Assembly: GCA_031272515.1 (NCBI GenBank)
Contig: JAISTR010000003.1
Location: 62,001-126,000, forward strand
DNA: 64,000 bases
Source of the DNA: Erysipelotrichaceae bacterium
GTDB lineage: Bacteria > Bacillota_I > Bacilli_A > Erysipelotrichales > Erysipelotrichaceae
Reading direction: 5' to 3'
Made by a program: the position numbers and the translations under genes. Below, in pieces: positions 1-64,000 of this stretch. Every line of letters starts with the position of its first letter. Positions within the stretch are counted from its first letter, which is position 1. Under the pieces are notes generated by a model that saw only the letters and a list, made by a program, of their open reading frames with translations, was not told the DNA's origin and did no database searches.

Positions 1-1
1 T

Positions 2-1711
2 CCGGAGTTTTCCTTTGACAAGACCAGGGATTACCCGCGGGGACAATTGGCCTTATTGGGCACGACCAGCCCGGATGCGGTAACCTGTGAGTACAGCATC
101 ACCAAGGATGTCCTGGCGGCGATTGAGGAGGATTTGGGGGAAGGGGTCCTCAAGCGCAACACGGTGGCAATCACAACCCTCTATGACAATTCCTCGGATG
201 TCTCCGGGATTGAGGTGGACTTTGAGAAATTCAAGGCGCACATGGTCAAGAAGGTCAATGTGGGGCAAAATGTAGCCCGGGAACTCAAGGATATCCATTC
301 CTTTGAGGACCTTTTGGACAAGGCGGATAATTCCACCAGCTATGAAGACATCAAGGCGTACCTGCAGCATATTCTGATTGCGATTGAGGCGATCTCCTCG
401 GTCTGGAGCAACCTCTTGAATAAATACATCTATTTTACTTATTTGAAACCGGCCTTGCCCAAGTACTGGTATTTCAGTGACTACTATCTTTTACCGGCCA
501 GGATCAACCTGACCAGCTATGCCAATGGCAACCTGGACGGCTCCTTAAGCCCCAGGGAGTATGAGATTGTCAAGGCCCTGTTTGAACTCAGCGGCCTGGA
601 TGCCACTGGCATCCAGAGCGAGAATGACTTCGAGCGCTTCATCACTGCTTTGGAGACTACCTCCAACAAGATCACCGATGACATGGCGAAGTACTGGTCC
701 ACCAATGAGAACCTGGAGATCCGCTTTGATATCGAGCATAGCGACAATAACACCCGCTGGCTCAACATCCGGGTCTATTCCCCCCGTTATCGCGTGACCC
801 TGCCTTTGGAGTCCCGCTCCCGCGGGTTTGTGTGGTTTTTCTCCTTTATGGTCTGGTTCTCCAAAATCCAAACCCATCTGGACAGCCGCTTCATCCTGTT
901 ATTGGATGAACCGGGCTTCAGCTTGCATGGTTTGGCCCAGCGGGATTTACTGCGGTTTATCAAAGAGGAGCTGGTACCCAATCATCAGGTCATCTTTACC
1001 ACCCACTCGCCCTATATGATTGATCCGGATAAGCTCAATGAGATCCTGAGCGTCATTGATACCAACGACCGCAATGTCGGCTCTGTCATTCATACCATCC
1101 GGGAAGAGAGCGATGCGGATACCCTGGTACCGGTACAATTGGCACTGGGGCATGAATTGGTGAAGAATGTCTTACCGCAAGGCAAGACCCTGGTGGTGAG
1201 GGGACTGAGCGATATGGTTTTGCTTCGCTATCTGTCCTCCCTGCTCAAAGCCAAAAACAAGACCGGACTGCCCAGTGATTTGACGATTATCCCGGTGGAC
1301 CGTTTGGACCAATTGATCGCCTTGATGCTTTTGAACCGGGATACCCAAAGTCAGTGTGTGTGCCTGTATGAGAACTCTGGAAAAGAGCTTCCGGATGAAG
1401 CCAAGAGCCTGCTTTTGGGCAAGAAGATCATGTTCTATAAAGGCAGCAAGAAAGAGAAGACCATTGAGGACCTTTTGATGAAAGAGGAATACCTCAAAGC
1501 CTATGAAGGGGCCTTCAAGCGCAAGATCCGGCGCAATTCCATCGATGCGGAAGCACCGGTTGTTCCGCAGGTGCAGAAGTCGGATGAGGACTTTGACCGC
1601 TATGCGCCGATTGTCTGGCTGATCACAAACAGCGCCACAGAACCCTTGAGCGAGGAAACGCTGGACCGCTTTGAAAAGCTGTTTATCAAGCTTTTGGATT
1701 TATACAGTTAA
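2..1711 (+). CDS. OLD-like AAA ATPase with degenerate Toprim-like C-terminus, 5' end missing
   Basis: The reading frame is open to the left edge, so the start and Walker A lie outside the window; the first in-window start-like codon is TTG 47 but nothing marks it as a true start. Seen: an ABC-type ATPase part with signature-like SRSRGFVWF, Walker B LLLDEPGFSLHG and the switch region VIFTTHSPYMID, then a C-terminal part that begins TLVVRGLSDMVLL. That layout matches overcoming-lysogenization-defect (OLD/AAA_15) proteins, in which a Toprim nuclease follows the ATPase. In this copy the usual Toprim glutamate (VEG-SD) is replaced by Arg (VRGLSD) and the later acidic motif reads LYENSGKE, so nuclease activity is doubtful. 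Role unknown; relatives act in DNA repair or phage defence. Confidence 0.75.
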   Translation, partial: PEFSFDKTRDYPRGQLALLGTTSPDAVTCEYSITKDVLAAIEEDLGEGVLKRNTVAITTLYDNSSDVSGIEVDFEKFKAHMVKKVNVGQNVARELKDIHSFEDLLDKADNSTSYEDIKAYLQHILIAIEAISSVWSNLLNKYIYFTYLKPALPKYWYFSDYYLLPARINLTSYANGNLDGSLSPREYEIVKALFELSGLDATGIQSENDFERFITALETTSNKITDDMAKYWSTNENLEIRFDIEHSDNNTRWLNIRVYSPRYRVTLPLESRSRGFVWFFSFMVWFSKIQTHLDSRFILLLDEPGFSLHGLAQRDLLRFIKEELVPNHQVIFTTHSPYMIDPDKLNEILSVIDTNDRNVGSVIHTIREESDADTLVPVQLALGHELVKNVLPQGKTLVVRGLSDMVLLRYLSSLLKAKNKTGLPSDLTIIPVDRLDQLIALMLLNRDTQSQCVCLYENSGKELPDEAKSLLLGKKIMFYKGSKKEKTIEDLLMKEEYLKAYEGAFKRKIRRNSIDAEAPVVPQVQKSDEDFDRYAPIVWLITNSATEPLSEETLDRFEKLFIKLLDLYS

Positions 1712-1720
1712 GAGTTTAAA

Positions 1721-1746
1721 AAAACAGGCGAAGGCCTGTTTTTTTA
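1721..1746. terminator. Bidirectional intrinsic terminator
   Basis: Perfect 7-bp stem AACAGGC/GCCTGTT with loop GAAG, A-run on the left and T-run on the right. It sits between two convergent genes and can serve both strands. Confidence 0.85.
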
Positions 1747-1755
1747 ATGGAAGTT

Positions 1756-3525
1756 CTATTCCTCCAAAGTGATGGAGTAGAGCTTGTAGAGCTCGGAGTA
1801 GACACCTTTTTTCTTCATTAATCCGCTGTGGGTGCCCTGTTCGACAATGCCCTTGTCGGTCAAAACCAGGATCATGTCAGCATTGCGTATGGTGGTCAAG
1901 CGGTGGGCGATGGTGAAGGTGGTCCGGTCTTTGGCAAGCTCCCGCAAAGAGTTTTGCACGATGCGCTCATTTTCATTGTCCAAAGAGCTGGTGGCTTCAT
2001 CCAATACCAGGATTGGCGGGTTCTTCAAGAAGACCCGGGCGATGGAGATGCGCTGCTTCTGGCCTCCGGAAAGCTTCATGCCCCTCTCGCCCACATAGGT
2101 GTCGTAGCCTTGGGGCAGCGACTGGACGAATTCTTGTACACCCGCCATTTTGGCGGCTTTGATGACATCTTCCCTACTGGCATCGAGTTTGCCATAGAGG
2201 ATGTTTTCATAGATGGTCCCGGAGAAGAGGTAAACCTCCTGCTGGACCACACCGATGTGTGACCTCAGGGAGCTCTGCGTCAAGTCGCGGATGTCAATAT
2301 CATCAATGGTGATGGCGCCGCCCTGGACATCATAGAAGCGCTGAATCAGGTTGCAGATGGTGGTCTTGCCAGCCCCGGACGGTCCGACCAGGGCGATGTT
2401 GGCGCCCGGATTGGCGGTGAAGCTGATATGGCTCAAAACCGATTTTCCATCTTCATAGCCAAAGCTCACATCCTTGAATTCCACCTTGCCTTTGACTTCT
2501 ATAAGGTCAACGGCATTGACCGGGTCATTGATCTCCACCGGGGTATCCATGATTTCGCAAAAGCGTTCAACACCGGTTAAGCCGTTTTGCACGGAGTCCA
2601 TATACTCGACGACTCTTCTAATCGAGGTAAGCAGGGTGGATACATACAGCAGGTAGGCGACATAGTCACCCGGGGTAATCGCCTGCTTGACCAAAAACAA
2701 GCCGCCAACCACCACCACAGCGATATACATGACGGCATCGAAAAACCGGATCGCCGCATGGAAGCCTGCCATGTTGTGGTAGCGGGTGACCCTGGCTTTC
2801 AACAGCTTCCTGTTGCCGGTCTCAAACTTGTTTTCCTCCACCGCTTCATTGGTGAAGGAGCGCACGACCCGGATGCCCAGTAAGCTGTCTTCCAACTGCG
2901 CATTGAGTTCACCGCTCTCCCTCCTAAAGGTCCTGAAAGCCGTGCGCATTTTTAAATTGAAGTAGCGGGCTCCCAGAAACATGAAGGGCAGTATCGCAAA
3001 GAGAATCAGGGTCAGCGAAACATTGACATTTATCAGAATGCCAAAGGCGATGGTGATCTTAAGGAAGGCAATCAGAAACTCCTCCGGGCAGTGGTGGGAG
3101 AACTCCGTGACGTCAAAGAGATCCGTGGTCATCCGCGACATCAGGGTTCCGACCTTGGTGTTGTCAAAGAAGGACAGGGACAGCTTTTGAAGATGCGAGA
3201 ACATATCGCTTCTCATATCACCCTCCAGTTTGGAGCCCATAATATGGCCGATGGAGGACATGTAATAGGTCGCAAAGATATCGATGATCCGCAAGACGAT
3301 ATATAAAAGCCCCAGCCTTAAGATCCACGCGGTGGTTAAGGACAGGGGGTCACTGATTGCGGTTTGGGTGACCTCACGGACAATCAGGGGCAATACCAGG
3401 TCGCAGGCACTGGTCAGACAGGCACAGGTCAAGTCGAAGGCCAGGATGCCAAGATAGGGCTTGTAGTAAGGAAGGAATCGCTTCAGTAAGGCTTTGGAAT
3501 CCATTTTTCTTGTGTTTTCGCTCAT
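1756..3525 (-). CDS. ABC exporter, fused permease and ATPase (MsbA/LmrA type)
   Basis: A 589-residue half-transporter. Residues about 1-320 form the six-helix exporter permease; residues 340-589 are the nucleotide-binding domain with Walker A GPSGAGKTT (381-389), signature LSGGQ (485-489), Walker B ILVLDE (505-510) and H-loop His541. Such proteins dimerise in the membrane and export lipids, drugs or peptides using ATP. It is a lone gene, not the usual tandem heterodimer pair, so a homodimer is likely. The substrate cannot be read from sequence. A promoter lies upstream and a shared terminator downstream. Confidence 0.93.
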   Translation of the reverse strand: MSENTRKMDSKALLKRFLPYYKPYLGILAFDLTCACLTSACDLVLPLIVREVTQTAISDPLSLTTAWILRLGLLYIVLRIIDIFATYYMSSIGHIMGSKLEGDMRSDMFSHLQKLSLSFFDNTKVGTLMSRMTTDLFDVTEFSHHCPEEFLIAFLKITIAFGILINVNVSLTLILFAILPFMFLGARYFNLKMRTAFRTFRRESGELNAQLEDSLLGIRVVRSFTNEAVEENKFETGNRKLLKARVTRYHNMAGFHAAIRFFDAVMYIAVVVVGGLFLVKQAITPGDYVAYLLYVSTLLTSIRRVVEYMDSVQNGLTGVERFCEIMDTPVEINDPVNAVDLIEVKGKVEFKDVSFGYEDGKSVLSHISFTANPGANIALVGPSGAGKTTICNLIQRFYDVQGGAITIDDIDIRDLTQSSLRSHIGVVQQEVYLFSGTIYENILYGKLDASREDVIKAAKMAGVQEFVQSLPQGYDTYVGERGMKLSGGQKQRISIARVFLKNPPILVLDEATSSLDNENERIVQNSLRELAKDRTTFTIAHRLTTIRNADMILVLTDKGIVEQGTHSGLMKKKGVYSELYKLYSITLEE

Positions 3526-3553
3526 AATTCTCCTTCAAAAAATCAACAGTCTC

Positions 3554-3582
3554 ATTATAAGGAAAACAAAAAGAAAAGACAA
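3554..3582 (-). promoter_or_regulatory. Sigma-A type promoter of the ABC exporter
   Basis: On the minus strand TTGTCT (3582-3577) and TATAAT (3559-3554) are separated by 17 nt, about 30 nt upstream of the exporter start; an AAGGAG Shine-Dalgarno follows. Confidence 0.7.
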
Positions 3583-3675
3583 AGAAGGTGATTGTGAAAG
3601 TGATTGGTTTTGGTACAAAAACCGGGTTTCAAAGAAAAGATATTTCACCAGCCTAAAATTTCTTCCTTTCCCCTA

Positions 3676-3727
3676 TTGACAGTACATGCGGTTCTATACT
3701 ACTATACATATGAACACATGTTCATAT
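3676..3727 (+). promoter_or_regulatory. Promoter and SmtB/CzrA-type operator of the metal-resistance operon
   Basis: TTGACA (3676-3681) and TACTAT (3700-3705), spacer 18. Overlapping the expected transcription start is a perfect 9-bp inverted repeat, ATATGAACA-ca-TGTTCATAT (3708-3727). This is the classical 12-2-12 operator form bound by ArsR-family zinc/cadmium sensors. Its position predicts repression by blocking RNA polymerase, relieved by metal. Confidence 0.88.
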
Positions 3728-3741
3728 AAGGGGAAATCACT

Positions 3742-4083
3742 ATGGCAGAAGAACGTATTACGCTTTCCGAGAAGGAACTCAATCAGATTAAAGACACCAT
3801 CCCTGCGGACATCGTTTTGGACAATGTCAGTGAATTGTTCAAGATCTTCGGGGACAAGACCCGTATTACCATTCTGTTTGCCTTGTTGGACCACAGCCTA
3901 TGTGTCAATGACATTGCCAGTTTATTGGACATGCAGCAGTCCGCAATTTCCCACCAGCTGCGCATTTTGAAACAGGCGCACCTGGTGAAGTATAAAAGGG
4001 TGGGACGCGAGGTCATCTACTCCCTGGCGGATGACCACATCAAGACCATCTTTGACCAAGGATTGGAGCATGTGGAGGAATGA
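3742..4083 (+). CDS. ArsR/SmtB-family metal-sensing repressor
   Basis: A 113-residue winged-helix repressor. The recognition helix region reads QSAISHQLRILKQAHLV and the wing follows as YKRVGREVIYSL. The last helix carries Asp97-x-His99 and, eleven residues on, His110-x2-Glu113, the alpha-5 zinc-site spacing of SmtB/CzrA. There is no CxC alpha-3 cadmium/lead motif, so zinc (possibly cobalt or cadmium) is the likely inducer. It overlaps the pump gene by 4 nt (ATGA), so the two are translationally coupled, and it should autoregulate through the inverted repeat in its own promoter. Confidence 0.92.
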   Translation: MAEERITLSEKELNQIKDTIPADIVLDNVSELFKIFGDKTRITILFALLDHSLCVNDIASLLDMQQSAISHQLRILKQAHLVKYKRVGREVIYSLADDHIKTIFDQGLEHVEE

Positions 4084-6185
4084 CGACCTATACCTACTAC
4101 TTCACAGAGATCGACTGTCCCAACTGTGCTGCCAGGGTGGAAGCAGGCTTCAACAAAATCGAAGGCATACAAGCCAATATCGACTTCATGCAAAATAAAG
4201 TCATCGTCAAAAGCTCAGCAGTGATGGATGAATCGGCGCTGTTTGATACCTTAAACCAAATCAGCTCTAAGCTGGAACCGGGTTCCGCGATACATCGCGA
4301 AAACCCGGATCAAAAGTCTGATCATACTTTTCATAGTCATGAACATGAGCATTCGAAAAACAATCCTTTTTTAATCGGCAGGATGATCCTTTCCGGAGCG
4401 CTTTTATTAATCGGCATCCTATGCAAGCAAGCATCCTGGTCTTTCTGGATTTTGCCAACGGCTTATATTCTGATTGGCTATGACATCCTCTACAGTGCCC
4501 TCAGCAATATCCTGGCGGGAAGTATCTTTGATGAGAACTTTTTGATGTGTGTTGCCTCGCTGGGGGCGATGGCTTTGGGGGACCAGGCGGAAGCGGTCGG
4601 GGTCATGCTGTTTTATCAAGTGGGCGAATACTTCCAAAACAGGGCTGTGGACCAATCGCGCAAGTCGATTGAGAGCCTGATGGACATCCGTCCGGACAGT
4701 GCGACCTTACTTGTCGGTGATAGCACCAAAGTTGTGTCGCCTGAAGAAGTCAAGGTTGGCGATTTGATTGTCATCAAACCCGGGGAACGGATTCCTTTGG
4801 ACGGAAAGGTGGTCAGCGGCGAAGCTCTTCTTGATACCATGGCTTTGACTGGCGAATCTTTGCCCAGAAGCGTTTCTAAGGGTGATGCGGTCCTCTCCGG
4901 CAGCATTGTCACCGACGCCCTTTTAAAAGTGGAAGTCAGTAAAACGTATGGCCAATCCACGGTTGCCAAGATTTTACAGCTGGTGGAAAATGCGACTGCC
5001 AACAAGGCGGTCTCGGAGAAGTTTATCACCCGCTTTGCGCGGGTGTATACCCCGATTGTCTGCTTGATTGCCTTTGTGATTGCTGCTGGCGGCAGTCTCT
5101 ATGAAGGTGCACTTTCTACCGAGTTTATTCATCGGGCCTTGATCTTTCTGGTTATCTCCTGTCCCTGTGCTCTGGTCATCTCTGTGCCCTTGTCCTTTTT
5201 TGCGGGCATCGGTGGCATCGGCAAGGCCGGGGTTTTGCTGAAGGGCTCCAACCATCTGGAGACCCTGGCAAAACTGGACACGGTGGTCTTTGATAAGACC
5301 GGGACCTTAACCAAGGGCGACTTCAAGGTCTCAGAGGTCATAGAGGCAAATAAAAACAGAGCGGAAATATTGAGGCTGGCGGCTTTGGTCGAGCAGTCCA
5401 GTACCCACCCGATTGCCGTATCGATTGTGGAGGCAGCAGGCAAGCCGGATCCAAAGGTCACGGTAAGTGATGTCAGGGAGATCTTTCACCAGGGCATGAG
5501 TGCGATGATTAACAAGCAGCGCATCCTGGTCGGCAATGAAACCCTGATGAAGGAAAACAACATTGATTTTGTCATCAACGATTCCCCTTATTCCAAGGTC
5601 TATGTAGCGGTGGATGACCTCTATGCCGGTTTGATTTTGTTAAGTGATACCATCAAGGATGATGCCATTGCAGCAGTGAAGTCCTTGAAGGAAATCGGCA
5701 TTCAAAATACGGTACTTCTGTCCGGGGATGTCAGCGACATCGCTTTGGCGGTAGCCAAAAAGGTGGGGGTGGATCAAGCCTATGGCCAGATGTATCCAAG
5801 CCAGAAGGTTGAGAAAGTCAAGGAATTGATGGATGGCGGAAATGTTGTTGGATTTATCGGTGATGGCATCAACGATGCCCCGGTATTGGTCAGCGCCAAC
5901 CTGGGCGTAGCGATGGGTGGCATCGGAAGTGATGCCGCTTTGGAGGCGGCGGATGCAATCATCATGGACGACAAGCCCTCCAAGCTCTCCATCGCCATCA
6001 AGGGCGCACGCAAGACCGTCCGTATTGTCAAACAGAACATCGTCTTTGCCCTGGCTCTAAAAGCAGTATTCTTGCTTTTGGGAGCGTTGGGGCTGACCAA
6101 CATGTGGATGGCGGTCTTTGCGGATGTGGGTGTGGCTTTATTGGCGGTGGTCAATGCCATGCGGGCCTTGAAGGTTCCTTCGTGA
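4080..6185 (+). CDS. cadA: P1B-type ATPase exporting Zn/Cd/Pb
   Basis: A 701-residue heavy-metal pump. An N-terminal HMA domain has the metal motif CPNC (Cys13, Cys16); a His-rich linker follows around residues 82-92. The actuator loop TGES is at 257-260, the membrane metal site CPC at 361-363 and the phosphorylated Asp405 lies in DKTGTLTKG, followed by GDGINDAP. The CPC with HMA and His linker points to zinc/cadmium/lead efflux, not copper. It forms a two-gene operon with the upstream repressor, which together make a metal-responsive efflux circuit at the cytoplasmic membrane. Confidence 0.94.
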   Translation: MTTYTYYFTEIDCPNCAARVEAGFNKIEGIQANIDFMQNKVIVKSSAVMDESALFDTLNQISSKLEPGSAIHRENPDQKSDHTFHSHEHEHSKNNPFLIGRMILSGALLLIGILCKQASWSFWILPTAYILIGYDILYSALSNILAGSIFDENFLMCVASLGAMALGDQAEAVGVMLFYQVGEYFQNRAVDQSRKSIESLMDIRPDSATLLVGDSTKVVSPEEVKVGDLIVIKPGERIPLDGKVVSGEALLDTMALTGESLPRSVSKGDAVLSGSIVTDALLKVEVSKTYGQSTVAKILQLVENATANKAVSEKFITRFARVYTPIVCLIAFVIAAGGSLYEGALSTEFIHRALIFLVISCPCALVISVPLSFFAGIGGIGKAGVLLKGSNHLETLAKLDTVVFDKTGTLTKGDFKVSEVIEANKNRAEILRLAALVEQSSTHPIAVSIVEAAGKPDPKVTVSDVREIFHQGMSAMINKQRILVGNETLMKENNIDFVINDSPYSKVYVAVDDLYAGLILLSDTIKDDAIAAVKSLKEIGIQNTVLLSGDVSDIALAVAKKVGVDQAYGQMYPSQKVEKVKELMDGGNVVGFIGDGINDAPVLVSANLGVAMGGIGSDAALEAADAIIMDDKPSKLSIAIKGARKTVRIVKQNIVFALALKAVFLLLGALGLTNMWMAVFADVGVALLAVVNAMRALKVPS

Positions 6186-6218
6186 TAGAATTAATCTAAA
6201 GATCAGGGGGGAAAGACG

Positions 6219-6521
6219 ATGAATCAGCAGTTGGAAGATACCATAAAGAAGGATCAAGAGAAATACACGAAGCTGCAGCAGGTCATGATTCAACAGACAA
6301 AAAAGCGCATGCATGGCGCTTCGGTGTTTCTCAATGTGTTCACGGTAATATTGATTGCAATCTGGGGCGTTGTAATGTTTGTCTTTCGCAGCAATGAAAA
6401 CTTACTGTTTTTTCTGGGACTCTTTGGCGTCATCATTGCGCTGGTATTGTGGTTCACACACCACACCTTCAACAAAAGCCGCAAGCACGCACAGGAGATT
6501 TTCGATGCCATGAAAGATTGA
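6219..6521 (+). CDS. Small two-helix membrane protein, unknown
   Basis: A 100-residue protein: a charged, coiled-coil-prone N-terminus (residues 1-30, rich in K/Q/E), two hydrophobic helices at about 36-56 and 61-80, then a basic tail. It has a good GGGGG-AAAG ribosome site 33 nt after the metal pump gene, so it may be co-transcribed with it. I recognise no family; no catalytic or metal motif is visible. Confidence 0.7.
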   Translation: MNQQLEDTIKKDQEKYTKLQQVMIQQTKKRMHGASVFLNVFTVILIAIWGVVMFVFRSNENLLFFLGLFGVIIALVLWFTHHTFNKSRKHAQEIFDAMKD

Positions 6522-6567
6522 TTTTTCCTTGAAAAAAGCTATCATAGAGGCGAATGGAGGCTTGTTT

Positions 6568-7332
6568 ATGCATTTGAAGTTCAAAATCGGGGGGAAGATT
6601 ATCCTGGTATTGCTCTTGTTGTTATCTCTGTTTGCCTGTAATAAGAATGACTCTGCAAGCTCGGATGGGAAAGTGGACAATGGCAGTGATTCACAAAGCC
6701 CAAACGACAGTCAGCCGGATGATGATACAGCCAACAAGCCAGCGTATACGCTGGCAGAGTTACAGAAGGTTCTTGAAGATAATGGAATTGTTGATGAAAG
6801 CCAGGAAGCGGTTTTAATTGCGATTGCGCTGGTGAATCAGGATTTTGGAATATCAATCGGGTATCAGCTGCCGGATAATGCCATGGAAATCTTACTAGAC
6901 AACCTGGGGGATGCCCAGGGTTTTGGGGGAAGAATCAGAACGATTCCCTATACTTTGGTTTTTTCCTTTGTGTCCAATGAGACTCTGAAAGCGGACCTGG
7001 CGCGCTTGGTGGAGATCTATGATGAAGCCAAGGCGGAGCAGTGGGGCTCAGTATTGATGCCGGGCCAGGCCAAGACGGTATTGGCAGAGGAAGGCTTTGA
7101 CTTGGTCAAGAAAGACCAGGGTTTATTTAAGGATGAATCCTACATCGTGGGATATCTGCTGTGGGATCTGATTTCGGCTTTGAAGTATTTGGACAATAGT
7201 ATTTACCAGCAGACGGTCAATGATTTAAAGGATATCAATGTTTATTATTTAACGGACTTGTACAGCTCCGGAAATATCAAGGTCTTCAAAGAAGAAGTGC
7301 AGCCGGAGATTGATCAGTATAATAAGAAGTAA
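6568..7332 (+). CDS. Lipoprotein, unknown function
   Basis: The chosen start is ATG 6568, which follows TGGAGG by 7 nt; the longer TTG start at 6529 has no ribosome site. The N-terminus is a signal peptide (MHLKFKIGGK then a Leu run) ending in lipobox LFAC, so Cys should be lipidated and the protein tethered outside the membrane. A Ser/Asn/Asp-rich linker follows, then a mostly helical acidic domain. 254 residues. No family recognised. A strong terminator follows directly. Confidence 0.78.
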   Translation: MHLKFKIGGKIILVLLLLLSLFACNKNDSASSDGKVDNGSDSQSPNDSQPDDDTANKPAYTLAELQKVLEDNGIVDESQEAVLIAIALVNQDFGISIGYQLPDNAMEILLDNLGDAQGFGGRIRTIPYTLVFSFVSNETLKADLARLVEIYDEAKAEQWGSVLMPGQAKTVLAEEGFDLVKKDQGLFKDESYIVGYLLWDLISALKYLDNSIYQQTVNDLKDINVYYLTDLYSSGNIKVFKEEVQPEIDQYNKK

Positions 7333-7357
7333 AAAAGCCCATGAGGGCTTTTTTTTA
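7333..7357 (+). terminator. Intrinsic terminator
   Basis: AAAAAGCCC-atga-GGGCTTTTTTTT immediately after the lipoprotein stop; A-runs on the other side may let it serve the convergent ATPase gene too. Confidence 0.85.
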
Positions 7358-7362
7358 AGTGA

Positions 7363-8682
7363 CTAAACAGCATTCAAGAGAAAAGCCATATAGAGTGGCA
7401 GTGTCAGAATTTCACCGTTTCTGCCGATGTTGTGATTGCCAAGTTTGATGGCACTGTAAACATGATAGCGGTCAGGTCGATTGAGGATTGACTTGGTACT
7501 TTTAATATTTCCGGAACTTGCCTTTACTTCCACTAAGGTACATTCCCCTTGATAACGAATCACAAAACCAATCTCCAACCCGCTGTCTTTACGGAAGTAA
7601 TACAGTTTTCGCCCCATCTTCGTAAAAATGTCAGCAATCAGATTTTCATAAACAGCACCTTTATAACTGTAAAGATTGCCTTGCAGGATATCATATTGTG
7701 TACCATCTTCCAACATACTGACGAACAATCCACAATCTAACATATATACCTTAAAAATGTCCTCAATTGCATTGCCATCCAGAGGTAATTCGGTGATGGA
7801 CAGATTATAGCAACGGGATATCATCCCGGCATCTTCAATCCATTGCAAGCTTCCGACAAACATGGCAGCAGTTGCTCTCTTTTTCACCAAATTATATTGG
7901 AATTTCTTGTTTTCCTTGCTTAATTGCTTTGGAATGGATCGGAAGCACTCCCTGATTAACGGTTTGTCCTTTTTGGTGGCATATTTTATCATATCGTCTT
8001 CGTAAGAACGGATGATGTCACGTTGAATCTGCAATACTTCATTCATTTTACTGGTGGAAACAAAAGTTTGAACAGCATCAGGCATGCCGCCGACAACGGC
8101 ATACTGCAAAAGCAGCTGATGCATACGATTATGCAAAGCTTCTGGCACAGGCAATTCGTTCTTCAACTGTTCTTTCAGAACTTGTATGACAGAATCATTA
8201 ATGCCATTCGCCCACAGGAATTCTTCAAAATCAAGTGGATACATGGTGATGACTGTTTCTGAGCCGACAGGCACAGACTTTGGCCGCTTGCCGTATCCTT
8301 TTACTCCTAAGAGGGAGCCGGTTGAAATCACATCATAGCGGCCATCGATTCTAAAAAACTTCAGCGCTGTTCTGGCATCCGGGCAATCCTGGATTTCATC
8401 TAAAATCAGGATGGTTTCACCTGGTTCAAAAACTGCCCGGTTTCCCAACAGAGCGGATAAAAGCATCACGATATTATCCACTTCCAATGACCCGGAAAAG
8501 ACTGAAGCAAAGTCGGGATTTTCGATGAAATTGAGGTAGACAACATTTTTATAATTCTTATTGGCAAAATCGGTTACAGAATAGGTTTTACCGCATTGCC
8601 TGCAACCTTTTACAATTAACGGCTTATGATCAGGTGTATTTTTCCAATCAATCAGCAATTGTTCTATTTTTCGTTTAAGCAT
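7363..8682 (-). CDS. AAA_14/DUF4143 ATPase
   Basis: A 439-residue protein if started at ATG 8682, where family members normally begin (MLKRKIEQLL); a TTG at 8745 would add 21 residues but lies inside the upstream repeat array. Walker A is GCRQCGKT (26-33) and Walker B TILILDEIQDC. The C-terminal half matches DUF4143 and ends with a PD-(D/E)xK-like pattern, glutamate in GLEIGF and LVEVKAS. The family is widespread, often AT-rich and sporadic, and its cellular role is not settled; nuclease or stress functions are guesses. More AT-rich than flanking housekeeping genes, which suggests transfer. Confidence 0.88.
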   Translation of the reverse strand: MLKRKIEQLLIDWKNTPDHKPLIVKGCRQCGKTYSVTDFANKNYKNVVYLNFIENPDFASVFSGSLEVDNIVMLLSALLGNRAVFEPGETILILDEIQDCPDARTALKFFRIDGRYDVISTGSLLGVKGYGKRPKSVPVGSETVITMYPLDFEEFLWANGINDSVIQVLKEQLKNELPVPEALHNRMHQLLLQYAVVGGMPDAVQTFVSTSKMNEVLQIQRDIIRSYEDDMIKYATKKDKPLIRECFRSIPKQLSKENKKFQYNLVKKRATAAMFVGSLQWIEDAGMISRCYNLSITELPLDGNAIEDIFKVYMLDCGLFVSMLEDGTQYDILQGNLYSYKGAVYENLIADIFTKMGRKLYYFRKDSGLEIGFVIRYQGECTLVEVKASSGNIKSTKSILNRPDRYHVYSAIKLGNHNIGRNGEILTLPLYMAFLLNAV

Positions 8683-8734
8683 TTGTCTTTTGTTTCTTAA
8701 TTGAGCTCCCAAAGCCAGTATATATGAATATACA

Positions 8735-8843
8735 AACTTTTTCAAGGGACTTTTTCAATAAAATCGTAACTTTTCCAAGGAACTTTTATTATAAATCTGC
8801 AACTTTTTCAAGGGAGTTTATACATAAAACTGCAACTTTTGTA
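8735..8843. repeat. 33-bp tandem repeat array, about 3.3 copies
   Basis: AACTTTT starts recur at exactly 8735, 8768, 8801 and 8834, period 33 bp. The shared core is AACTTTTTCAAGGGA followed by a T-rich stretch and ATAAA; the fourth copy decays after about 10 bp. The array lies just upstream of the AAA_14 gene on its coding strand, and an in-frame TGA on that strand shows it is not coding. A 33-bp spacing is about three helical turns, as expected of protein-binding sites on one DNA face. Confidence 0.85.
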
Positions 8844-8914
8844 CTTGTCAAGAAAAGTAGACACAACCTCAGAAATCGCCTTGTTACGCAAAATACCGCT
8901 TAAAACAAAGCGCT

Positions 8915-9484
8915 TCACCCAAACACAATCTCCTCATCGCTCATCGACGCAATAATCGCCAGGGACTCCACTACCACACCGCTTTTGCGAAGGCGTTTTC
9001 CGCCTTCCTGAAAGCCTTTCTCAATGGCAATTCCTACCCCCACCAGCTCGGCTTTGGCCTGCTGAACCAAGTCAATCATGCCAAAGACGGCAGAGCCTTT
9101 GGCTAAAAAGTCATCAATAATAAGAATGCGGTCCCTCTCATTCAAGAAGGATTGGGATACTACAATCTCATAGGGCTTCTTGGTTGTATAGGACAATACC
9201 TGCGCTCTGTATAGATCCCCGGACAGATTCTTGGTCCGGTTTTTCTTCGCAAAGACCACCGGTACACCAAAGGCCCGGCCGCAAGAGCAGGCTACGGCAA
9301 TTCCGCTGGCTTCCAGAGTCAGGATTCTGGTGATGTTTTTGTTGGGAAACAGGCGCTGGAACTCCTTTCCCATTTCATCCAGTAAAGCTACATCAATCTG
9401 GTGGTTCAAAAAAGCATCGACTTTCAAAATCTGTCCCGGCAAAACCCTGCCATCTTCGATGATGCGTTTCTTCAAGAGTTCCAT
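8915..9484 (-). CDS. xpt: Xanthine phosphoribosyltransferase
   Basis: 189 residues, the normal length for Xpt. It begins MELLKKRIIEDG, carries LTLEASGIAVA and the PRPP-binding loop ILIIDDFLAKGSA, all as in the Bacillus enzyme. It converts xanthine plus PRPP to XMP, salvaging purines in the cytoplasm. Single gene divergent from the HAD-mnmE operon. I looked for a purine riboswitch in the short leader and saw none. The ribosome site AAGGAG precedes ATG 9484. Confidence 0.94.
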   Translation of the reverse strand: MELLKKRIIEDGRVLPGQILKVDAFLNHQIDVALLDEMGKEFQRLFPNKNITRILTLEASGIAVACSCGRAFGVPVVFAKKNRTKNLSGDLYRAQVLSYTTKKPYEIVVSQSFLNERDRILIIDDFLAKGSAVFGMIDLVQQAKAELVGVGIAIEKGFQEGGKRLRKSGVVVESLAIIASMSDEEIVFG

Positions 9485-9552
9485 AACAATCTCCTTTTGT
9501 AAAGAACAATCCCTTTAATTGTACCCAACCTTGAATAAGGATTCAATCCTGA

Positions 9553-9581
9553 TTGTTTATTGAACCATTCTCCGTTATAAT
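9553..9581 (+). promoter_or_regulatory. Promoter of the HAD-mnmE-tatD-sseB operon
   Basis: TTGTTT (9553-9558) and TATAAT (9576-9581) with a 17-nt spacer, 16 nt upstream of the first start codon. Confidence 0.7.
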
Positions 9582-9597
9582 TATACCCAGAGGGACT

Positions 9598-10263
9598 ATG
9601 ATCAAAGGAATTATTTTTGATTTGGATGGAACGCTGATTGATACGTTGAAAACCATCGCCAAAGCGGCGAATTTTGCGCTTTGGAAAAACAAGCTTCCTT
9701 TATACCAGAATGAACAGTTTCTGGACATGATTGGCAAAGGCAAAAATGTCCTGGTACAGAAGATGCTGGAGCCCTATAACCCGGATGAAAACCTGATCAA
9801 GCAGGTCACCAAGGACTTTGACACTTTCTTTTTGGCGCATCCGATTGAAGCTTCCGAGCTCTATCCCGGCATCTATGTCACCATCGAAGCCTTGCGGGAC
9901 CAGGGCATTAAAACCGCCGTGCTCTCCAACAAGGATGACAACATCACCCAGCTGGTGGTCAAGCACTTCTTTGCGGACCACTTCCAATATATCAAAGGCC
10001 GCCTGGACAAGGTTGCGGCGAAGCCGGATCGCATGATGATGATCAATGCGATGGCGGCGATGAAGCTGTTGCCGATGGAGACCCTGATGGTGGGCGATAT
10101 GGCCGTGGACATTGAATTCGCCAGAAACAGCAATGTTTCCAGCTGTGCGGTAACCTGGGGCTTTGGCCGCAGAAAAGATCTGACCAAGGCCAAACCCGAT
10201 TTCATCATTGATAAGCCCGTCAGTCTTTTGGGTTTACTGCTGGAGCAAAACCATGCCCGCTGA
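9598..10263 (+). CDS. HAD-family phosphatase, phosphoglycolate phosphatase-like
   Basis: Start is ATG 9598 behind AGAGGGA; an upstream ATG at 9553 sits inside the promoter and lacks a ribosome site. 221 residues. Motif I is FDLDGTLIDT, motif II VLSNKDD, motif III lysine in AAKPDR, motif IV VGDMAVDIEFA. It fits the Gph/PpaX clade, which hydrolyses small phosphate esters such as phosphoglycolate or pyrophosphate; the exact substrate is not inferable. It overlaps mnmE by 11 nt. Confidence 0.88.
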   Translation: MIKGIIFDLDGTLIDTLKTIAKAANFALWKNKLPLYQNEQFLDMIGKGKNVLVQKMLEPYNPDENLIKQVTKDFDTFFLAHPIEASELYPGIYVTIEALRDQGIKTAVLSNKDDNITQLVVKHFFADHFQYIKGRLDKVAAKPDRMMMINAMAAMKLLPMETLMVGDMAVDIEFARNSNVSSCAVTWGFGRRKDLTKAKPDFIIDKPVSLLGLLLEQNHAR

Positions 10264-11566
10264 GATTATTGCGGCCCTGTCCACCCCCCTGATGCAATCC
10301 GCGATTGCGCTGTTGCGTCTGTCCGGGGAAGGGGTCTGTGAAGAGATTAATGATTTTATCAGTTATGACATCACCAAACAGAAAGCCAATACGATTGAGT
10401 ACGGACACATCGTACAAGGCAATACCAAAGTCGATGAGGTATTGATTTCGGTGTTCAAAGCGCCGCATTCCTTCACCCGCGAAGACATGGTGGAGATCAA
10501 CTGCCATGGCGGCATCTATGTCGCCAGAAGGGTGCTGTCGCTTTTGTTAAGCAAAAACATCCGCCTGGCTTTGCCCGGGGAGTTTACCCGCCGGGCCTTT
10601 TTAAACGGGCGCATCGATTTAACCCAGGCGGAAGCCGTCCTGGACTTGATAGAAGCAAAGAGCGAAGAGGCGCGCAGCGGCGCGATGGCTTCTCTGCAGG
10701 GGGAAGCCAGGCTTTTATTGGAGCCTTTGATTGAAGAGATCAGCCAAGCGATTGCGGCGATTGAAGTGCACATCGACTACCCGGAATACGAAGATACAGA
10801 ACCCACCAGTCAAAAAGCGTTTGAAACAAAGCTTTTGGACTGGATTAGCCGCAGTGAGGGATTGTTAAGGCAGGCCAACCAGAGCCGCTATATCTATCAG
10901 GGAATCAAGACCGCCATCATTGGCGAGCCCAATGTTGGCAAGTCCTCCCTGTTTAATGCTTTATTGAAGCAGGACAAGGCGATTGTCACTGACATCGCCG
11001 GGACCACCCGCGACGTCGTGGAAGGGCAGGTCAACCTGGACGGGATTATTCTGCATTTACTGGATACGGCTGGCATCCATAAGACCGTAGATGCGATCGA
11101 GCAGATTGGAATATCCAAAAGCGAGGCGGTGATGGCAGAAGCGGATTTGATTATTCTCTTACTGGACCCGTTTGCCCCGCAGGATTATAAGGAATACCAA
11201 GACAAGTACCAGGACAGATTGCTGGTGGTGACCAACAAGAAGGACCTGAAGGCCGTTGACGGACTTTGCATCAGTGCGAAAAACGGGGAGATTGATGATT
11301 TAGTCAATGCCATTCACCAGCATTTTGACATCAAAGGCTTAACTGCCAGCCAGACCCTCTTGCATAATGAAAGGCAGATCGGCTTATTGACCAGGGCGCA
11401 TGAGGCACTCAAAAGCGCATTAAAAAACAGCGAGGAAAATCAGCCTTCCGATCTGGTCGTCATCGATTTAAACGAAGCCGCCTCGGCCTGGGCGGAGCTG
11501 TTGGGAAGAGTGCACCGGGAAGACCTTTTGGACCGGATTTTCTCGCGCTTTTGTGTGGGGAAGTAA
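10253..11566 (+). CDS. mnmE: tRNA modification GTPase MnmE
   Basis: Start ATG 10253 (MPAEIIAAL) overlaps the HAD gene; 437 residues, slightly shorter than usual. N-terminal tetrahydrofolate-binding domain (about 1-115), helical domain, then a G domain with G1 GEPNVGKSS (224-232), G2 TTRD and G3 DTAG (271-274), and the conserved C-terminal FCVGK cysteine motif (FCIGK in most). With MnmG it installs carboxymethylaminomethyl groups on U34 of certain tRNAs. MnmG is not in the window. Confidence 0.96.
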   Translation: MPAEIIAALSTPLMQSAIALLRLSGEGVCEEINDFISYDITKQKANTIEYGHIVQGNTKVDEVLISVFKAPHSFTREDMVEINCHGGIYVARRVLSLLLSKNIRLALPGEFTRRAFLNGRIDLTQAEAVLDLIEAKSEEARSGAMASLQGEARLLLEPLIEEISQAIAAIEVHIDYPEYEDTEPTSQKAFETKLLDWISRSEGLLRQANQSRYIYQGIKTAIIGEPNVGKSSLFNALLKQDKAIVTDIAGTTRDVVEGQVNLDGIILHLLDTAGIHKTVDAIEQIGISKSEAVMAEADLIILLLDPFAPQDYKEYQDKYQDRLLVVTNKKDLKAVDGLCISAKNGEIDDLVNAIHQHFDIKGLTASQTLLHNERQIGLLTRAHEALKSALKNSEENQPSDLVVIDLNEAASAWAELLGRVHREDLLDRIFSRFCVGK

Positions 11567-11567
11567 G

Positions 11568-12338
11568 ATGGGCTGGATTGACTCGCACGCGCACATCCTG
11601 GACCAAAAAGCTTTTGCGGACCTCGCAAAAACCCTGGCGGACGCAAAGGCACAGGGAGTAGAGCGGATTCTGGCAATCGCTTTAAACAAAGCAGAAAGGC
11701 AACAGGTTGCCAAATTATCTCCATTATATCCGCAGCTGGATTTTGCGGCCGGCTATCATCCCGAGGATGCGGATGATGTGACAGACAAAGATTTACTGGA
11801 ACTGGCAGAGGATATCAAGACCGGAGCCTATCTTGCCATAGGGGAGATCGGGCTGGACTACTATTGGCATAGCGACAATAAGGAAAAACAGAAGCAGCTC
11901 TTTGTATCCCAGCTGCACCTGGCCAGGGAGTTTGATTTACCGGTATCGATTCACTGCCGTGAAGCGATTGCGGATACCTATGAGATTCTCAAGAAAGCAG
12001 ATCTGCCAAGAAGGGGTGTCATGCATTGCTTCAGCGGTGATGAAAACCAAGCCAGGGCCTTTGAGGATTTGGGTTATTATCTGGCATTCGGCGGTGTCAT
12101 TACCTTCAAAAACGGGCAGCAGGCAAGAAATTGTGCCCGGGCAGTGAGCTTATCCAAGCTTTTGATTGAGACCGACTGTCCCTACCTGGCTCCCGTACCC
12201 TACCGGGGCAAGCCCAACCACCCGGCGCTGGTGGCGCTGGTGGGACAGGCATTAAGTGAACTTCGCAATCTGCCAGCTTCCCGTATGCAAGCGCAGCTGG
12301 AAGAAAACTATAACCGTTTATTCAGAAAGGGGATTTAA
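11568..12338 (+). CDS. TatD-family metal-dependent hydrolase
   Basis: 256 residues from ATG 11568, one nucleotide after the mnmE stop. TatD signatures: DSHAHIL metal ligands near the N-terminus, IGEIGLDYYW, SIHCREA, MHCFSG and the C-terminal ETDCPYLAP. A TIM-barrel two-metal hydrolase with reported 3'-5' exonuclease activity on DNA, used in repair or nucleic acid turnover. Translation is probably coupled to mnmE. Confidence 0.94.
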   Translation: MGWIDSHAHILDQKAFADLAKTLADAKAQGVERILAIALNKAERQQVAKLSPLYPQLDFAAGYHPEDADDVTDKDLLELAEDIKTGAYLAIGEIGLDYYWHSDNKEKQKQLFVSQLHLAREFDLPVSIHCREAIADTYEILKKADLPRRGVMHCFSGDENQARAFEDLGYYLAFGGVITFKNGQQARNCARAVSLSKLLIETDCPYLAPVPYRGKPNHPALVALVGQALSELRNLPASRMQAQLEENYNRLFRKGI

Positions 12339-12340
12339 GA

Positions 12341-13075
12341 ATGTCTACGAATCTGATCCAAGCAATTCTGCAGTATCAAAAGACGCCGTCCTACTATCCC
12401 GAACTGCTGTTTGTGCGGGAACTGCGCCAAGCCCGCTTACTTTCGCCGGTGCAGGTGGATGGGGAACCGGATGGCCGGGTTGTCATGAGTGATTTGCCCA
12501 AGGGCACGGAAGTGCATTATGCCGTTATTAAGGATGGCGAAGGGAAACCCTATTTGCCGGTATTCACCTCTGACAAGGTCTTCCATGAGGTCTATGGCAG
12601 TGGGCAATGGGTCATCAATACCCTGGAGTCCTTGAGCGAGCTACTAAACAAAAGCGATGTGATTGAAGGCTTTGTGATTGATCCAACCCGCTGTGACTTT
12701 ACCATCACCAAAACTCTGGTCAAGCGCTATGAGACTTTGGAGAGTGAACACCATGATTTGGAGCAGCCGCAAGCCGAAACAATCACCCTGGGACCGATTG
12801 TCAATCTGAATGAAGAAATGACAGGGGAGTTGGTCAAACTGTTTGAAGCGACACCGGAGGTAAAGCAGGCCGCCATCGCTTTGATGGTCTATGACGATGA
12901 CCATGGCTATCTTTTGGGCTTAGAGGCGGCAGGTGACACCACCGAGCTCTACGCTGCGATTGCCGCAATCTGTGTCCCCTATTTGGGGGAGCAGGATACC
13001 CTGGATATTGTCAAAGCGGACTGCGCTTTGGGGAAGAAACTGTTTGCCAGCTTCCCGGTTTTCTATCAAAAGTAG
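12341..13075 (+). CDS. SseB-family protein
   Basis: 244 residues, starting 2 nt after tatD. The N-terminal half has the SseB N-domain pattern (YYPELLFVREL, YLPVFTSDKVF, EGFVIDP) and the C-terminal half an SseB C-domain-like region (IALMVYDDDHGYLLGLEA). SseB was named for serine-sensitivity effects in E. coli; its molecular role is unclear. No signal peptide or membrane segment, so cytoplasmic. Likely the last gene of the HAD-mnmE-tatD operon. Confidence 0.8.
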   Translation: MSTNLIQAILQYQKTPSYYPELLFVRELRQARLLSPVQVDGEPDGRVVMSDLPKGTEVHYAVIKDGEGKPYLPVFTSDKVFHEVYGSGQWVINTLESLSELLNKSDVIEGFVIDPTRCDFTITKTLVKRYETLESEHHDLEQPQAETITLGPIVNLNEEMTGELVKLFEATPEVKQAAIALMVYDDDHGYLLGLEAAGDTTELYAAIAAICVPYLGEQDTLDIVKADCALGKKLFASFPVFYQK

Positions 13076-13094
13076 CAGTTTTTCAGTCTTTTCC

Positions 13095-13123
13095 TTGACT
13101 TTGTATGCGGTCTCCGTTATGAT
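13095..13123 (+). promoter_or_regulatory. Promoter of the XRE regulator and membrane protein pair
   Basis: TTGACT (13095-13100), 17-nt spacer, TATGAT (13118-13123). A short AAAGT-aa-ACTTT inverted repeat follows before the ribosome site and could bind the regulator. Confidence 0.75.
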
Positions 13124-13160
13124 TCATATGTAAAGTAAACTTTCCATCAAGGAGGCCACA

Positions 13161-13364
13161 TTGAAAAACCGTCTGGAAGAAATTCGAAATGAGCGGGGCT
13201 TGTCACAGGAGGAACTGGCGGGCATTTTGGAAGTGTCCCGGCAGACCATCAGTTCCCTGGAAAACGGGCGCTACAATCCTTCCATATTACTGGCATTTCG
13301 GATTGCCCAAACGTTTGGCTACAGGATAGAGGATATATTCATCTACGAGGGGGAAGGGGAATGA
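13161..13364 (+). CDS. XRE-type helix-turn-helix regulator
   Basis: 67 residues, from TTG 13161 behind a strong AAGGAGG. Nearly the whole protein is one Cro/C1-type HTH (LSQEELAGILEVSRQTIS then LENGRYNPS), the compact class often paired with a small membrane protein. It overlaps the next gene by 4 nt. It probably represses its own operon; ligand unknown. Confidence 0.9.
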   Translation: MKNRLEEIRNERGLSQEELAGILEVSRQTISSLENGRYNPSILLAFRIAQTFGYRIEDIFIYEGEGE

Positions 13365-13795
13365 AGAAGAACAATCTGCAGCAGTTGGGGAAGTGGTCTT
13401 TGTACATCGGATTGCCGCTGCTGTTTATCGGGGCATCCTATGCGCTGGTAAATGACAAGGAGAGCCGCAGTCATTTGTTTTCCGCCCTCTTTGGTGCCAG
13501 TCTGGGTATGGGGGCAATTCTTACAGCCTATGGCTGTGTCTACCGCTTTAACCTGCGCTTTCGTCCGCATAAGATTAAGGAACAGGAAATAAGGGCCAAG
13601 GATGAAAGGGAAATCCGGATTAATGAGCAGACTGCCGCTTTGGTCTCTTTACTATTGGAAGTCGGGATGATTGTGGGCGCCTTGTTTGCGGTGACAGTGG
13701 GGGATCAAAGGATGTATTTTGTCCTGATGGGACTGATGTTAATTGATTTTCTGGGAAAAATAGTAATCAAGACTTATTTAGAAAAACATAATTAG
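13361..13795 (+). CDS. Four-helix membrane protein paired with the XRE regulator
   Basis: 144 residues with four predicted membrane segments (about 12-30, 38-58, 92-110 and 115-135). Between segments 2 and 3 is a charged loop with RAKDEREIRINEQTA, a phrase common in DUF2178-like membrane proteins encoded next to small HTH regulators. Translation is coupled to the regulator by a GAATGAAG overlap. Function unknown; possibly the membrane sensor or target of the regulator. Confidence 0.75.
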   Translation: MKKNNLQQLGKWSLYIGLPLLFIGASYALVNDKESRSHLFSALFGASLGMGAILTAYGCVYRFNLRFRPHKIKEQEIRAKDEREIRINEQTAALVSLLLEVGMIVGALFAVTVGDQRMYFVLMGLMLIDFLGKIVIKTYLEKHN

Positions 13796-13860
13796 ATTTC
13801 ACTAAAATAGCATTAAAATCACACATTTACGAAAAAATGATAAAATATCCAGCATTTTCC

Positions 13861-13890
13861 TTGACAAGAATTCTTTCTATCCTCTAAAGT
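13861..13890 (+). promoter_or_regulatory. Promoter of the following membrane protein gene
   Basis: TTGACA (13861-13866) and TAAAGT (13885-13890), spacer 18. Confidence 0.6.
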
Positions 13891-13919
13891 TAGTGTTAGG
13901 TAAAAAGGAGCTTCAGTCT

Positions 13920-14435
13920 TTGAAAGCGTTTCTAAAACTAAACCGGGTAACCCTGGTGATGCTTACGATTGGCTTAATACTGAATATCTTGCGAGGGGTT
14001 TTAATACGGGGTTTCGGTTTTGATTATTCCGCCCAGCACGGTTTTAAACTGATTTATATTTTCATCTTTGCCGGATATCTCCTTCTATACTTCGTATTCG
14101 GCTTTTTTGCCTTTAGGGATCTGAGCTTGCGGGAAATGGCTGTTTCCCTGGTGATATCCTATTTTATCCTGGCGGGGATGATTATCCTGGCTACCGCCTT
14201 TGGCGGCGTTTTTGAAAACCTGTTTTTCAACTACGGGGGACAGGCTTTGATTGATGAGAGCCTGCGACCGCTTGTGAGTTCCGCCAAGCAGGTGAACGGG
14301 AACCTGTTCCTGTTTACCCTGCCCTGGATTATGCCCAGCATCTTCTTCTACTGCCGCTATATTCAACTGAAGGCCAAAACCAAAAAGCGCTTTATTGAGA
14401 TGTTTGTGGATGATGGACCGGATGAGATGTTTTAA
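13920..14435 (+). CDS. Integral membrane protein, unknown
   Basis: I place the start at TTG 13920, nine nt after AAAAGGAG; a GTG at 13893 would overlap the promoter. 171 residues with four hydrophobic segments (about 12-30, 46-64, 75-97 and 130-148) and a charged tail that ends in acidic residues. No recognised motif. Likely monocistronic. Confidence 0.68.
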   Translation: MKAFLKLNRVTLVMLTIGLILNILRGVLIRGFGFDYSAQHGFKLIYIFIFAGYLLLYFVFGFFAFRDLSLREMAVSLVISYFILAGMIILATAFGGVFENLFFNYGGQALIDESLRPLVSSAKQVNGNLFLFTLPWIMPSIFFYCRYIQLKAKTKKRFIEMFVDDGPDEMF

Positions 14436-14487
14436 AAACCAAGTGGGATTTTAAACATCCGTTATCTTTAAGAGTATACTTTATTTT

Positions 14488-14847
14488 CTATAGGTGTTTG
14501 TTTAAAGCTTTGTCAAAGGAAAAAACTTTGTATCCGGCTTTTTGATATCCGATTAAAAGACAGTCGACAAAATCGAGTTTGGTGGTCGCATACATCTGTA
14601 GACCAATCATTGTGACAACATGGTTTGATGTAGTGATATGACCTAAATCCAACAGTCCGGCGACTGCTTTTTTAATTGTTTCGCGCGGGATTTTATATAC
14701 ACCACTTAACACATATACGATTTCGGCTATGACCTCTGTGGGGATGAAGCAATCATTGTTGTTAATAATATTGTCCACGGTGTTTGCCATTTCGATATTG
14801 TCTTCCAGGATGTACCGCAAGATGGCGTTCGCATCAAAGATTACCAT
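14488..14847 (-). CDS. PIN-domain toxin (VapC-like)
   Basis: 119 residues. PIN acidic residues are present: Asp5 in FDANAILRY, Glu38/Glu42 in TEVIAEIVY, the Asp pair in KLDFVDCLL and the late Asp in FSFDKAL. PIN toxins are Mg-dependent RNases that cut tRNA or rRNA. Its start overlaps the antitoxin stop by 14 nt, so expression is coupled. AT-rich like the whole 14.5-16 kb segment. Confidence 0.88.
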   Translation of the reverse strand: MVIFDANAILRYILEDNIEMANTVDNIINNNDCFIPTEVIAEIVYVLSGVYKIPRETIKKAVAGLLDLGHITTSNHVVTMIGLQMYATTKLDFVDCLLIGYQKAGYKVFSFDKALNKHL

Positions 14848-15127
14848 ATTTTTTGATTACCGTTTCTTTCCAGGCGTCTTTTTCCAGTTTCATTAATGCA
14901 GGGTCCCCGTATTCGCGCAGAACTCCTTTCATGCCAGCAGGTTTTGTATACTGATTCAATGGTTCGATTGGCCGCACATCAAAAGGAAGTCCACCGACAT
15001 TGAGTGATTGATGGATGAAGATACTGACAGCCTGTGAAATGGTCATGCCATAGCGGGCAAAAAGTGCTTCTGCATCTTCTTTACTTTGCGGGTCAATGCG
15101 AATATTGATGATAGCAGTCTTGCTCAC
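14834..15127 (-). CDS. RelB/DinJ-family antitoxin
   Basis: I choose GTG 15127, six nt after AAGGAGGTG, giving 97 residues; the longer frame to 15184 adds an implausible Cys/Leu-rich lead. The N-terminus is a ribbon-helix-helix (TAIINIRIDPQSKEDAEALF) with the DinJ hallmark YGMTISQAVSIF and GGLPFDV. It should bind both its promoter and the PIN toxin. The usual partner of DinJ is a RelE/YafQ toxin, so pairing with a PIN toxin is a less common combination. Confidence 0.88.
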   Translation of the reverse strand: MSKTAIINIRIDPQSKEDAEALFARYGMTISQAVSIFIHQSLNVGGLPFDVRPIEPLNQYTKPAGMKGVLREYGDPALMKLEKDAWKETVIKKYGNL

Positions 15128-15324
15128 AAAGAACACCTCCTTGCACAGGTATAATAACAAGAAACAAACACAAACGCAATACAAATAATAAAACTATTGC
15201 AAAATTAAGAATCAATAATGTATCAATAGTAATATAATGTAATACATTTCGTAACTATCCGGGCACTTGTGGGCAATTCTTTTTGAAAACGCAACTCTCA
15301 AATCAAAAGAATGATTTTAAACAA

Positions 15325-15338
15325 GGGATTTCAATCCC
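15325..15338. promoter_or_regulatory. Palindrome upstream of the second antitoxin
   Basis: GGGATT-tc-AATCCC, a perfect 6-bp inverted repeat about 85 nt before the Phd/YefM-like gene in an AT-rich gap (15128-15424) that otherwise shows nothing recognisable. Could be the antitoxin operator; no direct proof. Confidence 0.35.
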
Positions 15339-15424
15339 GTAAATTTACACAGAATATAGTTGAAAAACACTAATAAAAGTATTTTTTTAAGTACAGATAA
15401 AAGAACTAATGGAGGTACCACAAA

Positions 15425-15766
15425 ATGACTTTAGCCAGAAAAATTAATGTTCCGCTTGTATCTATATCAGACATAAAGAAAGCACCCATGAAGTTTTTTT
15501 CGTTATCGAAGAACAATCAGGCAGCTGTATATGTATTAAATAAGAATAGAGTAGTCGGCGTGATTCTTGACATTGATGAGTTCAACAGATTAATGGATTT
15601 TGTGGAAAGTGCCTTTACCTTGATTGATGACGCCAATGAACAGGCATATCAGGAAAAAATCATGAGCCGTTTGAATCAGGACAGCGGTCACCGCTTTTCA
15701 AATGAGGAAGTTGTAGGTGAAGATTGGCAACAAGGTCTGGATCAAATTCCGGATGAATGGGAGTAG
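15425..15766 (+). CDS. Phd/YefM-family antitoxin
   Basis: 113 residues from ATG 15425 behind GGAGG. The N-terminal Phd/YefM DNA-binding fold is seen in VSISDIKKAP, AVYVLNKNRVVGVIL and the acidic C-terminus (GEDWQQGLDQIPDEWE) is typical of the toxin-neutralising tail. First gene of a two-gene module with the RelE/ParE-like gene that follows at once. Confidence 0.85.
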   Translation: MTLARKINVPLVSISDIKKAPMKFFSLSKNNQAAVYVLNKNRVVGVILDIDEFNRLMDFVESAFTLIDDANEQAYQEKIMSRLNQDSGHRFSNEEVVGEDWQQGLDQIPDEWE

Positions 15767-15775
15767 TTGTCAAAT

Positions 15776-16030
15776 ATGTATGAACTGGTATGGTTTGACG
15801 AGGCAAAAGAAGACGTTGATAAACTGGATGGTTCTCAGAAAATTCAAGTAAACAAAGGACTGATACGGATTGCGCAACGTGGTATGGAAGCTGGGAAAAA
15901 ACTTGCTAAGAAGAAGTTTGACCTTTCCTTCTGCCGTGAAATAAAGATGAAAAGACTGGGGCTGCGAATCGTTTTTAAACAGCACGACAATAAAATCGAA
16001 GTCATAGATATTATCGCTGTCGAGCAATGA
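15776..16030 (+). pseudogene. RelE/ParE-family toxin, apparently truncated by a nonsense codon
   Basis: Begins at ATG 15776 (TTG 15767 also possible but only 3 nt from GGGAG). 84 residues follow the RelE/ParE pattern: YELVWFDEAKEDV, then KLAKKKF, CREIKMKRLGLRIVFK and VIDIIAVEQ. The family normally continues with a basic, acid-rich end (KR-DEEVY-xA). Here TGA at 16028 interrupts, yet the same frame continues ADEEVFRIAAK to a second TGA at 16073. A single CGA-to-TGA change explains this. The lost tail carries residues important for RNase activity in RelE relatives, so the toxin may be inactive or weakened. Confidence 0.72.
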
Positions 16031-16173
16031 GCAGATGAAGAGGTTTTTAGAATCGCCGCAAAGTGTTGCGACTGATATAAAGGCAATTTCCCGGCAAGAC
16101 CTTTTCCTTTTAAATCCAATGACCACTTTTCATCATTCTTTCCCCTGCCATCACCGTCCTGTTTAGTCTTTTA

Positions 16174-16182
16174 TGCTAAAAT
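16174..16182 (+). promoter_or_regulatory. Extended -10 promoter of the YrdC-RpiB/glyA run
   Basis: TGCTAAAAT (16174-16182), an extended -10, 21 nt before the start codon. This is the only promoter-like element I see before the long glyA-upp-atp run. Confidence 0.5.
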
Positions 16183-16202
16183 GGTACAAAAGGTAAAACG
16201 AA

Positions 16203-17261
16203 TTGAAAACCAAGCAACTGACTACGGACCAACTCAAAGAAACAGCCAAAATCCTGCGTGATGGCGGGATTGTCGCTGTTATGACCGATACCGTTTTCGG
16301 TTTGGCGGTGAAATATCCGGATATCAAAGCCTATCAAGCGCTGGTCAATGCCAAAGGAAGGGAAGAACATAAGCCCTTTCCTTTTATGATATCCGCTCTT
16401 GATCAGCTGTCCGCTATCGCCCTGGCTAATGAAAAGGGCAAGAAGCTGGCAGCCAGATGGTTTCCCGGAGCCCTGACCCTGGTATTCAAAAAGCATCCGC
16501 AGGTGGAGGATTTCTATACTGATAACAAAGACACCATCGCGGTACGGATGCCCAAGGATGATTTTCTTTTATCCCTGGGACAAGCGGTGGGGACACCGCT
16601 GCTTTTGACCAGCGCCAACCTGGCGGGGCAGCCGCCTGCCCTAAACAGCGGGGAAGTATTACAACAGCTGGACGGCCGTATTGATGCGGTGGTCCTTGGA
16701 AGCGCACAGGGTAATAAAGCGTCGACGATTGTGGATGTGAGTGGGGAGGAATTTCAAATTTTAAGGCAAGGAGGTATCACCTTGGAAGAAATTAAAGAAT
16801 CACTGGTTCAAACCATCGCCCTGGGAGCCGACCATGGCGCCTTTACACAAAAAAATGATCTGAAAAAACACCTGGAAGAACGGGGCATCAAGGTCCTGGA
16901 CTTTGGCTGTTTCAGTGAAGAGAGCTGCGATTACCCGGACTTCGCCTATCCTGCTGCCAAAGCGGTGGCAGAAAAGAAGGCTGATTTGGGAATCGTCTTA
17001 TGCGGTTCCGGCATCGGTGCCAGCATCACAGCCAACAAAGTCAAAGGCATCCGCTGTGCTTTGGTGGATGATCCAAAATGGGCAAAGATTACCAGGGAAC
17101 ACAACGACTCCAATGTACTGGCCATGGGCGGCCGGGTTTTGGACAGTGCGCAAATGATTGAAATTGCCGACATCTGGCTGGATACTCCGTTTTCCGGAGA
17201 TCCCCGCCATCAGCGCCGTATCGATAAAATCCGCGAAGCGGAAGTGAGGGAAGAGGAATGA
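16203..17261 (+). CDS. YrdC/Sua5-like domain fused to ribose-5-phosphate isomerase B
   Basis: 352 residues, start TTG 16203 after AAAAGG. Residues 1 to about 200 are a YrdC/Sua5 domain ([22 protein letters not shown]-like [29 protein letters not shown]); these make threonylcarbamoyl-AMP for tRNA t6A37. Residues about 205-352 are RpiB ([31 protein letters not shown] with the catalytic Cys), which interconverts ribose-5- and ribulose-5-phosphate. The junction is short ([11 protein letters not shown]), so a true fusion. It overlaps glyA by 4 nt. The Sua5 part lacks the extra C-terminal SUA5 domain. Confidence 0.93.
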
Positions 17262-18490
17262 GTGACCGGGAGATTTTTGAATTAATTGACGAAGAAGCGA
17301 GAAGACAGACCAACAACATTGAGCTGATTGCCTCCGAGAACTACACCAGTCAGGAGGTACTGAAGGCAGCCGGCTCAATTTTGACCAACAAGTATGCGGA
17401 AGGCTATCCGGGCAGACGGCACTACGGCGGCTGCGAGGTTATCGACAAAATTGAGACGCTGGCCATTGAGCGTTGCAAAAGCCTGTTTGGGGCAGAGCAT
17501 GCCAATGTTCAGCCGCATTCCGGGTCTTCCGCCAATATGGCCGTTTATATGTCGATATTGGAGCCGGGCGATAAAGTGCTGGGCATGGACCTCAATGCCG
17601 GCGGGCATCTGACCCATGGCTCACCCGTCAACTTCTCTGGCAAGATCTATCAGTTTTTCAGCTATGGGGTAAACCGGGAGACTGAGACCATCGACTATGA
17701 TGAGGTCTATCAGATTGCCCAGGAAGTGAAGCCCAAGCTGATTGTAGCCGGGGCGAGCGCCTATCCCAGGATCATCGACTTTGCGAAGTTTGAAGAGATC
17801 GCCAAGTCGGTGGGTGCGAAACTGATGGTGGATATGGCCCACATCGCCGGACTGGTGGCAACCGGCCATCATCCTTCCCCTGTGCCTTACAGCGACTTTG
17901 TCACCAGCACCACCCACAAGACCCTCAGGGGTCCCAGAAGCGGTCTGGTATTATGCAAGAGCGAATACGCACGCAGCCTTGACCGCTGCGTCTTTCCGGG
18001 CATCCAGGGCGGGCCTTTGGAGCACATCATTGCGTCCAAGGCAATCTGCTTCAAGAAAGCCGCGGCTTCAGACTTCAAGGACTACAGCAGCCAGATTATT
18101 GCCAACACCCAGGCCTTTGTCAAAAGCCTGCAGGCGCAGGGATTACGGATTGTGTCCGGCGGCAGCGACAACCACCTGATTCTGGCGGATGTGCTGTCCT
18201 CCTATAATCTGACCGGCAAGCAGGCGGAAGCGGCTTTGGATGCGGTGGCAATCACCGCCAACAAGAATACAATCCCCTTTGATACCCAGAAAGCGCTGGT
18301 CACCAGCGGCATCCGTTTGGGGACCCCGGCGATGACCACCCGCGGTTTCAAGGAAAAGGAATTCACCCAGGTGGGTACCTGGATTGGCGAGGTGCTGAAA
18401 CACTTCGGGGATGAGAGCGTCTATCAGAGAGTCAGAAAGGAAGTGCTGGCTTTGACCGCAAACTATCCTTTGGATTGGGAGAAGCCGTGA
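17258..18490 (+). CDS. glyA: Serine hydroxymethyltransferase
   Basis: 410 residues, full length. Features: [10 protein letters not shown] near the N-terminus, the tetrahydrofolate region [13 protein letters not shown], and the PLP lysine in [14 protein letters not shown]. It converts serine plus tetrahydrofolate to glycine and 5,10-methylene-THF, feeding one-carbon units to thymidylate and purines. It overlaps the fusion gene upstream and the flavoprotein gene downstream by 4 nt each, so all are co-translated. Confidence 0.97.
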
Positions 18491-19014
18491 AGATTCTGAT
18501 TTTGCAGGGATCGCCAACCAATGGTCATACCAAGGCGCTGTGTGCAAGCTTTATTGAGTCGCTTGCGGACTGCCATGAAGTAAAACAGGTGGATGTGGCG
18601 AAAAAGAACATCCATGGCTGTCTGGGTTGTGATATGTGTAAACAAACCCCCAATGTCTGTGTACAGCAGGATGACATGATTGGCTTGTTACAAAAAATCA
18701 GCGGGGCAGAGTGCCTGGTATTCGCCAGCCCCATCTACTTTGCGGGGATTACCAGTCAGCTTAAAGCGGTCCTGGACCGCTGCCACTGTTTGGAGAAAGA
18801 CCGCATGCAAAACAAGAAGACGGTCCTGTTATTTACCAGCGGCAGTGTAGATGAAACCGTGATTGCACCGGCACTGGCGATGTTTGATAAGCTTCAAGAA
18901 CACTTTCACTGGACTATGCTGGGCTTGGTCCATGGCCCTGGAGTACATCGGGCAAGTGATGTATTGAATGTTTCTGTTCTGGCCAAAGCCCAGGCTTTGG
19001 GCCAGTCGCTATAA
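18487..19014 (+). CDS. NADPH-dependent FMN reductase/flavodoxin-fold protein
   Basis: 175 residues from GTG 18487 (GTGA overlap with glyA). The flavodoxin fold is shown by [17 protein letters not shown] (FMN-phosphate loop) and [20 protein letters not shown]; between them is [14 protein letters not shown] with four cysteines, the pattern of iron-sulfur flavoprotein or multimeric flavodoxin relatives. Probably a cytoplasmic reductase for quinones or other small acceptors. Its insertion between glyA and upp is not the ancestral order. Confidence 0.85.
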
Positions 19015-19028
19015 GGAGGGCAGAGAGT

Positions 19029-19649
19029 ATGCTGAATGTATTGAATCATCCCCTGATTACCCACAAGCTGGCGGTCATGCGGGCCGTCGATTGCGGCACC
19101 AAGGACTTCCGTCAGAACCTGGATGAGATTGCCGGGCTGATGGCCTATGAAATCACCCGCAACATGCCGACCAAGAAGGTCAGGATCACCACCCCGCTGG
19201 AGGACATGGACACCTTTAAATTGGCCAGGGACATTGTCCTGGTGCCGATTTTAAGGGCCGGACTTGGCATGGTGGATGGCATCCGGGCTTTGATTCCGAC
19301 CGCGAAGGTCGGGCACATCGGTCTGTACCGGGATGAAGAGACCCTGGAGCCGCATGAATACTTTGCGAAGTTTCCGTCCAATCTGCCGGATGCCGAGGTC
19401 ATGATCCTGGACCCGATGCTGGCAACCGGCGGTTCCGCTGATGCTGCCATCACTTTGGTCAAGCGGCGCGGCGCCCGCTTTATCCGGCTGGTCTGCCTGG
19501 TCGGGGCACCGGAAGGGGTCAAGCGGATTGAGAGCTCCCATCCGGAAGTCGATATCTTTTTGGCCGCATTGGATGACAAACTCAATGACAAGGGCTATAT
19601 CATGCCCGGATTGGGTGATGCCGGCGACCGCATTTTCGGCACCAAGTAA
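19029..19649 (+). CDS. upp: Uracil phosphoribosyltransferase
   Basis: 206 residues, normal length, with a GGAGGG ribosome site. Upp motifs: [25 protein letters not shown], the PRPP loop [12 protein letters not shown] and the C-terminal uracil-binding [11 protein letters not shown]. Makes UMP from uracil and PRPP. It directly precedes the ATP synthase genes as in Bacillus. Confidence 0.97.
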
Positions 19650-19650
19650 G

Positions 19651-19995
19651 ATGAACCGCAAAATTCTGTATCTGGCTTTTTCCCTGGGCGCAGTCTGCGC
19701 CCTGGTTTTTGGGTTTTTTTCCTTTTGGGCAGGGCTGGCGGTGCTGCTTGGATTAGGCGCCAGTCTTCTTTCCTATTTCCTTTTAGTCTACTCAAGCGGT
19801 TTCATCATCCGCTATCAAGGCTATAAATTTGTGTTTGCGCTGGCTTTGGTGCTGCGCTATGGGGTCCTGCTTGCCCCGTTATTTCTCTATCTTTTTGTAC
19901 CGGAATATGGTATTTTATTTGGTGTATTGGCGGGGGAAAGCTTATTGAAGATTTGCATCTGGTTGGATGCTTACCGCCAAGGAAAAACGGTTTGA
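19651..19995 (+). CDS. atpI: ATP synthase protein I-like membrane protein
   Basis: 114 residues from ATG 19651, one nt after the upp stop. Four hydrophobic segments (about 7-25, 29-47, 63-80 and 84-102). Sequence is weakly conserved but the place between upp and atpB, the size and the topology match AtpI, which assists c-ring assembly. It ends in YRQGKTV and leaves 2 nt before atpB. Confidence 0.78.
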   Translation: MNRKILYLAFSLGAVCALVFGFFSFWAGLAVLLGLGASLLSYFLLVYSSGFIIRYQGYKFVFALALVLRYGVLLAPLFLYLFVPEYGILFGVLAGESLLKICIWLDAYRQGKTV

Positions 19996-19997
19996 AG

Positions 19998-20702
19998 ATG
20001 ACGATACAGGCTCAGGTATTTGTAATTGTTGCGGTGACTGCTGCGTTGGCACTCTTGATGTGGCGCATGGGCGCTGCCGCCCGAAAAGCGAATCCTTATG
20101 AGAAACCAAAAGGACTGGCTTTTTTGGCTTTGACGCTGGTGGAGACGGTAGACGGGCTGGTGGCTGGTGTTACCACCCATCCGGGCTACCGCAAGTGGAT
20201 GGGTCCCTACATCGGGGCGATTGCCTCCTATATCTTAGTCAGCAACCTCCTCGGTCTTCTCTCCATCGATTCCCCCACCAACAACTACTCGGTCACCCTG
20301 TCCCTGACTTTGGTGACCTGGGTCTTGATTCAGGCCACCAACATCCGCACCAACGGCGTCAAGGGTTACTTCAAGTCCTTCTTTGAACCCTATCCGCCCT
20401 TTGTCATCATGAATTTCTTCGGCACCATTGCGCCCTTGATTTCCATGTCTTTGCGCTTGTTTGGCAATATCCTTTCCGGCGGGTTTATCCTGTATCTGTT
20501 TTATACCTTCACCGCATATCTCTCATCCCTGATTCCGGCAATCGGTTCGTTTAATTTTCTGGGGGTTCTGATCGCCCCGTTTTTACATGCGTACTTCGAT
20601 ATCTTTGCCGGCTGTATTCAAATGTATATATTCATCTCGCTGTCGATGGTGTTTATTGGCAACAACACCCCGGCAAACGAGTCGTCACCCATTGAAGAAT
20701 AG
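19998..20702 (+). CDS. atpB: F1Fo ATP synthase subunit a
   Basis: 234 residues from ATG 19998. The essential Arg of the ion channel lies in SMSLRLFGNILSGG, followed by HAYFDIFAGCIQMYIF. Integral membrane subunit that forms the ion half-channels against the c ring. Short N-terminus compared with many a subunits. GGAGG follows for atpE. Confidence 0.96.
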   Translation: MTIQAQVFVIVAVTAALALLMWRMGAAARKANPYEKPKGLAFLALTLVETVDGLVAGVTTHPGYRKWMGPYIGAIASYILVSNLLGLLSIDSPTNNYSVTLSLTLVTWVLIQATNIRTNGVKGYFKSFFEPYPPFVIMNFFGTIAPLISMSLRLFGNILSGGFILYLFYTFTAYLSSLIPAIGSFNFLGVLIAPFLHAYFDIFAGCIQMYIFISLSMVFIGNNTPANESSPIEE

Positions 20703-20948
<246 letters not shown>

Positions 20949-20954
20949 GTTTCT

Positions 20955-21470
20955 ATGGATTTCGAAATTGCCGGGAAACTGTTTCCCAATCTTTTGACTA
21001 TGATTACGCAGCTGGCTGCCACCGGTGTGCTGTTTTTGTGTGCCTACAAGTGGCTGTGGCCCAGTGTGCATAAGATGATTGAGGCCAGGGCCTTGAAGGT
21101 CCAGACCAGCCTGAATGAGGCAGAGGAAAAACAGAAACAAAGCGAGCTGTTATTGGCGGATGCCAATGCCAAGCTGCGCGAAGCCGATCATCTGGGCAAG
21201 GAGCTGGTGGAAACTGCCAAGAAGCAGGCAGAGGCTACCCGCAAGGAATTATTGGATAAGGCAGCTTTGGAGGCCAACCAGAAACTGGAGGCCGCGCGCG
21301 AGGAAATCGAGCGCGAGCGCGCCGAAATGCGCGAAGCGCTGCAAAGAGAAATCGTCGAGGTTGCCTTTGCGGCGACGCACCGGCTGTTAGAGAAAAAGCC
21401 GGATGCCGGGGACCGCTATGACCTGGAGCACTTTGTTTCAGCCTTAAAGGAAAGCCATGGACCCAATTAG
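20955..21470 (+). CDS. atpF: F1Fo ATP synthase subunit b
   Basis: 171 residues: one N-terminal membrane helix (about 11-33) and a long charged coiled coil (residues 45-150, dense in Glu, Lys, Ala), the peripheral stalk. No lipobox. It overlaps atpH by 14 nt. A run of GCGC-rich codons near 21300 encodes AREEIERERAEMREA. Confidence 0.94.
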   Translation: MDFEIAGKLFPNLLTMITQLAATGVLFLCAYKWLWPSVHKMIEARALKVQTSLNEAEEKQKQSELLLADANAKLREADHLGKELVETAKKQAEATRKELLDKAALEANQKLEAAREEIERERAEMREALQREIVEVAFAATHRLLEKKPDAGDRYDLEHFVSALKESHGPN

Positions 21471-21993
21471 CAGCCGGTACGGGGAAGCCGCTTTTGATTT
21501 GGCCAAAAGCGCAAAACAGGAAAAGCTCTGGTTACAGCAAGCCAAGGAAGTGCTGAGCTTATTTGAAAGCACCGGTTTGGACTGGTTTTTAAACCAGGTG
21601 ATGATTCCTTTGGAAGCAAAGAAGGAAACCGTGAAGAAGCTGTTTGAAAAAGAATTGGCCAAAGACCTTGTGACCTTGATGCTGTTGATGCTCGACAAGG
21701 GACGGCAGCGTTATATTCAGCCGGCTTTGGTGGACCTGGTAGCCCGCATCAACCGCGACCAGGGAATTGTGGAAGGGATTGTCTATGCGGTAAAACCCTT
21801 GAAAGAAGAAGAAAAAACCATTTTGGAAAAGACCTTTTCAGAACTGCTGCACAAGCAGGTATCCCTGCGGGCAAGGATTGACAAAAACCTTTTGGCAGGC
21901 TGGAAAGTAATGATACAGGACCGCATTTGGGACGGCTCATTGCAAAGCAATTTTGAAGCCCTCAAACGCGAAGCCTTGAAGGAAGGGGCGTGA
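21457..21993 (+). CDS. atpH: F1Fo ATP synthase subunit delta
   Basis: 178 residues beginning [16 protein letters not shown], the usual OSCP/delta start, and ending in the conserved C-terminal region ([20 protein letters not shown]). Links F1 to the b stalk. Overlaps both neighbours. Confidence 0.94.
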
Positions 21994-23513
21994 GTGAAAT
22001 GAATCTGAAAGCCGAAGAAGTCAGTGCCATCATCAAGGATCAGATCCGGCACTATGAAGATAAGATTGAGCAGAAGGATGTTGGCTATGTCATCAAAGTG
22101 GGCGATGGCATCGCCTTATTGCATGGACTTCAGTCCTGCATGGCCAATGAGCTGCTGCTTTTTCCCCATGAGGTCTATGGCCTGGCTTTAAACCTGGAGG
22201 AGGACAGCGTCGGTGCCGTTTTACTGGGACCTGACGCCTTAATCAAGGAAGGGGATGAGGTCAAGCGGACCGGCAGAATCATGGAAGTGCCGGTGGGGGA
22301 TAGCCTGTTGGGAAGAGTCGTCAACGCCCTGGGCGAGCCGATTGACGGCCGCGGTGAGATCCCCCATAGCAAAACCCGGCCGATTGAGCGGGTGGCACCG
22401 GGGGTGATGACCCGGCGTTCGGTGTATCAGCCGCTGCAGACCGGGCTCAAGATCATCGACTCGATGATTCCGATTGGAAAGGGCCAGCGGGAGCTGATTA
22501 TCGGCGACCGCCAGACTGGCAAGACGGCGATAGCCATTGATACGATTTTGAACCAGAAGGGCCAGGATGTCCTTTGTATCTATGTGGCCATCGGCCAGAA
22601 GGCCAGTACCGTAGCCCAGATTGTCGAAAAACTCAAACAAAGCGAAGCCTTAAAGTACACGACGGTGGTCTGTGCCACCGCCAGTGAATCGGCGCCGCTG
22701 TTATACATGGCGCCTTACGCCGGCTGTGCGATGGGGGAGGAGTGGATGGAGCAGGGCAGGGATGTCCTGATTATCTATGACGACCTTTCCAAGCATGCGG
22801 TTGCCTACCGGACGATGTCGCTGTTACTTAGAAGACCGCCGGGACGGGAAGCCTATCCCGGGGATGTCTTTTATCTGCACTCGCGCTTATTGGAGCGGGC
22901 GGCAAAGCTCAATGATGAGCTGGGCGGGGGCTCACTGACGGCCTTGCCGATTATCGAGACCCAGGCGGGTGATATCTCCGCCTATATCCCCACCAATGTG
23001 ATTTCCATCACCGATGGCCAGCTGTTTCTGCAAAGCGAGTTGTTCAACTCCGGGGTCCGCCCGGCGGTGGACAGCGGACTATCGGTCTCCCGGGTTGGCG
23101 GTGCGGCCCAGACCAAGGCGATGAAGCAGGTAGCCGGCTCGCTGAAGCTGGAGCTGGCCCAATACCATGAACTCTTGGCCTTTACCCAATTTGGCTCCGA
23201 CCTCGATGCCGCTACCAAGGCGGTCATTGACCATGGGGCCAGGCTGACGGAACTTTTAAAGCAGCCGCAGTATGATCCCTATTCATTAAGCGAGCAGGTT
23301 GTGTCCCTGTTTTTGGCAAAGTACGGGTTTCTCAAGGATGTGGAGCTGGCGGAGGTGCATGAATTTGAGCATGGTGCCCTAAGCTGGCTTAAGGACAGGC
23401 ATCCGGAGGTATTAGAGAGTATCACTGAAAAAAAGGTTCTCAGTGAAGAACTGATTGCGAAATTGAAGAAGGAGATTGGACAGTACGCGAAGCAGTTCGC
23501 GAAGCTGCATTAG
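21990..23513 (+). CDS. atpA: F1Fo ATP synthase subunit alpha
   Basis: 507 residues from GTG 21990 (GTGA overlap; an ATG nine nt later is also possible). P-loop [17 protein letters not shown] and the alpha signature [17 protein letters not shown] are present. Non-catalytic nucleotide-binding subunit of the F1 head. Confidence 0.97.
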
Positions 23514-23515
23514 TT

Positions 23516-24346
23516 ATGTCAAACTCCAAGCAATTGATTCGCCACCGGATTGCCAGCATCACCACTACCCGCAAAATCACCAATGCGATGGAACTGATGG
23601 CAACCGGCAAGCTGAAAAAACAGAAAGAGCGGATGCTGCAATACCGCGAGTATGGCGAGCAGGTAAGACAGTTTGCGGCACAGGTATTGGTCCAGGATAT
23701 TGAGTCCGACCTTTTGAAAAGCCAGGAAGGAGGCTGTGTGACCATTGCCTTCTGCTCGGATATCGGCTTATGCGGCGGCTACAACGTCAACCTGCAAAAG
23801 CTGGCGATGGAAGAGCTGGACCCTGAAGACCCGTTATTTCTGATTGGCAAAAAGGCGCTGTCCTTCTTTGTCAATAACGGCTTTGATTTACAAAATGAAA
23901 TGACCGGCAGCGATGATCTGACCTTCGCAGAGCTGGCGAAGATTACCCGCCAGGCTTTGGCTTTGTATTATGAGAAGAAGGCCGGGTCACTGCAGATTCT
24001 CTATACCCGCTTTGTCAATGCGATTACCTTTGAACCGGTGGTTGTGAAGCTATTGCCTTTAGAAAAACCGGTTAGTCAAAACCGGCTTCATAAGGAAACC
24101 ATCTTTGACCCCGATCCGCAGAGTGTCCTGTCGGCCTTGTTGCCGATGTATCTGGAATCACTGGTCTATGGTGCCTTTCTGGAGAGCAAGACCAGTGAGC
24201 AGGCCTGCCGGCGCATGGCTATGGAGACGGCAACCGACAATGCGGATGAACTGATTGAAACGCTTAAAATGGACTACAACCGTGCCAGACAGGCGGCTAT
24301 CACCCAGGAGATTACGGAGATAGTGGCCGGGGCCGATGCATTATAG
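23516..24346 (+). CDS. atpG: F1Fo ATP synthase subunit gamma
   Basis: 276 residues. N-terminal helix IRHRIASITTTRKITNAMELM and C-terminal helix NADELIETLKMDYNRARQAAITQEI, the two strands of the rotor coiled coil, with CSDIGLCGGYN between. Central stalk of F1. Confidence 0.96.
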   Translation: MSNSKQLIRHRIASITTTRKITNAMELMATGKLKKQKERMLQYREYGEQVRQFAAQVLVQDIESDLLKSQEGGCVTIAFCSDIGLCGGYNVNLQKLAMEELDPEDPLFLIGKKALSFFVNNGFDLQNEMTGSDDLTFAELAKITRQALALYYEKKAGSLQILYTRFVNAITFEPVVVKLLPLEKPVSQNRLHKETIFDPDPQSVLSALLPMYLESLVYGAFLESKTSEQACRRMAMETATDNADELIETLKMDYNRARQAAITQEITEIVAGADAL

Positions 24347-25758
<1,412 letters not shown>

Positions 25759-25759
<1 letters not shown>

Positions 25760-26157
25760 TGTTCTCCTTAAGGATTGTGACGCCCGCGGGTATCTATAAA
25801 GAAATTGATGAGGTGAAGCTTTTGAACTTTGTTACCCCGGATGGGATGCGCGGGCTCTTAAGCAACCATATGCCGCTGGCAGCGGTTTTGACCATTTCCA
25901 AAATGACGGTGGTCGAGGATAAGAAGCGTACCGACTACGCGATTGCCGAGGGCTTTTTGTCCTTTCAGAATAACCAGGCTCTGGTAATTGCCCAGGCGGT
26001 GGAGAGAAAAGGCGATATTGATGTCGCCCGGGCCTTGGCCCAAAAGGAAGCGGCGGAGAAGCGCCTCTTACAAAAGGAGAGCGAGGATTACCTGCGGGCG
26101 CAGGTATCGCTGCAGAAGGCCTTGAACCGGCTTAAGGTAGCTGGCGAGAAGGAATAG
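25759..26157 (+). CDS. atpC: F1Fo ATP synthase subunit epsilon
   Basis: 132 residues: N-terminal beta sandwich (LRIVTPAGIYKEIDEVKLLN, HMPLAAVL) and a C-terminal helical hairpin. Regulates the rotor. Last gene of the operon; an unusual feature is none, and a hairpin terminator follows. Confidence 0.94.
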
Positions 26158-26163
26158 AGCAAG

Positions 26164-26207
26164 AACCTGTCAAGGTTGACAAGCCAGCCAGGACAGGTTA
26201 TTTTTTT
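26164..26207 (+). terminator. Intrinsic terminator of the ATP synthase operon
   Basis: AACCTGTC (26164-26171) pairs with GACAGGTT (26192-26199), 20-nt loop, then A and seven T. It ends only 21 nt before the next gene, so that gene must rely on readthrough or on a promoter inside the terminator region. Confidence 0.75.
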
Positions 26208-26228
26208 AGAAAATCAGGGGGGATTTTC

Positions 26229-26849
26229 ATGTCAGAGATAACCAAGCCAAAGGTAAAGAAGGTCTATTACCATTACCGCTGCTGCTATTGCAAAAAAGAT
26301 TCCGGACCCTTGGATTTCGGGGTCGTGAAACTGCTGAAGATGGCGAAAGATAATCCGCAAAAACAGGCAGAGTACCTAAGCCAGCTGGCTTTGGTGCGGG
26401 ATAAACTGATGGCAAGTCAAAAGGAAGACCACAATGAAATTTTGACTTTGTTGGAGCTCTTTCGCACGGAGTTTGATGCCAGCTGCCCGCATTGTAAGAA
26501 AATACAACCCTGGGATTATCAGCTTGCAGGCAGGTACAAAAAATTCAGCAAAATCCGGTTATGGACTGGTGTGGTACTGGGCAGTTTGTTTTTATTGTAC
26601 TGGCTGATTACCCGTGCCAGCATGAAGCCAAATAATGATTTATTGGTTTTTGCTTTGGTGATGCTGGGGGCTGGGATTGCTGTAGGTTACTTTTGGCAGC
26701 GGGAATATGAGAAGAAGTACAGCGAATACCACAAATACAAGGACGATGCTGCCTATGACACTTATCCGCAGGTGGTAATTGAGAAAGAGATAGTAAGAGA
26801 AGCGGTGGAAGAGAAAAAAGCGAAGGGAAAAGGAAGGAAGAGGAAGTAA
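26229..26849 (+). CDS. Zinc-ribbon membrane protein, paralogue 1
   Basis: 206 residues from ATG 26229 behind GGGGGG. N-terminal CCYCKKDSG and, about 75 residues on, CPHCKK together look like a split zinc ribbon with a helical insert between. Two membrane helices follow (about 115-133 and 138-156), then a basic tail ending GKGRKRK. The gene at 27918 has the same plan (CIYCGQDSG, CPHCKK, two helices). Family not recognised. Function unknown. Confidence 0.75.
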   Translation: MSEITKPKVKKVYYHYRCCYCKKDSGPLDFGVVKLLKMAKDNPQKQAEYLSQLALVRDKLMASQKEDHNEILTLLELFRTEFDASCPHCKKIQPWDYQLAGRYKKFSKIRLWTGVVLGSLFLLYWLITRASMKPNNDLLVFALVMLGAGIAVGYFWQREYEKKYSEYHKYKDDAAYDTYPQVVIEKEIVREAVEEKKAKGKGRKRK

Positions 26850-26967
26850 TTGTGTAATGTTTGATGACTATCCTTGTTTGTTGTCTTCAATCTGATCTTT
26901 CGTTCCGCCGCAAGGCAAGCGACAATTGAAAAAAATGGTAAATACAGAAATCGTAAACAATTAATAA

Positions 26968-26996
26968 TTGATATTTTATACACCTTGCGATAATAT
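26968..26996 (+). promoter_or_regulatory. Promoter of the small exported-protein gene
   Basis: TTGATA (26968-26973), 17-nt spacer, TAATAT (26991-26996), 24 nt before the start codon. Confidence 0.65.
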
Positions 26997-27020
26997 GGAA
27001 ATATTAATAAGGTGGATAGA

Positions 27021-27359
27021 ATGTTTAGAAGAAGAGAGCTTAAAAAGGTATTTTCTACGGGTATAATAGCGGTCATGATTTTTTGTTTTTTTACGCAGAC
27101 TATATACGCTCTGAGCGAACTCAAAGCAAAAGAGAATGCCACCAAGGCACTCTCCAATACCTATGGTGACTATTATGGGGTCGACATCAACAGTGATGCG
27201 CCAATAACGGTTGATATCCCAATAGAAGAAGCCGGAACATCCTTTACATCCACTAATCCAATTCACTTTGAAGACGATGATGCAGGATTGATCCCAACTG
27301 AAGACGGGTATGTCTATGAAGAGCCCGTGGATGAATTTGCCTCGGTACTATGTGAGTGA
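27021..27359 (+). CDS. Small exported protein, possibly frameshifted
   Basis: 112 residues from ATG 27021, five nt after AAGGTGG. N-terminus MFRRRELKKVFSTG plus a hydrophobic stretch ending in QTIYALS looks like a signal peptide or anchor. The rest is acidic (EDDDAGLIPTEDGYVYEEP). It stops abruptly at 27357-27359, where another frame opens and continues with a plausible helical segment. I cannot tell a real stop from a frameshift. No family recognised; lower GC than neighbours. Confidence 0.6.
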   Translation: MFRRRELKKVFSTGIIAVMIFCFFTQTIYALSELKAKENATKALSNTYGDYYGVDINSDAPITVDIPIEEAGTSFTSTNPIHFEDDDAGLIPTEDGYVYEEPVDEFASVLCE

Positions 27360-27655
27360 AAGCAATTCATCAGAGAAGAAACTTGGAGTATGAAAAACAA
27401 ATTGAACTCAGTCAAGCTGAATTCAATCAAAAAATGGATGAATACACCTCTAAGGTATGGGTTTCGCCAAATTTTCTTCCTACAGTCGGGCTACGCCCTC
27501 CTTTCGGAAGAAAATTTCATATCCATAAGATATCATCTTTGGTGATCATTTTTCTACCTGTCTGTGTCTACTTTTATGGTAGTAGCAATGTTTCTGGTAT
27601 TTATCTTTCTGTGTTGGGTGATAAAGCAGAATGCAAACCGCAGTTAAAGAATTAA
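27356..27655 (+). pseudogene. Possible frame-shifted continuation of the exported-protein gene, interrupted by a palindrome
   Basis: Begins with a GTG overlapping the upstream stop. The first 35 codons give a charged helical sequence (NLEYEKQIELSQAEFNQK), then the frame runs through the 27469-27517 palindrome, which reads as nonsense, then a hydrophobic stretch. In another frame 27573-27655 reads as a good membrane helix (VVAMFLVFIFLCWVIKQ). The pattern suits a decayed gene hit by a small palindromic element, but a chance ORF is possible. Confidence 0.35.
27469..27517. repeat. Nested palindromic element
   Basis: Outer arms AAATTTTCTTCC (27469-27480) and GGAAGAAAATTT (27506-27517) are perfect 12-bp inverted repeats; inside lies GGGC-tac-GCCC (27488-27498). 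No T-run follows, so it is not a plain terminator. It resembles REP-like or IS200/IS605-end hairpins. Confidence 0.75.
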
Positions 27656-27664
27656 ACAGAAGAC

Positions 27665-27722
27665 TGAACTGCCCCCATTTGTAGAAAGTACGATATACTG
27701 AAAAAACAAATGGGGTAGTTCA
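27665..27722. mobile_element. 58-bp TG...CA mini-element or tip-only IS remnant
   Basis: TGAACTGCCCCCATTTGT (27665-27682) faces ACAAATGGGGTAGTTCA (27706-27722): terminal inverted repeats of 17-18 bp with one mismatch/indel and a 23-bp interior. The ends start TG and finish CA, as IS3/IS150-group tips do. I see no clear target duplication. Alternatively it is a terminator (a weak T-run follows). The rest of the gap to 27917 shows nothing else I can name. Confidence 0.5.
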
Positions 27723-27917
27723 ATTTTTGTAAGAACCCTTGACGTGGTTTTCTCTTAAAAATCTATGCAAAATCATTACTATATGAGTCAAAAGAGTTGC
27801 TGCTATTATTTGAATTCTCCATTTTAAGCGGAATAACAAGGAAACTCCCATCTCACCCCATTTGACCCCGCCCCCTAAAAATGTTATGTTTTGTTTTGAT
27901 TGAAGGAGGGATAGAAC

Positions 27918-28556
27918 ATGGCTTCAACTTCAACCAATAAACGGATTACCCTCAAGGGTACTTCCAGTGCCAAAGGTACCTATCGCTATACCTGTATTTA
28001 TTGCGGACAAGACAGCGGGGAGAGGGAGTATACCATCACCAAGACTGTCAGCCAGGAGGTGAATGCCAATGCCGGTTTGGATTCCATCAAGATTCAGACC
28101 AAGCTGAGCTTGGAGGCCAAGTCCCAGCTGGACAAAGCACTCAAAACCTATGGCAGTCAAACCCAGACGCAATTATTGAAGTCACTGCGCCCCTATATCT
28201 CTGTAAAATGTCCCCATTGCAAGAAGCACCAGTTCTGGGATGCGGATTTGCGCACCCTTACCAAGACCCGGGTAATCACCGGTTTTCTGGTGGGGATTGT
28301 ACCCTGTGTCTTATTAATCATTGCAAAGTTCAGCGGCGGGAAGTTTGATCCGATTTTGCCCTGGCTATTGGGTGTTGCCGGCTGGTTTGTTTTGTGCTTT
28401 GGCATCGGCTGGCTGCTTCAAAACAGCTTCAAAAGCAAATACGAGGAAGCCAACAACATCAGAGTCAAGGCGACCTCAATCAATTATCCGGTGTTCACGG
28501 TACCGGAACCCGATCCCATCACCAATCTCACCGATGTGGTCAAGAAGATCCTGTAG
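27918..28556 (+). CDS. Zinc-ribbon membrane protein, paralogue 2
   Basis: 212 residues from ATG 27918 behind GGAGGG. Same plan as the gene at 26229: CIYCGQDSG at about residue 27, a helical insert rich in Gln/Lys/Leu, CPHCKKHQFWD at about 97, two membrane helices (about 115-134 and 141-160) and a polar tail. Shared cysteine spacing and topology indicate a duplication; the tails differ. Function unknown. Confidence 0.77.
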   Translation: MASTSTNKRITLKGTSSAKGTYRYTCIYCGQDSGEREYTITKTVSQEVNANAGLDSIKIQTKLSLEAKSQLDKALKTYGSQTQTQLLKSLRPYISVKCPHCKKHQFWDADLRTLTKTRVITGFLVGIVPCVLLIIAKFSGGKFDPILPWLLGVAGWFVLCFGIGWLLQNSFKSKYEEANNIRVKATSINYPVFTVPEPDPITNLTDVVKKIL

Positions 28557-28633
28557 CTGCGTGATGAATGTCCCTTGGTTTTTATACGGACAAAAGATGA
28601 ACTGTATCGTATTTGGAAAATAATCGAAGAAAT

Positions 28634-28665
28634 AAACCGGCTTCTTTCACCCGAAGCCGGTTTTT
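28634..28665. terminator. Intrinsic terminator
   Basis: AAACCGGCTTC-tttcacCC-GAAGCCGGTTTTT: 10-11-bp stem followed by T-run, 78 nt after the paralogue 2 stop. Confidence 0.85.
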
Positions 28666-28700
28666 GCGCATTTGTTTTCCCCAAGCGCATTTTCGTACGT

Positions 28701-28706
28701 TATAAT
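28701..28706 (+). promoter_or_regulatory. -10 element upstream of xth
   Basis: Perfect TATAAT 20 nt before the xth start; no clear -35 at standard spacing. Confidence 0.45.
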
Positions 28707-28726
28707 AGGAATGAGAGGCAAAAAAC

Positions 28727-29491
28727 ATGAAACTGATTTCCTGGAATGTCAATGGCATCCGTGCCGCCGCAAATAAAGGATTTCTGGATTTTTTCCGCTA
28801 TGTCGATGCGGACATTTTTGCCCTGCAGGAAACCAAGTGCCGGGAAGGGGACATCCTCTTTGACTTTGCGGACTACTATGAGTACTGGCATTCAGCTGAT
28901 AAAAAAGGCTATTCCGGAACAGCGGTCTTCACCAAGGAAAAACCGCTTGCGGTCTCTTATAATTTTGATGTTGAAGAGCACAGCCATGAAGGACGGGTCA
29001 TTACCTGTGAGTATGACAAGTTCTTCTTTGTCTGCTGCTATACCCCCAACTCCCAGGATGGCTTAGCGAGAATTGACTACCGCATGCGCTGGGAGGATGA
29101 CTTCCGGAATTATTTATTGACACTGGACAAACAAAAACCGGTCATCGTCTGCGGGGACTTGAATGTTGCCCACAACGAAATTGATATCAAAAACCCGGCT
29201 TCCAATCATAAAAACCCGGGCTTCAGCGACCAGGAAAGGGAAAAGATGACAGTGTTATTGAACAGCGGTTTCACCGATACCTTCCGTTATCTTTATCCGG
29301 ATAAGAAAGATGCCTATTCCTGGTGGAGTTACCGGGCCAATGCCAGGGCCAACAACACCGGCTGGCGCATCGACTACTTCCTTGCCTCCAGCCGCATTGA
29401 ACCAGCCATAAGAGAAGCAGAAATATACAGTGATGTATACGGCAGTGACCACTGTCCGGTGAGTCTGGAAATAGACGAGGAGAAGCTATGA
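28727..29491 (+). CDS. xth: Exodeoxyribonuclease III
   Basis: 254 residues, the ExoA/Xth length. AP-endonuclease motifs: ISWNVNGIRA, LQETK, GDLNVAHNEID, WRIDYFLAS and SDHCPV. It nicks abasic sites and removes 3' blocks in base-excision repair. It overlaps pepT by 4 nt. Confidence 0.96.
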   Translation: MKLISWNVNGIRAAANKGFLDFFRYVDADIFALQETKCREGDILFDFADYYEYWHSADKKGYSGTAVFTKEKPLAVSYNFDVEEHSHEGRVITCEYDKFFFVCCYTPNSQDGLARIDYRMRWEDDFRNYLLTLDKQKPVIVCGDLNVAHNEIDIKNPASNHKNPGFSDQEREKMTVLLNSGFTDTFRYLYPDKKDAYSWWSYRANARANNTGWRIDYFLASSRIEPAIREAEIYSDVYGSDHCPVSLEIDEEKL

Positions 29492-30711
29492 CCCTATTAG
29501 AGAGATTTCTGAACTATGTGAAGATTGACACCCAATCCGACCATCGCAGCCCCACCTTCCCAAGTACGGAGAAACAAAAGGATTTGGGAAAGCTGCTGTT
29601 GAAGGAAATGAAAGAGCTGGGTATCAAGGATGCCCGGATGGATGACTTTGGCAATGTCTATGGCAGTATCCCTGCCAACCTTGACCATGTCGAAAGTGTG
29701 GGCTTTATCGCCCACATGGATACGGCAGAGGAAGTGACGGGCAAGAATGTCAATCCCCGCATCATTGAAAACTATGATGGCAGCGATATCGAGCTGTCGC
29801 CAGGCCTCATTGTCAAGAAGGCCGACTTTGAGCGTTTGGCCAAGTGCGTGGGCAAGACCATCATCCATACAGATGGCACAACGCTGCTGGGGGCGGATGA
29901 CAAGGCCGGCTGTGCGGAAATCATGGTGCTGGCAGAATACCTGTTGAGTCACCCTGAAGTCAAGCATGGCGAAGTCAAGATCGGTTTTACCTGTGATGAG
30001 GAGATCGGCAGGGGTGCGGACCACTTTGATATAGCGGGCTTTGGCGCGGACTTCGCCTACACCATCGATGGCGGCGAACCGGAGAGCCTATGCTATGAAA
30101 ACTTCAATGCGGCGGCAGCGCAAGTGACTGTTACCGGCGTTTCCATCCATCCCGGAGCGGCCAAGGACAAGATGATCAGTGCCTATAACCTCGCCATGGA
30201 GTTTCATGGCTTATTGCCAACGGCGATGCGGCCGGAGCACACCAGCGAGCGGGAAGGCTTCAATCACCTGACGGTCTTCAATGGGACCATTGAAGAAGTC
30301 CATATGACCTACATCATCCGCAATCACGACCGGGGGAAGTTTGAAGCCCAGAAACAATTGTTTGTGGATGCTGCTGTTTTCCTCAATAAGAAATACCAAA
30401 GGGATCTGATCAAGGTGGAAATCACCGATTCCTACTACAATATGCTGGAAGGTCTCAAGGGGAAGGAATACATCATCGACTACGCCAAAAAAGCGATTGA
30501 AGCGCAGTCGTATACACCCAAGCCGATTGCCATGCGCGGCGGTACGGATGGGGCGCGGCTCACCTATATGGGCTTACCCTGTCCCAACCTGCCCACCGGC
30601 GGCTTCAATGCCCATGGGCGTCTGGAAATGGCTTGCTTAGAGGATATGGAAGTTTGCGTAGAGATTATGAAAACCATCGTAGCTCTGGTTGCGCAAGGAG
30701 GGGAAGCATGA
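29488..30711 (+). CDS. pepT: Peptidase T (tripeptide aminopeptidase)
   Basis: 407 residues. M20 metallopeptidase ligands: His in GFIAHMDTAEE, Asp in LLGADDKAG, catalytic Glu pair in CDEEIGRG, and the dimerisation domain VSIHPGAAKDKM. Releases the N-terminal residue from tripeptides in the cytoplasm. Overlaps genes on both sides by 4 nt. Confidence 0.96.
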   Translation: MTLLERFLNYVKIDTQSDHRSPTFPSTEKQKDLGKLLLKEMKELGIKDARMDDFGNVYGSIPANLDHVESVGFIAHMDTAEEVTGKNVNPRIIENYDGSDIELSPGLIVKKADFERLAKCVGKTIIHTDGTTLLGADDKAGCAEIMVLAEYLLSHPEVKHGEVKIGFTCDEEIGRGADHFDIAGFGADFAYTIDGGEPESLCYENFNAAAAQVTVTGVSIHPGAAKDKMISAYNLAMEFHGLLPTAMRPEHTSEREGFNHLTVFNGTIEEVHMTYIIRNHDRGKFEAQKQLFVDAAVFLNKKYQRDLIKVEITDSYYNMLEGLKGKEYIIDYAKKAIEAQSYTPKPIAMRGGTDGARLTYMGLPCPNLPTGGFNAHGRLEMACLEDMEVCVEIMKTIVALVAQGGEA

Positions 30712-32219
30712 TTAAGAAATTACTGATTGTCTTGTTTGTATTGGGAATTCTGGGCGGTGCCGGCTTTTCGGTGTTTGAGTATATCCAGAGTGAAGGCTAT
30801 ATCTTCTCTGTCAGTGAAGATCCGGAACCCTTGGAATATACCAGCAAGAACGGACTGGCCCTGGATCAGTTCTACTCCTACAGCGTCCGCGATGTCATCG
30901 ATTACTTCGAATCGGATGCCGGTGAGAAGTACCTCTATGTCATCGTCGAACATAAAAACGGTTATTACTTAACCATAGAGCTGCCCTACAGTTATTATGA
31001 AACCATCCGCGGGTATCTGATGGAGAAATTTGCCAGCGGTGGGACTGCCACCCTGTCCAAGTCCATCAATGTCGTGGGTTCCTTAAGTCAGATGTCGGAC
31101 TTCTCCGGAATGCGGGACACCGCCCTGGAGGTGCTGGTGAATGCCGATGGCTATGCTTATGAAGATGCCTCCAGCAGGCTGGCCCCGGCGGTTTTAAGGG
31201 CCAATGCCATGAGCGACTATGATTTACAAAGCCTGTACACCGCTTTGGACCGCTTCTGGTTTGGCATTTATGCGGCTGGCGGATCGCTGGTAGGCCTAAT
31301 TGTCACCCTCATCGTTTCTGCCTTGACCAAGAAAAAGAAGAAGGCGGCGGCGCTGCAGGAGCAGGCGATCAACGCTGTTCCGGTCACCCCGGTAATCACC
31401 CCGGTAGCCAGCAGTGAGGAGAGCCAGGCGATTGAAAACTGGAAACAGGCAATCAACGACCTCAAGAGTGAACCGCCGGTGATTGAGGAGTTCCATGAAC
31501 CCTCGCCCGTACCGCCACAACCAGAGACTACCGTACTGCCGGAGGCAATCAAAGAGGAACCGGTCATCAAACCGGTGATTGAGCCGGTGATTGAACCGGT
31601 CATTGAGCCAGTGAAAGCCGCACCGGTAATCGAGGCGGAAGTAACTGCTGCCGCCAGCTTGCCGGAAGCGATATCAAGCGAATCAGAAGGTGAAGCGGTA
31701 CAAAAGCCGCCGGTTGTCGCGGAAGTGGTCATTGAGGAGCCGGTCAATATTGAGCCGGTAACCATTGAGCCAGTGAAAATCGAACCGGTCGTGATTGAAC
31801 CGGTCGTCATCGAACCAGCCATACCCGAGATTCAAGAGGTAGCCAGTGAAGTTCGCAAGGATGCCCAGGCTTTGGCCAAGGCCAGTAAAGTGATTGAACC
31901 GGTTCCGGCGGAAGTTGTGGAGCCGGTGGTCGGCGAAATCCCGACTTTCGTAGAACCACAAAAACCGGTGGAGAAGCCGCAGCCCAAGAAGAAGGCGGCC
32001 ACCAAAGTAACGGAAGCCAAGAGCACGGAAGATGCTGAGCCGTTTGTGCCCAGCGCGCCTTTGGATGATGATCCCAGCCGGCTCAACAACAAGCTTCCAA
32101 TCAAAGAGGTGGAGGTAAAAACCGAAATCAAGCGGCACGCCAAAAAGAAAGTCGAGAAGAAGGAAGAACTGGAGGAAGAGGATCTGGTTTTGGAATGGCT
32201 GAATGAATCGAAGGAGTGA
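30708..32219 (+). CDS. Two-helix membrane protein with EPV-rich repeat tail
   Basis: 503 residues from ATG 30708. Membrane helix 1 at about 5-22, an extracellular domain (about 25-180) with many Tyr/Asp, helix 2 at 183-206 followed by KKKKK, so the long tail should be cytoplasmic. That tail (about 215-503) is Pro/Glu/Val-rich with imperfect repeats of the form EPV(I/V)IEPV, then an Ala/Lys part and a Glu-rich end. Such tails are extended and could be spacers or scaffolds. No family recognised. Coupled to pepT by ATGA. Confidence 0.78.
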   Translation: MIKKLLIVLFVLGILGGAGFSVFEYIQSEGYIFSVSEDPEPLEYTSKNGLALDQFYSYSVRDVIDYFESDAGEKYLYVIVEHKNGYYLTIELPYSYYETIRGYLMEKFASGGTATLSKSINVVGSLSQMSDFSGMRDTALEVLVNADGYAYEDASSRLAPAVLRANAMSDYDLQSLYTALDRFWFGIYAAGGSLVGLIVTLIVSALTKKKKKAAALQEQAINAVPVTPVITPVASSEESQAIENWKQAINDLKSEPPVIEEFHEPSPVPPQPETTVLPEAIKEEPVIKPVIEPVIEPVIEPVKAAPVIEAEVTAAASLPEAISSESEGEAVQKPPVVAEVVIEEPVNIEPVTIEPVKIEPVVIEPVVIEPAIPEIQEVASEVRKDAQALAKASKVIEPVPAEVVEPVVGEIPTFVEPQKPVEKPQPKKKAATKVTEAKSTEDAEPFVPSAPLDDDPSRLNNKLPIKEVEVKTEIKRHAKKKVEKKEELEEEDLVLEWLNESKE

Positions 32220-32227
32220 ATGGTAGT

Positions 32228-33418
32228 TTGTCTATGAAGAAAATTGAATTGGCCAAGGGCATAGAGGCGCTTTCAACGCTGGACTATGACCTGAAGGTTT
32301 TTGATGTAATCATGAAGACCGAATTCGGGTCTTCCTATAATGCCTATCTGATTCACGGAAAAGAAAAAACCGCCTTGGTGGATGGCACCAAGCCAAGCTT
32401 TTTTGGCGGGTTTCTGGATGCTTTAAAAGGCGAGAAACCGGACTATCTGGTTGTCAACCACACCGAGCCGGACCACAGCAGTTCCCTAGAGCTGATGCTA
32501 AAGACCTATCCGGACAGTGTGGTGGTGGCGACCCCGGTTGGGTTGGACTTCGCCAGGCAGCTGGTCAACCATGACTTTCCCAGTCTGCCCGTCAAGGGCA
32601 GCCTGCAGCTGGATTTGGGAGAGCGGGTTTTAGAGCTTGTGGCAATGCCGAATCTGCACTGGCCGGATACGATGTGGGTCTATGACAAGGAAAGTGAAAT
32701 TCTCTTTCCCTGCGATGGCTTTGGCGCCCACTTCTGCAGCCCTTATCTGCGCTTAAGCGAAATGCCGGATGAGGTAAAGAGACAGTATCGAGAAGCCAGA
32801 AAGTTCTACTATGACGTCATTATGTCGCCGTTTGCGTCCTTTGTGGACAAAGGCTTAAGCTATGCCAAGGCCTTGCCCCTAAAGATGATTGCGCCCGGAC
32901 ATGGTCCGGTGATTGATGAGGATATCGAGCAGCTGTATGCGGATTATGAGAAGTTCAATTTACGAAAAGAGAAAGACCAGGTCGTGATCGCCTATGGGAG
33001 TGCCTATGGCAAGACCAGAAAGCTGGCAGAAGCGCTGGCAAAGGGAGTTAGAGAATCCGGCCTGGGTGTATGTGTTTTTGATTTGGAAAATGCGAACCTG
33101 GATGCAGTCGCAAAGGAGGTGTTGTCTTCCCGCGGTTTTCTGCTGGGCAGCTGTACCATCCTCTCTGATGCCCTGCCGGTTGCCTATGAATTGACCACCC
33201 GCATGAATCCGGTGGCCTACCATGGCAAGCGGGCGGCAGCCTTTGGCGTGTATGGCTGGAGCGGGGAAGCGGTAGCCAACCTGAGTACCCGTTTAGGCCA
33301 GCTGCGCATGAAGGTAGAAGAAGGTTTGCGCGTGCGCTTTGAGCCAACTGTCGAAGAGCTGAAGCAGGCGCAGGAATATGGAAAACAATTCGGGTTAAAG
33401 ATAACCAAGGGGGAATAA
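32228..33418 (+). CDS. Flavodiiron-type flavoprotein (FprA family)
   Basis: About 396 residues. AAGGAG at 32211 favours TTG 32228 (11 nt) over GTG 32216 (inside it) or ATG 32234 (17 nt). N-terminal metallo-beta-lactamase domain with the diiron ligands HTEPDH, Asp in CDGFGAH and a later His in APGHGP; C-terminal flavodoxin domain (VIAYGSAYGKTRKLAEAL). The family reduces O2 or NO to water or N2O, protecting anaerobes. No rubredoxin domain is fused. Confidence 0.9.
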   Translation: MSMKKIELAKGIEALSTLDYDLKVFDVIMKTEFGSSYNAYLIHGKEKTALVDGTKPSFFGGFLDALKGEKPDYLVVNHTEPDHSSSLELMLKTYPDSVVVATPVGLDFARQLVNHDFPSLPVKGSLQLDLGERVLELVAMPNLHWPDTMWVYDKESEILFPCDGFGAHFCSPYLRLSEMPDEVKRQYREARKFYYDVIMSPFASFVDKGLSYAKALPLKMIAPGHGPVIDEDIEQLYADYEKFNLRKEKDQVVIAYGSAYGKTRKLAEALAKGVRESGLGVCVFDLENANLDAVAKEVLSSRGFLLGSCTILSDALPVAYELTTRMNPVAYHGKRAAAFGVYGWSGEAVANLSTRLGQLRMKVEEGLRVRFEPTVEELKQAQEYGKQFGLKITKGE

Positions 33419-33426
33419 CACAGCTT

Positions 33427-33993
33427 ATGCGAAAGAATATCCGTGAAATTGCGTTTTACGGGGTCCTGAGTGCCATCCTGTTTGTTTTGGCGTTGGTGCC
33501 AAACATCGGGATGATTCAGGTCGGCCCCGTTTCGATTACCATCATGCACATCCCGGTCATTATTGCGGCCTTGTTGTTTGGTGTGAAGGGCGGCCTATTG
33601 ATGGGGGTGCTGTTTGGGGTTTTGTCCTGGTTTCTGGCTTTGACCAGGGCGGCGACACCGATTGATCTGTGGTTTCAAAATCCGCTGGTCGCAATTTTGC
33701 CAAGGGCGGCCTTTGGCGGCTTTGCGGGACTAATGGCGGGGGCTTTTAAAAAGCTTGCCAACAAGCAGCCGGAGCTGGAAGGGGTTATTGTCGGGGCGCT
33801 GTCCAGCCTGTTTCACTCGGTGCTGGTACTGGCGGTTCTGATTCTGGTGGCTTATGATTTACTGGGCGCCCCGGACAGCGCCGCCAAGATTCTGGCGATC
33901 ATCTTCTCGGTCAATGTCTTGGCTGAGGCTGTTGGTGCCGGTCTTGTCTGCGGGGCAGTAAACCGGGCTTTGCGAAAAATCATGGAAAACTGA
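33427..33993 (+). CDS. ECF transporter substrate-binding (S) component
   Basis: 188 residues, six hydrophobic segments, beginning NIREIAFYGVLSAILFVLAL. The ITIMHIPVIIAALLFG stretch and compact size match ECF S components (PF12822-like), which bind a vitamin and dock with shared EcfT/EcfA units. Substrate not inferable; being 8 nt after a flavoprotein hints at flavin but is weak evidence. ECF ATPases are not in this window. Confidence 0.83.
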   Translation: MRKNIREIAFYGVLSAILFVLALVPNIGMIQVGPVSITIMHIPVIIAALLFGVKGGLLMGVLFGVLSWFLALTRAATPIDLWFQNPLVAILPRAAFGGFAGLMAGAFKKLANKQPELEGVIVGALSSLFHSVLVLAVLILVAYDLLGAPDSAAKILAIIFSVNVLAEAVGAGLVCGAVNRALRKIMEN

Positions 33994-34007
33994 AACAAAG
34001 CAGCTAA

Positions 34008-34035
34008 AGCAGCGGAGACACTCCGCTGCTTTTTT
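34008..34035 (+). terminator. Intrinsic terminator
   Basis: GCAGCGGA-gacac-TCCGCTGC followed by six T, 15 nt after the S-component stop. Confidence 0.9.
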
Positions 34036-34146
34036 GTACGCAAGACTTATAAAATTTCGCTTTCAACCAATTTTAAGCAGACAAAAACCGCGCATTTTCA
34101 GCTCTGTTTCATTTCTGTTCGCCTTATCCTCTTAGAAAATTGCGGT

Positions 34147-34152
34147 TATAAT
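34147..34152 (+). promoter_or_regulatory. -10 element of the PTS operon
   Basis: TATAAT 34147-34152, 70 nt before the IIC start; the -35 region is poor, consistent with an activator-dependent promoter. Two GGAGG sites (34173, 34206) lie in the leader; the first precedes a tiny ATG-TAA frame of doubtful meaning. Confidence 0.5.
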
Positions 34153-34221
34153 GTATGAAAGACGCAATTGAGTAGGAGGATGTGTGCGCTTACAATGAAA
34201 CTGTAAGGAGGATATCTATTT

Positions 34222-34998
34222 ATGCAATTAAGTGTCATCCAGTGTTTCTTGCTGGCACTATGGGCCGGATACTGTTCCTATGATGACCAGGGACCGCAGA
34301 TGCTGCGTCGTCCGCTGTTGATCGGGCCGGTAGTGGGTTTTGTATTGGGGGATTTGACGACTGCTTTGATTGTGTCTGCCACCCTGGAATTGACTTGGAT
34401 GGGTTTAGGAAACATGGCTGGCTATCAGACGCCGGACATGATTCTGGGCACAATCATCGGTACCACCTTCGCCATCACCACAGGCGGTGAGCTGGGAACC
34501 GGGGTCGCGTTGGCGACCGCTGTAGCTATCCTCTCCCAACAATTATTGCTTGTCTTTGGTTTCATCCGTCAGTTCTGGTATCCCTGGGCCGAGCGGGTTG
34601 CGCTCAGCGGGGACTTCAGCGGACTGACGGTCATCAGTGTCGTCAGTGCCATCCTGCAGTTTGCGATCCGGGCGATTCCCTGTTTCATCATTCTCTATCT
34701 GGGGGATGAAATCATCGCCCAGGTAACAGCGGCTATCCCGGCCAATGTCCTCTCGGGCATCTCGGCTGCTTCCGGTATTCTGCCGGCTGTTGGTCTTTCG
34801 ATTCTGATGACCATCATCATGAAGAAGGGAATGTGGGCATTTCTGCTTTTGGGCTTTGTGCTCAATGCCTATCTGGGCTTAAACACCATGGCGGTGACCT
34901 TCATCTCCATTTCCTTCGCTACCATCTATGCCTGGATTCTGGAAATCCAGGATAAGTCGCCGGCTGAGAGCAGCGAGAAGGGAGGCTATGATTTATGA
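34222..34998 (+). CDS. PTS mannose/sorbose-family EIIC
   Basis: 258 residues, multi-spanning. The IIC(Man) start pattern is clear (GYCSYDDQGPQMLRRPLLIGP, then GDLTTALIVSATLELTWMG). Sugar-translocating membrane unit, working with IID. It overlaps IID by 4 nt. The sugar is not readable from sequence. Confidence 0.93.
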   Translation: MQLSVIQCFLLALWAGYCSYDDQGPQMLRRPLLIGPVVGFVLGDLTTALIVSATLELTWMGLGNMAGYQTPDMILGTIIGTTFAITTGGELGTGVALATAVAILSQQLLLVFGFIRQFWYPWAERVALSGDFSGLTVISVVSAILQFAIRAIPCFIILYLGDEIIAQVTAAIPANVLSGISAASGILPAVGLSILMTIIMKKGMWAFLLLGFVLNAYLGLNTMAVTFISISFATIYAWILEIQDKSPAESSEKGGYDL

Positions 34999-35807
34999 GC
35001 CAGGTCATTACCAAGAAAGACCTTAACAAAATCTATTGGCGCCTGCAGTTCTTCGGACTGGGCTTGACGGTCAACTATGTCAGTGCCCAGGCAATCGGCT
35101 TTGCGACCGCGATTGTTCCGGCCCTCAAGAAGGTCTACAAGGATGCGGACAAGGATCTCAAGGCCAAGGCGATGCAGCGGCACCTGGAGTACTTCCTGTC
35201 GCAAAATACCGCGACCGGCATGATTCTGGGCATTACCGCAGCCTTGGAGGAAAACACCACCGAAGCGGAAAAAGAAGGTGTCGTAGCCTTAAAAACCGGG
35301 ATGATGGGACCGCTGGCCGGTATCGGTGACTCGGTCTTCAAACTGACGATTCAGGCGATTGCCGGCAGTATCGGTGCCGCCTATGCGATTCAGGGACAGT
35401 TCCTCGGAGCGATCCTGATGTTTGTGATCTACAATGCCATCAATATTGCCATCAAGTACTATGGCATCATCATCGGCTACCAGCGCGGTGCGGTGTTTGT
35501 GACCTCGGGTGACCAGGCGAAAATCATGACCTACATCATCAATTTCGCGACCATGGTCGGGGTGATGGTGCTGGGCTGCCTGATTTCCTCAAGCGTCCGC
35601 TTGACGATTGCCAAGGAGCTGATTGTTCAGGAAACCGTCGTGCCGATCCAGACGCTGTTGGACGGGGCGATGCCCAAACTGCTGCCCTTGTTGGCAACGA
35701 TTATCCTGTATAATGTGAACAAGAAGCTGCCGCGGAAATACTTGATCTTTGTAATTCTGGGTATCTTGTTTGTCGGTACTCTGCTTAGCATGTGGGGGTT
35801 CATCTGA
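34995..35807 (+). CDS. PTS mannose/sorbose-family EIID
   Basis: 270 residues: IID signature at the N-terminus (FGLGLTVNYVSAQAIGF), FLSQNTATGMILGI and GPLAGIGDSVF, with C-terminal membrane helices. Partners IIC in the membrane. Gene order IIC-IID-IIA-IIB differs from the usual IIAB-IIC-IID of man operons. Confidence 0.93.
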   Translation: MSQVITKKDLNKIYWRLQFFGLGLTVNYVSAQAIGFATAIVPALKKVYKDADKDLKAKAMQRHLEYFLSQNTATGMILGITAALEENTTEAEKEGVVALKTGMMGPLAGIGDSVFKLTIQAIAGSIGAAYAIQGQFLGAILMFVIYNAINIAIKYYGIIIGYQRGAVFVTSGDQAKIMTYIINFATMVGVMVLGCLISSSVRLTIAKELIVQETVVPIQTLLDGAMPKLLPLLATIILYNVNKKLPRKYLIFVILGILFVGTLLSMWGFI

Positions 35808-35809
35808 CG

Positions 35810-36253
35810 ATGACCCCCACCGCTTTGGTTTTAACCAGTCACGGCTTCTTTGCTTTTGAGGCACTCAAGAGCGTGGAGATGATTACCGGCAAGCCGGTGG
35901 AAAATGCCGGGGTGGTCAGTGTGACTGAAGGCAAGGACTACCAGCAGTGTCTGGAGGAGCTTTTGGGCTTGGTTGAAAAGCTGGATACCGAAAACGGCGT
36001 GCTGGTGTTCTGTGATATATATGGTGGTACCCCCGCCAACATCGCCACCGCTTTGGCCCTGAGTCAAAAAGAGGTACAGGTGTTCAGCGGCCTGAATCTG
36101 GTGATGCTCTTGGAAGTTGTAACTTCCCGTGAGCAGAGCACGCTGAGTCAACTGCGTGAAACTGTGCAGTCCTGTATGGGGTCTGTGGTGGTGGATATTA
36201 GTGAAAAATTGAAGGAGATGGACGAAAATGCCGATCAAGTGGACGCGTATTGA
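35810..36253 (+). CDS. PTS mannose-family EIIA
   Basis: 147 residues from ATG 35810, 2 nt after the IID stop. Phosphoacceptor His lies in VLTSHGFFAFEAL, followed by FCDIYGGTPANIA as in IIA(Man). It takes phosphate from HPr and passes it to IIB. Its 3' end overlaps IIB by 26 nt in another frame. Confidence 0.9.
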   Translation: MTPTALVLTSHGFFAFEALKSVEMITGKPVENAGVVSVTEGKDYQQCLEELLGLVEKLDTENGVLVFCDIYGGTPANIATALALSQKEVQVFSGLNLVMLLEVVTSREQSTLSQLRETVQSCMGSVVVDISEKLKEMDENADQVDAY

Positions 36254-36713
36254 TGACCGTCTGATCCATGGACAGGTCGCTACTTCCTGGCTGCGCTATG
36301 TGAATGCGGACCAGATTATTGTCGCCAATGACAAAGCGGCGGCCAACCCGATACAAGTGCGGGTACTCAAGATGTCGGTACCGGATGTGCCGGTCCATGT
36401 CTTCGGGGTGGACCAATTCATTGAAATCTATAAAAACAACCCGATTAAGAAATCGACCTTTTTGTTTTTAGACTCCACTTTGGATGTGTTAAAACTGGTT
36501 GAAGGCGGAATCGAAGAAATCAAATCGGTGAATTACGGCGGTATGAGAAGCCGGGAAGGGCGCAAGGAATACCGTCATGACCTCTGTTTCAGTGAAGCGG
36601 AAGAGGTAGCACTGGCAACCCTGCAAGAAAAGGGTATTGAGGTCAACTATCAGATTGCGGCCTTTGATGAACCGGTTCCGGTCTGGAAAGTACTGGAAAG
36701 TGTGAAAAAATGA
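36228..36713 (+). CDS. PTS mannose/sorbose-family EIIB
   Basis: 161 residues from ATG 36228, ten nt after GAAGGAG. Phosphoacceptor His in DDRLIHGQVATSW, then NADQIIVANDKAA. Cytoplasmic unit that phosphorylates the incoming sugar. ATGA overlap with the phosphatase gene. Confidence 0.93.
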   Translation: MPIKWTRIDDRLIHGQVATSWLRYVNADQIIVANDKAAANPIQVRVLKMSVPDVPVHVFGVDQFIEIYKNNPIKKSTFLFLDSTLDVLKLVEGGIEEIKSVNYGGMRSREGRKEYRHDLCFSEAEEVALATLQEKGIEVNYQIAAFDEPVPVWKVLESVKK

Positions 36714-37744
36714 GCCGGGCGATTGCAGAGATTTTTTGTGAAAAGGATTGCTTGGTTTTAAAGATACAAAAAAAAGACTTCGGGTCTTATACCCTCAAGG
36801 CATTTCAGGATGGTGAAGAAATCGCAGCCATCCAAAGCGAGCAAGCGGAACTGCCTTTTTCGCTGGACTTTAAGCAAAGCCAGCCGCTGACGTTTGTTTT
36901 GAAAACGGACCGGGAAACCATACCCTGCGGGTTTAGGCTATTGCCCATTGCCGGGATGTACAATGTCCGCGATTTGGGCGGTTATGTAAACCAAACGGGA
37001 AAACGCACCAAGTGGCATTTGTTGTACCGGGGCGACCAACTGGCGAATCTCAAACCGGAAGGGGCGGATATGCTAAAGTCGCTGAATCTGAAGACCGTCA
37101 TCGATTTCCGTAATCCCGAGGAAATATTAAAGAGCCCAAATCTTTTGCCTGGCAGTGTCACCAGTACCATCAACCGGGTACCGGCGGCCGGGACCGCGGT
37201 TTTTGCGGGCTTGCTGCAGGCCCAGGATTCGCTGGGGGACCGGGATACCCTGGTCAAAAACATCAAGAAAATCCTGGCCAAAGATCCGCAGGCGGCACAA
37301 AACGCGATGATTCAGCAGCAGCTCGACTTTGTCTTAAACCCGGACAGCCAGAAAGTCTTCGGGCAGGTCATCCGTGATTTTATGAATGCGCAGGATGCCC
37401 CGTTTTTCTTCCACTGCCGCGGTGGAAAGGACCGGACCGGCTTTGTGGCGATGGTGCTGTTGGGATTATTGGGGGTTGAGCGGGAAACGCTGGTCTATGA
37501 CTACATGTTAACGGGGGTGGCCCGGAGCGATAAAAACAAGCTCTACCTGGCCCGCTACCGGACCCTGACCCAGGATGAAGCCTGTGCGACATACCTTTAT
37601 TCCTTCTTTGAAGTGCGTCCTGAATACATTGAAGCGGCCATTGACGCGATTGAAGAAGCTGGCGGCTTTGAGGCTTACGGACGGCAGGCTTATGGTTTAA
37701 ATGATCAAGACCTGGAAGTTTTGAAACAAATTTATCTGGAGTGA
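36710..37744 (+). CDS. Protein-tyrosine phosphatase family protein in the PTS operon
   Basis: 344 residues. N-terminal about 75 residues form a small beta-rich domain of unknown kind; the rest is a PF13350-like tyrosine/serine phosphatase with YNVRDLGGY, VIDFRNPEE and the P-loop HCRGGKDRTGF (Cys nucleophile, Arg). Substrates may be phosphoproteins, phosphoinositides or sugar phosphates. It lies between IIB and the regulator with 4-nt and 1-nt junctions, so it belongs to the operon. A shorter relative is encoded at 55241-55996. Confidence 0.87.
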   Translation: MSRAIAEIFCEKDCLVLKIQKKDFGSYTLKAFQDGEEIAAIQSEQAELPFSLDFKQSQPLTFVLKTDRETIPCGFRLLPIAGMYNVRDLGGYVNQTGKRTKWHLLYRGDQLANLKPEGADMLKSLNLKTVIDFRNPEEILKSPNLLPGSVTSTINRVPAAGTAVFAGLLQAQDSLGDRDTLVKNIKKILAKDPQAAQNAMIQQQLDFVLNPDSQKVFGQVIRDFMNAQDAPFFFHCRGGKDRTGFVAMVLLGLLGVERETLVYDYMLTGVARSDKNKLYLARYRTLTQDEACATYLYSFFEVRPEYIEAAIDAIEEAGGFEAYGRQAYGLNDQDLEVLKQIYLE

Positions 37745-37745
37745 T

Positions 37746-39629
37746 ATGTTACAGATTGACTACCGGCAAAAGAGACTGCTGCATGCCTTATTCACCCACC
37801 CGGCCATCAGCACCGCTGATCTGAGCGGGCTTTTGTCGCTTTCCGAGCGGACCTTGCAAAATGACATCAAGGACATCAACCATGCCTTTGTAAAGGAAAA
37901 ACTGCCGCTCTGCATTAAAAACCAGCGCAGCAGAGGATACATGGTGCAATGCGCATCGGGGCAGGAAGCTCTGCTGCAGCGCTTGCAGTCGCAGATTGAG
38001 CGCTATCTGAGCTATCTGCTGTTTCCCTGGCTGCCTGATTACAGCCGGGTGCTTTCGCTGCTGCGGTTTTTGCTGGTACAAAACGATTATCAAAAGCTGG
38101 CGCGCCTATCTTTGCACTACAGCAGTTCCTCCTCCACCCTGACCAAAAATCTCAACAGTGTCCGCCGGATTCTGTCCTGCTATAAACTGTCTCTGGGTTC
38201 ATTGCCCTATCGCGGACTAAAGATTCTGGGTGAGCCCTTAAGGCTTCGCAGCTGCTTTGTGGACTGCTGCGACCTGTTTCAATCACAGGCGGATGGTCTC
38301 TTGTTAATGCCGGAATGCCTGCAGGAGTTGGACTGCACTGCCAAGGAGGTAGAGGAAACCTGCCGGGCGGTCGCAAAGATCTTTTTTGAAATGGGCTATC
38401 AGACCTCGGACCTCAGCTTTCGCCGGGTGTGCTTGTATTTGCTGCTGTTAAAAAAGCAGGGGATTGGTACAAAGGAAAAAGAGAGCGAGCTGTCCTTGAC
38501 CTTTGAGTACCATACCGCAAAAGCCCTGCTTGAGCACTTTGGGCTGTTCAGCGAGGTGGAGTGTGAGCTTTTGGCGGTGTACCTTTTGGCGCATCTGGAT
38601 GAGGATACCTGTCAGTTCTACCCCGGCTTTGCCTATCAGCAAAAGTCCAAAGAAGTCACGGGGCAACTGCTTCAATATCTGGATAGTGAGCTGAATCTGG
38701 ACTTGAGTGAAAACCCGGTCTTTGCCCAGCGGCTGTCGGCTTTTCTTTTGAAGCGCCAGATCCGCAAGGACTATGGCATCTGTGAGTTCAACATCCGCCA
38801 TGACATCGGCGCCATCCTGAAGCTGATCCCCGCTTCCAGTGCCCTGGCCATTCAGATTTTGACCTGGCTCAACAAAGGCGAAAAGGAATGTGACCAAGAG
38901 TTGGTGGTGGGACTGTCCTATCTGCTCTACAACACCTCCAAAGTCATGAAGAACAGCTATGAGACCTTGAATTTCTTGACTTTGAACAACTATGGTCACT
39001 CGGCGAATGATTCGATGCTGGACCGCCTGCAGATCCAAAGGCTGTCTGTCAACCTGATTCCGGTTTCCGCCTATCAGCTTCCTTACCTTGATTTTTCCAA
39101 TTACCAGGCGCTGATTTTGACGGAAAACCACATGGTGAAACCGGATCTGCCGATTCCGGTCTTTCCCTTCAATTATTTTGAAACCTATCGCGGCAACATG
39201 GACCTGTGGTCCCGGGTTTGGGTGAAGTACCGCAAAAACGACATCATTTACCAGCAGTCCATGGCCGCGGCCATTGTCGTCAAAGAGGCGGATAGCTGGG
39301 AAGATGTTTTTGCCTTATTACAGCAGCATGGGGTGAATCTCCCCTTGGGGCAGCTGTCCTCTATCCGCGACCAGTTTCTGCTGTATATGCCCGCCAATAA
39401 GATCGTTGCCCTGTTTCAAAAAGAGGAACCGGTCAGCCGGGCATTGCGGATTGTTTTTAAAACCCCGGTTTCGGATTTCGGGGCGAGTTTTCAGGAAATC
39501 GTGTTTCTGATCTACGATTTCAGCGGAGTGCTTTTAGCTGTCAAGCAGGGGGACTCCGTGGTGAAGCGCTTACAGGTAAACGGCAACAGCCTGGAGATGG
39601 GGTATCAAAACGACATCAAAGCAGAATAG
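37746..39629 (+). CDS. PRD-containing BglG/MtlR-type transcriptional regulator
   Basis: 627 residues. N-terminal HTH_11/Mga-like DNA-binding domain (TADLSGLLSLSERTLQNDI), then two PTS-regulation domains (helical, about 170-400), then a IIB-like and a degenerate IIA-like region. These proteins are switched by PTS phosphorylation and usually activate the adjacent operon. It is the last gene of the PTS operon and is the obvious candidate regulator of the promoter at 34147. Confidence 0.85.
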   Translation: MLQIDYRQKRLLHALFTHPAISTADLSGLLSLSERTLQNDIKDINHAFVKEKLPLCIKNQRSRGYMVQCASGQEALLQRLQSQIERYLSYLLFPWLPDYSRVLSLLRFLLVQNDYQKLARLSLHYSSSSSTLTKNLNSVRRILSCYKLSLGSLPYRGLKILGEPLRLRSCFVDCCDLFQSQADGLLLMPECLQELDCTAKEVEETCRAVAKIFFEMGYQTSDLSFRRVCLYLLLLKKQGIGTKEKESELSLTFEYHTAKALLEHFGLFSEVECELLAVYLLAHLDEDTCQFYPGFAYQQKSKEVTGQLLQYLDSELNLDLSENPVFAQRLSAFLLKRQIRKDYGICEFNIRHDIGAILKLIPASSALAIQILTWLNKGEKECDQELVVGLSYLLYNTSKVMKNSYETLNFLTLNNYGHSANDSMLDRLQIQRLSVNLIPVSAYQLPYLDFSNYQALILTENHMVKPDLPIPVFPFNYFETYRGNMDLWSRVWVKYRKNDIIYQQSMAAAIVVKEADSWEDVFALLQQHGVNLPLGQLSSIRDQFLLYMPANKIVALFQKEEPVSRALRIVFKTPVSDFGASFQEIVFLIYDFSGVLLAVKQGDSVVKRLQVNGNSLEMGYQNDIKAE

Positions 39630-39816
39630 GACAGCTTCAAGTATAGAAAGATCTGGGTTTTCAGCTTTTCATTTACCTTGATTCGATGAAAAAATCCATG
39701 TTTTTACCTGATAAACAGGGAAATAAATGGTAAATGATAAGATGACAATTATAAAAATCCACCGATATTTCGCTGTTAATGACCCAAAACAAAACCACCA
39801 AAAAGACCAAAAAGCC

Positions 39817-39852
39817 CTTAAAACCGGGACTTTTTTATTTTTTAAGGGGAGT
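39817..39852 (+). terminator. Possible terminator of the PTS operon
   Basis: In the 313-nt gap, a hairpin with arms CCCTTAAAA and TTTTAAGGG encloses a T-rich loop (CGGGACTTTTTTATT). Imperfect as a rho-independent terminator. The rest of the gap holds only the lipoprotein promoter. Confidence 0.4.
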
Positions 39853-39892
39853 ATTCAAACAAGAAAATCTTACCAATTTGTAATCAAGGCTG

Positions 39893-39921
39893 TTGCATTT
39901 GAGAAAAAATTGACATATAAT
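39893..39921 (+). promoter_or_regulatory. Promoter of the repeat lipoprotein gene
   Basis: TTGCAT (39893-39898), 17-nt spacer, consensus TATAAT (39916-39921), 21 nt before the start. Confidence 0.75.
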
Positions 39922-39942
39922 CATAAAAGAAAAGGAGAACAA

Positions 39943-40980
39943 ATGATGAAAAAACTTTTTTTAGTAGCACTGACTCTGGTTCTACTGGCTGGACTGACTG
40001 CCTGCAACCCAAGCGGAAGCAGCACCTCAGAAAAGACATATAAGATCGGGTTTGCCAGTGTTACATCCATGAGTGCAAGTGATGCAGTCGGCGGCGAAGA
40101 AGCCAAAGACGGTCAACTGCAACAAAACGTCACCTATGCCTTAATTGTGCTGGATGGCGACACGATTGTCTACCTTGGCTTTGACACCGCGCAAAACAGC
40201 GCAAAGTTTGATGCTACCGGTACAATTACCAGTGACACCCCGAAGGTAACCAAGAAAGAACTCAAAGAAGGCTATGGTATGGCTGCGGTTACCGGCGGTC
40301 TGGAATGGTATGAACAAATTGCCGCTCTGGAAGAATTCGCTGTTGGAAAGACCTTGGCGGAATTCCTGGCGGAACCGACCGAAATCGGTGAAGAGGGACA
40401 CCCGGTATTTACCGGTGATATCGCTTCTTCGGTTTCCATCAGTGTTGACGCTTTTTTGGAAGCAGCGGAAAAAGCTGGTGCTGCGGCCGTGGAAGTGAAG
40501 GGAATTTCCAGTGCTGGCTTTGCCTCCATCACCTCCATCAGCGCCTCCAGTGCTACCACGGGTGACGAAGGAACCGCCGGTTCTGTTACCTTCAACACTT
40601 CGATGGCTGCTTTAGCCTTCGACAAAGACGGCAAGATTGTCTGGGCGAGCTTCGATGTTGCCCAAACTTCCCGCAATACGATTACGGCGGAAGGCGTTGC
40701 CACCGCGAATACCGACCTGCGCACCAAGATGGAGAAACAAGGCGACTATGGTATGGCCGCTGCTTCCCCGATTGGCAAGGAATGGTATGAACAAGGTGAA
40801 GCTTTGAATGCTTATGCAGTAGGCAAGACCCTGGATGAATTCCTGGCCTCCCCGACCGAAATCGGTGAAGAAGGATCCCCGGTATTCACCGGCGATATCG
40901 CTTCCTCGGTATCCATCAGCGTCGGCGATTTGCTCGAAGCTGCTGCGAAGATTAAATCCTTCACGGTTGAAATCAAATAG
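39943..40980 (+). CDS. Lipoprotein made of two tandem repeats
   Basis: 345 residues from ATG 39943, five nt after AAAGGAG; a longer frame to 39727 overlaps the promoter. Signal peptide with lipobox LTAC, then two homologous domains of about 150 residues. Both contain GFAS(V/I)TS(M/I)SAS, a V-F-D-AQ block, GYGMAA or DYGMAA, EWYEQ, (A/Y)AVGKTL, EFLA-PTEIGEEG and PVFTGDIASSVSISV. Almost identical blocks show recent duplication. Function unknown; exposed on the outer face of the membrane. Strong promoter and terminator suggest high expression. Confidence 0.85.
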   Translation: MMKKLFLVALTLVLLAGLTACNPSGSSTSEKTYKIGFASVTSMSASDAVGGEEAKDGQLQQNVTYALIVLDGDTIVYLGFDTAQNSAKFDATGTITSDTPKVTKKELKEGYGMAAVTGGLEWYEQIAALEEFAVGKTLAEFLAEPTEIGEEGHPVFTGDIASSVSISVDAFLEAAEKAGAAAVEVKGISSAGFASITSISASSATTGDEGTAGSVTFNTSMAALAFDKDGKIVWASFDVAQTSRNTITAEGVATANTDLRTKMEKQGDYGMAAASPIGKEWYEQGEALNAYAVGKTLDEFLASPTEIGEEGSPVFTGDIASSVSISVGDLLEAAAKIKSFTVEIK

Positions 40981-41006
40981 GTTTCAAACAAAAGAAACAA
41001 CTTAAA

Positions 41007-41032
41007 AGAGACCCTCGCGGGTCTCTTTTTTT
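41007..41032 (+). terminator. Intrinsic terminator
   Basis: GAGACCC-tcgc-GGGTCTC followed by seven T, between convergent genes. Confidence 0.9.
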
Positions 41033-41043
41033 GTGTGTCCTCT

Positions 41044-42984
41044 TTAAGATACGTAGGAGATGATTTTCAGGTCTGCCAGCAGGTCCAGATAGTCCAACAG
41101 TTCCTCGGTGACCCCATGGCCATGGCATTCATTGACGGCTTTGCGGATGATTTCCCGCACGGTGCGCTTGCCATCGATGTAAAAGCCCATAATGGCCCTG
41201 GGCAGATAGCCCTTGAAGTCATCCGGGTACTTTTCCTTATAGGCATCCACAATCTGTTTGGCATTCTCCACTTTCGCTATCGAATCCGAACCCCAGGCAC
41301 TGGAAGTATACAGATGGCCCAGATAAGACCGCTGGGGAATCTTGTCCATGCGCGCATCACTGCTTTGCGATTCGGGCACCAGTGCCGCCTTGGGCCAGCG
41401 GATGCGCACCAAATCAGCCATTGCCGCAATGTCCGCCTTGCCTTTTTCAATGACCGCCGCCAGGCTTTCGCCAAAGTAGCGGGCCAAAGAGCCAAAGCAG
41501 TCCTGATAGTATTCAACATACTGGTCCACCTGCTGTTCATATTGCCAGGGCGAGTTCTCCTTGGTCATCACCCGGTTGGCTGCCTGCGTCAAACGCAAAA
41601 CCAAAAGTTGGAACAGGGTGAGCTTGAGGACCGGGATATCAGCCTTGCCCAGGTTGGCCAGGGTGTAGGCGAAAGCCGCCGCCAGGCCGCTGGATTTCTC
41701 CAGGATGAAGGGGTCCAGGGTTTCCGGCACATCGCCATCCGTGTGATAGAAACGGTCCGGGTACTGCCCCAGCATCGGCATCGGTATATTGACTAAGGGA
41801 TCAGAGAACTGATCGTGGTCACTGCCGGCCCGGTACTCGATTACCAAGCTGTTAAACAGGGGGACATAGTCGAACTCACTGTTGGTGTGGTCGTCCTTCT
41901 TCAATTCCTCCAGGATGGCGGTTCCCAAAGCTCCGACAATCGAGGGCAGGCTGTGGGAGGTCTCATTGAGGCTCATCGGCCCGTTGTGGTCGTTCTGGCT
42001 GACACCGACCATGTCGAGGTTGATGCCGCCAACCATCAAGGGCAAGAGGTCGCGGTTGCTTTGGATATAGGCCAGGGTTCCCAGCATCTCAGGGACCAAA
42101 AGCAAACGGATTCCCCGCTTCAAAGGTGCCAGCGCCTTGGTTTCAATCAAACGGGACAAAACCCGCATTGCCTCCATCCCGGCGACACAGCCGCTTATGT
42201 TGTCATTGCAGGAGTTCTGGGGATGGCAGAGGTGACCGACAATCAGCACCTCTTCCTGACTTTCCCCGGGCAAAGTCGCACTGACGACCTCAAAGACATC
42301 GTCATGGCGCTTGGCATCGCAGAAACAGTTGACGTGCATCGCCTTGCCCTGGGCCTTCAGTTTTTCAATCACTTCCAAAAGGTGCTTTCCCTCTTTGGGG
42401 GAAACCACATAGCCGAAGATATCCTTCCAGAATAAATCGCGAACCCGGACCCAGCGGGCGACGTGGTCGGCGTTTTCCACAACCGGCGGCACGCAGATAA
42501 AGCCTTTCGCTTTACCTTCGCCAAAGGCCCATTCAAAGCCCTGCGGCTGAGCCAAATACAAGAGGGCGACCTTGCCGTTTAAATCGAGATCGGGATAATT
42601 GCTTTGGTCGCTGCCTTTGTCTAAAACCACGACTTCATAGGTGGATTCAGCCACACTGCCGCAGCGCTCGGCGACGTCACTGCGGTGACTCTTGTAGTCG
42701 GCGATGCGCCGGCCGTCTTCCTCCACCACTTCGCACCAGCCGTCCGTAATGGACCAGAACTGCGGTCCCTGCATGCTTTCAAAGAAGCTGAAGCTGGTTG
42801 CCGGGTAGGTCAGAATCTCTGCGTGAATTCCGTCTTCCTGCAAAAACTTTGCACAGGCCAAAGCGGCTTCGCGAAAGCCCAGGGAAGCCTGGTAGCGGTC
42901 GTAATCATTGAGAACCCGCACCCGGCTTAGCATCCGCTCCCCACTGGTCAGATTGCGAATTTTCGCGACGGTATCAGTAATCAT
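41044..42984 (-). CDS. DUF4910 / M28-like aminopeptidase-type protein
   Basis: 646 residues from ATG 42984 behind AAAGAGGTG. A zinc-peptidase core is suggested by LIVGHLCHPQNSCNDNISG (His, Asp), VPEMLGT and GSDHDQF, with an inserted PA-like region (about 120-210). C-terminal about 150 residues are a winged-helix-like extra domain. No signal peptide, so cytoplasmic. Relatives are annotated as DUF4910 aminopeptidases. Downstream gene of the AKR-DUF1893 cluster, 17 nt after DUF1893. Confidence 0.75.
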   Translation of the reverse strand: MITDTVAKIRNLTSGERMLSRVRVLNDYDRYQASLGFREAALACAKFLQEDGIHAEILTYPATSFSFFESMQGPQFWSITDGWCEVVEEDGRRIADYKSHRSDVAERCGSVAESTYEVVVLDKGSDQSNYPDLDLNGKVALLYLAQPQGFEWAFGEGKAKGFICVPPVVENADHVARWVRVRDLFWKDIFGYVVSPKEGKHLLEVIEKLKAQGKAMHVNCFCDAKRHDDVFEVVSATLPGESQEEVLIVGHLCHPQNSCNDNISGCVAGMEAMRVLSRLIETKALAPLKRGIRLLLVPEMLGTLAYIQSNRDLLPLMVGGINLDMVGVSQNDHNGPMSLNETSHSLPSIVGALGTAILEELKKDDHTNSEFDYVPLFNSLVIEYRAGSDHDQFSDPLVNIPMPMLGQYPDRFYHTDGDVPETLDPFILEKSSGLAAAFAYTLANLGKADIPVLKLTLFQLLVLRLTQAANRVMTKENSPWQYEQQVDQYVEYYQDCFGSLARYFGESLAAVIEKGKADIAAMADLVRIRWPKAALVPESQSSDARMDKIPQRSYLGHLYTSSAWGSDSIAKVENAKQIVDAYKEKYPDDFKGYLPRAIMGFYIDGKRTVREIIRKAVNECHGHGVTEELLDYLDLLADLKIISYVS

Positions 42985-43001
42985 GCAAACACCTCTTTCT
43001 T

Positions 43002-43424
43002 TTAAGCTGTTTCTCTCAGCTTTGAAATTGTTTCCCGCAGGACCTTGACGGCCTGCTTGGGGTCTTCAATGCTCATGCTGGCCTTTTCCATCGGGCACAT
43101 ATCCGTCCGGTCCATGTTTAAGACCTGCTCAATCAGGGTCTCAAAGCGTACCGGAATGTTGTACTGCTCCAGCACTTTCTGGCCGGACAGCGACAGGGTG
43201 GGCGTATAGGCACTTTTGGCCCCGGCATTCACCAGCAACAGGGCGCTGGCCCGACCGATCAAGCGGTCGGCAACCGCAAAGCCCTGTAAGTTGAGCCCCT
43301 GTTTTTCCCATAACAATAGCGGCGCAATCCCGCTTTGGTCACTGGTGAAGATTGCTTCCCCCCTGACGGCAACGCAAGAGTGGCCCTGCTTTAAAAACTG
43401 TATGGCGGTATCCAAATCACTCAT
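43002..43424 (-). CDS. DUF1893-family protein
   Basis: 140 residues. Matches DUF1893 by FLKQGHSCVAVRG near the start, LQGFAVADRLIGRAS, NAGAKSAYTPTLS and the C-terminal NMDRTDMCPMEKA. The family has a deaminase-like fold but no proven reaction; the Cys-Pro-Met-Glu motif is conserved. Overlaps the AKR gene by 8 nt. Confidence 0.82.
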   Translation of the reverse strand: MSDLDTAIQFLKQGHSCVAVRGEAIFTSDQSGIAPLLLWEKQGLNLQGFAVADRLIGRASALLLVNAGAKSAYTPTLSLSGQKVLEQYNIPVRFETLIEQVLNMDRTDMCPMEKASMSIEDPKQAVKVLRETISKLRETA

Positions 43425-44526
43425 GAAAATATTCCTTAACCTTCACGAGTTCTTCCGGTATGTTGATGTGCTGCGGACACTTGGACACGCAGCTGGCACA
43501 GGCGGTGCAGACGCTCGCCTTTTTCTCATCGCCCAAAAAGCCATAGGAGCCTTGGGCCCGTTTTTTGTTGCCGAAGATAAAGGCGCTGTTATAGACCCGG
43601 AAATTGCCGGGAATATCCACCCCGAAGGGACAGGGCATGCAATAGCGGCAGCGCGTGCAGGGAACCTGCGTGCGCGCCAGAAACAGCTTGGCGGCCTTGT
43701 CGATGATATCGTAGTCATCACCTTCCAGCGGAGTAAAGCGGTCGAAGGTATTGATGTTGTCCTCGACCTGGCTGTAGGTGCTCATGCCGGAGAGAATCGT
43801 CGCCACCTGATCAAAGGAACCAACCCAGCGCAGCGCCCAGGAGGCGTCACTCCAGTTATGGGCGGCTTTAAACAATTCGTGGATGTCTTCCGGTACCTCG
43901 GCCAAAAGTCCGCCCTTGACCGGTTCCATAATCACCAGCTTAATGCCAAAAGTCCGGGCCAGCTCCACCCCTTTGATGCCGGCCTGGTAGCCGGTATCCA
44001 TGTAGTTGAGCTGAATCTGACAGAAGTCCCAGGGATAGGCCTTGAGGATTTCTTCAAACACCTCATAGTCATCATGGAAGGAGAAACCGATGTTGGTGAT
44101 CAGCCCGCGGTCCTTGAGGTCCTGGGCGAAGCTGGCGAAGTCGCACGCTTTCATCAATTCCCATTTCTCCTTGTCCAGGGAGTGGAACAGGTAGTTATCG
44201 ACAAAGTCCAGCTGCAGCTTGCCCAGCTGTTCGTGGAAGGTGTCATAGAATTCCTTCTGGGTCTTCACTTTCCACATCGGCAGCTTGGTGGCAACCACAA
44301 CGGATTTGCGGTCTTTGGTCTTCAGCCATTCCCCCAGCACCAGCTCGCTCTCGCCATTGTGATAGGGATAGGCGGTGTCATAGTAGGTGACACCATGGTC
44401 ATAGGCGTAGTCCAGCATGCGGAAAGCCTCGGCCCGGTCAATCTTGTCCTCGCTGTTTACCGGCAGGCGCATGCAGCCAAAGCCCAGCAGGGACACATCA
44501 GTTTTCTTAATTTTGCGGTATTCCAA
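43417..44526 (-). CDS. Aldo/keto reductase with two C-terminal 4Fe-4S motifs
   Basis: I choose TTG 44526 (MEYRKIKKTD): GAGGTG lies 6 nt upstream, while GTG 44535 sits inside that site. 369 residues. AKR barrel with GFGCMRLP, DTAYPYHNGESE and a catalytic region KLPMWKVK; the C-terminus adds CTRCRYCMPCPFGVDIP and CTACASCVSKCPQHINIP, two ferredoxin-like clusters. Probably an NAD(P)H or ferredoxin-linked oxidoreductase typical of anaerobes. Heads a minus-strand operon with DUF1893 and DUF4910. Confidence 0.9.
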   Translation of the reverse strand: MEYRKIKKTDVSLLGFGCMRLPVNSEDKIDRAEAFRMLDYAYDHGVTYYDTAYPYHNGESELVLGEWLKTKDRKSVVVATKLPMWKVKTQKEFYDTFHEQLGKLQLDFVDNYLFHSLDKEKWELMKACDFASFAQDLKDRGLITNIGFSFHDDYEVFEEILKAYPWDFCQIQLNYMDTGYQAGIKGVELARTFGIKLVIMEPVKGGLLAEVPEDIHELFKAAHNWSDASWALRWVGSFDQVATILSGMSTYSQVEDNINTFDRFTPLEGDDYDIIDKAAKLFLARTQVPCTRCRYCMPCPFGVDIPGNFRVYNSAFIFGNKKRAQGSYGFLGDEKKASVCTACASCVSKCPQHINIPEELVKVKEYFHE

Positions 44527-44582
44527 ATCCTTCACCTCATTTCTGAAAAAAGAAGGACTCCCCCAAGGGAACCTTGATTTAG

Positions 44583-44591
44583 TTCATTATA
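44583..44591 (-). promoter_or_regulatory. Extended -10 promoter of the AKR-DUF1893-DUF4910 operon
   Basis: On the minus strand TGTTATAAT, an extended -10, about 57 nt before the AKR start. Confidence 0.5.
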
Positions 44592-44604
44592 ACAAACCCC
44601 GTAT

Positions 44605-44627
44605 GAAAAAAGCGGCGGGACGCCGCA
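44605..44627 (-). terminator. Intrinsic terminator of the transglutaminase-like lipoprotein gene
   Basis: Palindrome GCGGCG-gga-CGCCGC with an A-run on its left (T-run on the minus strand). Confidence 0.85.
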
Positions 44628-44642
44628 TTTTTCAGGTAGTGT

Positions 44643-45605
44643 TCATTTATTCAAGCCGTAGATGGCATTGCCGAAGTCGAGGTATTGTTCCAGATCAAAG
44701 GCGAAGCCGACATAGCGGTGGTCCGACCAGGGTCCATAGGACACCGGCCTTAACAGATAGTCTTCCAGAACCCGGCCGCTTACATCCGGGGTCGGGTCAT
44801 CCCAGGTCGCATCGACCTGGTACCAGGCATTGTCCAGATAGACCAGATTCCAGGCGTGCTCCTCCACCCCGGCCATGCCCGAGGTAATTAGGACTGGTAA
44901 ACCGGCCTCCCTTGCCAGCACATAGAAAGCCTTGGCATAACCCAGACACATCGCCTTGTGGTTGATTAGGGAGGAATAGGCACTGGAGGCATTCCAGTAG
45001 TCCTGGGAATCACTGGAATAGAAGGCATTCATGTCATAGGCGGTATTGAGGACGATGTACCTGTGGATGGCGATGACCTTGTCGCGGTCACTTTGTCCCT
45101 GTAGGGAAGCTACAAAGTCGCCTGCCATCTCCAGCATGGCGCTATCGTCATAGCCATCCAGCCTAAAGAAACTAAAGCCGGTCGTCTTGATGGTGGTCCC
45201 GTCTTGTGTCTTGACACTGCCGGAATAATAGTAGAAATCCCAGTTGTCGGGATTGGAGGCCATGAAGTAGTAATAGGAATCATAGTATTCCTCTGCTCCG
45301 AACTCAAAAGGCAATACGACATTGAATTCCAGATAGCCCTGTTGCAGCATGTTGTAAAAAAGAATATTGAGATCCGCCAGGCTGTCAATGAAATAGATTG
45401 GCTGATTGACAAACTTGGCATTCAGATTGCTCTGGTTCCAGCTGGAGCTGGGAATTTCATAGACAAAATAACTTCCGGACCCCATGTAACTCTGATTGAT
45501 TGTGTAGCTGTCTTTACTGAAATAATACGGCTCTTTCATCTTATTAGCGCCGCAGCTGCTAAATAATATCAGTCCCAAGAGACTCAGTATTAAAAGTTTT
45601 TTCAT
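44643..45605 (-). CDS. Transglutaminase-like lipoprotein
   Basis: 320 residues from ATG 45605 after GGGGGATG; the longer frame to 45746 has no ribosome site. Signal peptide ending in lipobox FSSC, then an unknown Tyr/Asp-rich domain and a transglutaminase-like domain (about 195-290) with Cys in NHKAMCLGYA, His in EEHAWNLV and Asp in VDATWDDP, the full triad. Extracellular members act as cysteine proteases or cell-wall-linked peptidases. Monocistronic. Confidence 0.86.
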   Translation of the reverse strand: MKKLLILSLLGLILFSSCGANKMKEPYYFSKDSYTINQSYMGSGSYFVYEIPSSSWNQSNLNAKFVNQPIYFIDSLADLNILFYNMLQQGYLEFNVVLPFEFGAEEYYDSYYYFMASNPDNWDFYYYSGSVKTQDGTTIKTTGFSFFRLDGYDDSAMLEMAGDFVASLQGQSDRDKVIAIHRYIVLNTAYDMNAFYSSDSQDYWNASSAYSSLINHKAMCLGYAKAFYVLAREAGLPVLITSGMAGVEEHAWNLVYLDNAWYQVDATWDDPTPDVSGRVLEDYLLRPVSYGPWSDHRYVGFAFDLEQYLDFGNAIYGLNK

Positions 45606-45753
45606 AGCATCCCCCAACGGTATTATCATAGCAGAGCACCAAAAAAAGCACAAATTGTTAAAAAATCCATAACAAACTCCAAAAGCGAAAAGTTCGATTG
45701 ATTTTTTTGTCATTTGTGGTGATTTCACCCTGCCCAAGCAAACCAAAATAGCA

Positions 45754-45759
45754 TATAAT
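45754..45759 (+). promoter_or_regulatory. -10 element upstream of tdk
   Basis: TATAAT 28 nt before tdk; -35 weak. Confidence 0.45.
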
Positions 45760-45787
45760 GAGATAGGTTTAATAGAAGGAGAATCTT

Positions 45788-46384
45788 ATGTCAATGTATC
45801 ACCAGTATCGCGATGGCTATATCGAAGTAATCGCCGGTTGCATGTTTGCCGGCAAGACGGAGGAACTGATCCGGCGCATCAAAGTTCTGGAGTTTGCGAA
45901 AAAGAAAATACTGGTTTTCAAGCCGGCGATTGATAACCGCTACAGCGACACCATGGTGGTATCGCATGCCGGCAGTTCGGTCAGCAGCATTGTGGTTTCC
46001 AAAGCCAAAGACATCCTGAATTATGTCGAGGCGGATACCAAAGTGGTCGCGATAGATGAGGCGCAGTTCTTCGATGATGATATCGTCGCGGTCTGCGACT
46101 ATTTGGCCAAATCCGGCCGGCGGGTGATGGTGGCCGGGCTGGACACCGATTTTCGGGCCGAGCCTTTCGGCAAAATGCCGCACCTGATTACCACCGCTGA
46201 GTTTGTCACCAAACTGACGGCGGTGTGCGTGAAGTGCGGTGCCCCGGCAACCCGGACCCAGCGCATCATCAACGGCCAGCCGGCCTCCTACAATGACCCG
46301 ATCATCCTGGTGGGGGCGCAGGAAAGCTATGAAGCCCGCTGCCGGCACTGCCACGAAGTGCCCGGGAAACCGTCGATTCAATGA
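45788..46384 (+). CDS. tdk: Thymidine kinase
   Basis: 198 residues. Type II thymidine kinase: P-loop [17 protein letters not shown], zinc cysteines [13 protein letters not shown] and CRHC near the C-terminus. Phosphorylates thymidine with ATP. First of a tdk-MATE-prfA-prmC run; overlaps the MATE gene by 4 nt. Confidence 0.97.
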
Positions 46385-47730
46385 AACGCTTCTTCGGTCC
46401 CTTGCCGTTTTATAAAAAAGTCGCTATTCTTTCGATACCCATCGTCCTGCAGCAGCTGCTGAGCAGCACCATGGGCATCGTCGATGCAATCATGGTGGCC
46501 AGGATTGACCAGGTTACCGCGGTGGGCACAGCGGCGCAGATTGACATGTTTGTCAATGTCGTCTGCTATGGAGCCTCCTCTGGTGCCGGGGTTTTTGTCG
46601 CCCAGTTTTTCGGTGCCAAAGACCCGAAAGGCCAGCGCAAGACCTTCGGTCTGATTTTTTCGATTGTCACCGGGTTTGCGTTTTTGGTGATTCTCTGCTG
46701 TGCGTTTTTCGGCCGCGAGATTCTGAGCTTTCTGATTAAAGATCCAATCGTGATTGAGAACTCGCTGATTTATCTGCATGTAGCGATGTGGTCCTATCTG
46801 CCGGCGGTGATTGTCGGTTTGTTTTCCTTCTGCTTCCGCTCCATCCAACAAAACCGGATTCCGACCATCATCTCCATCTTTGCGACGGTGCTGCATGTGA
46901 TCCTAAACTACCTTTTGATTTTTGGCAACTACGGCTTTCCGGAAATGGGCATCCGCGGCGCAGCCATGGGCTCGGTTATTGCCCAATGGAGCGCCCTGCT
47001 TATCATCCTGGTCTATTCCATCCTCACCAAGCCGTCCTTTATCGGCGGCGTGAAGGAGCTTTTTGCCAGAGCTCCGGCTTTAAGCCACAAGATTCTGACC
47101 AAGACCTTCCCGATGATTTACAATGAGTTCTTCTTTATGCTTGGGTCGATTTTAATGATCAAGGCGTTTGGGCAGTTGGGCACCCAGGCGATGGATGCCT
47201 ACTATGTCGGAAACCAGGTCACCAATATCTTCTATGCGGCAATCTATGGACTCTCCAGTGCGGTCATTGCCATGCTGGGTGCCGCTTTGGGGGCAGGCAA
47301 CATGGTCAGAGCCCGTCAAGAGGGGGACTACTTTATCGGTATGGGCCTTATCATCTCGCTTTTGTTTGCGGTGGTGATTCTTTTGACTGCGCCCTGGATG
47401 GTATCCCTCTTTGGACTCTCCGACCCAGGGGTCATAGCAGCAGCAGAGGCAATCATCCGCATCGTCAGTATCCGCATCGGCTTCCGCATGTTCAACATCA
47501 TCATCTTCTCCGCCATCCGGGTGGGCGGCGACTCGCGCTTTTTGAGTTTTCTCGATGCTGGTGTAGAATGGGCTTGTGGCATCCCCCTGGCGTTTTTTAT
47601 GGTCAATGTCCTGGGGATTCACGATATTGTGACAGTCTTTTTCTGGATGAACCTGGAACAGGCTGTACGGCTGTTGATTGGCTGGAAACGGTTCACTTCG
47701 GACCGCTGGATCGTCAATCTGGCATCATAG
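46381..47730 (+). CDS. MATE-family multidrug/cation antiporter
   Basis: 449 residues, twelve predicted helices in two MATE halves. The N-terminal half has [18 protein letters not shown] and the second half [14 protein letters not shown]. Exports drugs or metabolites in exchange for Na+ or H+. Substrate unknown. Insertion of a MATE gene between tdk and prfA is not the usual order. Confidence 0.92.
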
Positions 47731-47739
47731 GAGGCATTC

Positions 47740-48810
47740 ATGGATGCAATGGTGGAGCGCTTGGCAAAAATGCAGGAGCGCTATAATGAAATAAGCAAAG
47801 AACTGCTTGAACCGGAGGTACTGGCTGACCCCAAGCGTTTGGCAGCCCTCTCCAAAGAGCAGGCTGGCTTGAATCAGCCGGTTGAAGCCTACCAGCTGCT
47901 TGTAAAGTACCTGGATCAAATCAGCCAGGCTCAAGAGCTGGCACAGGGAAATGACAGCGAGCTCAAAGAACTGGCACAATTGGAGCTTGCGGAACTGGAG
48001 CCCAAGCTGCAGGAGCTAAGGGAACATCTGGAAATCCTGTTGATACCCAAGGACCCCAATGATGACCACAACGCCTTGGTGGAGATACGCGGGGCGGCAG
48101 GCGGCGATGAGGGCAACATCTTCGCCGGCGACCTGTTTCGGATGTACGTCAAGTATTTTGAAAACAACGGCTTTAAATATGAAATCATGGAGAGCAGTGA
48201 ATCCGCCGCCGGCGGCTACACCCTGATTTCCTTCTATGTCAAAGGACCGTCGCCCTATGGCCATCTGAAATTTGAGTCCGGGGCCCACCGCGTGCAGCGG
48301 GTGCCCAAGACCGAAGCCCAGGGGCGCATTCATACCTCCACCGCTACGGTGCTGGTATTACCGGAGGCGGAGGAGGCTGATATCGATATCGATGAGGCGG
48401 ACCTGGAGATTGAGACCCACCGTTCCTCCGGGGCCGGCGGTCAGCACATCAACAAGACCGACTCGGCTGTCCGCATCACCCACAAACCCACCGGTATTTC
48501 CGTGAACTGCCAGGACGGGCGCTCCCAGCACGACAACCGGGCAACCGCGATGCGGCTGATCCGAGCCCGGGTACTGGAGGAGCTCAACCGTCAGCAGGAG
48601 GAAAAGCAGGGGGCGGAGCGCCGGGCAAAGATTGGGACCGGGGATCGGGCGGAGAAGATCCGTACCTACAACTATCCGCAAAACCGGGTGACCGACCACC
48701 GGATTGGATTGACCTTGAACCAGCTGGACCGGATTATGGAAGGCCGGCTGGATGAAGTGATAGACGCCTTATTGGCTGAGGAACAAAGGAGGAAGCTGGC
48801 AGGGGAATGA
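47740..48810 (+). CDS. prfA: Peptide chain release factor 1
   Basis: 356 residues behind GGAGG. The stop-codon reading region follows a helical N-domain; the catalytic GGQ is in SSGAGGQHINKTDSAVR and the C-terminal NRVTDHRIG is typical. Reads UAA/UAG and releases the peptide. ATGA overlap with prmC, its own methylase. Confidence 0.98.
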   Translation: MDAMVERLAKMQERYNEISKELLEPEVLADPKRLAALSKEQAGLNQPVEAYQLLVKYLDQISQAQELAQGNDSELKELAQLELAELEPKLQELREHLEILLIPKDPNDDHNALVEIRGAAGGDEGNIFAGDLFRMYVKYFENNGFKYEIMESSESAAGGYTLISFYVKGPSPYGHLKFESGAHRVQRVPKTEAQGRIHTSTATVLVLPEAEEADIDIDEADLEIETHRSSGAGGQHINKTDSAVRITHKPTGISVNCQDGRSQHDNRATAMRLIRARVLEELNRQQEEKQGAERRAKIGTGDRAEKIRTYNYPQNRVTDHRIGLTLNQLDRIMEGRLDEVIDALLAEEQRRKLAGE

Positions 48811-49700
48811 CGAGCTACAGGGAAGCATTGAAACAGGCAAACCACCTTCTCAAGAATCCGATTGACCGCCAGGAGGCCCACTACCTGTTGGTGGAACTGG
48901 CAAAGCAGGATTTTGTGGATTTGTATCTTTCGATGGATGAAGAGGCAAGCGAAGACTTTTTGTTGCGGTTTAAACAAGGGGTGCACCGGCTCATCAAGCA
49001 GGAACCCCTGGCGCATATTCTGGGTTATACCTATTTTTACGGCTATCGCATCAAATGCGATCCCCGGGCCCTGATTCCCAGAAGGGAAACCGAGGAGCTG
49101 GCCGGGGAAGTGCTGGCGACGATTGACACCTTTTTTAAACCGTCTGATGATCTGGTACTGGCGGATATCGGTACCGGCAGCGGGGCTTTGGCCATCACCT
49201 TTGGAAAGGAGCTGGCCGGTCTGGAAGTGATTGCCACCGACATCAGCAAAGACGCCCTGGCCTTAGCCAGGGAGAACAGCGAAGCCAATCATGTAAAGCT
49301 TCGTACCTTTTGCGGTTCATTGTTGGAGCCGTTAATCAAAAATCGCATCAAACTCGACATCCTGGTTTGTAATCCGCCCTATATCCCAACAAAGGAAGAG
49401 GTGGCGGCTTCGGTGAAGAACTATGAACCGCACATCGCCTTATATGGCGGTGAAGACGGCATGCAGTACTACCACGAACTCTTTGACAAGGCCAATCAGG
49501 TGCTCAAGGACCGGGCTTTTATGGCCTTTGAAATCGGGGAAGGGCAGAAGCTGCCCCTATTACAGGAAATTGCCGCCAAGCTGCCGGATATGCGGGCTTT
49601 AATAAAAAAAGACATGCAGGGAGTGGACCGGATGCTGTTTGTCTTCAAGGGCAATATGGAACCAGGAGCGGATTACCAAATAATTCCGGAAAATCCTTAA
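48807..49700 (+). CDS. prmC: Release factor glutamine methyltransferase
   Basis: 297 residues. N-terminal helical domain; SAM-binding ADIGTGSGALAI and catalytic NPPYIPTKEEV. Methylates the Gln of the release-factor GGQ motif, in keeping with its place after prfA. Ends with a short polar extension. Confidence 0.95.
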   Translation: MTSYREALKQANHLLKNPIDRQEAHYLLVELAKQDFVDLYLSMDEEASEDFLLRFKQGVHRLIKQEPLAHILGYTYFYGYRIKCDPRALIPRRETEELAGEVLATIDTFFKPSDDLVLADIGTGSGALAITFGKELAGLEVIATDISKDALALARENSEANHVKLRTFCGSLLEPLIKNRIKLDILVCNPPYIPTKEEVAASVKNYEPHIALYGGEDGMQYYHELFDKANQVLKDRAFMAFEIGEGQKLPLLQEIAAKLPDMRALIKKDMQGVDRMLFVFKGNMEPGADYQIIPENP

Positions 49701-49788
49701 AAACTCCTTAAAAAATTAAAAATGTCTTAATTTTATTCCATAAATCCTTTTAAATAAGATAAACTTTGCGAAAATCGTGTTTTTTCGT

Positions 49789-49817
49789 TTGCATTTGCTG
49801 GAAAACTTTGGTATGGT
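49789..49817 (+). promoter_or_regulatory. Promoter of a small RNA gene
   Basis: TTGCAT (49789-49794), 17-nt spacer, TATGGT (49812-49817). No ORF with a ribosome site follows; a terminator does, at 49921. Confidence 0.65.
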
Positions 49818-49821
49818 GAGG

Positions 49822-49952
49822 ACATCAAGCAGAAGTGGCAGTTCTCACTATTCCTGAAGTGAGGCAACCAGTCTGTGGGAATTCCCGGCTGCGGAGGGTT
49901 GGATACATCCGCAGGCGGTTAAGAGGATCCTTGCGATGAGTCCTCTTTTTTT
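49822..49952 (+). ncRNA. Candidate small structured RNA, about 130 nt
   Basis: Bounded by a good promoter and an intrinsic terminator (AAGAGGA 49921-49927, TCCTCTT 49941-49947, then T's). Inside are two clear hairpins: CTCAC/GTGAG (49844-49863) and CTGCGGA/TCCGCAG (49889-49914). The 5' GAGGACATC (49818-49826) could also pair with GAT-ga-GTCCTC (49935-49945), an alternative to the terminator, if transcription starts early enough. It is not SRP RNA (no GGAAGNAGC-type core), tmRNA or an obvious riboswitch. 6S RNA is possible but length is short and I cannot confirm it. Confidence 0.6.
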
Positions 49953-50052
49953 ATACAAAAGCAGACTGGTAAAAATTGGCAGGGCAGCGATGGTCAAAAG
50001 TCTGTAATCATTATGTTTATCCACGATACAAAAAAATAACGGCGTGATAAAT

Positions 50053-50080
50053 ACGTGGTCTTTAGTCGCGTATGTGAAAC
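50053..50080 (+). repeat. Solo copy resembling the IS605 right end
   Basis: TGGTCTTTAGTCGCG then TATGTGAAACAC resembles the tnpB right end (CGGTCTTCAGCCGCG then ATGTAGTTCAC) at 51690-51715. No tnpB precedes this copy, so it is a solo or ancient end. The remainder of 49953-50136 shows an AGAGCC/GGCTCT hairpin (50109-50133) and nothing else recognisable. Confidence 0.45.
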
Positions 50081-50136
50081 ACCGAACTGCACGAAGTGAG
50101 AATAGCAAGAGCCACCCATGAAAGAAGGCTCTTTTA

Positions 50137-50258
50137 TTATCCCTGGTTTTCGATATAGTGCTTTAGCGTATTTTCTGAGACTTCACCGATTGTCAATCAG
50201 ATATAGCTTTTCGCCCAAAGACGTTTCTTTCTGTCTTAAAAGAGCTTGAAAAAGACAA
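50137..50258 (-). pseudogene. tnpA (IS200/IS605 Y1 transposase) C-terminal remnant
   Basis: On the minus strand the frame reads RKKRLWAKSYI, a TGA stop, then LTIGEVSENTLKHYIENQG and TAA at 50137-50139. This is the C-terminal end of IS200-type TnpA (normally LW-kSYFvsTvGEVS-eTlk-YIenQ) broken by a stop codon. Upstream of it no further transposase sequence is intact. Divergent from tnpB, as in IS605. Confidence 0.72.
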
Positions 50259-50426
50259 TCTTTGACCTGATCTTAATCTAAAACTATTGGTTTTTCTCTT
50301 GGTTTTGATAAATAATTCAGATTACTAATCTTATAACTTCATTACTTTCATGCAAAATGATTGATTTGGTAAATATTACCTAATTAATTAAGATTTTAAC
50401 GCATAGTTTTATGGTATAATTTAAGT

Positions 50427-51635
50427 ATGAAAAAAGACTTCTCGGAAAAGAACAAAAAGATTAAAGAAGCGATGAAAGCCACCCATACAAGACGCCAGGT
50501 GCAGGCATGCAGGGTATTCACGCTTAAGATTAATCAAAAGAAGCTTTCCCTAAAACAAAGAGAAGCCTTGAAGATGATATTTGTAGAGGGTAAGTGGCTT
50601 AGAAATGCCATCATCGCTTGGACAAAAGAGAGTGAAGATAACAAGCCTTGGGAGTATGATGGTAATCTTAAAAGCGTACCAGTCAAGCTGCGTGACGGCA
50701 GCTATGAGCAGCGTGAGCTTCGTTATCTGGCTATGCAGATGCGCCAGTCTGTTCTCGCTGAGGTTATCCACAACATCAAAGGATTATCTGCAGCAAAGAA
50801 GAAAGGTCGCAAGGTAGGAGCTCTCAGGTTCACGAGCGAACTGAAGTCATTGAACCTGAAGCAGTTCGGCATGAGCCACAAGTTCAAGTCGAAACACCGT
50901 ATGAAACTGCGGAACATCCCCGGTACGGTATATGTGTCAGGGGTGGGGCAGATCCCCGGGGGGTGCGAAATCGCTAACGCGAAGCTGCTTAATACCCCAA
51001 GAGGCTACTACATCGCCATCACATGCTTTATAGACAAAGAGATTGTAGAACAAAAAGAAATGCACTATGAGATTCAAGGTGAGATAGGCATTGACATGGG
51101 AAGAACAACGTCCGTGACGCTATCGACAGGTGAAAAGATCAACGTCCAGATTGAAGAAACCGGGCATTTGAAGCGCCTACAAATGAAGCTGGCGCGTCAG
51201 ACAAAAGGCTCGAACAACTGGAAGAAGACGAAACACCTGATAGAGAAGGAATACCAAAAGCTCAAGGCGAAACGAAATGATGCAGGCAACAAACTTGTGC
51301 ATGATTTGTTACGCTACGAGCGCATCTACATGCAGGATGAAAACCTGCGTGACTGGCACAACAAGAAAGTGCAGAACTCCTGCCTCGGGAGGGTGAAAGC
51401 AAAGCTATCTGGTCACCCCCGCGTCGTCATGCTGCCGAGGACGGCGGCGACGACTAAAACATGCGTATGTGGGTACAAACAGCCGATGCACCTGTGGGAC
51501 CGCACTTTTAGATGTGAGGTGTGTGGATACACCGACGACAGGGACATCCACGCCGCCAAAAACATGATTCGGTTAGGGCATCAGTATCAAGTAGGTTTGG
51601 GACGCACCGATTTTAAGCTTGTGGAGAAAGAGTAA
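50427..51635 (+). CDS. tnpB: TnpB RNA-guided nuclease of IS605 type
   Basis: 402 residues from ATG 50427, preceded by an extended -10 TGGTATAAT. N-terminal HTH-like and beta-barrel part (VFTLKINQKKLSLKQREA); RuvC residues Asp in EIGIDMGRTTSV, Glu in IYMQDENLRDWH and Asp in YTDDRDIHAAKNM; zinc finger CVCGY plus CEVCGY (first pair is C-x-C instead of C-x2-C). Relatives cut DNA guided by omega-RNA transcribed from their own 3' end. The reading frame is complete, so the nuclease could be active although tnpA is dead. Confidence 0.93.
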   Translation: MKKDFSEKNKKIKEAMKATHTRRQVQACRVFTLKINQKKLSLKQREALKMIFVEGKWLRNAIIAWTKESEDNKPWEYDGNLKSVPVKLRDGSYEQRELRYLAMQMRQSVLAEVIHNIKGLSAAKKKGRKVGALRFTSELKSLNLKQFGMSHKFKSKHRMKLRNIPGTVYVSGVGQIPGGCEIANAKLLNTPRGYYIAITCFIDKEIVEQKEMHYEIQGEIGIDMGRTTSVTLSTGEKINVQIEETGHLKRLQMKLARQTKGSNNWKKTKHLIEKEYQKLKAKRNDAGNKLVHDLLRYERIYMQDENLRDWHNKKVQNSCLGRVKAKLSGHPRVVMLPRTAATTKTCVCGYKQPMHLWDRTFRCEVCGYTDDRDIHAAKNMIRLGHQYQVGLGRTDFKLVEKE

Positions 51636-51715
51636 GACTCGAAATCCCAGCGGGGTGAAGAGCATCTTTCCGTGAAGCAGGAAGCGTCGCGGTCTTCAGC
51701 CGCGATGTAGTTCAC
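51560..51715 (+). ncRNA. Putative omega-RNA / IS605 right end
   Basis: Overlaps the 3' end of tnpB and ends at the right end. It holds the CCCAGCGGGG segment, GAAGCAGGAAGC and the TCGCGG-tcttcag-CCGCGA hairpin before TTCAC, the arrangement of known omega-RNA scaffolds; bases 51716 onward would be the guide. The 5' limit is not determined. Confidence 0.5.
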
Positions 51716-51744
51716 AATAGAGAAGAAAGAAGAGGAGAAAAACC

Positions 51745-52311
51745 ATGTCAAGAGAAAGAGGGCATACCCCGCAGTCCAAAGCATTTTTACAACAATTGAA
51801 AGTCAACGACCCGATTCAAGAGGAGGACTACATCGCCGCGGTGCGCGGCGCCATCAAGGACCGGGCCAAAGTGATCTATTTTATCCTGAAGGCACTCGAG
51901 AAGATGCATCCGGAAATTGACGCCAAGGCAGTCATCACCCAGGGGATCCGGGATTTCGGGCTCTACCAAAGCAAGACCGGCTGGAAGAATGTTACAAATG
52001 CGAAAGAGGCGATGATTGCGATGTCCTCGAAACCGGCCATCATCGCCCTGGACCAGGACTACTATGAACTACAAGAAAACCACGCCAAAAAGGTCGTGCA
52101 CGACTGTGCGCTGATTGAAGCATATAAGGAGATGGGATTATCCAAAGAAGAGATCAGGGAACTCTGCCAGGAAGTGCTGATGTGTGTGGAATATGCGATT
52201 TTTGATGACCACAAGGACGCCTTTGCCTACAGTCTGCCGACGATGCTTACTAATGAAGGGCAGGAGGAGTTGGGCTGCACCTACGAGTTTACAGCGCCAA
52301 AAACGAAATAA
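51745..52311 (+). CDS. ATC-hydrolase-like family protein
   Basis: 188 residues behind GAGGAGA, only 30 nt from the transposon end. Mostly helical. The C-terminal part (NHAKKVVHDCALIEAYKEMGL, EIRELCQEVLMCVEYAI, then TYEFTAPKT) resembles L-2-amino-thiazoline-4-carboxylic acid hydrolase family proteins (PF14196-like), which often serve unknown roles. No signal peptide. The insertion may have separated it from its own promoter. Confidence 0.6.
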   Translation: MSRERGHTPQSKAFLQQLKVNDPIQEEDYIAAVRGAIKDRAKVIYFILKALEKMHPEIDAKAVITQGIRDFGLYQSKTGWKNVTNAKEAMIAMSSKPAIIALDQDYYELQENHAKKVVHDCALIEAYKEMGLSKEEIRELCQEVLMCVEYAIFDDHKDAFAYSLPTMLTNEGQEELGCTYEFTAPKTK

Positions 52312-52403
52312 GTTCAAAACAAATCCCGCTTTTGGCGGGGTTTGTGATAACTTGAAACAATTTTGACAGTTGTTTGTAAACGCAGGATTGTCACAAGCGG
52401 TTG

Positions 52404-52412
52404 TGCTATAAT
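52404..52412 (+). promoter_or_regulatory. Extended -10 promoter of the LtaS-like gene
   Basis: TGCTATAAT at 52404-52412, 23 nt before the start; the nearest TTGTCA is too close (13 nt) for a normal -35. Confidence 0.6.
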
Positions 52413-52434
52413 TGCGATACTGTAGGAAAAAGAA

Positions 52435-54351
52435 ATGAAACAGAAAGCTTGGATGTCGGAATGGTGGGTGACCTTGCTTGCCTGCCTGTTTCTGGAATTA
52501 CTCTATAAAACTGAAACGCAAAGCTGGCAGCTGCAGGATTTGATTGTGCTGATTCTTTTTGTGACGTCCTTCACCTTGCTGGTAACCCTATTTGGACGAA
52601 TCATGCCTCGCGGACTGGCAAAATTCTGGCATTTTTTAATTATGCTAATATTGACCCTGGTCGCCTTTGGCCAATGGCTGTTTTTCGAGATCTTCCAGAT
52701 GCCGTTTTCCTTCAGCTCCATCGGCTTGGCCAACCAGGCTGCGGACTTTGCCGAGCTGGTCATTCCCATCCTGCAGCAGAACCTGCACACCGTCGCTTTA
52801 CTGTGGCTGCCATTTATGTTCTATGTCCTGGTTTATCCCTTCTTGCATTACCGCCGTCAAAACCTGCGGGAAATCCTGGCGATCTGTATTTTGTCCGTGT
52901 TTCTTTTAGCCTGCGATGTGCTGGTGTTTTACCGCAACCTGTACTTCTTCCAGGACGACCTGTCCGGAAACTTCAGGCAGCTGGGGATCTATCACGCAAC
53001 CGCCCTCGATGTCTTTCGGGTGGTAAGCGGCTTTGAAGGCAGCCTGATTCACGTTGACAATACCCAGGAGCCGGAGCCACCGGTAATCAATGCCCGGGTG
53101 ATGGACTTTGACTTTTTCACCCTAATCGCAAATGAAAGTGACAGTGAAATCATCACCTTGCATGAATATTTTTTAAACCGGGCACCCACCAGTACCAACC
53201 AGTATACCGGGTTATTCAAGGACAAGAATCTGATTTTCATTGTTGCGGAAGGCTTCAACGAAATTGCCATAGACCCGGTTTTAACGCCAACCCTCTACCA
53301 AATGAGCCATTCCTCCTTCATCTTTGAAAACTTCTATTCCTCGCACTTTTTAAGTACCATCGGCGGTGAGTTCCAGGCCTTGACCGGCTTGTTACCAACC
53401 CAGACGCTTTTGAACAACTGGTCGCTTTTACAGCCGATCTTTCCCTTTTCCATGGGTTTCTCCTTTGGCAATCAGGGCTATATCACCAAAAGCTTCCACA
53501 ACTGGACCTACACTTACTATCACCGCAATACCAACCGTCCGACCTTAGGCTTCGGGGAAGGGGACTACATCGGCTGCGGCAATGGTCTGGAGACGATGAT
53601 GGACTGCACGGTCTGGCCGCCCAGCGATGTGGAGATGATTCAGGCGATTTTCCCCTTGATTGCCGGTGACGGACAGAAGCATGCGACCTATATTCTGACG
53701 GTGTCCGGGCATGCGCCCTATTCCCAGGGCGGCAATGCCCAAACCGCGAAAAACTGGGCTTTGGTGGAAAACCTTCCTTATTCGGATGAGGTCAAGGGCT
53801 ATCTTGCGGCCCAGATTGAACTGGACCGGATGCTGGAGACCCTTCTGATTCAGCTGGAAGCCAGCGGTGAGCTGGACAACACCGTCATCGCCCTGGTGGG
53901 GGACCACTATCCCTATATGATGTCCATTGACGAAATCAATGAGCTTTCCTCCTATCCCCGCGATGAGGTTTTCACAGCCAATAAAAGCGCCTTTATCCTT
54001 TATAATCCGCAGGTGGAGACGACGGTTGTGACCAAGGTCGGCAGTCAGATTGATGTTTTGCCCACACTCTTGAACCTGTTTGATATTCCCTATGATTCGC
54101 GCCTGATTCTTGGTCACGACATCTTCAGTGAAGCGGAGGGCTTGGCCATCTTCAGCAACCGCAGCTTCATCAGTGATTTGGGCACCTATGATGCCAAAAG
54201 CGGCGAGTTCACACCCGTAGAGGGTGTGGAGGTCCCGGAGGGTTATGTGGCACAAAAAAAGCAGGAGGTGGATGAGATTTTCACCGTATCCTCACTGCTG
54301 GTCAAGCACGACTACTATAAGATTCTGTTTCCGGACTACCAGATTCCCTGA
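52435..54351 (+). CDS. LtaS/MdoB-type sulfatase-fold phosphoglycerol transferase
   Basis: 638 residues. Five N-terminal membrane helices (to about residue 170), then an extracellular sulfatase-like domain with metal/catalytic residues: Glu in NLIFIVAEGFNE, Thr in LSTIGGEFQALTG, His in TVSGHAPYS and Asp-His in VGDHYPYMM. The family polymerises glycerol-phosphate (lipoteichoic acid) or adds related groups on the outer membrane face. Its stop overlaps the convergent AEC gene by 16 nt. Confidence 0.9.
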   Translation: MKQKAWMSEWWVTLLACLFLELLYKTETQSWQLQDLIVLILFVTSFTLLVTLFGRIMPRGLAKFWHFLIMLILTLVAFGQWLFFEIFQMPFSFSSIGLANQAADFAELVIPILQQNLHTVALLWLPFMFYVLVYPFLHYRRQNLREILAICILSVFLLACDVLVFYRNLYFFQDDLSGNFRQLGIYHATALDVFRVVSGFEGSLIHVDNTQEPEPPVINARVMDFDFFTLIANESDSEIITLHEYFLNRAPTSTNQYTGLFKDKNLIFIVAEGFNEIAIDPVLTPTLYQMSHSSFIFENFYSSHFLSTIGGEFQALTGLLPTQTLLNNWSLLQPIFPFSMGFSFGNQGYITKSFHNWTYTYYHRNTNRPTLGFGEGDYIGCGNGLETMMDCTVWPPSDVEMIQAIFPLIAGDGQKHATYILTVSGHAPYSQGGNAQTAKNWALVENLPYSDEVKGYLAAQIELDRMLETLLIQLEASGELDNTVIALVGDHYPYMMSIDEINELSSYPRDEVFTANKSAFILYNPQVETTVVTKVGSQIDVLPTLLNLFDIPYDSRLILGHDIFSEAEGLAIFSNRSFISDLGTYDAKSGEFTPVEGVEVPEGYVAQKKQEVDEIFTVSSLLVKHDYYKILFPDYQIP

Positions 54352-55244
54352 GCCAGGCCAACCAACAAGGGAATGGTGATGGCACAAAGGATGGTGGAGA
54401 GGCAGATCAGCTGGGAAGAGAGCACCGTGTCCTGGTTGTAGCGTCCGGCCATCAGCGTGACGTTGATGCCAGTCGGGGCAGCGGCCACAATCAGGCTGAT
54501 GAGTTTGATCATCTGCCACTTTGCCGGTAAGCTGTAAATGAAAAGCAGCCAGATTAAGGGGTAGAGCACCAGTTTGATGAAGACGACCCGGTAGTTCTCC
54601 CATTTGATAAAAAGGGTCTTCAGGTCACTGCCTGCCAGATAAACCCCCAGAATCATCATCGCCCCGGGCGCATTCATCGGTTTCAATAAGTCGATTGCGC
54701 TTTGCAGCAAAGGTGGAATCGGGATCTGCAGGAAATAAATGAACAAAGCCACCGCAACCGCCAGAAACAGCGGGTTACTCATCATGCGGCGCACGCTCAT
54801 TTCTTTTTTGTTTCTGGACAGTGTCACAACCACATAGGTCCACTGAATGATGCAGCAGACGACGATGAAGGGCGCCAGAAAGAACACGGCCTCTGATCCG
54901 AATAAGGAGGAGACCAGGGGAATCCCCAGATAGCCGATGTTGCCCATGACGATGCAGACATCCTGGACCGGGTTCAGGCGAAAGACTTTCGCCAGCACCA
55001 TCGGCAGCACATGCACGGCAATGCCCAAAAGAAAACACAGGCCCAAGAGCCTGGCCTTGGCAGGATCAAAGGGCTCCTTGTAGGCATCAATGATGACTAA
55101 CGGCCCCACCACATAAAGCAATATATTGCCTAATTCCTTGGCGCCCTGGCTGCCAAAGAATTTCTTCTTGCATAAAACCCACCCGATGATCATGATGGAT
55201 AACAGCAGGAAAATCTGGCGGGCGGTAATCAAAAGCAGGTTCAT
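54336..55244 (-). CDS. AEC-family permease (auxin efflux carrier/malate type)
   Basis: 302 residues, about ten membrane helices. N-terminal half ends KKFFGSQGAKELGNILLYVVGP; the second half has PTGINVTLMAGRYNQDTVLSSQ, typical of AEC. Exports or imports small organic anions; substrate unknown. It overlaps the phosphatase gene start-to-stop by 4 nt, so the two are an operon. Confidence 0.9.
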   Translation of the reverse strand: MNLLLITARQIFLLLSIMIIGWVLCKKKFFGSQGAKELGNILLYVVGPLVIIDAYKEPFDPAKARLLGLCFLLGIAVHVLPMVLAKVFRLNPVQDVCIVMGNIGYLGIPLVSSLFGSEAVFFLAPFIVVCCIIQWTYVVVTLSRNKKEMSVRRMMSNPLFLAVAVALFIYFLQIPIPPLLQSAIDLLKPMNAPGAMMILGVYLAGSDLKTLFIKWENYRVVFIKLVLYPLIWLLFIYSLPAKWQMIKLISLIVAAAPTGINVTLMAGRYNQDTVLSSQLICLSTILCAITIPLLVGLAQGIW

Positions 55245-55996
55245 GATTTTTGTACAAACTTCTTGATCAAAGTCTGTTTGTCTTCATCAGAAAATTTCAA
55301 AATCTCTTTGCGGTAGACATCAAAACCGCCAATCGCGGCGATTGCCTCTTCGCTCTTTTTCAAATAATCCGGACTGACTGTACTCAGAAAGCGCACCTGC
55401 GCCAGGGACATACCGTCCGTATCATCCCCGAAAACCTTGTCCTTATAGAACTGTTGTATAGCATCTTCGCGGTTGGAAAGCAGGTATTCCTTGATAATGT
55501 CAGACTCATCGATTTCCAAGAGCTTCATAATCAGAAAAGCGCCAAAGCCGGTGCGGTCCTTGCCGGCTGAGCAGTGAAAGTAGAAGTTGGTGTATTCAGG
55601 ATCAATCAGATACTGCAATAACTGAGCATAGGTTTGTTGGGCCTTGGGCTCCGTGACAAAGCGCCCGTAGAGCTCTGACATAAAGTTATGGGCATCCTCT
55701 CCCATATCGACCAGCTTGCGCTGCACACCCGGCACCGACATGTTGTGGGCCAGCGACGGGAAAGGGGTCATGTGGATGTGTTTTACGTGGTTCAGGGATT
55801 GATCGGGCTGGTGCTTGACCTCTTCGAAGGAGCGCAGGTCAATGACCAGGGAGATTTGATATTGGTCCTCCAGGGTCTTTTTATCCTCTTGACTCAAGGC
55901 ATGCAGGGCACCGCCGCGAAACAGGCGGTTGGCCTCGAGTTTGCCATAGGGGGTTTGATAGGGGGCAATGGCCCGGAAATTCATTACAGACTTCAT
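55241..55996 (-). CDS. Protein-tyrosine phosphatase family protein
   Basis: 251 residues from ATG 55996 (AGGAAG upstream; the longer frame to 56014 lacks this). PF13350-like: NFRAIAPYQT, LVIDLRSFEEV and P-loop HCSAGKDRTGFGAF. It lacks the N-terminal domain found in the PTS-operon relative at 36710. Substrate unknown; operon with an AEC permease. Confidence 0.9.
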   Translation of the reverse strand: MKSVMNFRAIAPYQTPYGKLEANRLFRGGALHALSQEDKKTLEDQYQISLVIDLRSFEEVKHQPDQSLNHVKHIHMTPFPSLAHNMSVPGVQRKLVDMGEDAHNFMSELYGRFVTEPKAQQTYAQLLQYLIDPEYTNFYFHCSAGKDRTGFGAFLIMKLLEIDESDIIKEYLLSNREDAIQQFYKDKVFGDDTDGMSLAQVRFLSTVSPDYLKKSEEAIAAIGGFDVYRKEILKFSDEDKQTLIKKFVQKS

Positions 55997-56252
55997 GGAT
56001 TTACTTCCTCTCAATAGTCTCTATTATAGCGCAACTAAAAAAGGACGGATAGACAATCTGACCGCAAGCTGAAAAGAATTAAGGAAGAAATAAGGAATTT
56101 CCAAAAAACCGTAAAACAGTTTTGAATGATTTGGGATAAAGAAGGAATTAGTACTAAAACATCGATTATTTCCAGATTTTACCAATAAAGCTTAAAAAAA
56201 CTATAAATCGCGTTAAAAAAATTCATTTTTATCTAAATTCCAGCTGGTTTTT

Positions 56253-56258
56253 TATGAT
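56253..56258 (+). promoter_or_regulatory. -10 element of the surface-protein gene
   Basis: TATGAT 41 nt before the start in a 302-nt AT-rich gap (55997-56298) where I see nothing else except a poly-A/T character. Confidence 0.4.
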
Positions 56259-56298
56259 AGACTGGATTTATTAATAAGAAGGAAAGGAGTTTTGTTTA

Positions 56299-57492
56299 AT
56301 GGGAAAAAGAACGAAATTAGGCCTGAGCATACTGGTTTTGACCATCAGCCTGTTTTTAAGTTTCAAAAACCCGAGCTCAATCAAGGCGGATCCGGGCAAT
56401 GCCCGCATTGATGTTACCTACAACATCACCGCAGGTTATTCACAAAATATCAATGTTGTTCCCCTGGGAGAGCGCTTTGAAGCACAAATCAATGTGAGTG
56501 GCTTTGAACAGGATGAATACTGGCTGGCCGATGCGGTTGTCATCTTTGACAAAGACACCCCAAATGAAATTACGATCAATCTGCTGGAAGATTCCAGCCT
56601 GCCAATGAATGAGCAGTATCTTTACACTTTGGTGGATGTTGGTTCCGGAAGCCATCCCTTGAATGGTTCGCCGATTACCTATGCCCAATGGGTTGATTCT
56701 TTACCGAATCACCAATTGGCAGTAGGCAATTCAAACGGTTTTCCGCTGACGGTGAATGTTGCTGTCGATGACTCAGCGCTTAAAGGGGGACATACGGTCA
56801 CCGTCGGGTTTGTCCGCAATGACCAAACGGAGAATTCCCTGATGGGCGTTGGTGACTGGGAAGACATCTATTCTGATCCTACGACCATCTATTTCATCAA
56901 TGGTGGGATCTATTTCCCAATCCCGTTTGAAATGACCTTGGGTGAGGAATATCAGGATATCGATATGATTGTGTTCCAACTGCCGGCCAGCGCAATTGCC
57001 GGCCAACCGAGCTATTTCCGCACCGATTTACTGTTCTATGTTGATGAAGAACTAATTGATCCGACCTCTGATACCTGGAATATCAAGGTGGACGATGGTA
57101 CTGGCAATGGGTATGTTGCCTATGGAGACTGGATTGACAGCCTGGTAGCTGCCAACGGCGGCTTCGCGATTGGCAATGGCAGTCTGAAGATTTCCATCCA
57201 GCCCAAAGCGGGTGACACCTCACTGGTGGGTGACCATACCTTGTATATCTTTGCCGTCAAACCGTCAGAATTCTATGACTATTCTGATCAAACGACCTCT
57301 GCAGGTGCCTGGTACAACTGGTTCCCCTCAGCGGGTATAGGAGGTTATTCCGAGTTTACCGTTGTTGCCCCGGCTGCTCCAGCCGCTTTGGCCCCGGCTG
57401 CTCCGGCTACCGGCACGGTTGGCATGGACCTGATTCCGGCTGCCCTGGCTTTGTTGGCATTGGCTGTGGTCTATAAACGCTGCAAGGACTAA
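56299..57492 (+). CDS. Surface protein with two tandem domains and C-terminal anchor
   Basis: 397 residues behind AAAGGAG. Signal peptide (GKRTKLGLSILVLTIS to SSIKA), then two related domains of about 150 residues with parallel blocks: PLGERFEAQINVSGF / TLGEEYQDIDMIVFQL, a hydrophobic core, YAQWVDSLPNHQLAVGNS / YGDWIDSLVAANGGFAIGN and GGHTVTVGFV / VGDHTLYIFAV. An Ala/Pro-rich linker (AAPAALAPAAPA) leads to a C-terminal helix and YKRCKD, so it is membrane-held, not sortase-type (no LPxTG). Function unknown. Confidence 0.84.
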   Translation: MGKRTKLGLSILVLTISLFLSFKNPSSIKADPGNARIDVTYNITAGYSQNINVVPLGERFEAQINVSGFEQDEYWLADAVVIFDKDTPNEITINLLEDSSLPMNEQYLYTLVDVGSGSHPLNGSPITYAQWVDSLPNHQLAVGNSNGFPLTVNVAVDDSALKGGHTVTVGFVRNDQTENSLMGVGDWEDIYSDPTTIYFINGGIYFPIPFEMTLGEEYQDIDMIVFQLPASAIAGQPSYFRTDLLFYVDEELIDPTSDTWNIKVDDGTGNGYVAYGDWIDSLVAANGGFAIGNGSLKISIQPKAGDTSLVGDHTLYIFAVKPSEFYDYSDQTTSAGAWYNWFPSAGIGGYSEFTVVAPAAPAALAPAAPATGTVGMDLIPAALALLALAVVYKRCKD

Positions 57493-57502
57493 GAAAAATA
57501 AA

Positions 57503-57528
57503 AGGCTTCCGCAAGGAAGTCTTTTTTT
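57503..57528 (+). terminator. Intrinsic terminator
   Basis: GGCTTCC-gcaa-GGAAGTC followed by seven T, directly after the surface-protein gene. Confidence 0.85.
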
Positions 57529-57636
57529 CTCTCCCGTTATGAAAAGGCTTTCATTCAAACCGCTGATATAGTACAATTAAGACAAGGAAAAGGATTTGTT
57601 TTGCGTACGGTTCATTAAGAAAGGAAGGCCCCAACT

Positions 57637-58041
57637 ATGTTAAAGAGATGCATTGTATCGCATGGATTGTTGGCGAAAGGAATGGTGGATACGCTCACCT
57701 TGTTTTTGGGTGAACACCAGCCTTACGATTATTTCTGCGCGTTTACCGGAGATAATACGGATTTTGTGCAGCAGATTGAAGACTACATCAATACCGCTGC
57801 CCCCAATGACATCATCCTGTTTTTCACCGACATTTTGGGGGGAAGCGTAAACAAGGAAATCTCCAAATTCCTCTATATGCCCAATATTTACATTCTGTCC
57901 GGTTTCAATTTCCCGATGCTTTTGCAGTTTGCGGCCCTGCAGGATACGGTGGACGCGATTCAGCTGCGTCTATTGACCTCCTGCGCGAAAGAGAGCATCG
58001 TTTACGTAAACGATTTCGAAAACGCCAGAAATTCAACCTGA
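57637..58041 (+). CDS. Orphan PTS EIIA, mannose type
   Basis: 134 residues. Phosphoacceptor His9 in IVSHGLLAKGMVD, then IILFFTDILGGSVN like the IIA(Man) DIYGGTP block. No other PTS gene adjoins; it lies between a surface protein and an AAA ATPase. Could be the missing part of another transporter or a regulatory phospho-acceptor. Confidence 0.88.
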   Translation: MLKRCIVSHGLLAKGMVDTLTLFLGEHQPYDYFCAFTGDNTDFVQQIEDYINTAAPNDIILFFTDILGGSVNKEISKFLYMPNIYILSGFNFPMLLQFAALQDTVDAIQLRLLTSCAKESIVYVNDFENARNST

Positions 58042-58052
58042 AGCCAAAGAAA

Positions 58053-58074
58053 GCGATCCGAAAGGGTCGCTTTT
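58053..58074 (+). terminator. Intrinsic terminator
   Basis: GCGATCC-gaaa-GGGTCGC (one G-U) followed by TTTT. Confidence 0.75.
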
Positions 58075-58119
58075 CAATTTGGCAGTTGTGCTATCATATA
58101 GGTAGTTTTGGAGGTCTTT

Positions 58120-59220
58120 ATGAGCAATCCTTTTACTCCGGCATTCGGCTTTCCCCCGGCGATTCTCGCCGGTCGGGATGAAATCATAACCAGTTTTCTG
58201 ATTGCCCTCAACAATCCCGGGGATCCCTATCGGGCGGTGTTGTTTTCCGGGGTCCGCGGTATTGGCAAGACCGCGCTTTTGACAAAGCTTTGTGAACAAG
58301 CCCAATTGCGCGGTTGGATCAGCGTCTCAGTACTGGCCAGAAAGGACATGCTGAAAGAGATGATGGAACAGCTGGAGATGAAGGCGGAGGAATTTCTGCC
58401 GGCAGCCAAGCGGGTGCGGCTCACCGGTGCCAGCGTATCCTCCCTCGGTGGGGTAACCTGGCAGAATGTTCCATCAGCAGTCAAGACCTGGCGCACGGAC
58501 CTGGAAAAACTCTTGAAGGTGCTCAAGCGCAAGAACATCGGGGTGCTCTTTACCATTGATGAGGTGGACCCCAAAATCGAAGACCTCACCTACTTTATCG
58601 GAACTTACCAGCTTTTAATCAGAGACGGCTATCCCCTGGCTTTGCTGATGGCCGGCTTGCCCAATAAAACCAGGAGCCTTTTGAATCACGACTCCATCGA
58701 TTTTGCCCGCAAGGCACTCTTGATAAAACTCAAACCGCTCAAGGTAGCCGAGGTCAAGGTGCTTATGAGCGATATGTTTGCCAAAGAAGGAAAAACCATC
58801 GAAGAAGCCGCCCTGGCACGCCTGGCGGCTGCCAGTGACGGCTATCCGTTTTTGATACAGATGCTGGGCTATCATGTCTTTGAAGCTTCCAAAGGGTCAG
58901 AAATCACCTTTGAAGAAGTCGAAGAAGGCATCAAGAATGCCGCATCTTTTATTGAAACAACCGTGCTGGAGGCAACTTTGGCGGACCTGTCTGACAAAGA
59001 TATCAGCTTCTTGAAGGCAATGCTCAAAGACCCGGAAGACAGCCTGATGGCGGATATTGCCAAGCGCTTGAAGGTGACGCCTTCCTATGCCCATCAATAC
59101 AAGACCCGCCTGATTGACCAGGGCGTTATTGAGGGCGCCGGACGCGGCAAGGTGACCTTTGCGATGCCTTTGCTGAAACAGTTGATGAAGGAGCACTTTG
59201 ATGGCGATTCAGCGCTGTGA
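58120..59220 (+). CDS. AAA ATPase with C-terminal winged helix
   Basis: 366 residues from ATG 58120 behind GGAGG. Walker A GVRGIGKTALL, Walker B LFTIDEVD, sensor PLALLMAGLPNKT, then a C-terminal DNA-binding-like winged helix (IAKRLKVTPSYAHQYKTRL). Resembles AAA_16/ORC-like proteins of bacteria; a regulator or STAND-like ATPase. It overlaps tag by 20 nt, so the two are coupled. Confidence 0.82.
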   Translation: MSNPFTPAFGFPPAILAGRDEIITSFLIALNNPGDPYRAVLFSGVRGIGKTALLTKLCEQAQLRGWISVSVLARKDMLKEMMEQLEMKAEEFLPAAKRVRLTGASVSSLGGVTWQNVPSAVKTWRTDLEKLLKVLKRKNIGVLFTIDEVDPKIEDLTYFIGTYQLLIRDGYPLALLMAGLPNKTRSLLNHDSIDFARKALLIKLKPLKVAEVKVLMSDMFAKEGKTIEEAALARLAAASDGYPFLIQMLGYHVFEASKGSEITFEEVEEGIKNAASFIETTVLEATLADLSDKDISFLKAMLKDPEDSLMADIAKRLKVTPSYAHQYKTRLIDQGVIEGAGRGKVTFAMPLLKQLMKEHFDGDSAL

Positions 59221-59776
59221 GTGGGCGCATGGCAGTCAAGCCATGCTGGACTACCATGACCATGTATGGGGAGTCCCGGTCCATGATGACAGGACTTTGT
59301 TCGAGTTTTTGATTTTGGAAGGCTTTCAAGCCGGATTGTCCTGGTCCACCATTTTAAACAAACAGGAGAATTTCCGCAAAGCCTTTGACAACTGGGATAT
59401 AGAAAAAGTTGCCCACTATGATGAAGGGAAAATCAGCTCCTTATTGCAGGATCCCGGCATTGTCCGCAACCGCCTGAAAATCAAGGCGGCCATCACGAAT
59501 GCCCAAGGGGTCTTAAACATCCAAAAAGAGGGAAGCACCTTTGATCAATGGCTGTGGGCCTATACCGGCTTTAAAACCATTGTGCATAAGGCGGCGAAGT
59601 TTTCGGATCTGCCCACGCATGACGAATTATCTGATATGATATCCAGGGATTTAAAAAAACGGGGCTTCCGCTTTGTCGGGACGACCATTATTTATTCCTT
59701 TCTGCAGGCGGTCGGCATCATCAACGACCACTTGACAAGCTGCTATCGCTATAAGGAGATTAACCATGAGCATTGA
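59201..59776 (+). CDS. tag: DNA-3-methyladenine glycosylase I
   Basis: 191 residues from ATG 59201 behind AAGGAG. Tag motifs: zinc Cys in QRCEWAHG, His in YHDHVWGVP, LEGFQAGLSWSTIL, and the C-terminal His/Cys in INDHLTSC. Removes 3-methyladenine from DNA in base-excision repair. It overlaps the next gene by 11 nt. Confidence 0.95.
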   Translation: MAIQRCEWAHGSQAMLDYHDHVWGVPVHDDRTLFEFLILEGFQAGLSWSTILNKQENFRKAFDNWDIEKVAHYDEGKISSLLQDPGIVRNRLKIKAAITNAQGVLNIQKEGSTFDQWLWAYTGFKTIVHKAAKFSDLPTHDELSDMISRDLKKRGFRFVGTTIIYSFLQAVGIINDHLTSCYRYKEINHEH

Positions 59777-60236
59777 TACGGTCAGAGCCTATTTGAAAAC
59801 CTACGGTCTGGATCAAAACATCATTGAACTAAGTGAATCCAGTGCCACCGTCGATCTGGCTGCCAAGGCTTTGGGCACCAAACCCCAGCGCATCGCCAAG
59901 ACCCTCTCTTTAAAGGGAAAAGAAGGGGCCTTTGTGGTGGTGGTTGCCGGTGATGCCAGAATCGACAACCACAAGTTCAAGGATACCTTCCAGCTAAAGG
60001 CGAAAATGCTGAATCCTGACGAGGTGCTGGAGTTTACCACCCACCCGGTGGGCGGTGTCTGTCCCTTCGCTTTGCCAGAGGGGGTGGATGTCTATTTGGA
60101 TGAGTCCCTCAAGCGCTTTGAGACTGTCTTTCCGGCTTGCGGCAGCGGCAACAGTGCGATTGAATTGACGCTACCACAACTGGAAAACGCCAGCCGGGCC
60201 AAGGGCTGGGTGGATGTCTGCCAGCTGCCAATCTAA
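59766..60236 (+). CDS. YbaK/EbsC-family aminoacyl-tRNA deacylase
   Basis: 156 residues behind AAGGAG. Family pattern RIAKTLSLKGKEGAFVVVVAGD with the conserved Lys, and GGVCPFALP. These hydrolyse mischarged tRNAs, such as Cys-tRNA(Pro). Which substrate is used here is not known. Coupled to tag. Confidence 0.92.
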   Translation: MSIDTVRAYLKTYGLDQNIIELSESSATVDLAAKALGTKPQRIAKTLSLKGKEGAFVVVVAGDARIDNHKFKDTFQLKAKMLNPDEVLEFTTHPVGGVCPFALPEGVDVYLDESLKRFETVFPACGSGNSAIELTLPQLENASRAKGWVDVCQLPI

Positions 60237-60259
60237 AAACCGCAAATGCGGTTTTTGTT
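60236..60259. terminator. Bidirectional terminator
   Basis: AAAACCGCA-aa-TGCGGTTTTTGTTT between the convergent deacylase and HAD genes. Confidence 0.8.
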
Positions 60260-60936
60260 TATTCTTCTTTGCGATTCTCTTTTAACAAGTCAATAATATC
60301 CCGCAGATTATAGACAACCCGGTATACATGCTTGGTGATGGTCTTGGTGGGCGGCAGGCTGTCGACGACCATAACCGGGATGCCACCAGAGGCAACAGCC
60401 GCGCGGATGCCATTATGGGAGTCTTCCAGGATCAGGCATTCTTCTATCGGTACTTTAAGCTTAGCCGCTGCTTTCAAGAAGATCTCCGGGTGGGGTTTAT
60501 AGTTGACGATATCATCGCCGGTTATCATCAGGGTAAAGGGGTTCTTGTCTTTGCAAAGGGCAAACTCGCGCTCAATGCGAAATACCGGGGAAGAGGTTGC
60601 CAGGATATTGGGCATTTGGATTTTTTTCAGATAATCCCACAAGTCCCAAAAGCCGTCTTTGATGGGGATGCCTTTTTCAGCAATCCGCCGGTCCAGCTCC
60701 TGCCGGCGCCAGAGACTGGCGGCCTCTGCCTCTTTGGGGTCATCAAAATACGCAGAAAGAATGCTGTCCCAGGTGTTTTTGCGCTTTTTGCCACCGCCGC
60801 CAAAGACGGTATAGATCTTCCGGTAGTCAAAACGGATGCCATATTTTTCTTCCAGCCAGCTCCAGCTGGCATAGGGCAGGCTCTCGGAGTCCAGGACGAC
60901 TCCATCCAAATCAAAGATGACGGCTGATATTTTCAT
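60259..60936 (-). CDS. HAD-family hydrolase, beta-phosphoglucomutase-like
   Basis: 225 residues. Motif I FDLDGVVLDSE, ILATSSP, motif III KPHPEIF and motif IV LILEDSHNGI. This layout fits subfamily IA hydrolases, with phosphatase or phosphomutase roles. Start ATG 60936 follows GAGGAAAA. Lone gene. Confidence 0.9.
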   Translation of the reverse strand: MKISAVIFDLDGVVLDSESLPYASWSWLEEKYGIRFDYRKIYTVFGGGGKKRKNTWDSILSAYFDDPKEAEAASLWRRQELDRRIAEKGIPIKDGFWDLWDYLKKIQMPNILATSSPVFRIEREFALCKDKNPFTLMITGDDIVNYKPHPEIFLKAAAKLKVPIEECLILEDSHNGIRAAVASGGIPVMVVDSLPPTKTITKHVYRVVYNLRDIIDLLKENRKEE

Positions 60937-61055
60937 GGTTTTTCCTCGGTTCTATTTTAGCGCAATGTTCATTTTTCGGTAAGAAAAATTGCGCAGGTGG
61001 CTATTCACACCGCTTTTTGAAACCCGTGCTATACTGGAGAAAAAGGGAGGACATC

Positions 61056-61610
61056 ATGAACGAAACCTTAAAAACCATTCACGCGCGCTGCGCCTGCCGC
61101 CGCTACAGTGACAAGCCGGTCGAACGCGAAAAAATCGACGAGATTCTCAAGGCTGCCCTGGCAGCGCCATCGGGGCTCAACAAGCAGGGCTGGCGCATCA
61201 TCGCCATCATCAACAAGGAACTCATGGCAGATCTGGAGGCGGAGGAGATGCGCTTATTAAAGGCGGGAGACCCAGCTGGCTATCAGCGGATTTTGTCCCG
61301 GGGCGGCGTCGCTTTCTACAATGCGCCTGTCATGTTTTTGATTGTCTCGGACAAACAATCCACCTATTGGCCGATGGACTGTGCCATTGTTGCCCAAAAC
61401 ATCGCCCTGGCAGCAACCTCTTTGGGACTGGGCAATGTCATCTGCGCGATGAGCTCAATGATCTTTGCGGGCGATAAGAAAGAAGAATTCATACGTCGCT
61501 GTGAGGTGCCGGAAGGATTCAGCTATGCGCTATCAGTGCTGGCTGGCTACGCAGATATGGATTCAAAAGCCCATGAAATCGATCCTGACAAAGCGGTTGT
61601 CCTTGCTTAA
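61056..61610 (+). CDS. Nitroreductase-family flavoprotein
   Basis: 184 residues from ATG 61056 behind GGGAGG. Nitroreductase fold: CACRRYSDKPVE, AAPSGLNKQGWR, AFYNAPVMFLI, IALAATSLGLGNVI. FMN-dependent reductase for nitro compounds or quinones. TATACT at 61030-61035 is a likely -10. Confidence 0.92.
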   Translation: MNETLKTIHARCACRRYSDKPVEREKIDEILKAALAAPSGLNKQGWRIIAIINKELMADLEAEEMRLLKAGDPAGYQRILSRGGVAFYNAPVMFLIVSDKQSTYWPMDCAIVAQNIALAATSLGLGNVICAMSSMIFAGDKKEEFIRRCEVPEGFSYALSVLAGYADMDSKAHEIDPDKAVVLA

Positions 61611-61679
61611 GGCAGGGCAAAGATGATATTATAAAGCCAAAGTTTTCCCAATAGGGTTTTTATATTTTTAGGAGGTTGC

Positions 61680-63311
61680 ATGGCAACAAAATACATCTTT
61701 GTGACAGGCGGTGTCGTTTCTGGATTGGGGAAAGGCATCACTGCCTCTTCTTTAGGTCGTCTGCTGAAAGCCAGGGGCTATCAGGTGACGATGCAGAAAT
61801 TCGATCCCTACATCAATGTGGACCCCGGTACGATGAATCCGATTCAGCACGGGGAGGTCTTTGTGACCGATGACGGGATTGAGACCGATTTGGATTTAGG
61901 ACACTATGAGCGCTTTATCGACGAGAGCCTGACTGCCAACTCCAACTTCACAACCGGGAAAATTTATTCCAGTATCCTTAACAAGGAACGCCATGGGGAC
62001 TATGGCGGGCGCACGGTCCAGGTGGTGCCCCATGTGACCAACGAAATCAAATCCTGCTTCTACCAGGGCAATGGTGAGGACGGGATTGTCATTATTGAAA
62101 TCGGCGGCACGGTCGGTGATATTGAATCCGAGCCTTACATTGAAGCGATGCGCCAGTTTCAGCACGAGGTGGGCCATGAGAACTGCATGATCATTCTGGT
62201 GACCTTAATCGTCTATCTGAAGTCTTCGCATGAACTCAAGACCAAACCGACCCAGAACAGTGTCAAGAACCTGCAGTCGATGGGCGTGCAGGCAGACATT
62301 CTGGTCTGCCGCAGCGACCAGCCCCTGGATGATGAAATCCGTGACAAGCTGTCGCTTTTCTGCAATGTAAAAAAATCGCGGGTCATTGAAAATCTGGACT
62401 GCGATATCATTTATGAAATCGTCATGCGCATGGAGAAGGAGCACCTGGCCCAGGAAGTCTGCGAAATTTTGCAGCTGCCCTGCCCGGTACCGGATTTGAA
62501 GGACTGGGAAGAGATGCTGGTGGCCTGGAAGAACCCCAAGCACCATGTCACGGTTGCCCTGGTGGGCAAGTATGTGGCTTTGCATGACGCTTACCTGTCG
62601 GTGGCGGAAGCGCTGCGCCATGGCGGGGTTGCCAACTATGCGGAGGTGGAAATCCGCTGGATTGATTCGGAGAAAGTCGATGATTCCAATGCCGGAAGGT
62701 ATTATGCCGATGTCGATGCCATCATCGTCCCGGGCGGCTATGGCGCCCGCGGGATTGAGGGCATGATTTCCACTGCCAAGTATGCGCGGGAACACCTGAT
62801 TCCCTATCTGGGCATCTGTTTTGGCATGCAGATGATGGTGATTGAATTTGCCCGCCATGTCTGCAAAATGCCCAGTGCCAATTCCTTGGAACTTGATCCG
62901 GGAACCCCGTATCCGGTGATTTACATCATGCCGGACCAAGAAGGGGTGGTCAACCTCGGTAATACCCAGCGTTTGGGTAAATATGAATGTCATTTGGTGG
63001 AAGGAACGAAAGCTTACGAAGCGTACGGAACGACGCCTGTTTGGGAGAGACACCGTCACCGTTACGAAGTCAACAATGAGTACCGCGAAGCCCTGATTAA
63101 GCGGGGACTGGTGGTCTCCGGAACCTCTCCGGACGGTCACATTGTGGAAATGGCGGAGATTTCCGGGCATCCCTGGATGGTTGGCACCCAGGCCCACCCG
63201 GAATTCAAATCGCGGCCCAACAAACCGCATCCGCTCTACCGCAGCTTCATTGAAGCGGCAATCAAGGCGCGCAGTACGAAGTTTTCCAATTTCTATCACT
63301 TCGATTACTGA
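61680..63311 (+). CDS. pyrG: CTP synthase
   Basis: 543 residues behind AGGAGG. Synthetase domain with [18 protein letters not shown] and the glutaminase domain with the nucleophile Cys in [10 protein letters not shown] and a His/Glu pair in QAHPEFKS. Converts UTP to CTP using glutamine and ATP. The leader lacks the GGGCTCC-type attenuator known in Bacillus, at least by eye. Its stop overlaps the next start by 1 nt (TGATG). Confidence 0.98.
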
Positions 63312-64000
63312 TGACAGTAATTCCCGCAAAGCAGATTCTGATACGCACACCCCAGCCCAATTGGTGGTTCTCCACGGATTTTAATGTGAATCTGTACCGG
63401 GGCTGCACGCACGGCTGCATCTATTGCGACAGCCGCAGTGTCTGCTATGGCGACCCGGATTTTGATACCATCAAAGTCAAGGAAAATGCGCTGGAAATCC
63501 TGACCCTGCAGATGCGCAAGAAGCGCGTCAAGGGGGTCATTATGACCGGTGCCATGTCTGATCCCTATAATCCCCTGGAAAAAAAGCTGCAGCTGACCAA
63601 AGGTCTTTTGGAACTCTGTGATTTTTACCGCTATGGCATCGCCATCACCACCAAGAGCGACCTGGTCATCCGGGATTTGGAACTTTTGACCTCCATCAGC
63701 AAGCACTCACCGGTTTTGGTGATGTTTTCCTTAAGCACGGTGGATGAGAGTCTGTCCTCTTGGATTGAACCGAAGGCCCCCAGCCCGGCAAGGCGGTTAT
63801 TGGCAATGCAGAAGCTGCAGGAAGCGGGGATCTTTACTGGAGTGCTGCTGATGCCGGTTTTGCCGTTTCTTGAAGACAAGCCCCAGCAGATCAGGGACCT
63901 GGTTGCCCTTTGCGGCCAACATGGTGCGAAGTTTATCTATCCCTGGTTTGGCGTGACGATGCGGGAGGGAAACCGCGAGTACTTTTTGAAAAAACTCAAG
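63311..64000 (+). CDS. Radical-SAM protein (SPL/photolyase-like), 3' end missing
   Basis: Starts at ATG 63311 and is open to the right edge, 230 codons seen. Radical-SAM cluster YRGCTHGCIYCDSR (CxxxCxxC) near residue 32, then GAMSDPYNPLE and PVLPFLED. This matches the SPL-type 'DNA repair photolyase' family, whose members include spore photoproduct lyase but also proteins of unknown role. Coupled to pyrG. Confidence 0.88.
   Translation, partial: MTVIPAKQILIRTPQPNWWFSTDFNVNLYRGCTHGCIYCDSRSVCYGDPDFDTIKVKENALEILTLQMRKKRVKGVIMTGAMSDPYNPLEKKLQLTKGLLELCDFYRYGIAITTKSDLVIRDLELLTSISKHSPVLVMFSLSTVDESLSSWIEPKAPSPARRLLAMQKLQEAGIFTGVLLMPVLPFLEDKPQQIRDLVALCGQHGAKFIYPWFGVTMREGNREYFLKKLK

Follow-up and report, generated by a model that had tools for sequence, protein, structure and literature searches.

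A GC-rich block of about 131 nt downstream of prmC is predicted to fold into three separate hairpins, the last of which is an intrinsic terminator, and an IS200/IS605 element lies between this block and a lone gene of the ATC-hydrolase family, referred to below as gene 51745 (Table 1; all positions are those of the window, i.e. the whole stretch of 64,000 nt that was analysed). Because the element separates the two, the insertion may be what makes the RNA look stand-alone, and the block may once have been joined to the gene as its attenuator leader. We therefore tentatively read the block as a lineage-specific 5' leader or attenuator for gene 51745 which was cut off by the insertion, a possible rather than a probable origin.

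Table 1. Features of the region downstream of prmC (window positions).
Feature	Position	Strand	Description and basis
prmC	48807-49700	+	upstream gene; Pfam PrmC_N and MTS
Possible extended -10 promoter	49789-49817	+	TTGCAT 49789-49794, 17-nt spacer, TATGGT 49812-49817, TG before the -10
Candidate structured RNA	49822-49952	+	about 131 nt; fold z, Rfam and homologue searches
Hairpin 1	49829-49876	+	long irregular stem, loop AUUCCUGA; predicted folds
Hairpin 2	49885-49918	+	CUGCGGA/UCCGCAG stem; predicted folds
Intrinsic terminator	49921-49952	+	AAGAGGAU...AGUCCUCUU and seven T; hairpin 49921-49947, seven T 49946-49952
23-codon ORF, probably incidental	49936-50007	+	AAGAGGA (49921-49927) ahead; sequence
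IS200/IS605 element	50026-51715	+	tnpB 50427-51635; Pfam OrfB_IS605 and TNB; separates the RNA from gene 51745
Lone gene, ATC-hydrolase family (gene 51745)	51745-52311	+	Pfam PF14196, 28.9 bits vs cut-off 28.1; possible original downstream gene

The GC content of the block is 54%, whereas that of the gap following the prmC stop is 27%. The two strong hairpins and the T-run terminator within about 130 nt, as described in the earlier note, are present, and the predicted fold is better than chance, with a z of -3.06 to -3.08 against dinucleotide shuffles. When the terminator was left out, the z was -3.35, placing the two extra hairpins alone well beyond the shuffles. The same z was reached by 2.4% of random 131-nt segments from the same 64 kb; the fold is unusual, yet not unique within the window. 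No long ORF was found in the candidate region, which agrees with the earlier description of the block as free of ORFs, although a 23-codon ORF preceded by an SD-like AAGAGGA starts inside the terminator. A GCGAU/GCCAU loop (UUGCGAUGAGUCCUC and similar) recurs in terminators at several unrelated Bacilli loci (L093 1625-1653, L103 and L105) as well as at 49922-49946 of the window.

A MITE-like copy on contig C51 (L099, about 1494-1549) has lost its interior, so that its left and right ends abut, and comparison with it gave the limits of the IS200/IS605 element. In the left part of the element (about 50117-50250, minus strand), an apparent remnant of tnpA (Y1 transposase) broken by a stop was noticed by eye. 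With the element removed to give the inferred empty site, 71 + 29 nt (approximately 100 nt) lie between the terminator and the ATG of gene 51745, which has a good SD (AGAGGAG). The best promoter in these 100 nt scored only 4.9, and none was recognisable, compared with 9.87 for the RNA's own promoter; these scores come from a rough weight matrix of our own, by which operon-internal genes score low too. With the same scoring, about two thirds of the candidate gene starts scanned in the window reached at least 7, and the clear ones about 9-14.

If the block was a leader of gene 51745, transcription would start near 49823, the RNA would fold into the two hairpins, and transcription would terminate near 49952 as long as no ligand, protein or ribosome acted as a signal to block the formation of the terminator. 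With the terminator blocked, gene 51745 would have been read before the insertion; after it, the main product would be the terminated RNA of about 130 nt. The structure z of about -3, the position of the terminator about 100 nt ahead of gene 51745 in the empty site and the low promoter score of the intervening sequence argue for a leader. In the inferred empty site only, the layout of promoter, structured RNA, intrinsic terminator, approximately 100 nt, SD and start codon would be shared with attenuating leaders and riboswitches of Firmicutes such as the T-box and SAM types, but the candidate differs from these in having no Rfam aptamer match, no antiterminator that could be seen and no conserved relatives. 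The absence of an evident antiterminator, together with a terminator that forms at a probability of 0.99, argues against a leader, although a ligand- or protein-dependent alternative fold may exist. It also counts against a leader that gene 51745 may have been co-transcribed with prmC, or that the gap may have been altered otherwise since.

The distribution of gene 51745 also bears on its link with the RNA. Only one match (25%) was found among 311 genomes of the order, and the gene was nearly absent from 392 genomes of the phylum except for a 30% paralogue in the source genome (C49:91054-91434), which follows a recombinase-like gene. With gene 51745 so rare in the genomes sampled from the order and phylum, a lack of homologous leaders would not be surprising. 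The paralogue on C49 argues against a leader as well, since no RNA like the candidate was found in its own leader.

As a leader or an sRNA, the block would be transcribed from the putative promoter TTGCAT-17-TATGGT proposed in the earlier note. This site is present with a TG ahead of the -10, matches the consensus hexamers at 3/6 and 4/6 positions and is the top-scoring one in the gap; however, its score was equalled in 25% of the gap's dinucleotide shuffles, and it was absent from the list of a consensus promoter scan, so that a site of this quality could arise by chance in a gap this rich in AT. The promoter would place the transcription start at about 49822-49825. The idea that the 5' end competes with the terminator stem holds only for an RNA that begins at about 49818, where GAGGAC is able to pair with the 3' arm of the terminator and the terminator probability drops to 0.41. 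From the start implied by the promoter, the terminator forms at 0.99 because the GAGG is then outside the transcript; this probability applied to transcripts starting at 49820-49826, and longer read-through transcripts gave 0.88-0.99. The switch suggested in the earlier note and the promoter suggested with it thus do not fit together. No antiterminator was predicted either, the 5' arm of the terminator being unpaired in the fold computed without its 3' arm.

Alternatively, the block may encode a lineage-restricted, stand-alone and trans-acting sRNA, transcribed from the 49789-49817 promoter up to the terminator; either its pyrimidine-rich loop (AUUCCUGA) or its linker (GGGAAUUCCC) would then base-pair with target mRNAs. 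The gathering of a promoter-like site, a compact fold and a terminator within one block is consistent with such an sRNA, as are the GC-rich island inside an AT-rich gap and the absence of a long ORF. We nevertheless regard it as somewhat doubtful, as the promoter is not above chance and no homologue was found in 316 genomes of the order or 395 of the class. The complete stand-alone transcription unit of the earlier note was thus not established, given the promoter within chance, the lack of an obvious terminator between prmC and the RNA, and the IS element downstream, which separates the RNA from a gene that it may have led.

To search for relatives of the RNA, we used blastn and a covariance model (R2) built from a single sequence, the candidate itself, with its own predicted fold, and therefore of limited reach. 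The source genome is Erysipelotrichaceae-like; the closest PrmC relatives, several of which are named Erysipelotrichaceae MAGs, were at most 47% identical, and no further genome of the window's genus was returned by the PrmC search. Against 60 relatives and 273 family genomes, blastn returned short fragments only, several of them the terminator alone, and R2 detected no homologue in the genomes of the order and class. Six weak R2 matches (G208, G249, G300, G643, G528 and G490) were rejected as wholly or partly coding sequence or as terminator-only similarity; in one of the six, the match lies on a tRNA-like stretch with a terminator behind it. Several weak matches to the candidate are explained by the recurring GCGAU/GCCAU-loop terminators. 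In 38 relatives, the region downstream of prmC varied in synteny and held different genes and no similar RNA. Phage and plasmid records, and viral contigs searched with exact patterns, gave nothing relevant. With no sign of conservation in the blastn or covariance searches of family, order and class genomes, the candidate RNA is likely absent beyond the genus.

The block may also be the 3' end of the tdk-MATE-prfA-prmC operon, i.e. a 3' UTR and terminator with incidental hairpins and no function at the RNA level. From the prmC stop (49700) to the terminator at 49921-49952, no other GC-rich terminator was evident in the sequence or in a scan, which is consistent with an operon end, as are the promoter within chance and the lack of conservation found. 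However, the two extra hairpins beat the shuffles by far even without the terminator, and the sharp step in GC content exceeds the needs of such an end; we consider this reading somewhat unlikely.

The candidate was compared with known RNA families as well. The earlier note's statement that the RNA belongs to no known class is borne out by Rfam, which gave no match at the gathering score in the whole window and, locally, only chance matches up to E = 5, none of them meaningful and none to a riboswitch aptamer or T-box in the candidate. Weak matches to FinP and LINC00901 were rejected as chance: the candidate resembles FinP (RF00107) in having two hairpins and a weak similarity on the minus strand (21.5 bits, E 0.09), but it falls under the 45-bit gathering score, on the wrong strand with no terminator on that side, and lacks a traJ context. 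No tRNA or tmRNA was found at the candidate by ARAGORN, SRP RNA is excluded because that of the genome is on contig C33, and a literature search found nothing on the candidate. It is quite improbable, in our estimate, that the block represents a new class, be it one of riboswitches or attenuators, formerly in control of an ATC-hydrolase-like gene and orphaned by a transposon, or one of sRNAs that is confined to an unsampled Erysipelotrichaceae-like genus.

The identity as a short or divergent 6S RNA, proposed in the earlier note, was a serious candidate because the source genome seemed to lack 6S by RF00013, which matched in 28 of the 31 genomes searched and detected none in the source genome, its best match there being a chance one inside a coding gene. 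Like 6S RNA, the candidate is intergenic, noncoding and small (130-160 nt for the two); its fold and sequence differ. A covariance model (R1) built from the 6S of 13 relatives found the full-length 6S of the source genome at C49:46981-47134 (117.6 bits, E 1e-22), a locus missed by RF00013 and preceded by a clear TATAAT promoter, whereas the candidate scored 2.9 bits or less with the filters off and its three predicted hairpins do not form the 6S rod of closing stem, central bubble and terminal stem. We thus reject a 6S identity with near certainty, barring a second copy that is beyond recognition.

These results indicate that the 6S of this lineage escapes the Rfam model but is readily recovered by one specific to the family. 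If real, the RNA downstream of prmC would be one more orphan bacterial RNA, with a stand-alone look possibly made by a transposon, and would call for caution when intergenic RNAs are listed from single genomes.
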